Positions 1 through 42,551 of a stretch of 42,551 nt of DNA are shown piece by piece. The stretch covers positions 1 to 42,551 of the IMG/VR virus record IMGVR_UViG_3300017763_000042. One strand, 5' to 3'. The DNA comes from a virus. The notes beneath the pieces are model-generated. The model saw only the letters and a list, made by a program, of their open reading frames with translations. It was not told the DNA's origin and searched no databases. The translations under genes and the position numbers were made by a program. The first letter of the stretch is position 1. Every line of letters starts with the position of its first letter.

Positions 1-271
1 CATAGAACATCAAGTTTGAACTTCTTCCAGTAAGTTGATCTACACTATTGACTACTGGTTCTAGACTATACTTTTCCCTATTAGGTGTATCTTGAGGAAT
101 ATAAACGTCTTCACCTGGGGTGTAATCATCATATTCTTTCCTACCTATGTAAGCAGACATATTTTCAACATTTGCTTTGCTGAATAATTGTTCTACTGTA
201 CTTTCGAAAAAGTTTTTAACAGTAGTAGTCTGAATATTACTAGGTAAATCTTTGTACTTTTTGTCAGCCAT
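1..271 (-). CDS. Large baseplate/virion structural protein, N-terminal fragment (gp7 position)
   Basis: The first 90 codons of a minus-strand gene that runs off the left edge. It starts at ATG 271, five bases after the gp6 stop, with no clear Shine-Dalgarno sequence, so it is probably translated by coupling to gp6. The N-terminus (MADKKYKDLPSN..., then a stretch with FFESTVEQLF and YIGRKEYDDY) matches my memory of the large structural protein that follows gp6 in marine T4-like phages. In T4 the gene after gp6 is gp7, a baseplate wedge protein. No catalytic motif is visible. The structural role is well supported by context; identity with gp7 is an inference from gene order, because the rest of the protein is outside the window. 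Confidence 0.6.
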   Translation of the reverse strand, partial: MADKKYKDLPSNIQTTTVKNFFESTVEQLFSKANVENMSAYIGRKEYDDYTPGEDVYIPQDTPNREKYSLEPVVNSVDQLTGRSSNLMFY

Positions 272-276
272 TTATT

Positions 277-3200
277 TTAATATCCACTGCCTGATGAACC
301 ACTTCCTGTGTTGCCTGCTGAATTATTTGACAACGTGTTGTTCAATGTTATTGTATTTCCTGTTCCACTTTCGCTAACACTCTGATCTAATACATAAGTT
401 CCATGATAATGCATTATGCCATTTGGCATGTAAAATACTTTACCAAAGAATTCATGTGTATGACTAGTGCCATCGCCAGCAAAGTCACCTGCTTCTTTAG
501 TTGCATATAATGGATAGTATCCATTTATAGCATATGGCCCTACTTGATTGGTAGCACCGTCATATGTTGTTAAGAGTCCTGTTGATGATTTGTCTGGTCT
601 AATATTAGATTGTGTAAGTTTATCTACGACATCAATGTCTAATATGTTTGCAGTACTTATGAACAATTCATCTGCGTCTGATTTAACCTGGAATAAATCA
701 CCAAATACACCACTAGCAGTTTTAGGTACTATAACAATACTACCTATTGCATTACCAACTTGCTGATGTATGTAACTACTTAATTCTGTAAAGTAGAAGG
801 TATCACCAAAGTCCCAATTTTCAATATTGAAATATCTATTTACTGCGGCAATAACTTGCGTTCTAATTTCGTTGTCACTTAAACTTGTACCTGGAAGTCT
901 AACAACTTTAAATCTTGCTTGTAATTCTGGTTCTGCATCATCACCAAATAATAATTTAAATTTACCACTTCTGAAAACTAGTTGATCACTTGCAGATTTT
1001 AAATCATTTAAATGCATAAACTCTGTTTCTAATTCTGACGGAGTTGGTGGTGTAGGATAATCTGTACCTGGTACATTTAAATATGATTGCATTTCGTTGT
1101 AATATGTTGTTGTTAAAATAAACATTTCGTGTATATTACTAATACTAGGATCTATTCGCACACTATTGTCTGCAATATGATTCCATTTAAATACAACCGG
1201 TTGTTGTCTTTTTGCTTTTGAGTTTTGTGTAAAACTTCTTCCTTTTTTAGCAAAATGTGAAGAAGACTCATAATGAGATACTCTTGATAAATTTGTACTA
1301 CTTTTTGACAGTTGATAAACTTTGCCATCTGCTTTTGCATAAACTTTTTTATTATGCAACTTTCCAATGGTGTTATCAAATGATGTATTAGGATTGCCCG
1401 AGCCTTCAATAACTCCTTTAGTTTTAACTAAGAAGTATGCATAATCGTCTGTTAAATGTACAGTACCTGTATTATTTTCTGCATCACCTATACTGTCTCC
1501 AGCAATTCGTGAATAGTCTGAACTAAAGTTTACACCATTTTCTTTTCTTAAATCTAATATGCCTGATTTAACAGGTCTTGTATAAGTATACCCATCAAAC
1601 TCTTCGTATTGTTCAAATAAAACTATATCATCTCTACCTACAAAGTCTGCAAATTGTATAGGATTATTTGGTGCATCACCGCCTTCTGTATTTACAGGAG
1701 TTACTTTTATTTTTTTAGGATCAGTAAAGCCATCTTGATATGTGAAGTTTCCAATTGCACTATAAATTATTGGATCATCTAATCTTGTTGTATCTGTAAC
1801 ATATCTAATTTCTATAGTGTCACTTCTATTTTGTCTTGCAGTACTATCTGCACCATAGTGTTGTCTTTCGTTTAATCTAATCTGCAAGTTACCTGATTGG
1901 GTAGTAACATTACTATCAAGTAAGAATAACCCAAAGCCATCACCAGCGGCACCCGGTGCCAATGTTCTGTTATTATTAAAAGATGTGCCTTCTTTGTTAT
2001 ATGAGTAAGAAATGTTACCATTGTTATCTAATATGTTTACACCAAATGTAGCATTTGTAAATGCAACGTTTACAATTGGTAAACTATCAACAAGTCCGGA
2101 GTTCTTTACTACAACAACGTTTGCATCGTCAGTTGTATTTGGACTTGTGCCTAATTGTAATGTTATTTCATCAACAAATTCTCCACTTGAAGAAGAGCCT
2201 TCCTTCCATAAGCCAAAGTTAGATGTAATACTAACTTCTAAATCACTATATTCGATGTTTCTAGAAATAAGAGGTATATTAGCAAATGTATCACCTGTTG
2301 ATACAAGATACCATTTATCACCGATGTTGTTATCGTTTGTATCTCTCCATTCAAACACTTCGCTAAAACTTGGTCTTACATTTAATGTTGTAAGTTCAAC
2401 AGTATCGTATAGTGCCAAGCCTGTTGCACTATCTTGTATTCTATTGGTATTCACATTATAGAATCTAACTTCTTCTAGGCTTTCAAAAATAAATTGAGTG
2501 CCTCTAATTTCTATATTGTATCTATATGCTGAAGCATCTACTGGTACATAAGTAAATTTTAAAAGCCAACTTGCGTCTGCTTGTCCACCTGTTTCGTCTC
2601 CACTGTTTGCAATACTAAATTCTATGTCGTCTGATAAGTCATTATTTTCTATAATATAATATCTATTGTCAGTTGGATCAAATCTCAAACCAAAAGTTCT
2701 TTTGTTTGCTAATGCTGTTTGCAGTTCTGTTCTTTCTAATGCAAATAATGTTTTTCTTAAAACAGTAATTATTTGATCTGATTTCCATCCATTTGGAATT
2801 TCTCTGTCTAGTGTAATAGGACCGTCAACATTAGTACCACTAGCAGTTCTAATTGCATTGTTTGTAATTGATATTATTTTTGCCCATTTATAATCACCTA
2901 CATTAGCAGGGTCATAAAACTTCATTACTGAGCCTTCTTGTATAATCTTAAATAAGTTATTGGCTGTATTTAAATCAATAGCATTATTTGTTGTATAAGT
3001 TTCTGTTAAGAAACCTTTACTACCTGTATCTTTTTTAGGTAATGTATTCCATGCAATATTAAATAGTTCTAAATTAAATGTATCTTTGTAAGATGCAGTA
3101 TCTAAGAATGAATCTCTAAAATCACTGTATATAAAATCATTCAGTTTTTGATTTTTTAGTATAGTTGGTATTTTTGTATTTACAAAATCCAACGGTGTAT

Positions 3201-4707
3201 TTACATTATCAAAATTAAAGTAATCTGAAGAGTTTGAAGTCTCTGAATACAATGCACCATCTTCTGCAATCGAACTTGTAGTTTGGAATGTGCTAGTTGG
3301 GTCTGTAATATCTATATATCTACTATGCCCAGCATGTGTTTTATTTGTTACTTTAAGTTTTGAGATATTAGTACTTTTTGCTAAAGGGAGTACTTGGTAA
3401 TCTTGGGCACTAATCATTCTATCTTGTGAGTAGTATGATTGTGGTGCTCTTTCTTTAATGCCTGCAATACTTTCTGCAGGTAAACTGTTGTTCACAGCAT
3501 TTTCTAATCTTGTTGTAATTGTAAGTTCGTAGTTTTTACCATCGCCATTCACATAAGGTATAGATGTTGTTACAATACCAAAGTCATCTGGCTGTACACT
3601 GAATCTTTCATTATCACTAGTTCTGTAGTATAGCCTATAGTTCCCAACAGGTACATTAGCAAAGTTACCATCTGCAAATTGCAAGTTGATGCCACCAGTA
3701 CCTAAATTTTGTACAGCATAAAGCAATGGTGTTTGTTTTGCCTTCACGTTGTACATTAGTGTCTGTCCAATTGTATTAGGTACTTTTTCCCATTTTGCTA
3801 GTACACTTCTATCTGCATCTATTTGTTGTAAGTAAACATCTGTTTCGTTGATGTCATCTACACCAACTGTTTGTTGTCTATTTTCTACTGGTTGTGCAAA
3901 GTTAAATTCTTGGCTGGCTAATGTTCCTTGTTTGAACATCATAAAGAAACCAGTGTTGTTACTGGATAATCCCAATCCATCATTTCTGTGTACTATAGAA
4001 AAATCATTTTGTGGATCTGGATGCTTTTCATAAAAGAAACCTGCATCGTCGAATTCTACATTTACAAAGTCGAATGCTCTACTAATACCATTTATATCTC
4101 TTTTGTAGTTAAATGTTAAAGGAGCATTTGCAGGAGTTTTAACATCGTACTTGTCAGTAGCAATGCCTCCAACTGTGCCTGACTTAACAGGCTTACTAAA
4201 TCTGTTGACGTTACCGAATGCACTATTTAATATAGTAATAAATTGTTCGTAACTGTCTGGGTTGTTGGCATCATTCCAACTTACTGTTCTATTGTTTAGA
4301 GGAGTACCTGAACTATCAGTTAAAGGTTCTGATGTTGCAACACTAACTATTTTTGCTAAGCCACTTGCCGCAATATTTCTTTTAGGGTTATAACCTAATT
4401 GCCTAGCAAGTTTAAATACTGAGTCTCTTCTTTCAGCAGTTTCTAAAAAGTTTTCTCTGGTATTGACATCCATTCTAAATGCAATACTTTGAGCAAGATA
4501 TGCCAGCAATTCTATAATTGCTATAAATTCTGAACTTTCTATATAGTCGTTAAAGTTTTCTGGAAAGTTAGTTCTGATATATTCAACCATTGCTGTACGA
4601 ATAGTATCAAAGTCATATGCTTGAAAGTCTACTTGACTGTATGCCTGGTAGGCTACTTCCCAATCTTCAGCCGCGAATAGATTATTTTGTCTGCTGTTTA
4701 TCGCCAT
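277..4707 (-). CDS. gp6: Baseplate wedge protein gp6, unusually long
   Basis: 1476 residues. The N-terminal ~180 residues are gp6-like (DFDTIRTAMVEYIRTNFPEN, then IIELLAYLAQSIAFRMDVNT and an LETAERRDSVFKLARQLGY segment), and the gene lies directly between gp25 and the gp7-position gene as in T4. T4 gp6 dimers build the inner ring of the wedge that carries the rest of the baseplate. T4 gp6 is about 660 residues, so this protein is more than twice as long; the extra length is a beta-rich, Asn/Thr-rich middle and C-terminal region. Near the C-terminus lie HTHEFFG and HYHG, HxH pairs of the kind used for metal binding in phage fibre tips. It ends in a Ser/Gly/Asn-rich tail. A late structural gene, probably cotranscribed with gp25 from the GATAAATA at 5087-5094. 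Confidence 0.85.
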   Translation of the reverse strand: MAINSRQNNLFAAEDWEVAYQAYSQVDFQAYDFDTIRTAMVEYIRTNFPENFNDYIESSEFIAIIELLAYLAQSIAFRMDVNTRENFLETAERRDSVFKLARQLGYNPKRNIAASGLAKIVSVATSEPLTDSSGTPLNNRTVSWNDANNPDSYEQFITILNSAFGNVNRFSKPVKSGTVGGIATDKYDVKTPANAPLTFNYKRDINGISRAFDFVNVEFDDAGFFYEKHPDPQNDFSIVHRNDGLGLSSNNTGFFMMFKQGTLASQEFNFAQPVENRQQTVGVDDINETDVYLQQIDADRSVLAKWEKVPNTIGQTLMYNVKAKQTPLLYAVQNLGTGGINLQFADGNFANVPVGNYRLYYRTSDNERFSVQPDDFGIVTTSIPYVNGDGKNYELTITTRLENAVNNSLPAESIAGIKERAPQSYYSQDRMISAQDYQVLPLAKSTNISKLKVTNKTHAGHSRYIDITDPTSTFQTTSSIAEDGALYSETSNSSDYFNFDNVNTPLDFVNTKIPTILKNQKLNDFIYSDFRDSFLDTASYKDTFNLELFNIAWNTLPKKDTGSKGFLTETYTTNNAIDLNTANNLFKIIQEGSVMKFYDPANVGDYKWAKIISITNNAIRTASGTNVDGPITLDREIPNGWKSDQIITVLRKTLFALERTELQTALANKRTFGLRFDPTDNRYYIIENNDLSDDIEFSIANSGDETGGQADASWLLKFTYVPVDASAYRYNIEIRGTQFIFESLEEVRFYNVNTNRIQDSATGLALYDTVELTTLNVRPSFSEVFEWRDTNDNNIGDKWYLVSTGDTFANIPLISRNIEYSDLEVSITSNFGLWKEGSSSSGEFVDEITLQLGTSPNTTDDANVVVVKNSGLVDSLPIVNVAFTNATFGVNILDNNGNISYSYNKEGTSFNNNRTLAPGAAGDGFGLFLLDSNVTTQSGNLQIRLNERQHYGADSTARQNRSDTIEIRYVTDTTRLDDPIIYSAIGNFTYQDGFTDPKKIKVTPVNTEGGDAPNNPIQFADFVGRDDIVLFEQYEEFDGYTYTRPVKSGILDLRKENGVNFSSDYSRIAGDSIGDAENNTGTVHLTDDYAYFLVKTKGVIEGSGNPNTSFDNTIGKLHNKKVYAKADGKVYQLSKSSTNLSRVSHYESSSHFAKKGRSFTQNSKAKRQQPVVFKWNHIADNSVRIDPSISNIHEMFILTTTYYNEMQSYLNVPGTDYPTPPTPSELETEFMHLNDLKSASDQLVFRSGKFKLLFGDDAEPELQARFKVVRLPGTSLSDNEIRTQVIAAVNRYFNIENWDFGDTFYFTELSSYIHQQVGNAIGSIVIVPKTASGVFGDLFQVKSDADELFISTANILDIDVVDKLTQSNIRPDKSSTGLLTTYDGATNQVGPYAINGYYPLYATKEAGDFAGDGTSHTHEFFGKVFYMPNGIMHYHGTYVLDQSVSESGTGNTITLNNTLSNNSAGNTGSGSSGSGY

Positions 4708-4709
4708 CT

Positions 4710-5081
4710 TTAAGTCTCTGTATTATTTCTTGCAAAATCTAAATATAGTACTTCTTCATCTAGAAAAGGTAATATTTTAAGATTCACTACAATTTTAACA
4801 GTATGATCAAGTGCTTCGGTGAATATGTCTTGTAGTTCTACTCTAGAATCTTTCTCTACTACTCTACGAACCTCATCTTCTACTTCTTGGACAAGAAATT
4901 TGTCCAGTGGGTTCATAAGCATGTCTTCAATCCTGGTACCAAAAGAAGGTCTCATTACTCGCTCGCCTTTCTTTGCCTTGAGCTCATTGAGTAAGTCGGT
5001 CTTAATTAGTTCACCGTCCGTTAGTGTATACGGGGGTCTAATTTTTCCTATTGTACTAAAGCCTCGATATATGTTTGCCAT
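4710..5081 (-). CDS. gp25: Baseplate wedge protein gp25
   Basis: 123 residues from ATG 5081 (MANIYRGFSTIG). A longer reading from TTG 5096 is possible but less likely. Gp25 is the lysozyme-fold wedge protein that joins gp6 and the sheath; related proteins occur in type VI secretion baseplates. Family marks seen here are the PPYTLTDGELIKTDLLNELK segment, GERVMRPSFGTRIEDMLMNP and the C-terminal LDFARN. Length is normal for the family (T4 gp25 is about 132 residues). The stop is two bases before gp6. A GATAAATA late-promoter motif ends only five bases before the ATG, so if it is used the mRNA would be almost leaderless. Confidence 0.9.
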   Translation of the reverse strand: MANIYRGFSTIGKIRPPYTLTDGELIKTDLLNELKAKKGERVMRPSFGTRIEDMLMNPLDKFLVQEVEDEVRRVVEKDSRVELQDIFTEALDHTVKIVVNLKILPFLDEEVLYLDFARNNTET

Positions 5082-5086
5082 ATCAA

Positions 5087-5094
5087 TATTTATC
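5087..5094 (-). promoter_or_regulatory. Late promoter motif GATAAATA (gp25)
   Basis: Minus-strand GATAAATA, one mismatch from the T4 late consensus TATAAATA, immediately upstream of gp25. In T4, transcription starts about six bases past the motif, which here would fall at or next to the ATG. Confidence 0.5.
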
Positions 5095-5135
5095 AAGAAC
5101 CTTTAAAACACGTTTTAAATAAACCAAAAAAACGG

Positions 5136-5164
5136 TTGACTTTGTAAGTACTTTAATATATATT
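5136..5164 (+). promoter_or_regulatory. Early sigma70-like promoter
   Basis: TTGACT at 5136-5141, a 17-base spacer, and TATATT at 5159-5164. It faces the three-gene plus-strand cassette at 5222-6297 and is the only such promoter in this otherwise minus-strand baseplate block. A predicted start near 5170 leaves a leader that includes the Shine-Dalgarno sequence used at 5222. Confidence 0.7.
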
Positions 5165-5221
5165 ATATGGCGTGTGATGAAAATCACATTTAATTCATAT
5201 TTTACACATTATAGGAAAAAA

Positions 5222-5497
5222 ATGCGTAACGTTATAGAATATTTTGACAATATTTGCAAAAATGCCGAGAAAGCCAACAGAAAGTTAGCAAACTCGGATC
5301 AGTCACTGGGTTATGGTAACCGTTTTCATAAAATGGTATCTAAGAAAAAGAATCGCTTTGAGTCTGTAGGATTATATGATTCCTTCACTAAAAAGTATGT
5401 TCTATTCGAGATGGTCAACTTAGTTGGGCAAAAGGATAAGATACCAAAAGAGTTTAAAGACATGGAGATGCTTATCAAGAATGCCTTTAGAAACTAG
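5222..5497 (+). CDS. Small basic protein of unknown function, first gene of early cassette
   Basis: 91 residues from ATG 5222 (MRNVIEYFDNICKNAEKANR). The frame is open from GTG 5174 and ATG 5177, but those would leave almost no leader after the promoter at 5136-5164, while 5222 has an AGGA sequence at good spacing. The product is Lys/Arg-rich, mostly helical in character, with no signal peptide or membrane segment. I do not recognise the family. It overlaps the hydrolase gene downstream by 17 bases, so the two are probably cotranscribed and translated together. An early host-interaction or nucleic-acid role would fit its charge but is only inference. Confidence 0.65.
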   Translation: MRNVIEYFDNICKNAEKANRKLANSDQSLGYGNRFHKMVSKKKNRFESVGLYDSFTKKYVLFEMVNLVGQKDKIPKEFKDMEMLIKNAFRN

Positions 5498-6110
5498 AAA
5501 TATAATTTTTTTACATGGCACTGGGCAGTCTGCTCTAAGTTATGAATACTATAATTTATTTCTACCTGAACATAATTCTCATTGTTTAGAGTACGACGTT
5601 CATGAAGATTTTGATGACATTGTAGATAGATTCCACAATTACTATGTAGACAACTTAGACGGTAAGCAAGTACACCTTGTATGTCACAGTTATGGTTGTC
5701 TACTAGGTATGTATCTTGCTAATCGCATTGATTCAAAGGTAGAAAACTTTATTTCTCTAAGTGCTCCTTGGAAAGGTAGTAGAACTGCTAAGTGGTTAAA
5801 CTTAGTTTTCAGGCAAAGTAAACTGTTTCAAAACACAAGACCAGATAGTGACATAATTCAGTCATTATCTAACTTAAACAATAATTTTGAGATAACTAAT
5901 ATTATTACCACAGGTTCATCTGGAGGTGGTAATGTATTAGCAGGATTTGGTCAAGAAAGAAACGATGGTTTACTAACGGTTCTAACACAAGAATCATATC
6001 CTGACAATTTTAATAATGTAACTGACATAAAATTTGCGTTAAGTCATACCGAAGTTTTACTAAGTTACGATGTAGTAGGCATCTTAAAAGAAAAGATTTT
6101 CAATGAGTAA
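5481..6110 (+). CDS. Alpha/beta-hydrolase fold protein (lipase/esterase-like)
   Basis: 209 residues from ATG 5481 (MPLETRNIIFLHGTGQSA). An upstream in-frame start at 5424 would add 19 residues that overlap the previous gene and look non-homologous. Seen: an oxyanion-type FLHGTG at residues 10-15, a nucleophile elbow HLVCHSYGC with Ser70 (the first Gly of GxSxG replaced by Cys), a plausible acid Asp162 in RNDGLLT, and a plausible catalytic His189 in LSHTEVLL. That is a complete triad in the right order for a lipase or esterase. There is no signal peptide, so it should act in the cytoplasm or on the inner face of the membrane. Substrate is unknown. Its early promoter suggests host takeover, such as lipid or ester metabolism, rather than a virion role. 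Confidence 0.75.
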   Translation: MPLETRNIIFLHGTGQSALSYEYYNLFLPEHNSHCLEYDVHEDFDDIVDRFHNYYVDNLDGKQVHLVCHSYGCLLGMYLANRIDSKVENFISLSAPWKGSRTAKWLNLVFRQSKLFQNTRPDSDIIQSLSNLNNNFEITNIITTGSSGGGNVLAGFGQERNDGLLTVLTQESYPDNFNNVTDIKFALSHTEVLLSYDVVGILKEKIFNE

Positions 6111-6297
6111 TCAAAACGTAACATTAAATAATACACTAGAAGAAGAACTTAGAATAATTGTGTGTGAGCAAAAGAAACAAATTGTTGAACTTGAAACACT
6201 TGTTACACTATTGCAACGTAATATCAAAGATCTCGAAGAGCAAAAATATAATGCTTATAAGAGATTGGCAGAGAAGAACACTACACTAATTGCTTAG
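6103..6297 (+). CDS. Small coiled-coil protein
   Basis: 64 residues starting inside the end of the hydrolase gene (8-base overlap) and ending 4 bases inside the convergent gp5 gene. Residues ~12-60 are heptad-like with regular Leu/Ile/Val (EEELRIIVCEQKKQIVELET), so a parallel coiled-coil dimer is likely. No known family is recognised. Tight overlap with the upstream gene and continuous coding to the convergent junction support it as real. It may partner with the hydrolase, which is inference from overlap only. Confidence 0.6.
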   Translation: MSNQNVTLNNTLEEELRIIVCEQKKQIVELETLVTLLQRNIKDLEEQKYNAYKRLAEKNTTLIA

Positions 6298-7832
6298 TCA
6301 TCGTTCTTAGGACGATACTCCCAAGGTTCTCTAGTAGTAATAAGACTCAGTAAACTTTTTATTGTGGCTTTAACACCATCCCTTTTACCTTGTGTAGGCA
6401 TTGGATCAGTATTCTGGTCTATATCGTCTGGATTTTCTGGATATTCCCAAGTAGGTTTTTCAATTGGTTGATCTTGGAATTGATTTATAGGATGTGGTGT
6501 TGCAACTTTACCTTTTTCTGCCTGCTGGGCACTACCACCATCATTTAAGTGTACACTAGAACCAAGTACATTATTTCTACCACTTGCTTGTGATGTTATA
6601 GTTGACCCAGATTTAATATCAACTCCACTAGCACCGAAAACTTTAAGTTTACCGTCTGATGCTACATCAATGTCGCCGATTGCAGATTGATGTATTTTTG
6701 TTTGAGATGTAAGATGAATTGCACCAGTGCTATCTGTTTGTAACACAAAGTCTTTTTTGTTTAACCAGTTTGTTTGATTACTTATGTTGAGGCTAAAGTT
6801 TCCTTTTGGATTACCATCAACATCTATAACTTGGTCTGCAGTTTCATATTCTCCGGCTTGTACATATATTGAAGAATTTGCTTCTAGATTTAAATTTTTA
6901 TCAGACCTAATATTTACATTGCCTTTTGCTCTCATATTAAAATCTCTTTCAGCATATACATTTATATCTCCTGCATCTGACATTTCTATCCATGCAGTTC
7001 CTTTTTTGTTTATAATATAAATGTCACCAGATGTATCATCGAGTAATATTTGGTGTCCGCCTCCAGTTCTAATTCTAACATTCTTGCTGTCGCCTTCAAT
7101 GTCACCATCATCTAGAACAATGCTATGTCCTGGTTCTCTGTGAGTATTATCTTTTTTACTACTTCTTTTATTTGCTACTTCTGGGCCAGGTGTAAGTATT
7201 CCAAATACTTGACTTGGTGATTCACGCCTTGCAGAAGATACACTGATTCCTCTAACTGCATCATTTATTAAACCCTGTTCTAAAATTGCTTTTGTTACAT
7301 AAGGGTTTATAGGTCTTCTTGCATTTATGCTGTGACTAACAGATTCTTCATTTCTGTTTTTTTCTGCAACTGGAACTTTTAAGTTAGTACCGTATGCAGG
7401 ACCGGCCGCATTACCCGGAACCATGTGTTGTAGTTGATCAGGATATAAGCAACTTATTACAACTGGAAATTTTCTTTTACCATCAGCAAAACATACTAAT
7501 ACAAAGTTACCTGGATCAGGTGGTACCATCCACATACCATATGTTTTTTGTGTATCATGGAAACCATATACTTGTTCATCTTGTCCTATTTTTGCTGAGT
7601 GTGTGCTACCAGCAAATGGACTACTCCAATATGCATTGTAGTACCCGTTAGGATCATCTCTGTCTTTACTTAACATTGGAATATAAACTGTAAGCCTACC
7701 ACTATGTGTAGCATCTTTTGGTCTTACAATAATTTCACCAATATACACACCAAAGTCCAAGTCAGCATGTCCACGCAACTTGTCTCTAAGTCCTTTATTA
7801 GTTACTCTAAATCTATCTGCCTTATAAGCCAT
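6294..7832 (-). CDS. gp5: Baseplate central hub/spike protein gp5-like, no lysozyme domain
   Basis: 512 residues. The N-terminal ~130 residues look like the OB-fold of gp5/VgrG hub proteins (FGVYIGEIIVRPKDATHSGR, YYNAYWSSPFAG, MVPPDPGNFVLVCFADGK). The middle (about 235-410) has short repeated beta strands (GGGHQILLDDTSGDIYIINK, DINVYAERDFNMRAKGNVNI, LNLEANSSIYVQAGE) typical of the trimeric beta-helix spike. T4 gp5 carries a lysozyme domain between these parts; none is seen here, as in other marine T4-like phages. The C-terminus is Pro/Asp-rich. It starts directly at the stop of the 795-residue gene upstream, its likely hub partner. Late structural gene of the 11246-6294 minus operon. Confidence 0.85.
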   Translation of the reverse strand: MAYKADRFRVTNKGLRDKLRGHADLDFGVYIGEIIVRPKDATHSGRLTVYIPMLSKDRDDPNGYYNAYWSSPFAGSTHSAKIGQDEQVYGFHDTQKTYGMWMVPPDPGNFVLVCFADGKRKFPVVISCLYPDQLQHMVPGNAAGPAYGTNLKVPVAEKNRNEESVSHSINARRPINPYVTKAILEQGLINDAVRGISVSSARRESPSQVFGILTPGPEVANKRSSKKDNTHREPGHSIVLDDGDIEGDSKNVRIRTGGGHQILLDDTSGDIYIINKKGTAWIEMSDAGDINVYAERDFNMRAKGNVNIRSDKNLNLEANSSIYVQAGEYETADQVIDVDGNPKGNFSLNISNQTNWLNKKDFVLQTDSTGAIHLTSQTKIHQSAIGDIDVASDGKLKVFGASGVDIKSGSTITSQASGRNNVLGSSVHLNDGGSAQQAEKGKVATPHPINQFQDQPIEKPTWEYPENPDDIDQNTDPMPTQGKRDGVKATIKSLLSLITTREPWEYRPKNDD

Positions 7833-10219
7833 TAGTCATCTGCTCCGTCATATGAATTCTGTGTCATATCAAGTTTTGCTAAACTCAATGCCGTTTGTTT
7901 TTTAGCATTAGTTTCTATTTCAAACATGCCACCACTAAAGTTTGCGGTTATACCAAATATTTGGTACACACCACTTAAAAAGAATGCTGTGCCTTGCTGA
8001 CTCATGTAACCGCTATTTTCATCTTCATCATCGACGTTAGGGTCTCTAACACGTGGTGTTTGCATTGTGAATAAAAAGTAGTTATCACTTCTATTGTATA
8101 CTATGTACTGATCTGTGGAATCTTCTTCTTCCTCATTTGCCTTCTTAACTTGTTTAGGTGCTTTTGGTTCTATTTCCGGTGGTCCTAAGTACCAAGGATC
8201 TCCTCTTACTTTTAAACCGAGGTCTACTAATATACTTGCGTCGTTTACGTTTTGATACATATACCCAAATAATGTGCCTTTAGCACCACCATCACTAGTG
8301 TTTGAATTGTTTACAATAACATTGTGGTCATACACCATACCAGGTAAAGGACCTACATCTGCTTCTTCACCTTTGAGAGCATTTGCTAGTGAGTTAGTAA
8401 CTTGTTGATCTGTTAGTTCGCCAATAACAGTTGGGCTACCACCTGCATCGTGCATTAGTTCAGCACTATAAATAAATCCACTTGGCTCTGGTTTATATGT
8501 TCCATCAAAATCATTTGTGGGTGTAGTATCTTTATTGTTATCAGAAGCCGCTGTTTGATAATAGTCTGTAGGGTTCTGTCCACCACTTTGCAAATAGTTT
8601 ATAGTTTGAGCTAATCTATTTCTTTGTTCTTTGTCTTTTCTTAGTTTCTTTCTTTCATCATCTGTTAGATTTAATCTGTCAGCAATTTTATCAAAATATT
8701 GATCATCGTCTTTTAATTTTTTAGCAATTTGTGTAGGATCTTCTACAGCCGCATCTGTTTTTGCTGATCTTTCTTTTCCTTCATTGTCACCATCTGTTGA
8801 AGGACTGCCAGGTGCATTTGGACTTGATGAAGCATCACCTAGATAACCTCCACCTGGTGCGGCCAATAATACTTGACCTGCTTTGTAAGATATGTCTGCA
8901 CTTAGGATTTGATCATTTAGTCCAGTATACAAATAATGATATGCTTTTTTAATTAGTAATTCGTTTACACGTTTTGTAACGTTTTCTTTAGACAGTTTAA
9001 ATTCGCTTTGCGATAAATTGTTGTCTTGGTCTGCTGTCTTATATATTATAGGCTTGTATGTAACTCTTCGAGCATAAGCATTACGTCTTGCGTCATAGCC
9101 GTTTTCTATATATTCCATATCAGCAGTCATTTTATACCAATATGTAAATGTTTGATTTAAATCTAATCCATGCTCGTCAATGATAGGATTATCTAACCCA
9201 CCTTTTTTTCTTGATGACTTATCTAAGAATGCTTCATTCATTACTAGCATAGTTGATAATATTCTGTGGAAGTTTGTTCCTTCTGGTACTTGTATTCTAT
9301 CTCTTCTCCAAAAACCTCCAGTGGCTTCTATGCCGCCATCTAAACTTTCTGGTGAGTCTTCTAACATCTTTTCAAATTCTTCACGTGATTTTATACCATA
9401 TGATTCTGCATTCATCAATCTGTTTAATTGTTCGGCATCTTTGTAATTACTATACTTTATACTGTCATCACCTAAAACTTCTTTTAGTTGACTTAAATCA
9501 AAAATAATTTCATCGCTGATAAGTTCTTCTTTTTTATTATTCTTTGTATAGTTTTCAATTGCTTCTGTTAGACTCTCAAAACACTCTGTAATGGTATCAC
9601 CTGTAAATGATGTATCAGCAGGTAATGTATAATACTTGTCGGTCCATGATTCGTCGTCACCAATAGTTACAAAAAAGTCATATGTACTTCCTGCATCTGT
9701 GATAGAAACATCTACTGTAGCAATATGACATTCGTAAATGTATGGACCTGCTATCTGTGTTTCTATTTCACCACCACCTTCTAAATCATCTAGATCTTCT
9801 TTATAACCCTTAAAATTTATTTCTAAAAATAACGGTACAGGTGCAAAAACACCTGCTTGTATTCCTAAATGTTTTTTAGCGGCCTGTATTTGATCTAATA
9901 AATCTGCGGCTCCTGGTTGTATTAGTGTAAACTGTGCCGATGTGGCAAAAGCACCACTGGCTCCTTTTTTAATGTCAATTGATAAGTCATCAATTTGTAC
10001 ACCTGTTACACTAGTCTGTGCAACAATAACTGTATTTTGAGGTTCGGCTGATTTTGCTTTTTTAAGATAACCACCTCCATCTGACGTAAGGTCAGGGATC
10101 ATATAAAGTTTTAATGTGTAAGTAGAATTTTGGTAAGCATCTAGAATATTACCTTGGACTCTGCCAAGATATCTATCTTCTTTTTCTGCTTCAGATTGCT
10201 TAGGATTTTTATCTGTCAT
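7832..10219 (-). CDS. Large baseplate hub-region structural protein (gp27-like by position)
   Basis: 795 residues between gp53 and gp5, with single-base stop/start overlap on both sides. Residues ~55-230 are beta-rich with repeated strand patterns (VTGVQIDDLSIDIKKGASGA, CHIATVDVSITDAGSTYDFF). Residues ~470-570 form a low-complexity, charged, Asp/Lys-rich linker. The C-terminal ~150 residues are again beta-rich (LVDLGLKVRGDPWYLGPPEI; AFFLSGVYQIFGITANFSGG). No enzyme motif is visible. Marine T4-like phages carry a large structural protein at this place. Adjacency to the OB-fold spike suggests that it supplies the gp27 hub function, but sequence identity with T4 gp27 (about 391 residues) is not evident by eye. 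A structure prediction would be decisive. Confidence 0.7.
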   Translation of the reverse strand: MTDKNPKQSEAEKEDRYLGRVQGNILDAYQNSTYTLKLYMIPDLTSDGGGYLKKAKSAEPQNTVIVAQTSVTGVQIDDLSIDIKKGASGAFATSAQFTLIQPGAADLLDQIQAAKKHLGIQAGVFAPVPLFLEINFKGYKEDLDDLEGGGEIETQIAGPYIYECHIATVDVSITDAGSTYDFFVTIGDDESWTDKYYTLPADTSFTGDTITECFESLTEAIENYTKNNKKEELISDEIIFDLSQLKEVLGDDSIKYSNYKDAEQLNRLMNAESYGIKSREEFEKMLEDSPESLDGGIEATGGFWRRDRIQVPEGTNFHRILSTMLVMNEAFLDKSSRKKGGLDNPIIDEHGLDLNQTFTYWYKMTADMEYIENGYDARRNAYARRVTYKPIIYKTADQDNNLSQSEFKLSKENVTKRVNELLIKKAYHYLYTGLNDQILSADISYKAGQVLLAAPGGGYLGDASSSPNAPGSPSTDGDNEGKERSAKTDAAVEDPTQIAKKLKDDDQYFDKIADRLNLTDDERKKLRKDKEQRNRLAQTINYLQSGGQNPTDYYQTAASDNNKDTTPTNDFDGTYKPEPSGFIYSAELMHDAGGSPTVIGELTDQQVTNSLANALKGEEADVGPLPGMVYDHNVIVNNSNTSDGGAKGTLFGYMYQNVNDASILVDLGLKVRGDPWYLGPPEIEPKAPKQVKKANEEEEDSTDQYIVYNRSDNYFLFTMQTPRVRDPNVDDEDENSGYMSQQGTAFFLSGVYQIFGITANFSGGMFEIETNAKKQTALSLAKLDMTQNSYDGADD

Positions 10220-10515
10220 TACAATACTCTATCAATAGTTTCTCTTGGAGGGATATGAATTTTTTTACCGGATGTAAAATCTGTCAAAGGGTCAATAATT
10301 ACATCTGGATTTCTTAGTGCAAAAACCCACCACAACTTTACAGTTCCATATAATTCATGTGCTAATAAATCCGGTCTATTCTCATATCGAGATTCTATTG
10401 CATAGAGTCGATCAGCGGTACTTTTAGGAATCTTAGGTAAGTTGTTCATACCTAAGTAAAACTTATTTACATCTGCTTTTTTTAAAAAACTTTGATTGCT
10501 ATGAAAACTTGCCAT
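10219..10515 (-). CDS. gp53: Baseplate wedge protein gp53
   Basis: 98 residues. The family core is plain: YENRPDLLAHELYGTVKLWW, then VFALRNPDVIIDPLTDFTSG and KKIHIPPRETI. Gp53 is a small wedge protein that binds the gp6-gp7 heterotrimer and helps wedges assemble round the hub. It is shorter than T4 gp53 (196 residues) and corresponds to its conserved part, as in other marine relatives. It shares one base with each neighbour, so translation is probably coupled through the operon. Confidence 0.9.
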   Translation of the reverse strand: MASFHSNQSFLKKADVNKFYLGMNNLPKIPKSTADRLYAIESRYENRPDLLAHELYGTVKLWWVFALRNPDVIIDPLTDFTSGKKIHIPPRETIDRVL

Positions 10516-11246
10516 TAAATAAATCCTTGATTGTACTGCTTGCCACTTGTAAATGCATTAAGATCAAATCTTTTTCTTGTTTTTCTGTATGTGTACTGTG
10601 GTGCTAATTCGATCATAACACTTGTTTCAGTTGGCATCATTGTAGTTGTGCCTTTAAATTTTACTGGAACGTAATCAACATCTGCAGGTAATTGGAAGTT
10701 ATAGTTCCTAATAATTACTGGCAGTTTGTTAAATCCAAATTCACCTAGATATTCAAATAGTAATACTGGTGGTGGAGTTCCGTAATACCCACCTGTTACA
10801 GCCGCGTCACCATAATATGCTTTAGTAACACTTCTTAAAAAATGAAATACTGCTAACATATACTGTCCTTCCTCTACTGTGTTTGCTGTAAACGTACCTG
10901 TGATAGGTAGTGTAGTAGGTCTAGAACTAATAAATGTATAAAACGGATAATTTGAGCCGTGTTGTTGTGCTTCGTTATAATCTACTGAGGCTTGCAAAAA
11001 TATGTCTGGTGTAAACGGGTAAACTATACCACCTCTATCTTGTAAAGGTTTGAGTATACTGTCTTTTTGTTCTTCACCTTTTGAGTCTACTAATCCATAG
11101 GCAAACTTCTCACCGCCACGTTTTGGCCGTATTCTTGCCCTCCAATCAACATCATTAAATGTTGTAGAGTCTGTTCTGCTTATCAATGAGTCAAACGCAT
11201 TTGTTGGTGTTTGTGCCTCTTGATTAAAATTTGTTTCGTCTGCCAT
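10515..11246 (-). CDS. Baseplate/tail-tube cap protein, gp48-like
   Basis: 243 residues, first gene of the minus-strand baseplate operon, with an AGGAG Shine-Dalgarno sequence and a GATAAATA late promoter just upstream. The core (GGIVYPFTPDIFLQASVDY, SNYPFYTFISSRPTTLPITG, FHFLRSVTKAYYG, then a FEYLGEFGFNKLPVIIRNYN strand block) resembles the tube-like fold of tail-tube initiators, and gene order before gp53 matches gp48 of cyanomyophages. Gp48 and gp54 cap the baseplate and seed tube polymerisation in T4. T4 gp48 is about 364 residues, so this is shorter. The structural role is fairly sure; gp48 rather than gp54 identity rests on position. Confidence 0.6.
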   Translation of the reverse strand: MADETNFNQEAQTPTNAFDSLISRTDSTTFNDVDWRARIRPKRGGEKFAYGLVDSKGEEQKDSILKPLQDRGGIVYPFTPDIFLQASVDYNEAQQHGSNYPFYTFISSRPTTLPITGTFTANTVEEGQYMLAVFHFLRSVTKAYYGDAAVTGGYYGTPPPVLLFEYLGEFGFNKLPVIIRNYNFQLPADVDYVPVKFKGTTTMMPTETSVMIELAPQYTYRKTRKRFDLNAFTSGKQYNQGFI

Positions 11247-11262
11247 AATTGCTCCTGCGTTA

Positions 11263-11270
11263 TATTTATC
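11263..11270 (-). promoter_or_regulatory. Late promoter motif GATAAATA (gp48-like operon), left arm of palindrome
   Basis: Minus-strand GATAAATA 16 bases upstream of the 10515-11246 gene, whose AGGAG sequence lies between. It forms a perfect inverted repeat with the plus-strand copy at 11273-11280, separated by two bases. Confidence 0.7.
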
Positions 11271-11272
11271 AC

Positions 11273-11280
11273 GATAAATA
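11273..11280 (+). promoter_or_regulatory. Late promoter motif GATAAATA facing gp55
   Basis: Plus-strand GATAAATA, right arm of the 18-base palindrome 11263-11280. It points at gp55, the sigma factor predicted to recognise this motif, so late-phase self-amplification of gp55 is possible. Confidence 0.5.
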
Positions 11281-11309
11281 ATAACGAGTTTTAATTTTAA
11301 AAAAAAACG

Positions 11310-11338
11310 TTGACTTTTGCAAAATAATGTATTATAAT
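11310..11338 (+). promoter_or_regulatory. Early sigma70-like promoter (gp55-gp47-gp46 operon)
   Basis: TTGACT at 11310-11315, a 17-base spacer and a perfect TATAAT at 11333-11338. It precedes gp55, which has an AAGGAG Shine-Dalgarno sequence. This is the best-formed host-type promoter in the window. Confidence 0.85.
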
Positions 11339-11361
11339 GCGTTATCAGTAAAGGAGATTAC

Positions 11362-12228
11362 ATGGTACAGGCTAAGAAACAGAATTACTTAAACAATAAG
11401 GATCTACTAAAAGAAATACATAAGAGTAAGATGACTTATTGCTACATTCAAGATGAAAGATACTTGATGGTAGACATCATTGTTGATGATGTTAAAAAAA
11501 TCAACAAAGAAACAATTAAACAGGCACAATTAAACCGTGTTTCTAAATTGCAATCGACTGCTTATCAAGCCGCAGTAGCAAAAGGAGACTGGGATAAGAA
11601 ACCTAAACAAAAAGACTTTGCAGTAGACCCTCTCTCTATTCCGGTAGATGAGTTAGTATTTAGAGTTATGACATTTGAGCATATCCCAGATGAACCAGGT
11701 AGAAAGAAAACATGCAAAACACTTGCAGACACAAAAGCAAAAGTAAACTTTCCACCATTCAAGCATTATATACTTGATAGCAATGGTATCAATCCTAGAG
11801 AAGTTGCTAGAAGTCATTGGCAAGGTAGTTTAAGTAATGGTCAGTTTGATTGTGAACATGGACAGATTACAAATGAACTTGGCAGAATGTTTATGAAACT
11901 TGTTGAGCGTTACAGTCAAAGAGGTAACTGGAGAGGTTACACTTATGTAGACGAGATGCGTGGACAAGCATTAGTACAACTTGCACAAGTTGGATTGCAG
12001 TTTAATGAAGCAAAATCAGATAATCCGTTTGCATATTATACTGCAACGGTGAATAATAGTTTTACAAGAGTTCTAAATTTAGAAAAAAGAAATCAATCAA
12101 TACGTGATGATATTCTTATTGAAAGTGGGCACTTACCTAGTTACGGCAGACAAATTCAATATGAAAATGAAATGAAGGCCGCTAGAGCAGATGCACAAAC
12201 AGAATTAGAAAATTCACCACAAGAGTAA
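11362..12228 (+). CDS. gp55: Late-transcription sigma factor gp55
   Basis: 288 residues. In T4, gp55 is a small sigma-family protein that lets host RNA polymerase open late promoters (TATAAATA). The conserved part here is residues ~170-245 (ITNELGRMFMKLVERYSQRG, then GYTYVDEMRGQALVQLAQVG and NPFAYYTATVNNSFTRVLNL), matching the helical sigma region 2-like block in gp55 homologues. The N-terminal ~150 residues (LNNKDLLKEIHKSK and a basic middle) are longer than in T4 gp55 (185 residues), as in marine phages. The frame is preceded by AAGGAG. It heads an early operon with gp47 and gp46, the order seen in many T4-like phages. The ten GATAAATA motifs in this window are its likely targets. Confidence 0.85.
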   Translation: MVQAKKQNYLNNKDLLKEIHKSKMTYCYIQDERYLMVDIIVDDVKKINKETIKQAQLNRVSKLQSTAYQAAVAKGDWDKKPKQKDFAVDPLSIPVDELVFRVMTFEHIPDEPGRKKTCKTLADTKAKVNFPPFKHYILDSNGINPREVARSHWQGSLSNGQFDCEHGQITNELGRMFMKLVERYSQRGNWRGYTYVDEMRGQALVQLAQVGLQFNEAKSDNPFAYYTATVNNSFTRVLNLEKRNQSIRDDILIESGHLPSYGRQIQYENEMKAARADAQTELENSPQE

Positions 12229-12234
12229 TCCTAT

Positions 12235-13251
12235 ATGGCAAACCTTTTTGAAAGGGCCGCATGTTTTACAGATATACATTACGGCTTAAAACAAAACAGT
12301 AGACAACATTTAAAAGATTGTCATGACTTTGTAGACTGGTTTATTGCAGAAGCAAAAGCCAGAAATGCAGAAACATGTATATTTTTAGGTGACTGGCATC
12401 ATCACAGAGCAAGTATAAACATTGCTACTATGAATGCAACTATTAAAGACCTTAAAAAATTAAATGATAATTTTGAAACAGTCTACTTTATAACAGGCAA
12501 CCATGATTTATATTACAGAGAAAAACGTGATCTAAACAGCATTGAGTTTGCAAGAGACTTACCTAACTTTGTCATGGTTGATGAACACTTTTGTCAAGAT
12601 GGTGTTGCAATTATACCATGGTTAGTTGGGGACGAACACAAAAAATTAAACAAACTAGATTGTAAATATATGTTTGGTCATTTTGAGTTACCTTACTTTA
12701 AAATGAATGCAATGGTAGAGATGCCAGACCACGGTGGTATTACAGCAAACGATTTATCAAACCCAGAGTATGTGTTTAGTGGACATTTCCACAAACGTCA
12801 ATACAAGAATAATATACATTACATAGGTAATGCTTTCCCACATAATTATGCTGATGCAGGTGATTGGGAACGTGGTGCTATGTTTTTAGATTGGGATGGT
12901 GAACCTCAATATGTAAATTGGGCAGAATGTCCAAAGTATGTAATGACTGGACTTAAAGAATTACTTGATAGAGCAGATGATATACTTGATGCACAAACAC
13001 ATGCTAGAGTAAAGTTAGATGTGAATATTTCATATGAAGAAGCAAATTTTATTAGAGAGACATTTGCTGAAAAATATAAAGTAAGAGAATTACAACTTTT
13101 ACCTATTAAGGAAGAAGAAGAAATTTTTGACGGTGTTGATATACAGTTTGAAAGTGTAGATCAAATCGTTATACAACAATTAGAAACAATCGAAAGTAAC
13201 TTAGTTGACACACAAAAACTTATTAGTATTTACAGAGAGATAGAAGTATAA
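12235..13251 (+). CDS. gp47: Recombination endonuclease subunit gp47 (Mre11/SbcD-like)
   Basis: 338 residues of a calcineurin-like phosphoesterase. Metal-binding motifs in order: FTDIHYG (Asp13, His15), FLGDWHHHR (Asp53, His55/56), TGNHD (Asn89, His90, Asp91), FGHFELP near residue 147, and SGHFHKRQ (His184, His186). With gp46 it forms the T4 Mre11-Rad50 complex, which resects DNA ends for recombination-dependent replication and for host DNA breakdown. It shares one base with gp46 (TAATG), the usual sign of stoichiometric coupling. Length matches T4 gp47 (339). All active-site residues seem present. Confidence 0.95.
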   Translation: MANLFERAACFTDIHYGLKQNSRQHLKDCHDFVDWFIAEAKARNAETCIFLGDWHHHRASINIATMNATIKDLKKLNDNFETVYFITGNHDLYYREKRDLNSIEFARDLPNFVMVDEHFCQDGVAIIPWLVGDEHKKLNKLDCKYMFGHFELPYFKMNAMVEMPDHGGITANDLSNPEYVFSGHFHKRQYKNNIHYIGNAFPHNYADAGDWERGAMFLDWDGEPQYVNWAECPKYVMTGLKELLDRADDILDAQTHARVKLDVNISYEEANFIRETFAEKYKVRELQLLPIKEEEEIFDGVDIQFESVDQIVIQQLETIESNLVDTQKLISIYREIEV

Positions 13252-15023
13252 TGCTCACGATTAAAAATGTAAGTGCAAAGAACTTTATGAGTATTGGTAA
13301 CAATACTCAAGCAGTAAACTTTGACACAGAATCACTAACATTAGTACTAGGGCACAACTTAGATTTAGGTGGTGACGGCAGTAGAAATGGTACTGGCAAA
13401 ACTACTATTATCAATGCACTCAGTTATGCATTGTATGGCGATGCACTAACAAACATTCGTAAAGATAATCTCATAAACAAAACAAACGCCAAAGGCATGA
13501 TTGTTACTGTTGATTTTGAAATCAACGGAATTGAATATCGAATCGAAAGAGGGCGTAGGCCAAATGTATTGAAGTTTTTTGTAAATGGATCTGAGGCGGC
13601 TGATGATGAGCAACAGGGCGATAGTAGAGAAACACAAAAAGATATTGAAAAGATAATTGGTTTCCCACATAATATGTTTAAGCATTTGATTGCATTAAAC
13701 ACATATACTGAACCTTTCCTCAGTATGAAAACAAATGATCAACGAGATATGATTGAGCAGTTGTTAGGTATTACAGAGATTAGTTCAAAAGCAGAAGTAC
13801 TAAAAGAAAAGTTAAAAGAAACTCGCGATAAAATTAAAGAAGAAGAACAACGAATAACCGCAGTAAACAATGCTAACGAACGTATTGGTAAAAATATACA
13901 AGAAATCGAATTACGTGGTAGAGCATGGGCTAAAAATAAAGAAGACAAAGTACATCAATTACAAACTAGTTTAGATGCATTACAACAAACTGATATTGAT
14001 GCAGAGTTAGAAAATCATAGACAAGCAACAGAAATAAATCAAAAGTATACACAAATACAAAGTGTACAAAATGAGGTTAAGCAACTTACAACCAGTTTAA
14101 AACGTAATGACGGTAACCTTGCAACACTTGTTAAAAATATTAAACTTGCTAATGAAGGTATATGCCCTGCGTGTGAACAAAGTACAGCACATTTAGATAC
14201 GCATGAAGAATACACAAAAGATCTAGAAACTAAATTAGCAGAAGAAAAATCTTACAGCGAAGAATTAAAGACTAAACTGTCAACATGTGAAAAGCAATTG
14301 ATTGACCTAGGCGAGTTACCTGAAACACCTATTACATTTTATAACAACATGGAAGATGCATTGGGACACATGCACAATGTTACTACACTAAAAGAACAAA
14401 TAGAAGAGAAGATTAAAGAACAAAATCCATACACTGAACAAGTTGAACAACTAAAAGTAAATGGTATGGAAGAAATTAGTTACGACTTAATAAACGAACA
14501 AACATATTTAAAAGAACATCAAGAGTTTTTACATAAGTTATTGACCAGTAAAGATAGTTTTATTCGTAAGAAAATTATTGATCAAAACTTGCAATATCTA
14601 AACTACAGACTAGGTCATTATTTAGACAAACTTGGCTTACCACATGATGTTAAGTTTAGCAGTGATCTAAGTGTAGAAATTACAGAGTACGGCAGAGACT
14701 TAGACTTTGATAATTTAAGTAGAGGTGAACGTAACAGACTTATACTAGGTATGAGTTGGGCATTTAGAGACATCTACGAAAGTTTAAATAGACCAATGAA
14801 TTTGATGTGTATCGACGAACTAGTTGACTCCGGAATGGATACTACAGGTGTTGAAAATGCATTAGCAGTTCTTAAGAAAATGGGTAGAGAGGCAAACAAG
14901 AACGTTTTCCTTATATCACACAAGGAAGAATTGCAAGGTCGTGTAAATAACGTCCTGTATGTAATCAAAGAAGGAGGATTCACTAGTTACAGTAACGATA
15001 TTGAAATCCTCGAAGAGACTTAA
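13251..15023 (+). CDS. gp46: Recombination endonuclease subunit gp46 (Rad50/SbcC-like ATPase)
   Basis: 590 residues. The N-terminal ABC half has Walker A NGTGKTT at residues 46-52. Long coiled coils flank a zinc-hook CPAC at 305-308. The C-terminal ABC half has the signature LSRGERN from residue 489, Walker B NLMCIDE ending at 523, a D-loop SGMD and the switch ISHKEE. These are all Rad50-type features, and length is close to T4 gp46 (560). It drives the gp47 nuclease through ATP-dependent conformational change and DNA tethering. Stop and start overlap as TAATG with both the upstream gp47 and the downstream GIY-YIG gene. Confidence 0.95.
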   Translation: MLTIKNVSAKNFMSIGNNTQAVNFDTESLTLVLGHNLDLGGDGSRNGTGKTTIINALSYALYGDALTNIRKDNLINKTNAKGMIVTVDFEINGIEYRIERGRRPNVLKFFVNGSEAADDEQQGDSRETQKDIEKIIGFPHNMFKHLIALNTYTEPFLSMKTNDQRDMIEQLLGITEISSKAEVLKEKLKETRDKIKEEEQRITAVNNANERIGKNIQEIELRGRAWAKNKEDKVHQLQTSLDALQQTDIDAELENHRQATEINQKYTQIQSVQNEVKQLTTSLKRNDGNLATLVKNIKLANEGICPACEQSTAHLDTHEEYTKDLETKLAEEKSYSEELKTKLSTCEKQLIDLGELPETPITFYNNMEDALGHMHNVTTLKEQIEEKIKEQNPYTEQVEQLKVNGMEEISYDLINEQTYLKEHQEFLHKLLTSKDSFIRKKIIDQNLQYLNYRLGHYLDKLGLPHDVKFSSDLSVEITEYGRDLDFDNLSRGERNRLILGMSWAFRDIYESLNRPMNLMCIDELVDSGMDTTGVENALAVLKKMGREANKNVFLISHKEELQGRVNNVLYVIKEGGFTSYSNDIEILEET

Positions 15024-15448
15024 TGAGCGAATGGACATTTAAAGGTAAAAAAGTAGACGCACTTCCGGAAGATTGTGAAGCATTTGTATATCTAATTACA
15101 AACACAACAAATGATAAAAAATATGTTGGTAAAAAACTTGCCAAATTCAAGACGACCAAACCTCCCTTAAAAGGAAAGAAGAACAAACGTCGTGGTACTA
15201 AAGAAAGTGACTGGCGTACTTATTGGGGGAGCTCAGATCATTTAAAAGAAGATGTAGAACTACTAGGTGAAGACAGTTTTATTAGAGAAATTTTATACTT
15301 TTGTCCTAGTCGAGGTTCTGCAGGCTACCTAGAGGCCAAAGAACAATTTGATCGACGAGTACTCGAATCAGATGAATATTATAACGGAATTATAAACGTA
15401 CGGATAGGTGGTTCAAAAATCCTACGAGAATTTTTACAAAAGATATAA
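15023..15448 (+). CDS. GIY-YIG nuclease-family protein
   Basis: 141 residues, start overlapping the gp46 stop (TAATG). The GIY-YIG core reads FVYLITNTTNDKKYVGKKL at residues ~21-39 (YLI and YVG in place of GIY and YIG). It is followed by a basic linker, a WRTYWGSS segment, a plausible catalytic Glu in YLEAKEQ near residue 104, and a conserved-type Asn in YYNGIINVRIGG. Proteins of this kind in T4-like phages are often free-standing homing endonucleases or host-DNA-degrading nucleases. Being translationally coupled to gp46/47 favours a domesticated role in DNA processing over recent invasion, which is inference. Non-coding, structured-looking sequence follows directly. Confidence 0.7.
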   Translation: MSEWTFKGKKVDALPEDCEAFVYLITNTTNDKKYVGKKLAKFKTTKPPLKGKKNKRRGTKESDWRTYWGSSDHLKEDVELLGEDSFIREILYFCPSRGSAGYLEAKEQFDRRVLESDEYYNGIINVRIGGSKILREFLQKI

Positions 15449-15840
15449 CTATATATCGAACAAGGCACACATTAGACACAACGTCAAACTAACACAGAAC
15501 CCTACATAGGACTATACACCCGCCCCGACAGAGGCTACGAATATCTGGCTCCTCGACAATCCGGCAATGGAAACACCCGGTGCGAGATTGGAGATGTATA
15601 GCGGCAAAGATACAAACAAACGACAAACAGTATTAAAAGAATGTAAGCTCTGAGAAAAAGCAACTTACAAGTTTGTATAACAGAACTCTACAACGTTATA
15701 CAGGCTTCCGTGAGATTCGTGACGGTAGTGTATGGGGAGAGAAAGCTCACTGCTTCCTAGTAGCACCCGAGTTAGAGATGGCGATGCTCATCATGATGAC
15801 ATCTATTTTTTTTCACCTGGCAACAGGTGAATTATGGCTT
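15449..15840 (+). ncRNA. Candidate structured non-coding RNA region
   Basis: No convincing gene fills the ~490 bases between the GIY-YIG stop and the next gene. By hand count about 44% of bases 15511-15840 are G or C, clearly above the surrounding genes. Inverted repeats are dense: CTATACA 15512-15518 with TGTATAG 15595-15601, enclosing CAATC/CCGG arms at 15557-15564 and 15577-15590; GTAAG/CTTAC at 15643-15668; GTATAAC/GTTATAC at 15675-15701; and TTCACCTG-GCAA-CAGGTGAA at 15812-15831, a perfect 8-bp stem with a GNRA-type loop. No tRNA, tmRNA or group I intron core could be made out. The strand is assumed to be that of the upstream operon. A decayed gene is the main alternative, since short open frames exist. 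Confidence 0.35.
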
Positions 15841-15911
15841 AACTTTCATGATAACGTTTAATTATAAAAAAACACTTCTAACAAAAACTGATATGAACGA
15901 AGTGAATGAAG

Positions 15912-15956
15912 TTTGCAGTTGGAAAGATACGAAGTATCTCTTATAGAGACTGCAAA
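15912..15956. terminator. Nested inverted repeat between convergent genes, possible terminator
   Basis: Outer arms TTTGCAGT 15912-15919 and ACTGCAAA 15949-15956 (8 bp, perfect) enclose an inner hairpin AGATAC 15925-15930 / GTATCT 15934-15939. Read on the minus strand the inner hairpin is followed by a short T run. It overlaps the last codons of the minus-strand gene ending at 15941. There is no long U tract, so intrinsic termination is plausible but not sure. Confidence 0.4.
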
Positions 15957-16459
15957 TAAGTTATAGTGTCTGAATAACTTTTTCTTAAGTTTAAACTGAA
16001 TAATTTAGTTAGTTCATTTATATTACTATGATCACAACCATGTTTTTTAGTAACATCTAAAATCATTATTTGTTGAGGGTTTATGTATTTGCTATGTGAG
16101 GAGTCTTCATGAGTTATATACACAGGAAAATCATTTAGATTAAATAACACATTACATTTTCTAGTAAATGGATTTCTCCAACCTGTTAAAAAATCTTCAT
16201 GAAGTTGTACTATTTGATTAGGGTTTACATTTTCAAACCCTGCACTATGTTCTGGTAACACTTCTATAGGACTTACCGCTAGTTTTATTTTATCTGCACA
16301 TTTTAAATCTTTAACCATTAAGATATCTTGCGTCATGTCTGGTGTGTCTGCTCTATGCATAAAATATTTTTTATCTTCTGGAATAGTTATAGATATCTCT
16401 TCTTCTAACGATAACAGTAGATCCACGTCATAATTAAAATTTAATACGGTACTAAACAT
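15941..16459 (-). CDS. Putative 2OG-Fe(II)-oxygenase-like protein, paralogue of upstream gene
   Basis: 172 residues from ATG 16459, which has AAAGGA at good spacing; ATG 16483 is also in frame but would overlap the upstream gene by 32 bases. The C-terminal half has a jelly-roll-like pattern with HED (His87, Asp89), a strand block NPFTRKCNVLFNLNDFPVYI, and a second histidine His140 in VTKKHG. The HxD...H spacing fits iron coordination in 2-oxoglutarate oxygenases. Its end (LFSLNLRKSYSDTITYL) aligns by eye with the end of the neighbouring gene (FLTLNTKLSYAKTKEYF), so the two are tandem paralogues. Substrate is unknown. The oxygenase assignment is tentative. Confidence 0.55.
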   Translation of the reverse strand: MFSTVLNFNYDVDLLLSLEEEISITIPEDKKYFMHRADTPDMTQDILMVKDLKCADKIKLAVSPIEVLPEHSAGFENVNPNQIVQLHEDFLTGWRNPFTRKCNVLFNLNDFPVYITHEDSSHSKYINPQQIMILDVTKKHGCDHSNINELTKLFSLNLRKSYSDTITYLQSL

Positions 16460-16898
16460 TAAAGTATTCCTTTGTTTTAGCATAACTTAATTTAGTATTA
16501 AGTGTTAAAAACTTGTAATCGTAATCGTGGTTATTAGTAGACCCGTGTTCTTTTTGAGTGTTTATTAAAAACATGTCTCCAGGTGCTATAACTTGTTCCT
16601 CTAGTTTACCATTGTTGTTGTGAAATATCACTGCATCAGAATCACTTACATTTATAAGCAAATTAGATTTTCGTATATGGTCTATGTGACCGTCCAGTGT
16701 ACTGTTTGCTGGTATACATTCTGCACCAATAAGATGATCTTTTAACAGGTTAAACTGCTCTACAAACTCTTGTGGTAATATATCTTTTAATCTACCAACA
16801 GGAAACACACACTGGATTATGTTGTTATATTCAAATTCCCAACGTCCATGACCTTGTGTTTGCTGTAGATTAGTAAAAATATCCTTGTACATTTGCAT
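16452..16898 (-). CDS. Putative 2OG-Fe(II)-oxygenase/cupin-like protein
   Basis: 148 residues from ATG 16898 (MQMYKDIFTNLQ). The frame stays open to 17036, but that stretch overlaps the plus-strand early promoter at 16939-16966, so the shorter form is preferred; ATG 16892 is a close alternative. Motifs: DGHIDHIRK (His71, Asp73, His74), a following strand SNLLINVSDSDAVIFHNN, then APGDMFLINTQKEHG with His118. This His-x-Asp...His order with a PGD turn before the last histidine is typical of 2OG-Fe(II) oxygenases and cupins. It overlaps its paralogue downstream by 8 bases. Marine T4-like phages often carry such oxygenases. No clear promoter was found for this pair. Confidence 0.6.
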   Translation of the reverse strand: MQMYKDIFTNLQQTQGHGRWEFEYNNIIQCVFPVGRLKDILPQEFVEQFNLLKDHLIGAECIPANSTLDGHIDHIRKSNLLINVSDSDAVIFHNNNGKLEEQVIAPGDMFLINTQKEHGSTNNHDYDYKFLTLNTKLSYAKTKEYFNV

Positions 16899-16914
16899 GT
16901 ATTTATTGTAAAAG

Positions 16915-16933
16915 TTACCAGTTTTCTTGGTAA
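16915..16933. repeat. Inverted repeat beside early promoter, possible operator
   Basis: TTACCA 16915-16920 and TGGTAA 16928-16933 flank a 7-base loop. It lies five bases upstream of the -35 box at 16939 and in the leader of the divergent oxygenase-like gene, a good place for a regulator to act on both directions. No regulator is identified. Confidence 0.3.
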
Positions 16934-16938
16934 AATGG

Positions 16939-16966
16939 TTGACATTTGACTGTATTCTAGTATAAT
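16939..16966 (+). promoter_or_regulatory. Early sigma70-like promoter (SWIM and FG-GAP genes)
   Basis: Perfect TTGACA at 16939-16944, a 16-base spacer and a perfect TATAAT at 16961-16966. An AGGAG sequence near 16980 follows, then ATG 16993. Confidence 0.8.
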
Positions 16967-16992
16967 AGTATACATTGTTAGGAGTAACATAT

Positions 16993-17301
16993 ATGAAGAT
17001 AACGGTACTAAAAGAAGTCACAGACTGGGCATACAAGGGTGTATATCACGTCAATGGCGCCATGGAATTAGTGGCATATCAGCCCACTTTAGATGCACCA
17101 GAAAAGGTGTTTAAGACACCAATAAAGAGATTTTCTAAATCATACAGAAAGTTTGAAACAATTAGACAGTATGAAATAGAAAACGATGACCCCAATGTAG
17201 TTGAGGTTATTGGTTCAAATGGCAACGTTTACATTATACAAGATGGTAAATGTAGTTGCCCAGGTTTTACTTTCAGAGGGAAATGCAAACATGTTAAATA
17301 A
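16993..17301 (+). CDS. Small SWIM-type zinc-finger protein
   Basis: 102 residues from ATG 16993, which has an AGGAG Shine-Dalgarno sequence; a TTG at 16975 in frame would overlap it. The C-terminus carries CSCPGFTFRGKCKHV, fitting the SWIM pattern CxCx(n)CxH with Cys87, Cys89, Cys98 and His100. SWIM fingers bind DNA or proteins and occur in recombination-related and transposase proteins. The N-terminal ~80 residues are a small basic domain without a recognised fold (AELVAYQ-like strands and a KRFSKSYRKFETIRQY helix). It is the first gene after an early promoter, so a host-takeover or DNA-binding role is likely but unproven. The FG-GAP lipoprotein gene starts 11 bases before its stop. Confidence 0.7.
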   Translation: MKITVLKEVTDWAYKGVYHVNGAMELVAYQPTLDAPEKVFKTPIKRFSKSYRKFETIRQYEIENDDPNVVEVIGSNGNVYIIQDGKCSCPGFTFRGKCKHVK

Positions 17302-19660
17302 AATTTTTAAAGCCGTAGCAGATGCTGGTATAATACTTGCATTAGGTGTTATACTTACATCATGTGCTAGTGGTGGAGGGAGTGCCAGTATTGCTATAGA
17401 ACCGTCATACACACCACCTCCAACAACAACCACTAACCCAGATGATAAAAGATATCAGTTTGAAGCATTTTCTGATACATTTACACAATCGGCTAGTTCA
17501 TTAGGTTATAACAAAGTAACTTATCAAGTAGGCGAGTTTAACGATACACAATGGGTAAATGGAAAATATACTGTAGAAGATTTTTCTTTTTTACAAGTTA
17601 TTATAGATGGTAACCATCAAGGTAAAGATCAAAACAATCCTGATAGTGATGAATATTCTGAAGGTGGTAATTGGATGACTAATGCCAGTTTGATTATTGA
17701 AAATGACATCAATCAAGATGGGCACAATGACTTTGTAATTTACATGCAAACATTTGGTGACAGGAATTCCTTACCTGGTACGAGAATGTTAAAATTTGTA
17801 AATGATGGCAATGGCCATTTCCAATTAGACTGTAGTGTGTTCGAAAACAATGTTTGTCCTATTGTGTTTGGTCAAGGTTCTACTATGAACAACATGGGCT
17901 GGTACAATAATGAAGATGCTCCAGTACAAGAATACAACACAGGTATTGCCCATCAATATGATCTTAACGGAGATGGCAACAAAGATGTGTTTAATGTTAG
18001 TCAACTGTGGCTAACAGACAACGGTAAGTTTGTTGATGCACATAATAACTTGCCTGACTTTATGTTTGAAAATTTAAATGCTGACGGAGTTGATGTTGGT
18101 ATTTTTGTACACGACCATGCAGTAGGTGATTTAAATGGAGATGGATTCAATGATATCTTTATGCCTAACACCACGCCTGTGAGTGCATATAACAACGGCT
18201 ACAAGTTTTTTATGCTAAACGATGGCACAGGTAACTTTAAAGATGTTAGTTTTAAAGTAGGGCATTCAGCCTACTTTGCTACATCTACAACTATTGCAGA
18301 TTTTGATAACGATGGATTTGGTGATATTGCATTAGGATGGAGTGCTTCTGCTTATAGAGATTTAGGTGGTAATAGTGTCGGTGGCATATATTGGGGTAAT
18401 AACGATATGGATTATACCAGAGACTATACAGCATTACCTCCTGGTTATTATGAAAATAACATTGCATTCGATATGCAAGTAATAGACTCAAACAATGACG
18501 GACTGTTAGATATTCTTATTGCTAACACAAATGCCGATCCTTATTATCAAGGTCATGTTTTACAATTGATCATGAATGATGGAAACAGACAGTTTTTTAA
18601 TTGTTCATTCCTAGACGACGGTGCCACTGACAGTGATTTAGGTGCAGGACATATTTACGTTTTAGACTTTGACCATGATGGTGATATGGATATTTTTGTA
18701 GGCCCTGGGCAAGACTCGTATGTACTTTACAACAACGATGGCGACTGGAGTTGCAAAAATTGTGAATTTGCTAGACCTGATAATGGTGCAGTAATGAGTT
18801 TGTTATTTCCTGTAGAAGTCGATGGCAAATACGAATACGACTTTATTGGCATTGATATAATGAATATGAGCGATACTCAAACAGTGAGTAACTTTTATAT
18901 TAGTTTAGATCCTCCAGCACAATTAGGAGAAATGCGTAACGAACTGTTTGGTAAATCTACAAATTATGCACAGGCAGTTTTTAATAACAAAACTATGTTT
19001 CATAACATTAAAAACAGTTCATTATCAAATAGTGTATTTTATGTAGACAACACACAAAACAGTATTGCAGGTTATTCTCATAACTTTGACAACTTTGGTA
19101 TTACACTTGGTCAAACAAATGAAGGCGGATTGTTTTATGTAGACAGGCAACATGGTACATACCATTATGGTGTTGGATACTTTAGTAACAGCATTGATGC
19201 TTACAGCAATGGTAAATGGTATGGCACTGGATCTGCTGTATTAGATTTTGATACATTTAATGTGTATGCAGAAAAGTTTATACCTTTATCAACAAATATA
19301 TTTGTAACTTCAGGAGTAGCATTATACCAAACTGATGTAGCAGGTTTTGTAGAAGAAAATAGTCAGTACAATGTTACAGTACAAGATTTTACTATGAATG
19401 ATTTAGAAATGTACACAGACATTACTGCTGTTTTACCTTCTCAATACGGTACTACTTTGCTTAGTGCGGGGTTAAGTTCTCATTACAGTTTAGGTACAAC
19501 TGACATTACTTGGGATGGTGGCTTGGTATCTAAATTCAAGCAAGACGATCAAGTTGCTAGAGCAACAATTAGTCATACTTATAAAATGTTTTATGCTAAA
19601 GCAACGTTTAGCTCTGTGGATAGCGATACATTTGAAGTAGGATTTAACTTACAGTTTTAA
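17291..19660 (+). CDS. FG-GAP/VCBS beta-propeller lipoprotein with possible C-terminal outer-membrane barrel
   Basis: 789 residues from ATG 17291, overlapping the SWIM gene; the frame extends upstream to 17201 but only by reading through that gene. Residues 1-24 are a lipoprotein signal peptide with hydrophobic core AGIILALGVILTSC, lipobox LTSC and lipidated Cys25, followed by a Gly/Ser/Thr/Pro linker. Six integrin-like calcium motifs of type DxNxDG follow at about residues 139, 224, 280, 337, 399 and 459 (for example DLNGDGFND, DFDHDGDMD), spaced about 55-85 residues apart, as in a beta-propeller. The last ~200 residues alternate polar and hydrophobic strands and end GFNLQF, with the terminal Phe typical of outer-membrane barrels. 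Its early promoter suggests it modifies the infected cell surface, for example against superinfection. It could instead be a virion adhesin. Confidence 0.75.
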   Translation: MLNKIFKAVADAGIILALGVILTSCASGGGSASIAIEPSYTPPPTTTTNPDDKRYQFEAFSDTFTQSASSLGYNKVTYQVGEFNDTQWVNGKYTVEDFSFLQVIIDGNHQGKDQNNPDSDEYSEGGNWMTNASLIIENDINQDGHNDFVIYMQTFGDRNSLPGTRMLKFVNDGNGHFQLDCSVFENNVCPIVFGQGSTMNNMGWYNNEDAPVQEYNTGIAHQYDLNGDGNKDVFNVSQLWLTDNGKFVDAHNNLPDFMFENLNADGVDVGIFVHDHAVGDLNGDGFNDIFMPNTTPVSAYNNGYKFFMLNDGTGNFKDVSFKVGHSAYFATSTTIADFDNDGFGDIALGWSASAYRDLGGNSVGGIYWGNNDMDYTRDYTALPPGYYENNIAFDMQVIDSNNDGLLDILIANTNADPYYQGHVLQLIMNDGNRQFFNCSFLDDGATDSDLGAGHIYVLDFDHDGDMDIFVGPGQDSYVLYNNDGDWSCKNCEFARPDNGAVMSLLFPVEVDGKYEYDFIGIDIMNMSDTQTVSNFYISLDPPAQLGEMRNELFGKSTNYAQAVFNNKTMFHNIKNSSLSNSVFYVDNTQNSIAGYSHNFDNFGITLGQTNEGGLFYVDRQHGTYHYGVGYFSNSIDAYSNGKWYGTGSAVLDFDTFNVYAEKFIPLSTNIFVTSGVALYQTDVAGFVEENSQYNVTVQDFTMNDLEMYTDITAVLPSQYGTTLLSAGLSSHYSLGTTDITWDGGLVSKFKQDDQVARATISHTYKMFYAKATFSSVDSDTFEVGFNLQF

Positions 19661-19902
19661 GCCATCCAATCACCGCTTTTATCTCCACTCTTGGCTTTGT
19701 TATATTTGTTAAGAGTGTTTATAAGAGTATCTCGTTCAACAGGACTAAGGTGCCATGCTTCTGAATAAGACACGGCGCCTTCACTGTATATAGCCAGCTC
19801 TGCTACTGTTTTGATAATTTTGCTCTGTTCTGCGTCGAGTTGACCTAAGTAGCCTGTAATTTCTTCAGGCTCTGCTGTGCCTAGGAACCCGTGAAAAAAT
19901 TT
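19657..19902 (-). CDS. -1 frameshift extension of the gp26-like assembly protein
   Basis: An 81-codon open frame in the -1 register relative to the gp26-like gene, from the slippery run at 19902 to TAA 19657-19659. It closes four codons upstream with TGA, so its overlap with the gp26-like frame is only about 30 bases, and the slippery sequence lies inside that overlap. There is no usable start codon near its beginning. The peptide looks like real protein: FLGTAEPEEITGYLGQLDA, then a helix AEQSKIIKTVAELAIY, then AWHLSPVERDTLINTLNKY, like the small helical C-terminal domain of frameshifted tail-assembly chaperones. The fusion would be about 363 residues. It fills the 220 bases otherwise without a gene and overlaps the convergent gene by only 3 bases. 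Confidence 0.7.
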   Translation of the reverse strand, partial: KFFHGFLGTAEPEEITGYLGQLDAEQSKIIKTVAELAIYSEGAVSYSEAWHLSPVERDTLINTLNKYNKAKSGDKSGDWMA

Positions 19903-20747
19903 ACAGGATCAAAGTTTATAGGTGCTACAAACTCTTCTCCACATTCTTCGTTACTACATGTAACGGCAATATCTTGTTTAACACCTTTAGTGTTTATGCC
20001 ATTTACTAGCTCTTCAATTTCTTTACCAGTTTTATTATCTGTGTTTTCTAAAAACTCTCTGATAGTTATTTTGTCTTTTACAGCAACATTTTCACCATCT
20101 TCGTTTGCATACGTGATCGATGATATGCTTTCAATTAAAAGTTCAAAGTTGAGATCTGCAAGTGTTACAAAACTTTCGTTAAATGCTTTTAATCTTGCTA
20201 GGTCGTCTTTCATTTCTGAAATACTTTGCATACTTCTTGTACTTTGGAAACTGGCAACACCAGCCTTGATAGTACTACTATAGTCAAACGGTAATGCTTT
20301 AATTAGTAATCCATTTGATAATGTAATAGAATATTCTTCATTTAGTTCTTCCATTGTAAGTAAAGATTGCTCAACACTAACTGTAAGATCAGTTGTAGTT
20401 TCACATTTAGGACACTTAGCCGCAACGTCTACATCGTCACCGGAACTTGCTCCTCTGATAGCAATTAGTAACGCATCTACATCGGCACTATAAAGTTTTT
20501 TAGGTTTCTTTATTTGTGGTACGCAACTCTTGATTAAACTAGATACTGCTTCACCATTTAATAGTGCATCAGGGTTTTTTAGTAATAATTCATCCTTTGT
20601 TGTCATAGGATAAATTGCCAATTCCTCATTTGTAGCGTCTGCGTCGATAATTCCCTCATCATAAAACTGACCACCACTTGGTAATTTTGTGTACAATTTA
20701 GGTGCTCTAAAATAGGCACTTAAAGGATTCTGTGTATTTTTGCTCAT
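19881..20747 (-). CDS. Baseplate hub assembly protein gp26-like / tail assembly chaperone
   Basis: 288 residues in the normal frame. It resembles the T4 gp26-type baseplate family: an N-terminal KLYTKLPSGGQFYDEG with ELAIYPMTTKDELLLKNPDA, where the phage chaperone-like core begins. There are zinc-ribbon-like cysteines: CPKC in the middle and CSNEEC near the C-terminus. The middle has LLIAIRGASSGDDVDVAAKC and LPFDYSST segments. In T4, gp26 helps hub assembly. The related family in other tailed phages lies beside the tape-measure gene and makes a second, frameshifted product. Here it is divergent from a tape-measure-like gene and carries a slippery site six codons before its stop. A GATAAATA motif at 20820-20827 is the likely promoter. 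Confidence 0.7.
   Translation of the reverse strand: MSKNTQNPLSAYFRAPKLYTKLPSGGQFYDEGIIDADATNEELAIYPMTTKDELLLKNPDALLNGEAVSSLIKSCVPQIKKPKKLYSADVDALLIAIRGASSGDDVDVAAKCPKCETTTDLTVSVEQSLLTMEELNEEYSITLSNGLLIKALPFDYSSTIKAGVASFQSTRSMQSISEMKDDLARLKAFNESFVTLADLNFELLIESISSITYANEDGENVAVKDKITIREFLENTDNKTGKEIEELVNGINTKGVKQDIAVTCSNEECGEEFVAPINFDPVNFFTGS
19893..19902 (-). promoter_or_regulatory. -1 ribosomal frameshift site
   Basis: On the minus strand the gp26-like frame reads GTA AAT TTT TTC. This holds two overlapping X XXY YYZ heptamers: A AAT TTT (19902-19896) and T TTT TTC (19899-19893). Both allow good re-pairing in the -1 frame. A small hairpin (AGGC/GCCT arms, 19867-19882) starts about 10 bases downstream and could act as a weak stimulator. 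Confidence 0.65.
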
Positions 20748-20770
20748 TAAAACTCCTGTTTATATTTTAT

Positions 20771-20778
20771 GATAAATA
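20771..20778 (+). promoter_or_regulatory. Late promoter motif GATAAATA (tape-measure gene)
   Basis: Plus-strand GATAAATA 87 bases upstream of the 20866 gene. The divergent minus-strand motif at 20820-20827 lies downstream of it, so the two transcripts would overlap by about 50 bases at their 5' ends. Confidence 0.6.
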
Positions 20779-20819
20779 CAATTAAATTAGTTATATCATT
20801 TATGATTTAACAGTTTACT

Positions 20820-20827
20820 TATTTATC
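20820..20827 (-). promoter_or_regulatory. Late promoter motif GATAAATA (gp26-like gene)
   Basis: Minus-strand GATAAATA 72 bases upstream of the gp26-like start codon, facing the plus-strand motif at 20771-20778. Confidence 0.6.
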
Positions 20828-20865
20828 TTAGTTAAAACTAGTTATAAAGGATTTTTCGAACAGTA

Positions 20866-23800
20866 ATGATTGAATTTCAAATAGACGGACAAAATTATCG
20901 CTTTCCAGATTGGATAACAGAGTCCACTGGCTTGCAAATGAGAGATTTGCTTAAAGAATTAGCAAAGACCCTCGGTGTCGAAGAAAAAAACTTAAATGCT
21001 ATATTAAAAGCACAACAAGAAGCAGTCGAAGAACTACAAGATCAAGGTAAAGACGGTAAGAAAACTGTTGATGAACAAAAGAAACGTGACGAAAAATTAT
21101 CAAGAAAAATTGACAACATGGTTGACGGACTCGACGATGTTAGAGCCGCAACAGAAAAAATAGAATTAGAAGTACCTAAATCCTTTAGGGACAAATTAGC
21201 AGACAGTTTAGAAGCAGACGGAGAAGTAATTCTCGGCTCTCTTGGCGGCGTAGCAGAAAAACTTGTTAAAGTAGGCGGAGTAATGGGCGGTGCCTTATTG
21301 GGTGGCGCAGGTTATGTTGGTAGCAAACTAATGGAAGCCGGTGATACTGTAAACGGTTTAGTTAAAAGCGGTATAGGTTTTAATCAAACGTTTGCCAGTG
21401 TAGGTGGAACAGCCACAACTGCTACAGCACAACTAGGTGCATTAGGCTTAGGCTTCTCAGAAGCCGCCGAATTGATGAAACAAAATTCTAATGTAATTGC
21501 TACACAAGGATTTAAACGTTTTGATTCAACAATGAAATTTGCCGCTGATACTTCAGAAGAACTAGGTATGAGCTTTTCTGACAGCATGGAAACATTTGCT
21601 GAAGCATTATCATCACGTCAACGTTTATTAGATCTAAGTGGTGTAAATCAAACTAGATTAAATACGCAAATTGCAAAAACAACCAAAATACAAACGGTGT
21701 ATGCTACAGCACTTGGCGAAAGTGTAGATGAGATACAGGCGTTTGTTGATGGCTTATTGTTTAATAACGGCACACTAACAGCATCTATACTGAGATTTAG
21801 TAACACAGTAAGAAGTGATTTAGTTGCTGGCCTAGAAGTATTTGCTGGTGGCCTTAGAGCAATGGGCGGTAAGTCTGGTGAATCTATTGCAGAAGCATTC
21901 CTCGAAGCAGGTGCCAAGGGTGCTATAGGTTTAAGTGAAAGTGCTATAGGACTAGTAACAGCATTACCTAATCTTGCTGGTCCAATGAACGAATTTATTA
22001 GTGGTATTCAAAATGGTACACTAAGCCAAGATCAAGCCAACGATATGGTACAAGGCTTGACAAGTAATTTAGGTAATTTAAGTAGTACAGAAAAAGAAAG
22101 AATTAGATTACTTGCTAGGGCAGGTGATGAGTCTGCACAAATGTTAGCAAACTCTATTGCACAGTTTGAACAGTCTGAAAAGAAATTAGAAGACATAAAC
22201 AAACAATTAGGCGTTCCATTAAACATGGACCTTGTGCAAAAGGGTAGAAACGAATTTGCAAAAGTTTTAGCACAGGCAGGCGGAATGGTAGAAAGTACAT
22301 TCTTTACTTTGTTTGCTGATCCAGGTGTGACAAAAGCACTAATGGATGGTGTCAAAGAAATAATGGGTGTGTTTGGAATTGCCACAGATGATATGTCTGG
22401 GTTAAGAGACAATGCAAAAGAATTTGCAAAGAACTTAGCCGAAAAAGCAATACCAATTATAAAATCAGTTGCCGCAAGTTTAAAAGAATTTGCAGAATAT
22501 TTAAGAGATACATTTCAAGAAGGTGGTATCAGCGGTGTAATTGGCGACTTAATGAGTAAAGCCGCAGGTGCAGTAGTTAAAGCATTATTCAAAGGTTTAC
22601 TGATCTTTGGTACTATGTTGTTCGCGGCAAGTGCCGCCAAAGTTGCATTTATGACATACGTTATGCCATCGGTAAAAGACTTTGCAGTTAAAATGTTCCA
22701 AGGCTCTGCCGGAGCAGGTAAGTTTCTTTTTGATAAAGCAAAAGGATGGATGGGCGGTTTGTTTGATCCAAAAAGTTCAGGCAAGTTAGCCAAATTTGCA
22801 CAAAGCTCAGCAGGCTTTATTAAAGACAAAGCATCTGGTCTTGCAGGCAGTGATACTGGAAAAGCAATAGCAGGTAAATTAAGTAAGTTCCAAAAAGACG
22901 GTGCCAAGATGACAGAAAATTTAACTAAATCTGTTACAGGCGGCGGCAAGAGTGGCGGTTTCTTAAAAAGTATAGCAGACGGTGTTTCTAAATTTGGTGG
23001 AACTAAAGTAATTAAAGGTGCGGCAAGTTTAGCATTGTTAGGTGCTTCAATAACACTAGCGGCAATAGGATTAAAAACATTTAATGAAGTAGACTTTACT
23101 TCTATTATAAAAGGCACAATAGCAGTAGGTGGCTTAGCCATGTTGGCACAAACACTAGGCAAAGGCTCAACAGCAATGATAAAAGGTGCGGCGGCAGTTG
23201 CAATTTTAGGTGCGTCAGTTATTCCATTAGCAGTTGGTCTCAACATAATGAAAGACGTTGGCATTGGAACTATTGGTGTACTAGCGGCAGGCTTAATAAC
23301 ATTAGGTGTAGCGGCCGCGGCAATGGGTACTTTCTTACCACTTATACTAATGGGTGCAGTAGCCATAGGTGCTTTGGGTGTAGCAATACTACCGTTTGCA
23401 TTAGCGGCAAACTTGTTAGGTGGTGCAATAGAATCAATTACTAATGGTTTAGGAGCAATCGCTGACTTACCAATTTTAGAAGTAGCAGGATCATTACTGG
23501 TACTAGGTGCAACATTTACAATGATGTTACCATTTATTCCTGGCTTATTGCTTACTAGTGTAGCATTAGGACTTATGGGTATTGCACTAATACCATTTGC
23601 CTTAGGTGCAGTATTGGCCGCAAAAGCATCTCAAGGATTACCAGAATTATTCCAAGCATTAGCTCAAGTAAATTGGGTAAACCTTATGTTGGCCGCTCCA
23701 GCATTATTAAGTTTAGCGGCAGGTATGATGGCATTAAGTGCCGGTGGTTTAATAAGTGGGTTGCTAGATGGTATAGGCAAACTGTTTGGCAGTGAATCAC

Positions 23801-24567
23801 CATTTGATAAATTGGCAACACTTTCTCAGAATGCAAAACACATTGTAGAAATGTCTAAAGAAATGCGTAACATGAGTTCTACAATGGGAGAATTTGAAAG
23901 TGCATTAGAGGCCATAGATGCAAACAAAATAAACGACAAGTTTGTGGTTATTGCAGATGGTATATATGTAATGGTTAAAGCATTAGAATCATTAGGCATG
24001 GGTTCAATGGCAAAACTGGTATTGTTAAAAGCAATGGGTGTAATGCCACAAGCACAGGCACCAGCAAAACAAAAAACTCCAGCACCAATTGGATTTGGTA
24101 TGGACAATGTAGAGAAAGATCCATTAGCAGGAACCGAAGTAGATAAATCCAAAGAAAAAACAACAAGTTTTAGACAGACACGAAGAGAAACTACTAAAAA
24201 AGAAGCCGGTATTGTTACAATGCGTGATGGCAAACCAGTTGAACTAACGCCAGAACAACAGAAAAAAGTAGATGGTGTAAGAGAACTCAAAAAGATGATG
24301 GCCGGCTCTGCAAAAATACCAGAAAGACAAAGTCAGTCAATAGATCCTAAGGCAGTTCCTGTAACAGGACAACGTGAACTTATTGGACCAGAAATACCAG
24401 GTGCATCAGGCCCAACACAACCTAAGGCTGATATGGTAGGTCCTAAAAAGCCAGAAGGACCACAAGATATGTCGCAGAGCTACTTAGAACAAATGGTTGC
24501 ACTACAACACGAACAAATAAAACTTCTCAAGAAACAAGTCAAAGCAACTGGCGAAATAGATATCTAA
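20866..24567 (+). CDS. Tail tape-measure-like protein
   Basis: 1233 residues. The N-terminal ~100 residues are charged and helical (LLKELAKTLGVEEKNLNAIL, then a Lys/Glu coiled coil). Residues ~115-560 mix Gly/Ala-rich and helical stretches. Residues ~560-960 hold many hydrophobic, Ala/Gly/Leu-rich segments (for example TLGVAAAAMGTFLPLILMGA) like the membrane-active parts of tape measures. The C-terminus is Pro/Lys-rich and ends in a short coiled coil (QMVALQHEQIKLLKKQVK). It lies next to the gp26-like chaperone and upstream of the portal. T4 gp29, which sets tail length, has 590 residues; this is about twice that. Function is inferred from composition, size and position. A large membrane-interacting virion protein is the alternative. 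Confidence 0.65.
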   Translation: MIEFQIDGQNYRFPDWITESTGLQMRDLLKELAKTLGVEEKNLNAILKAQQEAVEELQDQGKDGKKTVDEQKKRDEKLSRKIDNMVDGLDDVRAATEKIELEVPKSFRDKLADSLEADGEVILGSLGGVAEKLVKVGGVMGGALLGGAGYVGSKLMEAGDTVNGLVKSGIGFNQTFASVGGTATTATAQLGALGLGFSEAAELMKQNSNVIATQGFKRFDSTMKFAADTSEELGMSFSDSMETFAEALSSRQRLLDLSGVNQTRLNTQIAKTTKIQTVYATALGESVDEIQAFVDGLLFNNGTLTASILRFSNTVRSDLVAGLEVFAGGLRAMGGKSGESIAEAFLEAGAKGAIGLSESAIGLVTALPNLAGPMNEFISGIQNGTLSQDQANDMVQGLTSNLGNLSSTEKERIRLLARAGDESAQMLANSIAQFEQSEKKLEDINKQLGVPLNMDLVQKGRNEFAKVLAQAGGMVESTFFTLFADPGVTKALMDGVKEIMGVFGIATDDMSGLRDNAKEFAKNLAEKAIPIIKSVAASLKEFAEYLRDTFQEGGISGVIGDLMSKAAGAVVKALFKGLLIFGTMLFAASAAKVAFMTYVMPSVKDFAVKMFQGSAGAGKFLFDKAKGWMGGLFDPKSSGKLAKFAQSSAGFIKDKASGLAGSDTGKAIAGKLSKFQKDGAKMTENLTKSVTGGGKSGGFLKSIADGVSKFGGTKVIKGAASLALLGASITLAAIGLKTFNEVDFTSIIKGTIAVGGLAMLAQTLGKGSTAMIKGAAAVAILGASVIPLAVGLNIMKDVGIGTIGVLAAGLITLGVAAAAMGTFLPLILMGAVAIGALGVAILPFALAANLLGGAIESITNGLGAIADLPILEVAGSLLVLGATFTMMLPFIPGLLLTSVALGLMGIALIPFALGAVLAAKASQGLPELFQALAQVNWVNLMLAAPALLSLAAGMMALSAGGLISGLLDGIGKLFGSESPFDKLATLSQNAKHIVEMSKEMRNMSSTMGEFESALEAIDANKINDKFVVIADGIYVMVKALESLGMGSMAKLVLLKAMGVMPQAQAPAKQKTPAPIGFGMDNVEKDPLAGTEVDKSKEKTTSFRQTRRETTKKEAGIVTMRDGKPVELTPEQQKKVDGVRELKKMMAGSAKIPERQSQSIDPKAVPVTGQRELIGPEIPGASGPTQPKADMVGPKKPEGPQDMSQSYLEQMVALQHEQIKLLKKQVKATGEIDI

Positions 24568-24597
24568 TCAAAAAAATTTCCATATTTTCCAAAAAGT

Positions 24598-24605
24598 GAT
24601 AAATA
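24598..24605 (+). promoter_or_regulatory. Late promoter motif GATAAATA (head operon)
   Basis: GATAAATA 21 bases upstream of the gp20 ATG, with AAAGGA between them. Likely start of the head transcript gp20-gp67-SGNH onward. Confidence 0.7.
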
Positions 24606-24626
24606 TATGCAAGACAAAGGAAACTT

Positions 24627-26318
24627 ATGGCAACTTGGCGAAAATATTTTAACAGTTCAAACAGCGGACTACCATCTAACGTAGCAGACTCCAGTTCTAG
24701 CACAGGACAGTTTGGTGCCGCACGTTTCAGCAGTTGGTTACCCGAAGTATATGCAGGTAGTCCTAACAGACTTATGCGTTATATACAGTACGATCAAATG
24801 GACAATGATTTAGAGATCAATGCCGCATTAGATATCTTAGCAGAATTTTGCACACAAGATGATGAGTACACAGAGCAACCGTTTATTATAAAATTTAAAG
24901 AAGATCCTAGTGAAACTGAGATGAGTATTCTCAGTAAAACACTTGAACAATGGCATAAACTTAATGACATGAGACGTAGATCGTTTAAACTAGTCCGTGG
25001 TACTATTAAGTATGGTGATCAGTTCTTTATTAGAGATCCAGAAACATATAAATTGTTTTGGGTAGATCCTGCTAACGTAGAGAAAGTAGTTGTAAATGAA
25101 TCAGAAGGTAAGAAAATTGAAACTTACTTTATTAAAAATTTAGATGCAAACTTTGAACAACTAGCGGCAACCAGTGCCGCCGCATTACACTCTAGACCTT
25201 ATGGTGCTGGTGGTGGTATGATGGCAGGTGGTAATATTGGAGCACAAACAAGTAATTATGGAAGACAAACAGGCGACTCAGGTGCTTCTTATGGAACACC
25301 AGTAGATGCACAGCATGTTGTACATATTAGTTTAACAGAAGGCATGGATCATAACTGGCCTTTTGGTATTAGCATATTAGAGCCAGTATTTAAAGTTTTC
25401 AAACAAAAAGAATTATTAGAAGACTCTATAATCATTTATAGAGTACATAGAGCACCTGAAAGACGTGTGTTCTTTATTGATGTAGGTAATATGCCACCAC
25501 ACAAAGCACAACAGTACTTAGAACGTGTTAAGTATGAAGTGCAACAAAAACGTGTACCTAACAAAAACAAAGATGGTGGTAATGTAGCCGATGCGGCATA
25601 TAACCCAATGAGCATGTTGGAAGATTACTTCTTTGCTCAAACGGCAGATGGTAGAGGTTCAAAAGTTGATACACTACCAGGTGGTGATAACTTAGGTCAA
25701 ATTGATGACTTAAAATACTTTAACAACAAACTGCTTAGAGGTTTGAGAGTACCAAGTTCATACTTACCAACTGGACCAGATGATGGAACAGCTCAGGTAA
25801 ATGATGGTAAAGTGGGTGTAGCATATATTCAAGAACACCAGTTTGCAAAATATTGCGAAAGGTTACAAAAACAAATTATTAGAAACTTAGACAGAGAGTT
25901 TAAAATGTTCCTAAACTATAAAGGTATAGAGATAGATAATTCAACATTTAATATTGAATTTACTAAGCCTCAAAACTTCAGTAGTTATAGAGAATTAGAT
26001 ATGGATACACAAAGAGCTCAATTGTTTACAAGTTTAGAAGCAGTACCTTACTTGTCACAGCAATTTAAACTTAAGAAATACTTAGGATTAAATGAAGAAG
26101 AAATGAAAGACAACGAATACTACTGGAAAATGGAAAATCAAGTTGACACACAAGATGAGCAACAAGTTGATTTACGAAATGTTGGTGTAAGACCAGGACC
26201 AAGTGGTCCACTAGATTTAGATGCACCAATCGATGATTTACCAATGCCAGAAGATGAAGTTGAGACTCCAGACGTAGATATTGCTAATCCTGGTGTCGAT
26301 GCCAGCGAACAAATATAG
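24627..26318 (+). CDS. gp20: Portal vertex protein gp20
   Basis: 563 residues, close to T4 gp20 (524). Diagnostic segments are RLMRYIQYDQMDNDLEINAA, ALDILAEFCTQDDE, FKLVRGTIKYGDQFFIRDPE, the NWPFGISILEPVFKVFKQKE and VHRAPERRVFFIDVGNMPPH region, and LRVPSSYLPTGPDDG. Gp20 forms the dodecameric ring at the unique vertex through which DNA enters, and it starts prohead assembly with the core proteins encoded downstream. The C-terminal ~45 residues are acidic and Pro-rich. Residues ~180-225 contain a Gly/Ala/Ser-rich insert (AAALHSRPYGAGGGMMAGGN). Confidence 0.95.
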   Translation: MATWRKYFNSSNSGLPSNVADSSSSTGQFGAARFSSWLPEVYAGSPNRLMRYIQYDQMDNDLEINAALDILAEFCTQDDEYTEQPFIIKFKEDPSETEMSILSKTLEQWHKLNDMRRRSFKLVRGTIKYGDQFFIRDPETYKLFWVDPANVEKVVVNESEGKKIETYFIKNLDANFEQLAATSAAALHSRPYGAGGGMMAGGNIGAQTSNYGRQTGDSGASYGTPVDAQHVVHISLTEGMDHNWPFGISILEPVFKVFKQKELLEDSIIIYRVHRAPERRVFFIDVGNMPPHKAQQYLERVKYEVQQKRVPNKNKDGGNVADAAYNPMSMLEDYFFAQTADGRGSKVDTLPGGDNLGQIDDLKYFNNKLLRGLRVPSSYLPTGPDDGTAQVNDGKVGVAYIQEHQFAKYCERLQKQIIRNLDREFKMFLNYKGIEIDNSTFNIEFTKPQNFSSYRELDMDTQRAQLFTSLEAVPYLSQQFKLKKYLGLNEEEMKDNEYYWKMENQVDTQDEQQVDLRNVGVRPGPSGPLDLDAPIDDLPMPEDEVETPDVDIANPGVDASEQI

Positions 26319-26326
26319 GAGTAAGC

Positions 26327-26530
26327 ATGAGATTAGATGAATTTTACAATCCGGAAAAAGATAGAAGTGCTAGTAGAAAGATTGATGATGTGAGAAAAAC
26401 TAAACTTACATTGGAAACACTTAATAAACTACGAAAGTACAGAGAAATTAAAAAGTCCGAACAGATTGAACAGAAAAAATTTGCATCACTTATGTATGCA
26501 AAGCAACCACAGGCTGACGCAGGCTTTTAA
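26327..26530 (+). CDS. gp67: Prohead core protein gp67-like
   Basis: 67 residues with a strong GGAG sequence before ATG 26327, directly after the portal gene as gp67 is in T4. Highly charged and helical (KTKLTLETLNKLRKYREIKK), ending with SLMYAKQPQ, as I recall from small core proteins of marine T4-like phages. T4 gp67 (80 residues) is a prohead core protein that affects head shape and is cut by the gp21 protease. The assignment rests on size, composition and order. The stop is followed at once by the SGNH hydrolase ATG. Confidence 0.6.
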   Translation: MRLDEFYNPEKDRSASRKIDDVRKTKLTLETLNKLRKYREIKKSEQIEQKKFASLMYAKQPQADAGF

Positions 26531-27364
26531 ATGAAATTAGTTGTTTGCGGTTGCAGTTGGAGTTGCCGCGATCCTCAACACCCTAATATAGAGTTTGGTC
26601 AAAAAGTAGCAGACCATTTTAATTACGATTATGTAAATATAGCAAAGCCAGGATGTAGTAACTTTGGAATTGCCTTACAAGTAGAGTATGCTCTACAAGA
26701 ACTAAATGCAGATGTAATCATTATAAATGCTACAACACCTACTAGAGGTGAGTTTAAACTCAAAGACTCTAAACGTTATAATCCTATAAAACATTATCAT
26801 AATGTAGATTACGACCACAAACTTATAGAAAAATTCACTGATAAAGATGCACCAGGCTTTGGTGACAAATACGACCCAACAATACTTATAGATAGTTTTG
26901 GTAGTCTGTTAAATGAGAACTTAGATAGTGAATTAGACGATTTATATTTGTTACCTAGGTATAGTAAAGCATTTGATAAAAGTAGTTACGATGCCTTTAA
27001 AAAGTGGTTTATACACCTGTTTGATGCCGATTTAGAAAGGCATAAACAACAAATGATACTACAGAATTCCTTATATAAAATGCAATTAAAAGGTAAAAAA
27101 TTTTTATTTTCACCTAATACATTTGACTGGGCAGAAAGTTTTGATTTGAAAAATCCTAACATTTATTCAGAACAAAACACCCAATGGGATATACCAGTAA
27201 CCAGCCTGCAACGTAAAGGAATCGCAGATTATCTAGAAGTTTGTGATGAAATATGGGGTAGTTGGGAAAAAAGTAAAGGCCCAGAATACGACCATCATTT
27301 ACCAGAAGAAGCACATATCAGATATGCTGACACAGTAATCAAACAGTTAAGTGAAGTTATTTAA
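26531..27364 (+). CDS. SGNH/GDSL-hydrolase-like protein inside the head operon
   Basis: 277 residues, starting at the base after the gp67 stop. It begins MKLVVCGCSWSCRD, where Ser9 in GCSW is the block I nucleophile. Block II is Gly/Ser/Asn in KPGCSNFGIALQ. Block III-like Asn sits in INATTPTRGEF. Block V is near the C-terminus, YDHHLPEEAHIRYADTV, with Asp254 and His255/256. This is the order of the SGNH esterase superfamily. There is no signal peptide. The family includes carbohydrate esterases and lipases; phage members can deacylate sugars or act in virion maturation. T4 has no counterpart at this place. A role in modifying capsid or host glycans is only speculation. About 200 non-coding bases follow. 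Confidence 0.7.
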   Translation: MKLVVCGCSWSCRDPQHPNIEFGQKVADHFNYDYVNIAKPGCSNFGIALQVEYALQELNADVIIINATTPTRGEFKLKDSKRYNPIKHYHNVDYDHKLIEKFTDKDAPGFGDKYDPTILIDSFGSLLNENLDSELDDLYLLPRYSKAFDKSSYDAFKKWFIHLFDADLERHKQQMILQNSLYKMQLKGKKFLFSPNTFDWAESFDLKNPNIYSEQNTQWDIPVTSLQRKGIADYLEVCDEIWGSWEKSKGPEYDHHLPEEAHIRYADTVIKQLSEVI

Positions 27365-27561
27365 TTAGAATAGCCAGTACTAAATACATTTGTAATTTAA
27401 GAATGTTACACGACAAAAATACAGAAATTCATACACATTAGGCAAAATGGGCTCTTTTTTGCCTATTTCTGCCTATAATAATACCTTAACCATAAGTACT
27501 ACTACAATAATCTGTATTTGTATGAGTACAGATGTGTTTATATTCAATATAGGAGCTCATA
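27365..27561. other. Non-coding leader with two hairpins before the acidic core gene
   Basis: No open frame. AGGCAAAA 27440-27447 pairs with TTTTGCCT 27457-27464, a candidate weak terminator behind the hydrolase. ATCTGTA 27510-27516 pairs with TACAGAT 27527-27533 and sits about 30 bases before the next ATG, whose ATAGGAG sequence is good. A TATAAT occurs near 27476 without a clear -35 box, and a CTAAATAC near 27380 is a poor late-promoter variant. Confidence 0.4.
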
Positions 27562-28377
27562 ATGTCAGATCGCAGTAAATTAGAACAAGTTCTAGAACTA
27601 CTACTTGCGGAAGATAACGAGCGTGCCGAAGAGCTACTTCACGAATACGTCGTTGAAACTGCTCGTTCAGAGTACGAGCGTATCTTAGACGAAGAAGAAG
27701 TAGTTGCTGAAAAAGAAGAAACTAACGATGACGAAACTGTAGAAGAAGCAGAAGAATCAGAAGAAGAAGCAGTTGAAGAGGCTGAAGAATCTGATGAAGA
27801 GGCTGTTGAAGAAGCAGAAGAAGTTGACGAGTTTATTGATCATTCAGACGCAGAGCAAGATTTTGTAGCCGACGTAGAAGAAGCAGACGATGATATCGAA
27901 AGCGACGAAGTTGGTGAAGAAGAAGGCGAAGCAGACGAAGATGAAGACTTAGAAGATAAAGTTGATTCTTTAGAAGACGAACTAGAAGATTTAAGAGCTG
28001 AATTTGAAAAACTTTTAAATGATGAAGACGACGAAGCAGGCGACGATGCTGAAGAAATTGAAATGGACATGGAACCAGAAATGGGCGACATGGAAATGGA
28101 AGAAGAATCAGTAGAGTACGACTTAGACGAAGAAGTAGTTGAAGAAGACGATGACGAAGTTGTCGAAGAAGCAACAAAACTTCAAGATAAGGTTGCTGAG
28201 CCTAAAGGCGAAGTAATTGCAGATCAGTCACCTTTATCAAGTAAGCCAAAAGGTACTAAAGTTGATGGTGCAGGTAACCCTGTTAAAATCAGTGATGGTA
28301 GCGAAGGCGTTAAAGGCGATTCAGCAAAAGACCACACACCAAGTGATAATATCAAAGTAGAGCCTAAAAAGGCTTAA
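27562..28377 (+). CDS. Highly acidic prohead core protein (gp68-like)
   Basis: 271 residues. After a short helical N-terminus (LEQVLELLLAEDNERAEELL) nearly the whole stretch from residue ~45 to 215 is Glu/Asp with Val/Ala (EEAEESEEEAVEEAEESDEE and variants), then a Lys/Pro/Gly/Ser tail ending VEPKKA. The repeated EEA-EES units are coded by repetitive GAAGAAGCAGAAG-type DNA, open to slippage. Its place between gp67 and gp21 matches gp68, a T4 core protein (141 residues). Acidic core proteins fill the prohead and are degraded by gp21. A short coiled coil (LEDKVDSLEDELEDLRAEFE) lies near residue 135. Sequence identity with T4 gp68 cannot be judged because of the bias. Confidence 0.6.
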   Translation: MSDRSKLEQVLELLLAEDNERAEELLHEYVVETARSEYERILDEEEVVAEKEETNDDETVEEAEESEEEAVEEAEESDEEAVEEAEEVDEFIDHSDAEQDFVADVEEADDDIESDEVGEEEGEADEDEDLEDKVDSLEDELEDLRAEFEKLLNDEDDEAGDDAEEIEMDMEPEMGDMEMEEESVEYDLDEEVVEEDDDEVVEEATKLQDKVAEPKGEVIADQSPLSSKPKGTKVDGAGNPVKISDGSEGVKGDSAKDHTPSDNIKVEPKKA

Positions 28378-28400
28378 TTTTTTAGAGGTAATATATAATA

Positions 28401-29027
28401 GTGCGTAAGTTATACGAATATTTAGGACCAGACTCAAATAGAATCGAATTACTCGAATCTAATGACGGTAAGGACCTATTCATGCAAGGACTATTCATCC
28501 AAGGCGATGTTAAAAATCAAAATGGAAGAGTTTATCCGAAAGATGAAATTCAACGTGCTGTAGAAAATGTTACTAAAAGATTATCAGTAGGTGAGACAGT
28601 AATGGGTGAGTTAGATCATCCAGAAGAACTTCAAATCAATTTAGACCGAGTGAGTCATATCATTACAGAAATGCAATGTGATGGCTCGGACGGACTAGGG
28701 AAATTGAAAATCATAGATACGCCAATGGGAAATATTGCAAAGGCTTTATTAAAAGCAGGTGCAAAACTAGGTGTTAGCAGTAGAGGTAGCGGTAACGTAA
28801 ATGAATCAGGTCGTGTGTCTGATTTTGATATTGTTACTGTTGATATTGTTGCACAGCCTTCGGCCCCAGACGCATATCCAAAGACTATATACGAGTCATT
28901 ATTTAACATGAGAGGCGGTAGCATGATACATGAAATTGCCCAAGACTATACACACGGTAACATTGGTGCAGAAAAGCACTTAACTAAATCAATCGTTTCA
29001 TTTATAAACGAGCTAAAATTGAGGTAG
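28401..29027 (+). CDS. gp21: Prohead core maturation protease gp21
   Basis: 208 residues from GTG 28401, the only early in-frame start; GAGG lies 13 bases upstream. T4 gp21 (212 residues) is the serine protease in the prohead core that cuts the capsid and core proteins. Catalytic signatures are GELDHPEE (His73) and LGVSSRGSG (Ser126/127), with ...DIVTVDIVAQPSAPDAY after them. The NGRVYPKDEIQRAV segment is family-typical. Its expected substrates gp22 and gp23 follow directly. Likely cut site in gp23: LQE at residues 39-41. Confidence 0.9.
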   Translation: MRKLYEYLGPDSNRIELLESNDGKDLFMQGLFIQGDVKNQNGRVYPKDEIQRAVENVTKRLSVGETVMGELDHPEELQINLDRVSHIITEMQCDGSDGLGKLKIIDTPMGNIAKALLKAGAKLGVSSRGSGNVNESGRVSDFDIVTVDIVAQPSAPDAYPKTIYESLFNMRGGSMIHEIAQDYTHGNIGAEKHLTKSIVSFINELKLR

Positions 29028-29036
29028 GAGACTACT

Positions 29037-30146
29037 ATGGCAGTAAATTTTGAGGACCTGATCGAGTCGAATGATATAAACGAGGAAACTCGTCAAAGTA
29101 TCGTTGAGGCCTGGGAAAGTCGTCTTGCCGAAGCCAAAGAACAACTTACAGCGGAACTAAGAGAAGAGTTTGCTCAGAGATATGAGCATGACAAAGGTCT
29201 TATCGTTGAAGCAGTTGACGGGTTTATCAAAGAAAGAGTTGAAGCAGAAATGCTTGAACTTGCCGATGATAAACAAAAAGTCGCTGAAGAAAGAGTTGCT
29301 TACAAAAAGGCTGTTAGCGAACATGCTAAAAAACTTGAAAAGTTTGTAGCAGAAAATCTTGCAAAGGAAGTAAAAGAACTAAGAGCAGATAGAACTAACG
29401 TTCAATCACATGTTTCTAAACTTGATAATTTTGTTGTTGAGCAATTAGCAACTGAATTAAAAGAGTTCCATACAGACAAGCAAGAACTCGTAGAACAAAA
29501 AGTGAAGATGGTAAGAGAAGGTAAGAAACAACTTGCTGAATCTAAATCAGACTTCATTAAACGAGCCGCTGACAAAGTTGAGATTGTAGTAAACAAGATC
29601 GTAAAAGAGAACGTTGCTACATTTAAAGACGATATCACAGCCGCCCGAGAGAACGATTTTGGTCGTAGAATATTTGAATCATTTGCTAATGAGTATAGAT
29701 CAAGTTACTTGAACGAAAGCTCAGAGGTAAAAGATTTACAAAAACAAATCGCTGAAGTAAAGAAAGATCTTACAGAAAGCAAAGCAGAAGCAGAAGCGAA
29801 AGCAGAAGCAGTTGCTTTAACTGAAAGTAAGTTAAGAGTTGCAGAAGACAAGATGGACCGTAAGGAAAAACTTGACGAACTTCTCAAACCTTTATCTAAA
29901 GCAAAAAAAGAATTGATGGTCGATTTACTCGAAAGTGTAAAAACAGATAACTTAGAGAAGCAATTCAATAAGTATCTACCATCTGTATTGGATGGTGAAA
30001 AAGTCACTATCGAAGAAAGACAACCATTAAATGAATCAGTGAGAAAAGATCACACTGGTAATAAGAACGTTCAGCCTTCATCTGAAGATGAACAGGACGT
30101 GGTTGAAATAAACCAAATCCGTAAATTAGCCGGACTTTCACAATAA
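29037..30146 (+). CDS. gp22: Prohead core scaffolding protein gp22
   Basis: 369 residues, almost entirely charged helix and coiled coil (Lys/Glu-rich; QKVAEERVAYKKAVSEHAKK, KDLQKQIAEVKKDLTESKAE). It sits between the protease and the major capsid protein as in T4. Gp22 (269 residues in T4) forms the scaffold that shapes the head and is digested to small peptides on maturation. The N-terminal NFEDLIESNDINEETRQSIV and the C-terminal VVEINQIRKLAGLSQ are the kind of ends seen in marine T4-like gp22. A good AGGAG sequence precedes the ATG. Confidence 0.9.
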   Translation: MAVNFEDLIESNDINEETRQSIVEAWESRLAEAKEQLTAELREEFAQRYEHDKGLIVEAVDGFIKERVEAEMLELADDKQKVAEERVAYKKAVSEHAKKLEKFVAENLAKEVKELRADRTNVQSHVSKLDNFVVEQLATELKEFHTDKQELVEQKVKMVREGKKQLAESKSDFIKRAADKVEIVVNKIVKENVATFKDDITAARENDFGRRIFESFANEYRSSYLNESSEVKDLQKQIAEVKKDLTESKAEAEAKAEAVALTESKLRVAEDKMDRKEKLDELLKPLSKAKKELMVDLLESVKTDNLEKQFNKYLPSVLDGEKVTIEERQPLNESVRKDHTGNKNVQPSSEDEQDVVEINQIRKLAGLSQ

Positions 30147-30160
30147 TTAGGAGAATTAAG

Positions 30161-31306
30161 ATGGCAGAATTATTTGAGAGCAATTGGTCAGCAACAAAGG
30201 ACGCACTACTTGAAGGTTTAAGCGGTTCTAGAAAGAGCACTTTAGACGTAGTCCTTGAGAATACTAAGAGACATCTTCAGGAATCAGCATCAAGCGGTGC
30301 AACACAGGCTGGCAACGTTGCTACTTTAAACAAAGTAATGTTACCTCTAATTAGAAGGGTTATGCCTTCTGTTATTGCTAACGAACTTGTAGGGGTTCAA
30401 CCTATGAGTGGTCCAGTAGGACAAATCCATACCTTAAGAACAAGGTATGCCGAAAGTGCATCTGGAGTAAATCCAGGTGATGAAGCTCTTTCACCATTTA
30501 AGATTGCGAATCAATACGCAGGTAATCCAGATGCAACAGCATCAGCAGAGGGTCAACCAGGTAAGAAGATGAGTATTCAAATCTTAAAACAAACTGTAGA
30601 AGCAAAAACAAGACGTCTATCAGCAAGATGGACATTCGAAGCGGCACAAGATGCTGAAGCGATGCATGGTCTTGATGTAGAAGCAGAAATTATGCAGGCA
30701 CTAGCTCAAGAAATCGTAGTTGAAATCGACCAAGAAATTATCGGTTCACTAAGATCTTTAGCAGGTTCAGGTACTGCTTTAGACTTCGGCGCTATTAGCT
30801 CTGACTATACACCAACTTTCGTAGGTGATAGACATGCGTTATTGGCTGTTGAAATCAACAGAAGTGCTAACAGAATCGCGGCAAGAACAAGAAGAGGCGC
30901 AGGTAACTACATCGTAGTTTCTCCTGAGGCTTTAACTATTCTTCAGTCTGCTACTACTTCAACATTTGCTAGAACTACAGAAGGTTCATTTGACGCACCT
31001 ACTAACACTAAACTTGCTGGTGTACTTAACGGTACTATCAAGGTTTTTGTTGATTCATATGCGGCAGACGGAACTAAAGTCCTAGTTGGATACAAAGGTT
31101 CAAGTGAAACAGACGCTCCAGCGTTCTATTGTCCTTACATTCCATTGATGAGTACAGGTCCTGTTATGGATCCTGCTACTTTTGAACCAGTTGTAAGTTT
31201 CATGACCAGATATGGTTATATCGAACTTACTAATACTGCTTCATCTTTGGGTAACGCGGCAGATTACGTTGATGCAATCACTTTATCAAACGTAGCATTC
31301 CAGTAA
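30161..31306 (+). CDS. gp23: Major capsid protein gp23
   Basis: 381 residues. The N-terminus (LFESNWSATKDALLEGLSGS) carries the delta-peptide removed by gp21 at HLQE-SASS after Glu41 (consensus L/I-x-E). The core then shows TLNKVMLPLIRRVMPSVIAN, GVQPMSGPVGQIHTLRTRYA, ARWTFEAAQDAEAMHGLDVE and the C-terminal FYCPYIPLMSTGPVMDPATF, all typical of marine gp23. It is shorter than T4 gp23 (521), as usual in cyanomyophages and pelagimyophages. AGGAG precedes the ATG. A strong terminator follows at once. Confidence 0.97.
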   Translation: MAELFESNWSATKDALLEGLSGSRKSTLDVVLENTKRHLQESASSGATQAGNVATLNKVMLPLIRRVMPSVIANELVGVQPMSGPVGQIHTLRTRYAESASGVNPGDEALSPFKIANQYAGNPDATASAEGQPGKKMSIQILKQTVEAKTRRLSARWTFEAAQDAEAMHGLDVEAEIMQALAQEIVVEIDQEIIGSLRSLAGSGTALDFGAISSDYTPTFVGDRHALLAVEINRSANRIAARTRRGAGNYIVVSPEALTILQSATTSTFARTTEGSFDAPTNTKLAGVLNGTIKVFVDSYAADGTKVLVGYKGSSETDAPAFYCPYIPLMSTGPVMDPATFEPVVSFMTRYGYIELTNTASSLGNAADYVDAITLSNVAFQ

Positions 31307-31338
31307 GATCTAATCTTAAAGGGAACATCCAAGAAATT

Positions 31339-31370
31339 AAAAGCATCTACTTCGGTAGGTGCTTTTTTTT
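31339..31370 (+). terminator. Intrinsic terminator after gp23
   Basis: Stem AAGCATCTAC 31341-31350, loop TTCG 31351-31354, GTAGGTGCTT 31355-31364 (one T-G pair), extended by A/T pairs, followed by T's to 31370. A UUCG-capped stem with a U tract is a classic rho-independent terminator. Confidence 0.92.
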
Positions 31371-31387
31371 GACTTTTTAATCAAAAT

Positions 31388-31395
31388 GATAAATA
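31388..31395 (+). promoter_or_regulatory. Late promoter motif GATAAATA (first fibre gene)
   Basis: GATAAATA 36 bases before the ATG at 31431. The leader contains TTATGCAAT, also present after the equivalent motif of the second fibre gene at 36650. Confidence 0.7.
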
Positions 31396-31430
31396 CATTA
31401 TAAATGCATTATGCAATTAGGATTTTATAA

Positions 31431-34400
31431 ATGACAACACAATCAAGATTCAACCCGGACGGTAGTTTACATTTAAACGGAGATTTATTCATAAACGAAC
31501 AAGGTAACTTAACTGTTACTGGTTTTTCAAATGTCACCGGAAACGTAAACATTACTGGTAGTACAGTTATCGAAGGTGATCTACGTGTTGAAGGAAATAC
31601 TACTTACATAAGTGACACAGTTGCACAAAACTCTGCAGATGGTTATATTATTGATTTTGATAATGATGCATCAACATCCTTTTATCAGTTTGGTTCTGCA
31701 GGAGCCAAAATGGCATGGGACGGTGCAAATTTAACATTAGCACTAGAAAACGGCAGTAACATAGATACATATTTTACTGGCCCAGTAGATGTAAGTCAAA
31801 ATATTACAGCACACGGCAATTTAAATGCAAACAATATTACAGCAAATGCAAATGTTGATGCAATAACATTTAATGGTACAAACTTTAATGGTACAACATT
31901 TACAGGTACTAGATTCACAGGTACCTCAACTAGAGCAGATAATTTAACCACAGATATTACACTTACTTTAACAGGTGATGTTACAGGTAGTGCAACATTT
32001 GGAATGACATCAAATGGTGGTTGGTCACCTAGCATTACAACAACTATTCAACCAAATAGTATAACACTAGGCACCGATACAACCGGCTCTTATGTTTCAG
32101 GTATTGCTGATGTTGGAAATGGCAATTTAGTAGTCACAGGAAGTGGAACAGAAACAGCCGCAGTAGCATTAGATTTAGGTGACACAACGGTAACTCCAGG
32201 GTCATATGGAAATGCAACTCATACAACAAGTTTTACAGTAGATTCAAAAGGTCGAATTACAAGTGCTAGTGAACAATCAGCAAATATTAGTTCAGGACAA
32301 ATAAATAATTTTGTAGCAAGTGTAAGATCTAATATTAGTGTAACTGATACAGGTGGTGATGGATCATTAGCATACAACAGCACATCAGGTGTAATCACTT
32401 ATACTGGTCCTAGTTTAGCAGAAGTACAAACAAGAATAGACAATTCAGCAAGTAACGTTAGAGCACATCTAAGTGCAAGTAACGGTGTTGACTACAATAG
32501 TTCAACAGGAGCCTTCCAAGCAGTTGAAGGTGAAATACAACATGATAATTTAGACGGTTATGTTGCGGCAGAGCATGTAAACCATGATAACGTAACACTT
32601 ACAGCCGGCACAGGTTTAACAGGTGGCGGTACGATTGCTTCATCAAGAACATTTAATGTTATAGGTGGCGATGGTATTACTGCTAATGCAAACGATATAG
32701 AAGTAGATAGTACAGTTTTAAGAACAAGTGGCGATCAAAGTATTGCTGATACTAAAACATTTACAGGTAGTGTAGATTTAACTGGTGCAACAGCAACAGC
32801 AACTACACAATCTCCAGGTGCAAACAGCACGGTTCTTGCAACCACGGCCTATGTAGAAAAAGCAATAGTAGATTTAGTAGGTGACGCACCGGCGGCACTA
32901 GATACATTAGGCGAAATAGCAAATGCTTTAATAGACGATGCAAATTTAGGTAACGTTTTAACAGCAAAAATTGTTGGTGCTAATGCAGACATAGTAGAAA
33001 GATTACCAATCAACGGTAATACTGCAATGTCCGGCGAGCTCACATTGTCGGGAAGTCCAACAGGCGGCTCAAATGCCGCAACTAAAAACTATGTTGACAC
33101 AGTTGTTGCGTCATCTGTAGATGGTGCAAACACTAACATTTATGGCAACTTAGTAAACAAGAATTTCGAATTACAATCCAACTGGTATAGATTTAGCCAC
33201 ACAGGTAATTCAAGTAATGCATCAACTATAGCATTTGGTAACTCTGACATAATCATAGAACCAAATCTAAGTGAGAGTGCAAATGCATCAAATGAATATC
33301 CTGTATTGATAAAAGGTACACCTTTAAGTGGACCACAAAACATAGATAAGAAAACTGTATTCAGAGATAATGTTGTAATCTCTCCGGGTTACGGAACAGA
33401 AGCAACATGGCCTGCAGGTATAGGTATTCCTACTACAATTATTACTAGTAATATTATACATTCAAGAAATAGTAATACAGATGTAGGCACAAATCAATTT
33501 TTTGCTTCTAACGTAGACTATGTATTAAGAAAAGGAAACATTGACAGCAACGGTGGCTTAGTAATTCAAAACAGTAATATTAGCATGATTACAGATGCCA
33601 ATGATACTGTCTCAACTTACACAGGTGGTTCAACAAGTGGTACATTAAATACATCAGCAACATACAGTAGTGTTGAAGTTGGTGTAGAAAGAGCACACTT
33701 TGTAAACTTTGGTAAGTCCACAATGTTTGTGGGAGACTTTAGTAACGTTGCAACCTATACAAGTGTGTATGATAAAGCATCAGAATCAGATGCGGCAAAC
33801 AATTCAGGTGATGGTAATACATTTACTACTGGCTTTAGACCGTTAGAAAGACTCACAGTTGATGGTGCTATACAATTAGGTGCAAGACATACACCAGCAA
33901 ACTTATTAGTGAATGGTACTATTTTCTATGATGCATCACAAAACAAATTAAAAGGTGTACAAAACAACCAAGTTATTGAACTTGCAGGTGAAACTGTTAG
34001 TCAATTAAATGTTGGTGACGGTACATCAGGTGACTTTACAATATCTCATCCTCTATCAGGTGGCACATATTTCTTAAAACAAATTAGTGCTGGTACAGGC
34101 ATAGACGGTGTAGAATCAGGAAGTTCTAATACATCAGTACTTACTTTTAGTGCAAATTCCGACAACATAGTAAATGTTGCAAGAGGCAATATTAGTTCAG
34201 TAGACAACGGCGGTGACGGATCATTTGCATACAATAGTGCAACAGGTGTGTTTACATATAATGGTCCAAGTGCAACAGAAACAAGAGCACACTTTAGTGG
34301 TAGCAGTGGTGTAAACTACGACAGTTCAACAGGTGCTATTACAGGCGATACAGCAGAAATTAGAGGCATGTTTAGTGCCGGTGGCGATTTAAGTTATGAT

Positions 34401-36617
34401 AGTGGAACAGGTGTATTTAGTTTCACAAATGATGCTGGAGACATTGAAAGTGTAACAGCAGGTGACGGTATGACTGGCGGAGGAGTATCAGGTGCAGTCA
34501 CATTAAACGTAGTAGGTGGAACAGGTATTACAGCAAGTGCAAATGATATCTCACTATCTGCAAGTGGAGTTAGTGCAGGTACATACGGTAATGCAGACTC
34601 TATACCAACTATAACAGTTGACACTTACGGTAGAATTACATCAGTAAGTGAAAATGCAACAGGTTGGAAATTCACAACTGACACAGCCGGTAACGTAGAT
34701 GTAAATACTGGCAGTTTAGTACAAGTTTTAGGTGGCAATAATATTGATGTTACACACAGTGGTAGCAACATTACTATTTCTACATTGGCTGACATTGAAG
34801 GTGTTACAGCCGGTACTGGTTTAAGTGGCGGCGGTTCCACTGGAACAGTATCATTATCATTAGATGAATCGCATGTTAAAGGTTTAATAAGTGCAAGTGG
34901 TGACTTAGCATATAACAGTAGTACAGGTGTTGTTAGTTTTACTGAAAGAACAGATGCTGAAGTTAGAGGACTTGTTTCTGCAAGTGGTGACTTAGCATAT
35001 AACAGTAGTACAGGTGTTGTTAGTTTTACTGAAAGAACAGATGCTGAAGTACGTGGCTTATTAAGTGGCGGAACTGGTATCACATATGATAATAGCACAG
35101 GTGCTATTAGTTTAACAGATACAGGTCTTATTACAGGTGTTACAGCAGGCAGTGGTTTAACTGGAGGTGCAACTTCTGGTACAGCAACTTTAAATGTTGT
35201 TGGCGGAACTGGTATTGTTGCTAATGCAAATGACATAGCAATTGATTTCTCAGAATTTAACACAGGCAGTATCACAGAAGGTACTAACTTATATTTCACA
35301 GGTGCAAGAGCAAGAGGAAATATTAGTGCTGGTGGCGATTTAAGTTATAATAGTTCAACTGGTGTTATGAGTTATACTACACCAACTATGTATGCAGATT
35401 CTGATGCCAGAAGTGCTATTAGTGTTACTGATGCAGGTGGCTTAGGCTCAGCATCATACAACAGTACATCAGGTGTTATTACTTATACAGGTCCAAGTAA
35501 TGGTGACATTAGAGGACTCTTTAGTGGCAGTGGCGACATTTCATATAATAGCTCAACTGGTGTATTCAGTTTTACAGACTCCGACACAGTAGGCACAGTA
35601 ACAAGTGTAAGTGTTGGCACAGGTTTAGATGTAAGTAATGCAACTACAACTCCAAGTATTACTTTAGACTTATCAGAACTTACTGATATGACAGCGGCAG
35701 TTGTTGGAACACAAGACGAACTAATACTACTTGACAATGGCACAGAAAGCCGTAAACTTATATCAGAAATTACTCTAAGCGACTTTAACAACGACTTAGG
35801 TAACTATGGTGGTTGGTCAACAACTACTGGTACAGTAACAAGTGTTAGTGGTGGTGCTGGTTTAACTGGTTCAGTATCAACTAGTGGCTCATTAGCCGTT
35901 GGAGCAGGTACAGGTATTACTGTAAATGCAAATGATGTTGCGGTAGACATGAGTGCATTTAGTACTAGTGATTTAAGTGAAGGCACAAATGATTATTATA
36001 CAACTGCAAGAGCCAATAGTGCTATAGATACAAGAGTAACAAAATCGTTTGTTGATAATTTAGGTGTAAATGCAGACACATTTGATAGTCTAGACAGTGG
36101 TGCATTCTTAAGAAGTAATACAGATGATACACATACTAGTAACATTGCACCAGGCTCAACTAATACATACAATCTAGGAACAAGTGGTCTCAAATATGCA
36201 AATGTTTGGGCAACTACATTTAGAGGTGTATCTACTTCGGCTCAGTATGCGGATTTGGCTGAAAAATACGAAGCAGATGCAGACTACGAACCAGGTACTG
36301 TTCTAGTTATAGGTGGCGAAAAAGAAGTCACTGTAACAGATGAGGCAGGCAGTTACAAAGTAATAGGCGTTGTAAGTACAGACCCTGCATATTTAATGAA
36401 CTCAGAATCAAATGGTGTAGCAATAGCATTACGCGGTAGAGTACCATGTAAAGTAATTGGTAATGTGAATAAAGGTGATGTACTCGTAACAAGTGATACC
36501 CCAGGGTATGCAATGGTAGGTGCTATGGCACATTCATTAAGTCCATTACAAATAGTTGGTAGATCATTACAAACAAAAACTGATGCTCAACCTGGTGTTG
36601 TAGAAATCATAGTTTAA
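31431..36617 (+). CDS. Giant repetitive fibre-like virion protein 1
   Basis: 1728 residues. The N-terminus (SRFNPDGSLHLNGDLFINEQ, then NVTGNVNITGSTVIEGDLRV) is a beta-helix-like anchor. The body is built of short repeated modules: VTAGxGLTGGGxSG, GTGITANANDI and DLAYNSSTGVxSFT variants occur again and again between residues ~190 and 1530. The last ~150 residues (AQYADLAEKYEADADYEPGT, VIGVVSTDPAYLMN, ALRGRVPCKVIGNVNKGDVL) form a globular domain shared with the second fibre gene. Such proteins are common in marine T4-like phages and are annotated as tail fibres or structural proteins. Position right after gp23, away from the baseplate genes, also allows a head-fibre role. No chaperone or adhesin tip was identified. 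Confidence 0.8.
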   Translation: MTTQSRFNPDGSLHLNGDLFINEQGNLTVTGFSNVTGNVNITGSTVIEGDLRVEGNTTYISDTVAQNSADGYIIDFDNDASTSFYQFGSAGAKMAWDGANLTLALENGSNIDTYFTGPVDVSQNITAHGNLNANNITANANVDAITFNGTNFNGTTFTGTRFTGTSTRADNLTTDITLTLTGDVTGSATFGMTSNGGWSPSITTTIQPNSITLGTDTTGSYVSGIADVGNGNLVVTGSGTETAAVALDLGDTTVTPGSYGNATHTTSFTVDSKGRITSASEQSANISSGQINNFVASVRSNISVTDTGGDGSLAYNSTSGVITYTGPSLAEVQTRIDNSASNVRAHLSASNGVDYNSSTGAFQAVEGEIQHDNLDGYVAAEHVNHDNVTLTAGTGLTGGGTIASSRTFNVIGGDGITANANDIEVDSTVLRTSGDQSIADTKTFTGSVDLTGATATATTQSPGANSTVLATTAYVEKAIVDLVGDAPAALDTLGEIANALIDDANLGNVLTAKIVGANADIVERLPINGNTAMSGELTLSGSPTGGSNAATKNYVDTVVASSVDGANTNIYGNLVNKNFELQSNWYRFSHTGNSSNASTIAFGNSDIIIEPNLSESANASNEYPVLIKGTPLSGPQNIDKKTVFRDNVVISPGYGTEATWPAGIGIPTTIITSNIIHSRNSNTDVGTNQFFASNVDYVLRKGNIDSNGGLVIQNSNISMITDANDTVSTYTGGSTSGTLNTSATYSSVEVGVERAHFVNFGKSTMFVGDFSNVATYTSVYDKASESDAANNSGDGNTFTTGFRPLERLTVDGAIQLGARHTPANLLVNGTIFYDASQNKLKGVQNNQVIELAGETVSQLNVGDGTSGDFTISHPLSGGTYFLKQISAGTGIDGVESGSSNTSVLTFSANSDNIVNVARGNISSVDNGGDGSFAYNSATGVFTYNGPSATETRAHFSGSSGVNYDSSTGAITGDTAEIRGMFSAGGDLSYDSGTGVFSFTNDAGDIESVTAGDGMTGGGVSGAVTLNVVGGTGITASANDISLSASGVSAGTYGNADSIPTITVDTYGRITSVSENATGWKFTTDTAGNVDVNTGSLVQVLGGNNIDVTHSGSNITISTLADIEGVTAGTGLSGGGSTGTVSLSLDESHVKGLISASGDLAYNSSTGVVSFTERTDAEVRGLVSASGDLAYNSSTGVVSFTERTDAEVRGLLSGGTGITYDNSTGAISLTDTGLITGVTAGSGLTGGATSGTATLNVVGGTGIVANANDIAIDFSEFNTGSITEGTNLYFTGARARGNISAGGDLSYNSSTGVMSYTTPTMYADSDARSAISVTDAGGLGSASYNSTSGVITYTGPSNGDIRGLFSGSGDISYNSSTGVFSFTDSDTVGTVTSVSVGTGLDVSNATTTPSITLDLSELTDMTAAVVGTQDELILLDNGTESRKLISEITLSDFNNDLGNYGGWSTTTGTVTSVSGGAGLTGSVSTSGSLAVGAGTGITVNANDVAVDMSAFSTSDLSEGTNDYYTTARANSAIDTRVTKSFVDNLGVNADTFDSLDSGAFLRSNTDDTHTSNIAPGSTNTYNLGTSGLKYANVWATTFRGVSTSAQYADLAEKYEADADYEPGTVLVIGGEKEVTVTDEAGSYKVIGVVSTDPAYLMNSESNGVAIALRGRVPCKVIGNVNKGDVLVTSDTPGYAMVGAMAHSLSPLQIVGRSLQTKTDAQPGVVEIIV
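34893..35050 (+). repeat. Exact 87-bp-period tandem duplication in fibre 1
   Basis: A 71-base block at 34893-34963 recurs without a change at 34980-35050 (period 87 bases, 29 residues; the shared peptide is ASGDLAYNSSTGVVSFTERT plus DAEV). Identity down to synonymous positions points to a recent duplication, whereas other copies of the module have diverged. Confidence 0.9.
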
Positions 36618-36649
36618 ATAATTCTAACCTAAGCAAATCTTATCTTTCT

Positions 36650-36657
36650 GATAAATA
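36650..36657 (+). promoter_or_regulatory. Late promoter motif GATAAATA (second fibre gene)
   Basis: GATAAATA 88 bases before ATG 36745, in the gap between the two fibre genes, where no terminator is seen. Confidence 0.65.
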
Positions 36658-36686
36658 TACTTTATAATTATGCAATCCATAATTGA

Positions 36687-36708
36687 CTAATACTCGACGG
36701 AGTATTAG
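36687..36708 (+). promoter_or_regulatory. Leader hairpin of second fibre gene
   Basis: CTAATACTC 36687-36695, loop GACG, GAGTATTAG 36700-36708: a perfect 9-bp stem in the leader between the late promoter and the ATAGGAAG sequence before ATG 36745. No U tract follows, so it is more likely to affect mRNA stability or translation than termination. Confidence 0.5.
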
Positions 36709-36744
36709 ACTACAATAATGTAGACAAATATAGGAAGAATAACG

Positions 36745-39700
36745 ATGGCCACAGCAATTCAATGGAGACGGGGTACCACAAGCCAACACAGTAGTTTTAC
36801 TGGTTTGGTAGGTGAGATTACTGTCGATACAGATTTAAATACCGTTATTGTCCACGACGGCTCAACAGCAGGTGGACACAGAATTGCAAAGTTTTCGGAA
36901 GTAACAGCGGCGGCATCAGGTGATATATCATCTGTTATTGCAGGATCAGGTTTAACTGGTGGAAATACTTCGGGCGATGCAACTCTGGCACTAGACTATG
37001 AAAACTTAACTGGTAACTTAGTACCATCCGCAAACAACACTTACAGTTTAGGTACTGCATCAAGTGTGTGGAAAGATGTGTTTGTTGGTCCAGGTTCATT
37101 ATACGTGAACGGGCAACAAGTTTTAAGTGATAGTTCAGGAACAATTCAACTTAGTGCAAATGCAAACCAAAACATAGGAATCTTAACTTCAGGTTCAGGT
37201 GATATAGAATTAAATGCATCAGGAACTGGTGTAGTAAATATTCAATCAGCAATGACTTTTGACTCCGGACAAGTACTAACAGGTACTGGCGGACTAACAA
37301 TGGGTTCCAACGTAGACTTAAACAGTCAATACATAAACAACTTAGGCACACCGGTAGCAAGTACTGATGCGGCAACTAAGGCTTATGTAGATGCACAGGT
37401 TGATACAGCCGATGCATTAAGTGAACTAAGTGGTGACTCAGATGATGTCACTGAAGGTTCAACAAATTTATATTTTACAAACGCAAGAGCAGATGCTAGA
37501 GTACAAGCGGCAATTGATACTGACACTTCTTTTAGTGCGGCATCAGACACGTTAGTACCATCACAAGCGGCAGTAAAAACATACGTTGATGCACAAGTTG
37601 ATACAGCAGATGCATTAAGTGAACTAACTGGTGATTCAGATGATATCACTGAAGGTTCAACTAACGTATTCTTTACAAATGCTAGAGCAGATGCTAGAGT
37701 ACAAAACGCAATAGTAGATTCAGATACTTTTGCTGGTGCAAGTGCAACTAATGTACCATCAGCAGAATCAACAAAAGCATACATAGACGCACAAGTGGCG
37801 GCCAAAGATGCTTTAAGTGAACTAAGTGGTGATACAGATGACGTATCAGAAGGTTCAAGTAACCTTTACTACACTGATGAAAGAGTAGCAGATAAAATTG
37901 GCGGAATAATGTCAGGTTCAGGTAACATTGCTGTTACTTACGATGATACCGCAGATACTATTGTAGTTAGCGAAAGTTTAACAACAACAGATATTACAGA
38001 AGGCGATAACCTTTACTTTACAGATGCAAGAGCAGATGGTAGAGTTACAGCAGGTTTTGCCGCTAAAGATACAGACGACCTAAGTGAAGGAAGTACAAAT
38101 CTTTATTTTACAAATGCAAGAGCAGATGCCAGGATAGCCGCAACTGACACTGATAGTGTTAGTGAAGGTTCAACTAACTTATATCACACTTCAGAAAGAG
38201 TGTCTGATGTAGTTGGTGCTATGGTAACAGGTAATACTGAAAGTGGTATTACAGTTGCTTATGATGATGCAGATAACACATTAGACTTTACTGTAAGTAT
38301 TGCAGGTTTTGATACTGCTGATTTAACAGAAGGTACTAATTTATATTATACTACTGCAAGAGCCAATGCCGCAATTGAAGACTATGTCTCAGGTGGTGCT
38401 GGTTTAACATATAGCAGTGGCGTATTTGCAATTGGTTCCGGTGATGGTATTGATGTTGCCGCAGATGCAATTTCAGTATCTTCAAGTATTGCTGGTGCTG
38501 GTTTAACATATTCCTCAGGAGTAGTAAACGCAGTAGGCGGTGACGGTATTACAGCAAGTGCTGACAGCCTAGACGTTGATAGTACAGTTGTAAGAACATC
38601 AGGAACGCAAACAGTTGGTGGTGCTAAAACATTTAGTGATGACTTAGTCTTAAGTGGTAACTTAACTGTAAACGGTACTCAAACAATTATCAACACAACA
38701 ACTGCTTCTTTGGCAGATAACATTGTTGAATTAAACAGAGATGCAAGTGGAACACCTTCAGAAGACGCAGGTCTGCAAGTAAACAGAGGTTCAAGCTCAG
38801 ATGTATTCCTTAAGTGGGACGAAAGCAGTGACGAATGGCAGTTTACAAATGATGGTTCTACATACTATGCATTATCAACAAGCACAAGTGATTTAGCAGA
38901 AGGTTCAAATCTTTACTTTACAAACGCAAGAGCAGATGCTCGAGTAAATGCTGTATTACCAAATACAGATAGTTTAAGTGAAGGTTCAAGTAACTTATAC
39001 CATACATCAGCAAGAGCAGATGCTAGGTTTGATGTTAAGATTGCGGCGGCTGATACAGGCGATTTAAGCGAAGGTTCAAATCTTTATCACACAACTGAAA
39101 GGGTTCAAGACATTGTTGGTGCAATGGTTGGATCAAACTCAGAATCAGGTATTACTGTAACATATCAAGATGCCGATGGCACATTAGACTTTGCAGTTTC
39201 TAACACAGATTCTATTGCAGAAGGTTCAACTAATCAATACTTTACTAACGCAAGATCAAGAGCGGCTATTAGTGTAAGTGGTGACTTAGCATACAACAGT
39301 AGCACAGGTGTTATTAGTTTCACTAATGACGCAGGTGATATAGAAAGTGTTACAGCAGGTACATTGTTAGACGGCGGCGGCACATCAGGTGCTGTTACAT
39401 TAAACGTTGATCTAACTGAACTACCAGACATGACAGCGGCAGTTGTAGGTTCTGCAGACGAACTTGTATTACTTGATGATGGTGTACAAAGCAGAAAACT
39501 TATTAGTGAAATTACATTAAGTGACTTTAACAACGACCAAGGTTGGACAAGTAACGTTGGTGACATTACAGCCGTTACAGCAGGTAATGGTTTAACTGGC
39601 GGTGGTTCAAGTGGTGGTGTAACTCTTAACGTAGCAGGTGGTTACGGTATTAGTGTTGCGGCAGACGAAGTAGCAATAGCAAACAGTGATATCAGAGGAT

Positions 39701-40770
39701 TGTTTAGTGCAAGTGGAGACATTTCATATAACAGTTCAACTGGTGCATTTAGTTTCACTAACGATGCTGGTGATATAGAAAGTGTTACAGCAGGAACAGG
39801 TCTTTCAGGAGGCGGTTCAAGTGGTGCAGTTACTCTTAACGTAAGTGGTTTAACAGTATCAGAATTTGCAGGTGGTTCAATTCAATTAGGAACAGAATCA
39901 TTTAGTGATAGCGATACAGCATTGATGACAGCGGCGGCAGTAAACGATAGAATTACAGCATTTGGTTACACAACTAACGTTGGTGATATTACAAATGTTA
40001 CTGCTGGAAACGGTTTAACAGGTGGTGGAGCAAGTGGCTCTGTTACTGTAAACGTAGTAGGTGGTACAGGTATTGACGTAGCGGCTGATAGTATATCAGT
40101 TGATATGGGCGACTTTACAACAGCAAACTTGGCAGAAAACACTAACTTATACTACACAGATGCTAGAGCAGACGCTCGAGTAAATGCTATAGTAACTAAT
40201 TCTTTTGTAGACGCATTGAATGTAGATGCAGATACATTAGACGGAATTAGTAGTGCAAGTTTCATGAGAAGCGATGCGGCAGATTCGCATAGTGGTACTA
40301 TTACTCCAAGTGCAGATAACAGCATTGACTTAGGTTCAGGCTCATTTAGATATAACCAAGTATTTGCAGTAAGTTTCGAAGGTACAGCAACATCGGCAAA
40401 ATATGCGGATTTGGCTGAGAAATATGAAACTGATGAACAAATACAAGCAGGTACAGTTGTATGCTTTGGCGGTGACGCAGAAGTTACAGCATGTGAACAT
40501 GAAAATGATCACAGAGTTGCAGGTGTTATATCCACTGATCCAGCATACATGATGAACAGCGATGGCGAAGGTCAGTACGTTGCACTAACAGGAAGGGTAC
40601 CATGTAAGGTAACTGGTCCAGTTGAAAAAGGTGACTTACTAGTTAGTTCAAATGTTAAAGGTCATGCTAAAGCAGACAATAACGCATTACCAGGAAGAAT
40701 AATTGGTAAAGCAGTTGGTATGAATACCGAAGGCGAAGGCGTAATTGAAGTATTAGTAAATATGATGTAA
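36745..40770 (+). CDS. Giant repetitive fibre-like virion protein 2
   Basis: 1341 residues. The N-terminus (AIQWRRGTTSQHSSFTGLVG, then VDTDLNTVIVHDGSTAGGHR) matches the N-terminal domain of phage tropism-determinant and fibre proteins that anchors them to the virion. Modules of 66 residues (DALSELSGDSDDVTEGSTNL, YFTNARADARVQ) repeat from about residue 215; many NLYFTNARADARV variants and VTAGNGLTGGGSSG units follow. The C-terminal ~130 residues (AKYADLAEKYETDEQIQAGT, GVISTDPAYMMNSDG, GRVPCKVTGPVEKGDLLVSS) are homologous to those of fibre 1, so the pair shares an end domain and much of the repeat body. Likely a trimeric receptor-binding or head fibre. A strong bidirectional terminator ends the operon. 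Confidence 0.8.
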   Translation: MATAIQWRRGTTSQHSSFTGLVGEITVDTDLNTVIVHDGSTAGGHRIAKFSEVTAAASGDISSVIAGSGLTGGNTSGDATLALDYENLTGNLVPSANNTYSLGTASSVWKDVFVGPGSLYVNGQQVLSDSSGTIQLSANANQNIGILTSGSGDIELNASGTGVVNIQSAMTFDSGQVLTGTGGLTMGSNVDLNSQYINNLGTPVASTDAATKAYVDAQVDTADALSELSGDSDDVTEGSTNLYFTNARADARVQAAIDTDTSFSAASDTLVPSQAAVKTYVDAQVDTADALSELTGDSDDITEGSTNVFFTNARADARVQNAIVDSDTFAGASATNVPSAESTKAYIDAQVAAKDALSELSGDTDDVSEGSSNLYYTDERVADKIGGIMSGSGNIAVTYDDTADTIVVSESLTTTDITEGDNLYFTDARADGRVTAGFAAKDTDDLSEGSTNLYFTNARADARIAATDTDSVSEGSTNLYHTSERVSDVVGAMVTGNTESGITVAYDDADNTLDFTVSIAGFDTADLTEGTNLYYTTARANAAIEDYVSGGAGLTYSSGVFAIGSGDGIDVAADAISVSSSIAGAGLTYSSGVVNAVGGDGITASADSLDVDSTVVRTSGTQTVGGAKTFSDDLVLSGNLTVNGTQTIINTTTASLADNIVELNRDASGTPSEDAGLQVNRGSSSDVFLKWDESSDEWQFTNDGSTYYALSTSTSDLAEGSNLYFTNARADARVNAVLPNTDSLSEGSSNLYHTSARADARFDVKIAAADTGDLSEGSNLYHTTERVQDIVGAMVGSNSESGITVTYQDADGTLDFAVSNTDSIAEGSTNQYFTNARSRAAISVSGDLAYNSSTGVISFTNDAGDIESVTAGTLLDGGGTSGAVTLNVDLTELPDMTAAVVGSADELVLLDDGVQSRKLISEITLSDFNNDQGWTSNVGDITAVTAGNGLTGGGSSGGVTLNVAGGYGISVAADEVAIANSDIRGLFSASGDISYNSSTGAFSFTNDAGDIESVTAGTGLSGGGSSGAVTLNVSGLTVSEFAGGSIQLGTESFSDSDTALMTAAAVNDRITAFGYTTNVGDITNVTAGNGLTGGGASGSVTVNVVGGTGIDVAADSISVDMGDFTTANLAENTNLYYTDARADARVNAIVTNSFVDALNVDADTLDGISSASFMRSDAADSHSGTITPSADNSIDLGSGSFRYNQVFAVSFEGTATSAKYADLAEKYETDEQIQAGTVVCFGGDAEVTACEHENDHRVAGVISTDPAYMMNSDGEGQYVALTGRVPCKVTGPVEKGDLLVSSNVKGHAKADNNALPGRIIGKAVGMNTEGEGVIEVLVNMM
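37390..37983 (+). repeat. Three 198-bp in-frame repeats in fibre 2
   Basis: Copies start near 37390, 37588 and 37786 (each 198 bases, 66 residues; marker peptide DAQVDTADALSEL with SDDxTEGSTN). Copies are similar but not identical, so older than the 87-bp duplication in fibre 1. Confidence 0.8.
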
Positions 40771-40784
40771 GACAATTACAAATT

Positions 40785-40814
40785 AAAAAGGGAGCATATT
40801 GCTCCCTTTTTTTT
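40785..40814. terminator. Strong bidirectional intrinsic terminator
   Basis: AAAAAGGGAGCA 40785-40796, loop TAT, TGCTCCCTTTTT, then more T's to 40814. A-tracts and T-tracts on both sides let it serve fibre 2 on the plus strand and the 43-residue gene on the minus strand. Confidence 0.93.
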
Positions 40815-40830
40815 GACTTTTATTTCTAGT

Positions 40831-40962
40831 TTAGAAACAACGATTTGCAACTCTGTCTATAGAGCCAGCCTTCATGAAGTCGTTAAATTTTTTTAAGTAG
40901 TCAGATGCCGTACCGAGTAATGGACGAGTATATCCGGCTACTATTCCTAATGGATTCGCCAT
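40831..40962 (-). CDS. Tiny late protein, 43 residues, unknown function
   Basis: ATG 40962 to TAA 40831-40833, with a strong AAGGAGAATAAC leader before the ATG. The product begins MANPLGIVAGYTRPLLGTAS and continues with an amphipathic helix (DYLKKFNDFMKAGSIDRVAN) ending RCF. It has its own late promoter motif at 41075-41082 on the minus strand and a terminator just behind it, so it is a complete one-gene transcription unit. I do not recognise it. Size and late promoter suggest a minor virion or assembly peptide. Confidence 0.7.
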   Translation of the reverse strand: MANPLGIVAGYTRPLLGTASDYLKKFNDFMKAGSIDRVANRCF

Positions 40963-41074
40963 GTTATTCTCCTTGTTGTGTGTATCATTATTGCTAGTAA
41001 GTTTGATGTCACGTCACCTCTGATGAGGACTGTTACATTTTGTCAAACATTATGTTACAATTATGTTACAGTTT

Positions 41075-41082
41075 TATTTATC
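41075..41082 (-). promoter_or_regulatory. Late promoter motif GATAAATA (43-residue gene)
   Basis: Minus-strand GATAAATA 112 bases upstream of ATG 40962. It is back to back with the plus-strand motif at 41102-41109. Confidence 0.6.
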
Positions 41083-41101
41083 AAATTACTGGAGTTTAAA
41101 T

Positions 41102-41109
41102 GATAAATA
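41102..41109 (+). promoter_or_regulatory. Late promoter motif GATAAATA (membrane protein-csgFG operon)
   Basis: Plus-strand GATAAATA 56 bases before the chosen ATG 41166. It implies that the two membrane proteins, csgF and csgG are late genes. Confidence 0.65.
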
Positions 41110-41165
41110 CTTGTAGATACATACACAGCACACACTATAAAAACAAACATAAACGTGAGTGTGCA

Positions 41166-41462
41166 ATGGAAGACATATTTTTATTGATAGCCGAAGTCGG
41201 CGCACCGATAGCCGGATCCCTGGTTATGGGTTTCTTCATTTTCCTAGTAATTAGGCAAATTCTTGATGGCATTGTAGACCAAGTTAAGACCCTTACAATC
41301 TTTTGTAACAGTTTAGAAAACAGAGCAAGAACAATGAGTAATGAGATGATGAAAATTGATTTGTTAGTTTCTAGTGCTTTGGAATTAAGACCAGATATTG
41401 AACGTATTGCACGAGCAGAAAATTTTGTTGAAGATGGCAAGTTGGACGTTAGGAGAGACTAA
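41166..41462 (+). CDS. Small membrane protein, first of a tandem pair
   Basis: 98 residues from ATG 41166 (MEDIFLLIAEVGAPIAGSLV). A start at 41100 is in frame but the late promoter lies inside it. Residues ~8-30 form one transmembrane helix (APIAGSLVMGFFIFLVIRQI); the rest is a soluble helical domain (LTIFCNSLENRARTMSNEMM). It is built like the next gene: a short N-terminus, a GAP/GFP motif leading into one membrane helix, then a coiled-coil tail. The stop overlaps the next start as TAATG. One-helix proteins of this size can be holins or pinholins, but also anchors. No dual-start lysine motif is seen. The function is not known. Confidence 0.7.
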   Translation: MEDIFLLIAEVGAPIAGSLVMGFFIFLVIRQILDGIVDQVKTLTIFCNSLENRARTMSNEMMKIDLLVSSALELRPDIERIARAENFVEDGKLDVRRD

Positions 41463-41764
41463 TGGATTCTGTAGCAGAACTAATTGGGCAATACGGATTT
41501 CCAGTAGTCATGTCAGTTGGTATGGGCTACTTTATATATTTTATATGGTGGTTTATAGGTGAAAAAATAGACCCAGCATTAGAAGATATGCATATGGCTC
41601 TTATTAGAGTTATTGATCAAACTAGAATGCTAGATCAAGACATGATAAGATTACAACAAAAAGTTGACGTAGTGTTAGAGTATCGTGCAAGACAGCAAGT
41701 ACTCGAAGATGCAGAAGAGAAAGAAGCATTGAGAAAACTCAAGGAGATGGAAGAAAGTGAATGA
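41462..41764 (+). CDS. Small membrane protein, second of a tandem pair (YvrJ/holin-like)
   Basis: 100 residues. The N-terminus ELIGQYGFPVVMSVGMGYFI with FIWWFIGEK is one membrane helix introduced by GFP, as in YvrJ-type and some holin-like proteins. A long coiled coil follows (LIRVIDQTRMLDQDMIRLQQ) ending in a Glu/Lys-rich tail (EEKEALRKLKEMEESE). It is similar in plan to the preceding gene and overlaps it by one base (TAATG) and csgF by 8 bases. All four genes up to csgG therefore look like one late translational unit, which suggests that they act together at the envelope. Holin function is a hypothesis only. Confidence 0.7.
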   Translation: MDSVAELIGQYGFPVVMSVGMGYFIYFIWWFIGEKIDPALEDMHMALIRVIDQTRMLDQDMIRLQQKVDVVLEYRARQQVLEDAEEKEALRKLKEMEESE

Positions 41765-42299
41765 TAAAAAAACAGAGCCCACTTTATGGACAGGCAACGA
41801 TTTATTTAAAGCATTTACATACGGACTGTTATTAGGACTATTAGCAATGAGTCCAATGTTAGTAGCAGATGAATTAAAATTTAAATTTAAGAATCCTAGT
41901 TTTAACGGACAAGGAACAGGTGCTCATTATTTAACTATTGAGAACCAAGAAAAATCGAGACGTGATAAGATTAAAAACGACATCGAAGAAGCACTTAAAC
42001 GTGCAGAAAGAGAAGATCAAAACAGCACAATAAACAAGTTTATTAGAAATTTGGAAAGCAGAATTTACAGTCAAATTTCTAAGGGCCTCGTTGATAGTAT
42101 GTTTTGTGATCCAACAACGGTGATAAGTTGCACAGGATCAACTAGTGGGGCATTTGATATTGAAGGTAATACAGTTTCATATCAAATTATTACAAATGCA
42201 GATGGATTAGAAGTAATCCAACTTACTATTGTTGACCCAGATGGAACAATAACAACAATAGAAATACCAATTGGTATAGGACAAATATCGGGCGGATAA
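41757..42299 (+). CDS. csgF: Curli secretion accessory protein CsgF
   Basis: 180 residues from GTG 41757; ATG 41761 is in another frame. The signal peptide has core FTYGLLLGLLAMSPMLVADE. The mature protein begins LKFKFKNPSFNGQGTGAHYL, close to the start of E. coli CsgF (a xFxFRNPxFGG-type sequence), the part that inserts in the CsgG barrel and narrows it. A charged helix follows (KIKNDIEEALKRAEREDQNS), then SRIYSQISKGLVDSM and a C-terminal beta part with VIQLTIVDPDGTITTIEIP, matching the CsgF end. It is longer than E. coli CsgF (138 residues), mainly in the helical insert, and has two cysteines in MFCDPTTVISC. No csgA or csgB amyloid gene is visible within this window. Confidence 0.88.
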   Translation: MNDKKTEPTLWTGNDLFKAFTYGLLLGLLAMSPMLVADELKFKFKNPSFNGQGTGAHYLTIENQEKSRRDKIKNDIEEALKRAEREDQNSTINKFIRNLESRIYSQISKGLVDSMFCDPTTVISCTGSTSGAFDIEGNTVSYQIITNADGLEVIQLTIVDPDGTITTIEIPIGIGQISGG

Positions 42300-42304
42300 T
42301 AGAC

Positions 42305-42551
42305 TTGACTAAAAATATTTTTATAGCATTAGTAGGTGTTTTATATTTAAGTGGATGTGCCAGTGTAGCAATACCTGGTGATGAAGTTTGCCGCACAGAT
42401 TTTTTAGAGTGTGTTGAAGAACCAGAAAAAATAGAACTACCCACATATAGAAAACTTAGATATTTGCCACCGGCAGAAGTTATGCCTGTGGTTGCTATAT
42501 ATCAATTTGGAGATGGCACAGGACAAAGAAAAAGTCAAGACGGAGTTGCTA
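42305..42551 (+). CDS. csgG: Curli secretion channel lipoprotein CsgG, N-terminal part
   Basis: 82 codons up to the right edge, from a TTG at 42305. The lipoprotein signal peptide NIFIALVGVLYLSGC has lipobox LSGC. A ~35-residue segment with two further cysteines (GDEVCRTDFLECVEEPEK) follows, longer than in E. coli CsgG. Then comes the family core YRKLRYLPPAEVMPVVAIYQ and FGDGTGQRKSQ, equivalent to the E. coli stretch with LPAP, VSVY and DETGQFK. CsgG forms a nonameric outer-membrane pore. The rest of the gene lies outside the window, so completeness of the barrel cannot be judged. Confidence 0.88.
   Translation, partial: MTKNIFIALVGVLYLSGCASVAIPGDEVCRTDFLECVEEPEKIELPTYRKLRYLPPAEVMPVVAIYQFGDGTGQRKSQDGVA

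Follow-up and report, generated by a model that had tools for sequence, protein, structure and literature searches.

The region between a gp55-family late sigma factor gene and a divergent baseplate operon raises the question of whether the two opposed late promoter boxes found there form one palindromic unit, through which gp55 would feed back on its own late expression, as an initial annotation proposed, or whether the boxes are separate parts of a more complex site. The region lies in an IMG/VR virus record of 42,551 bases, the whole of which is referred to here as the window. On the plus strand, the gene at positions 11362 to 12228 encodes a 288-aa protein that matches phrog_12791 (E value of 5e-97) and phrog_234 (2e-26), bearing out its assignment as a gp55-family late sigma factor, and is followed downstream by gp47-like and gp46-like genes. 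The minus-strand operon that diverges from gp55 comprises a lead gene for a virion structural protein (10515 to 11246), a gp53-like gene in second position (10219 to 10515), and a large virion structural gene, with phrog_12050 and phrog_7145 covering the lead/gp53-like pair. The site is best read as a composite region of divergent promoters in a T4-like jumbo phage. Elsewhere in the window, a SegE-like GIY-YIG endonuclease (Pfam E value of 2e-33), whose best PHROG match is NAD synthetase, is located directly after gp46 (15023 to 15448).

Two opposed copies of the late box were found 2 bases apart, as annotated: a left arm at 11263 to 11270 on the minus strand (plus-strand reading TATTTATC), facing the leftward operon, and a right arm, GATAAATA, at 11273 to 11280 on the plus strand, pointing to gp55. 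The arrangement had been described as a perfect 18-base palindrome; the two 8-bp arms are indeed inverted repeats, but the AC at the center is not self-complementary, giving a structure of 8 + 2 + 8. By T4 geometry the predicted late starts are 11257 (minus) and 11286 (plus), the latter being the position given previously. In the window, GATAAATA is present in 10 copies against a shuffled mean of 3.1, a number reached in 0 of 100 shuffles; TATAAATA occurs once, with 5.6 copies expected. The late boxes of the window precede portal, tail-fiber, and baseplate genes; thus an 8-bp NATAAATA box is enriched over chance before structural genes, as in T4-type late promoters. Only one pair of opposed boxes separated by 3 nt or fewer was identified in the window, and across 300 first-order Markov resamples the mean number of such pairs was 0.0 for GATAAATA and 0.003 when the right arm was allowed to be any NATAAATA.

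These boxes share with the T4 late promoter (TATAAATA, used by gp55 together with gp33 and the gp45 clamp) the 8-bp form, the position before structural genes, and a gp55-family sigma factor encoded in the same genome, here within the window itself. In S-PM2 and other cyanophages the reported late motif is NATAAATA (PMC2984593), and in jumbo phage CBB it is ATAAATA (PMC5259590). In PMC2988020, the T4 late box spans -13 to -6 and no conserved -35 or upstream element is described; the boxes analyzed here differ from that account in that the first base is G in most copies and in that a subset carries a conserved palindrome upstream.

The best 80 of 598 IMG/VR loci related to gp55 were compared, which together with the window gave 45 distinct upstream sequences. 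The left arm was identical in all 45, and its invariance, together with its position ahead of the leftward structural/gp53 operon, makes it very probably that operon's late promoter, as had been suggested. The sequences fall into subgroup A (29 distinct sequences from 44 loci, including the window) and subgroup B (16 sequences from 37 loci). A right arm matching NATAAATA was present in 28 of the 29 distinct subgroup A sequences and in none of the 16 from subgroup B; its variants within subgroup A were GATAAATA (n = 19), AATAAATA (n = 7), TATAAATA (n = 2), and AATAAATT (n = 1), with the arms 2 nt apart except in two sequences, where the distance was 1 nt. The comparison of relatives that the initial annotation had called for therefore upheld the left arm throughout and the right arm in subgroup A only. 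Dyad symmetry as a selected feature was rejected, as the first base of the right arm drifts while that of the left is fixed and subgroup B has no right arm. On this comparison, the rightward arm looks like an independent late box, specific to subgroup A, and not like half of a conserved dyad.

A second palindrome, not mentioned in the initial annotation, was identified at 11278 to 11295, 7 nt upstream of the leftward late box and matching at 14 of 16 positions. It is a copy of an 18-bp element with the consensus ATTAAAACNNGTTTTAAT that lies 6 to 7 nt (rarely 3 nt) upstream of GATAAATA and that, at gp55, overlaps the right arm. At this locus the element scored at least 12/16 in all 45 distinct upstream sequences (best 80 of 598 loci plus the window) and in 0 of 45 at control offsets. 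The spacer is 6 nt in subgroup B and in two subgroup A sequences and 7 nt in the remainder of subgroup A; many subgroup B copies read ATTAAAACTAGTTTTAAT, and those of subgroup A read ATAAAAACGTATTTTAAT and similar. On the plus strand, position 3 of the 18-mer is A in 28 of 29 subgroup A sequences and T in all 16 from subgroup B. An A at this position completes the right arm and weakens the palindrome, and its retention in subgroup A at the palindrome's expense suggests selection on the right arm as such.

The association between palindrome and box was then measured across 19 records (the window and 18 relatives; 1,132,141 bases, with eight records in part). A GATAAATA box was found within 0 to 9 nt of 7 of 7 palindromes scoring 16, 13 of 13 scoring 15, and 26 of 29 scoring 14, falling to 12 of 41 at a score of 13 and 7 of 285 at 12. 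Thus 46 of the 49 palindromes of at least 14/16 adjoin GATAAATA and three do not, and at a threshold of 13/16 the proportion was 58 of 90, compared with 5 of 354 for 12 permuted palindromes. As some of the 19 records are near-duplicates and the raw counts overstate independence, 127 nonredundant sites were taken from the 174 GATAAATA sites; copies of at least 13 were found at these with spacers of 3 (n = 4), 6 (n = 7), 7 (n = 16), and 9 nt (n = 1), against seven copies in total over the 85 offsets from 16 to 100. Spacers of 6 and 7 nt with copies of at least 11 occurred 60 times at the 174 GATAAATA boxes and 4 times at 133 other NATAAATA boxes; in these records the element is linked with the former and not the latter. 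A pattern search of IMG/VR for AAAACNNGTTTT followed by GATAAATA at gaps of 4 to 18 nt returned at least 120 stretches, the matches listed including at least 16, 34, and 37 at gaps of 6, 9, and 10, respectively, and at least 39 at all other gaps; control gaps of 24 to 38 gave 108 stretches, here a full count, and were not flat (23 at gap 28).

The genes that carry the element are few. All 57 pairs with a score of at least 13 in the 19 records (spacers of 3, 6, 7, and 8 nt examined) precede genes for five proteins: gp25 (n = 19, one per record), the lead protein of the gp53 operon (n = 13), a probable tape measure protein (n = 11), a 205-aa phrog_11259 protein (n = 8), and a gp26-like baseplate protein (n = 6, all with a spacer of 3 nt). 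The tape measure assignment is based on a weak family match (E value of 1e-5) in a 340-kb relative, G001, that was absent in the others tried. In further contigs, defined by a 120-nt mid-stretch without an exact match in the 19 records, though many are still relatives, 45 of 53 listed matches at gaps of 9 to 10 nt and 6 of 10 at a gap of 6 nt (51 of 63 in total) precede the same five proteins, compared with 0 of 39 listed at other gaps. In G001, 5 of 61 GATAAATA boxes have the element, which argues that late promoters do not generally require it. The lack of conserved sequence at -35 that is characteristic of T4-type late promoters thus does not hold for the palindrome-bearing subset but does for the remaining boxes, 56 of the 61 in G001 scoring below 13/16. 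No earlier report of such a late promoter element was found in a search of the open-access literature.

Four of the 10 GATAAATA boxes in the window have the element. Besides that of the gp53 operon, these are the minus-strand box at 5087 to 5094, with its palindrome at 5102 to 5119 (14/16, spacer of 7 nt), before a 123-aa gp25-like baseplate wedge protein (4710 to 5081; phrog_261, E value of 2e-13); the plus-strand box at 20771 to 20778, with its palindrome at 20746 to 20763 (13/16, spacer of 7 nt) overlapping the start of the divergent gp26-like gene, before the 1,233-aa probable tape measure gene (20866 to 24567); and the minus-strand box at 20820 to 20827, with its palindrome at 20831 to 20848 (13/16, spacer of 3 nt), before the gp26-like gene (19881 to 20747). 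The boxes without the element are those of the portal gene and two tail-fiber genes, those at 41075 and 41102, and the right arm. The late boxes of the tape measure and gp26-like genes (20771 to 20827) face each other 41 nt apart, and the two late transcripts would consequently overlap; similar facing arrangements were observed in seven further records. In a sixth gene, encoding a 104-aa protein, the palindrome precedes the late box at different spacings, including a spacer of 0 in two relatives (L406 and L407).

Cultivated jumbo phages of the RaK2/GAP32/PA5oct type resemble the window in having gp55 divergent from structural genes and in the ATAAATA late motif, which is the one reported for CBB. 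In the eight compared, the genes from which gp55 diverges are structural or unnamed, two phages having an additional gene in between, and a leftward TATTTATN box is present in seven, but no right arm was found at gp55 in any of the eight. Orthologs of gp25, the 205-aa protein, and gp26 were each identified in all eight, with a NATAAATA box within approximately 220 nt before the matches in four, five, and seven phages, respectively; unlike in the window, palindrome scores before these orthologs did not exceed 10/16 (spacers of 3 and 5 to 8 nt). A relaxed palindrome pattern (3 mismatches) gave 83 matches in the eight genomes, and its reversed control gave 110. With any spacer from 0 to 11 nt allowed at the gp53-operon promoter, scores of 12/16 were reached in Phosso and RaK2; this was taken for chance, although a diverged copy is possible in Phosso (spacer of 6 nt). 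Within the limits of these comparisons, the element is a feature of the uncultivated clade.

Beyond the palindrome at gp55, the early promoter noted initially was confirmed as a strong, near-consensus sigma70-type sequence, with TTGACT at 11310 to 11315 and TATAAT at 11333 to 11338 on the plus strand, spaced by 17 nt. A TTGAC...TATA(A/C/T)T promoter was present in 47 of 47 distinct gp55 upstream rows (best 80 of 598 loci). In the window and 28 of 29 subgroup A sequences, but not subgroup B, this promoter stands in tandem with a late box, and a late start for gp55 is plausible in the window's subgroup only; the positive feedback first proposed is thereby confined to subgroup A, the right arm being absent from subgroup B and the cultivated phages. 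Early-plus-late tandem promoters have already been described in RB49, S-PM2, and Syn9 (PMC2984593), and the wiring of gp55 is of this known type, except that the gp55 late box faces away from an adjacent, divergent late promoter and overlaps that promoter's upstream element. The proposal that the two arms compete for polymerase is compatible with the presence of both boxes in subgroup A but appears too simple, since the leftward promoter's element extends over the end of the right arm and over the predicted start of the latter, from -8 to +10 relative to 11286, so that a protein bound at 11278 to 11295 should block the rightward late start.

Two further features of the gp55 upstream region were observed in relatives. 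In subgroup B (L044 to L080), TAAATA is present in every row a few nucleotides before the gp55 early -35 sequence, at a nearly fixed 44 to 45 nt from the leftward late box and with a variable preceding base; when this was tested as a displaced late promoter, NCTAAATA and NGTAAATA boxes showed no ATG-distance peak in four subgroup B records. A gp55 leader motif, TATAAA(C/T)GAAn...ATA(G/A)TTTTGAGG, is common to 53 of 80 relatives (L007 to L079; best 80 of 598) but not the window. Among 25 distinct leaders its C/G and T/A states are always paired (15 and 10, respectively), and 11 of the 19 records contain the motif, once each. Folding of the relatives' leaders was no better than that of shuffled sequences when a hairpin was sought; translational control of gp55 by the motif is possible.

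The position of late boxes relative to start codons was also distinctive. At 46 of the 174 GATAAATA sites in the 19 records, the ATG of an open reading frame of 50 aa or more lies exactly 5 nt downstream of the box, the next most common distance being 17 nt (11 sites). The gp25 gene accounts for 19 of these 46 cases, one in every record, including that of the window (5081 to 5094), and in G001 12 of 61 boxes have this distance. At other boxes it was found in 3 of 56 (AATAAATA), 3 of 34 (CATAAATA), and 0 of 43 cases (TATAAATA, with 4 of 43 at 6 nt). By T4 geometry the A of such an ATG would be +1, which suggests leaderless late mRNAs.

A modest preference goes to a reading in which a dimeric phage-encoded regulator would bind the palindrome and act on the gp55 polymerase, setting apart a late tail sub-regulon and rendering the late gp55 start blockable. 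The leftward gp55-type promoter, GATAAATA with a start near 11257, would drive the gp53/baseplate operon, and the palindrome would mark a set comprising gp25, the gp53-operon lead, the probable tape measure, the gp26-like protein, and the 205-aa protein. With a spacer of 7 nt the palindrome would occupy approximately -38 to -21, a region devoid of any element in T4 late promoters, and an 18-bp dyad would suit a dimeric protein. In T4 middle promoters, a MotA site at about -30 takes the place of the -35 element, and the predicted regulator could act on the gp55 polymerase from this same region. The two arrangements are alike in an upstream protein site (predicted here) that replaces the -35 element; relative to the MotA box TGCTTtA described in PMC9004378, however, the -30 site is an 18-bp palindrome of different sequence, ATTAAAACNNGTTTTAAT, and the -10 sequence is the late box GATAAATA. 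On the rightward side, the early promoter would start gp55, and in subgroup A a second late box, accommodated within the 7-nt spacer and the proximal half of the palindrome, may provide a late start at 11286 that the bound protein would block. In a fuller version, held more tentatively and at somewhat below an even chance, the dimeric phage protein near -30 would replace a missing sigma region 4 as a second layer of late transcription, switching a five-gene tail/baseplate sub-regulon, in part leaderless, apart from the head and fiber genes and, at gp55, turning the baseplate operon on and late gp55 off.

The same site could instead be the operator of a repressor, with the bound phage protein limiting baseplate and tail genes and thus avoiding an excess of low-copy tail starters. 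The position next to the box and the spacing classes of 3 and 6 to 7 nt, with the variable spacing at the 104-aa gene, are easier to accommodate on these terms, and such uneven classes fit a polymerase-contacting activator less well; the spacer of 3 nt at the gp26-like gene and the variation at the 104-aa gene favor repression or tolerance. The nearly constant spacing (6 or 7 nt) at four of the five proteins, however, suggests polymerase contact and favors activation, which we rank ahead on this basis, and repression is considered rather unlikely. A model without a dedicated regulator, in which the element is an A/T-rich, nondimeric docking site for a nucleoid-type (DsbA/GapR-like) protein or an UP-like element for polymerase, draws on its A/T richness and on T4 DsbA. 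Two T4 late promoters are overlapped by A/T-rich DsbA sites (PMC2988020), and a proposal in PMC7824862 likens DsbA to GapR and has it bring polymerase to late promoters. A relative of DsbA is present in G001, matching phrog_639 (E value of 4e-8, in a search in which 9 of 14 cellular control genomes also gave weak matches, with E values as high as 10) and, better, phrog_12534 (3e-17), but its Pfam DsbA match is below the cutoff, and DsbA relatives are also encoded by RaK2, PA5oct, and GAP32, where no such element was found. Together with the sequence-specific dyad (C8 in 31 and G11 in 25 of 36 copies) and the near lack of association for permuted palindromes of equal composition, this makes a docking site improbable. 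We give similarly little credence to the initial model taken alone, in which the inverted boxes form a unit whose arms compete and gp55 feeds back positively; the window and subgroup A do have both boxes, but the absence of the right arm from all of subgroup B and all eight cultivated relatives, and the drift of its first base alone, speak against it, and it leaves the palindrome at 11278 to 11295 and the copies at four other tail genes unexplained.

Late transcription in T4 is the textbook example of promoters that consist of one 8-bp element and are activated by a clamp with no sequence recognition of its own. An extra palindromic site, found mainly at five tail genes, suggests a separately controlled late gene set not known from T4, and a conserved upstream element that appears to define a tail sub-regulon is the better finding of this locus than gp55 feedback. 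If a second sequence-specific late element is tied to tail genes, relatives of T4 would control one assembly pathway apart from the others, raising the questions of which protein reads the palindrome and whether it uses the polymerase surface used by gp33. Among nine records, five of which are fragments or of unknown completeness, phrog_254 (gp33) matched only T4. The long N-terminal part of gp55 is unlikely to be the reader, as cultivated gp55 relatives align over approximately their full length and have no palindrome. The 104-aa protein (G001:C1 near 42338, minus strand; L266) was also considered as a regulator; this is possible but was not supported. In its favor, its late promoter has the palindrome at other spacings in G001 and L266 and palindromes of at least 13/16 in 6 of 80 relatives. 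Against it, the family is widespread, with at least 599 relatives and an invariant YPGPKYKKVSFSN block, and its predicted model (mean pLDDT of 86) gave no clear match against the PDB (best Foldseek E value of 1.0; best Z score of 5.1, to Tic22). Inverted repeats before its late box are only mildly enriched, with 7 to 8 of 8 arm matches in 12 of 77 cases against 5.3 expected.

Late boxes were also observed in two other settings. In the window, a divergent pair 19 nt apart (41075 to 41109) has no palindrome. In another record (G003, near 69539 on the plus strand), a late box precedes a 425-aa open reading frame with CVVCH at its start, which we take to be a c-type heme motif; this may be a phage-borne cytochrome-like protein.
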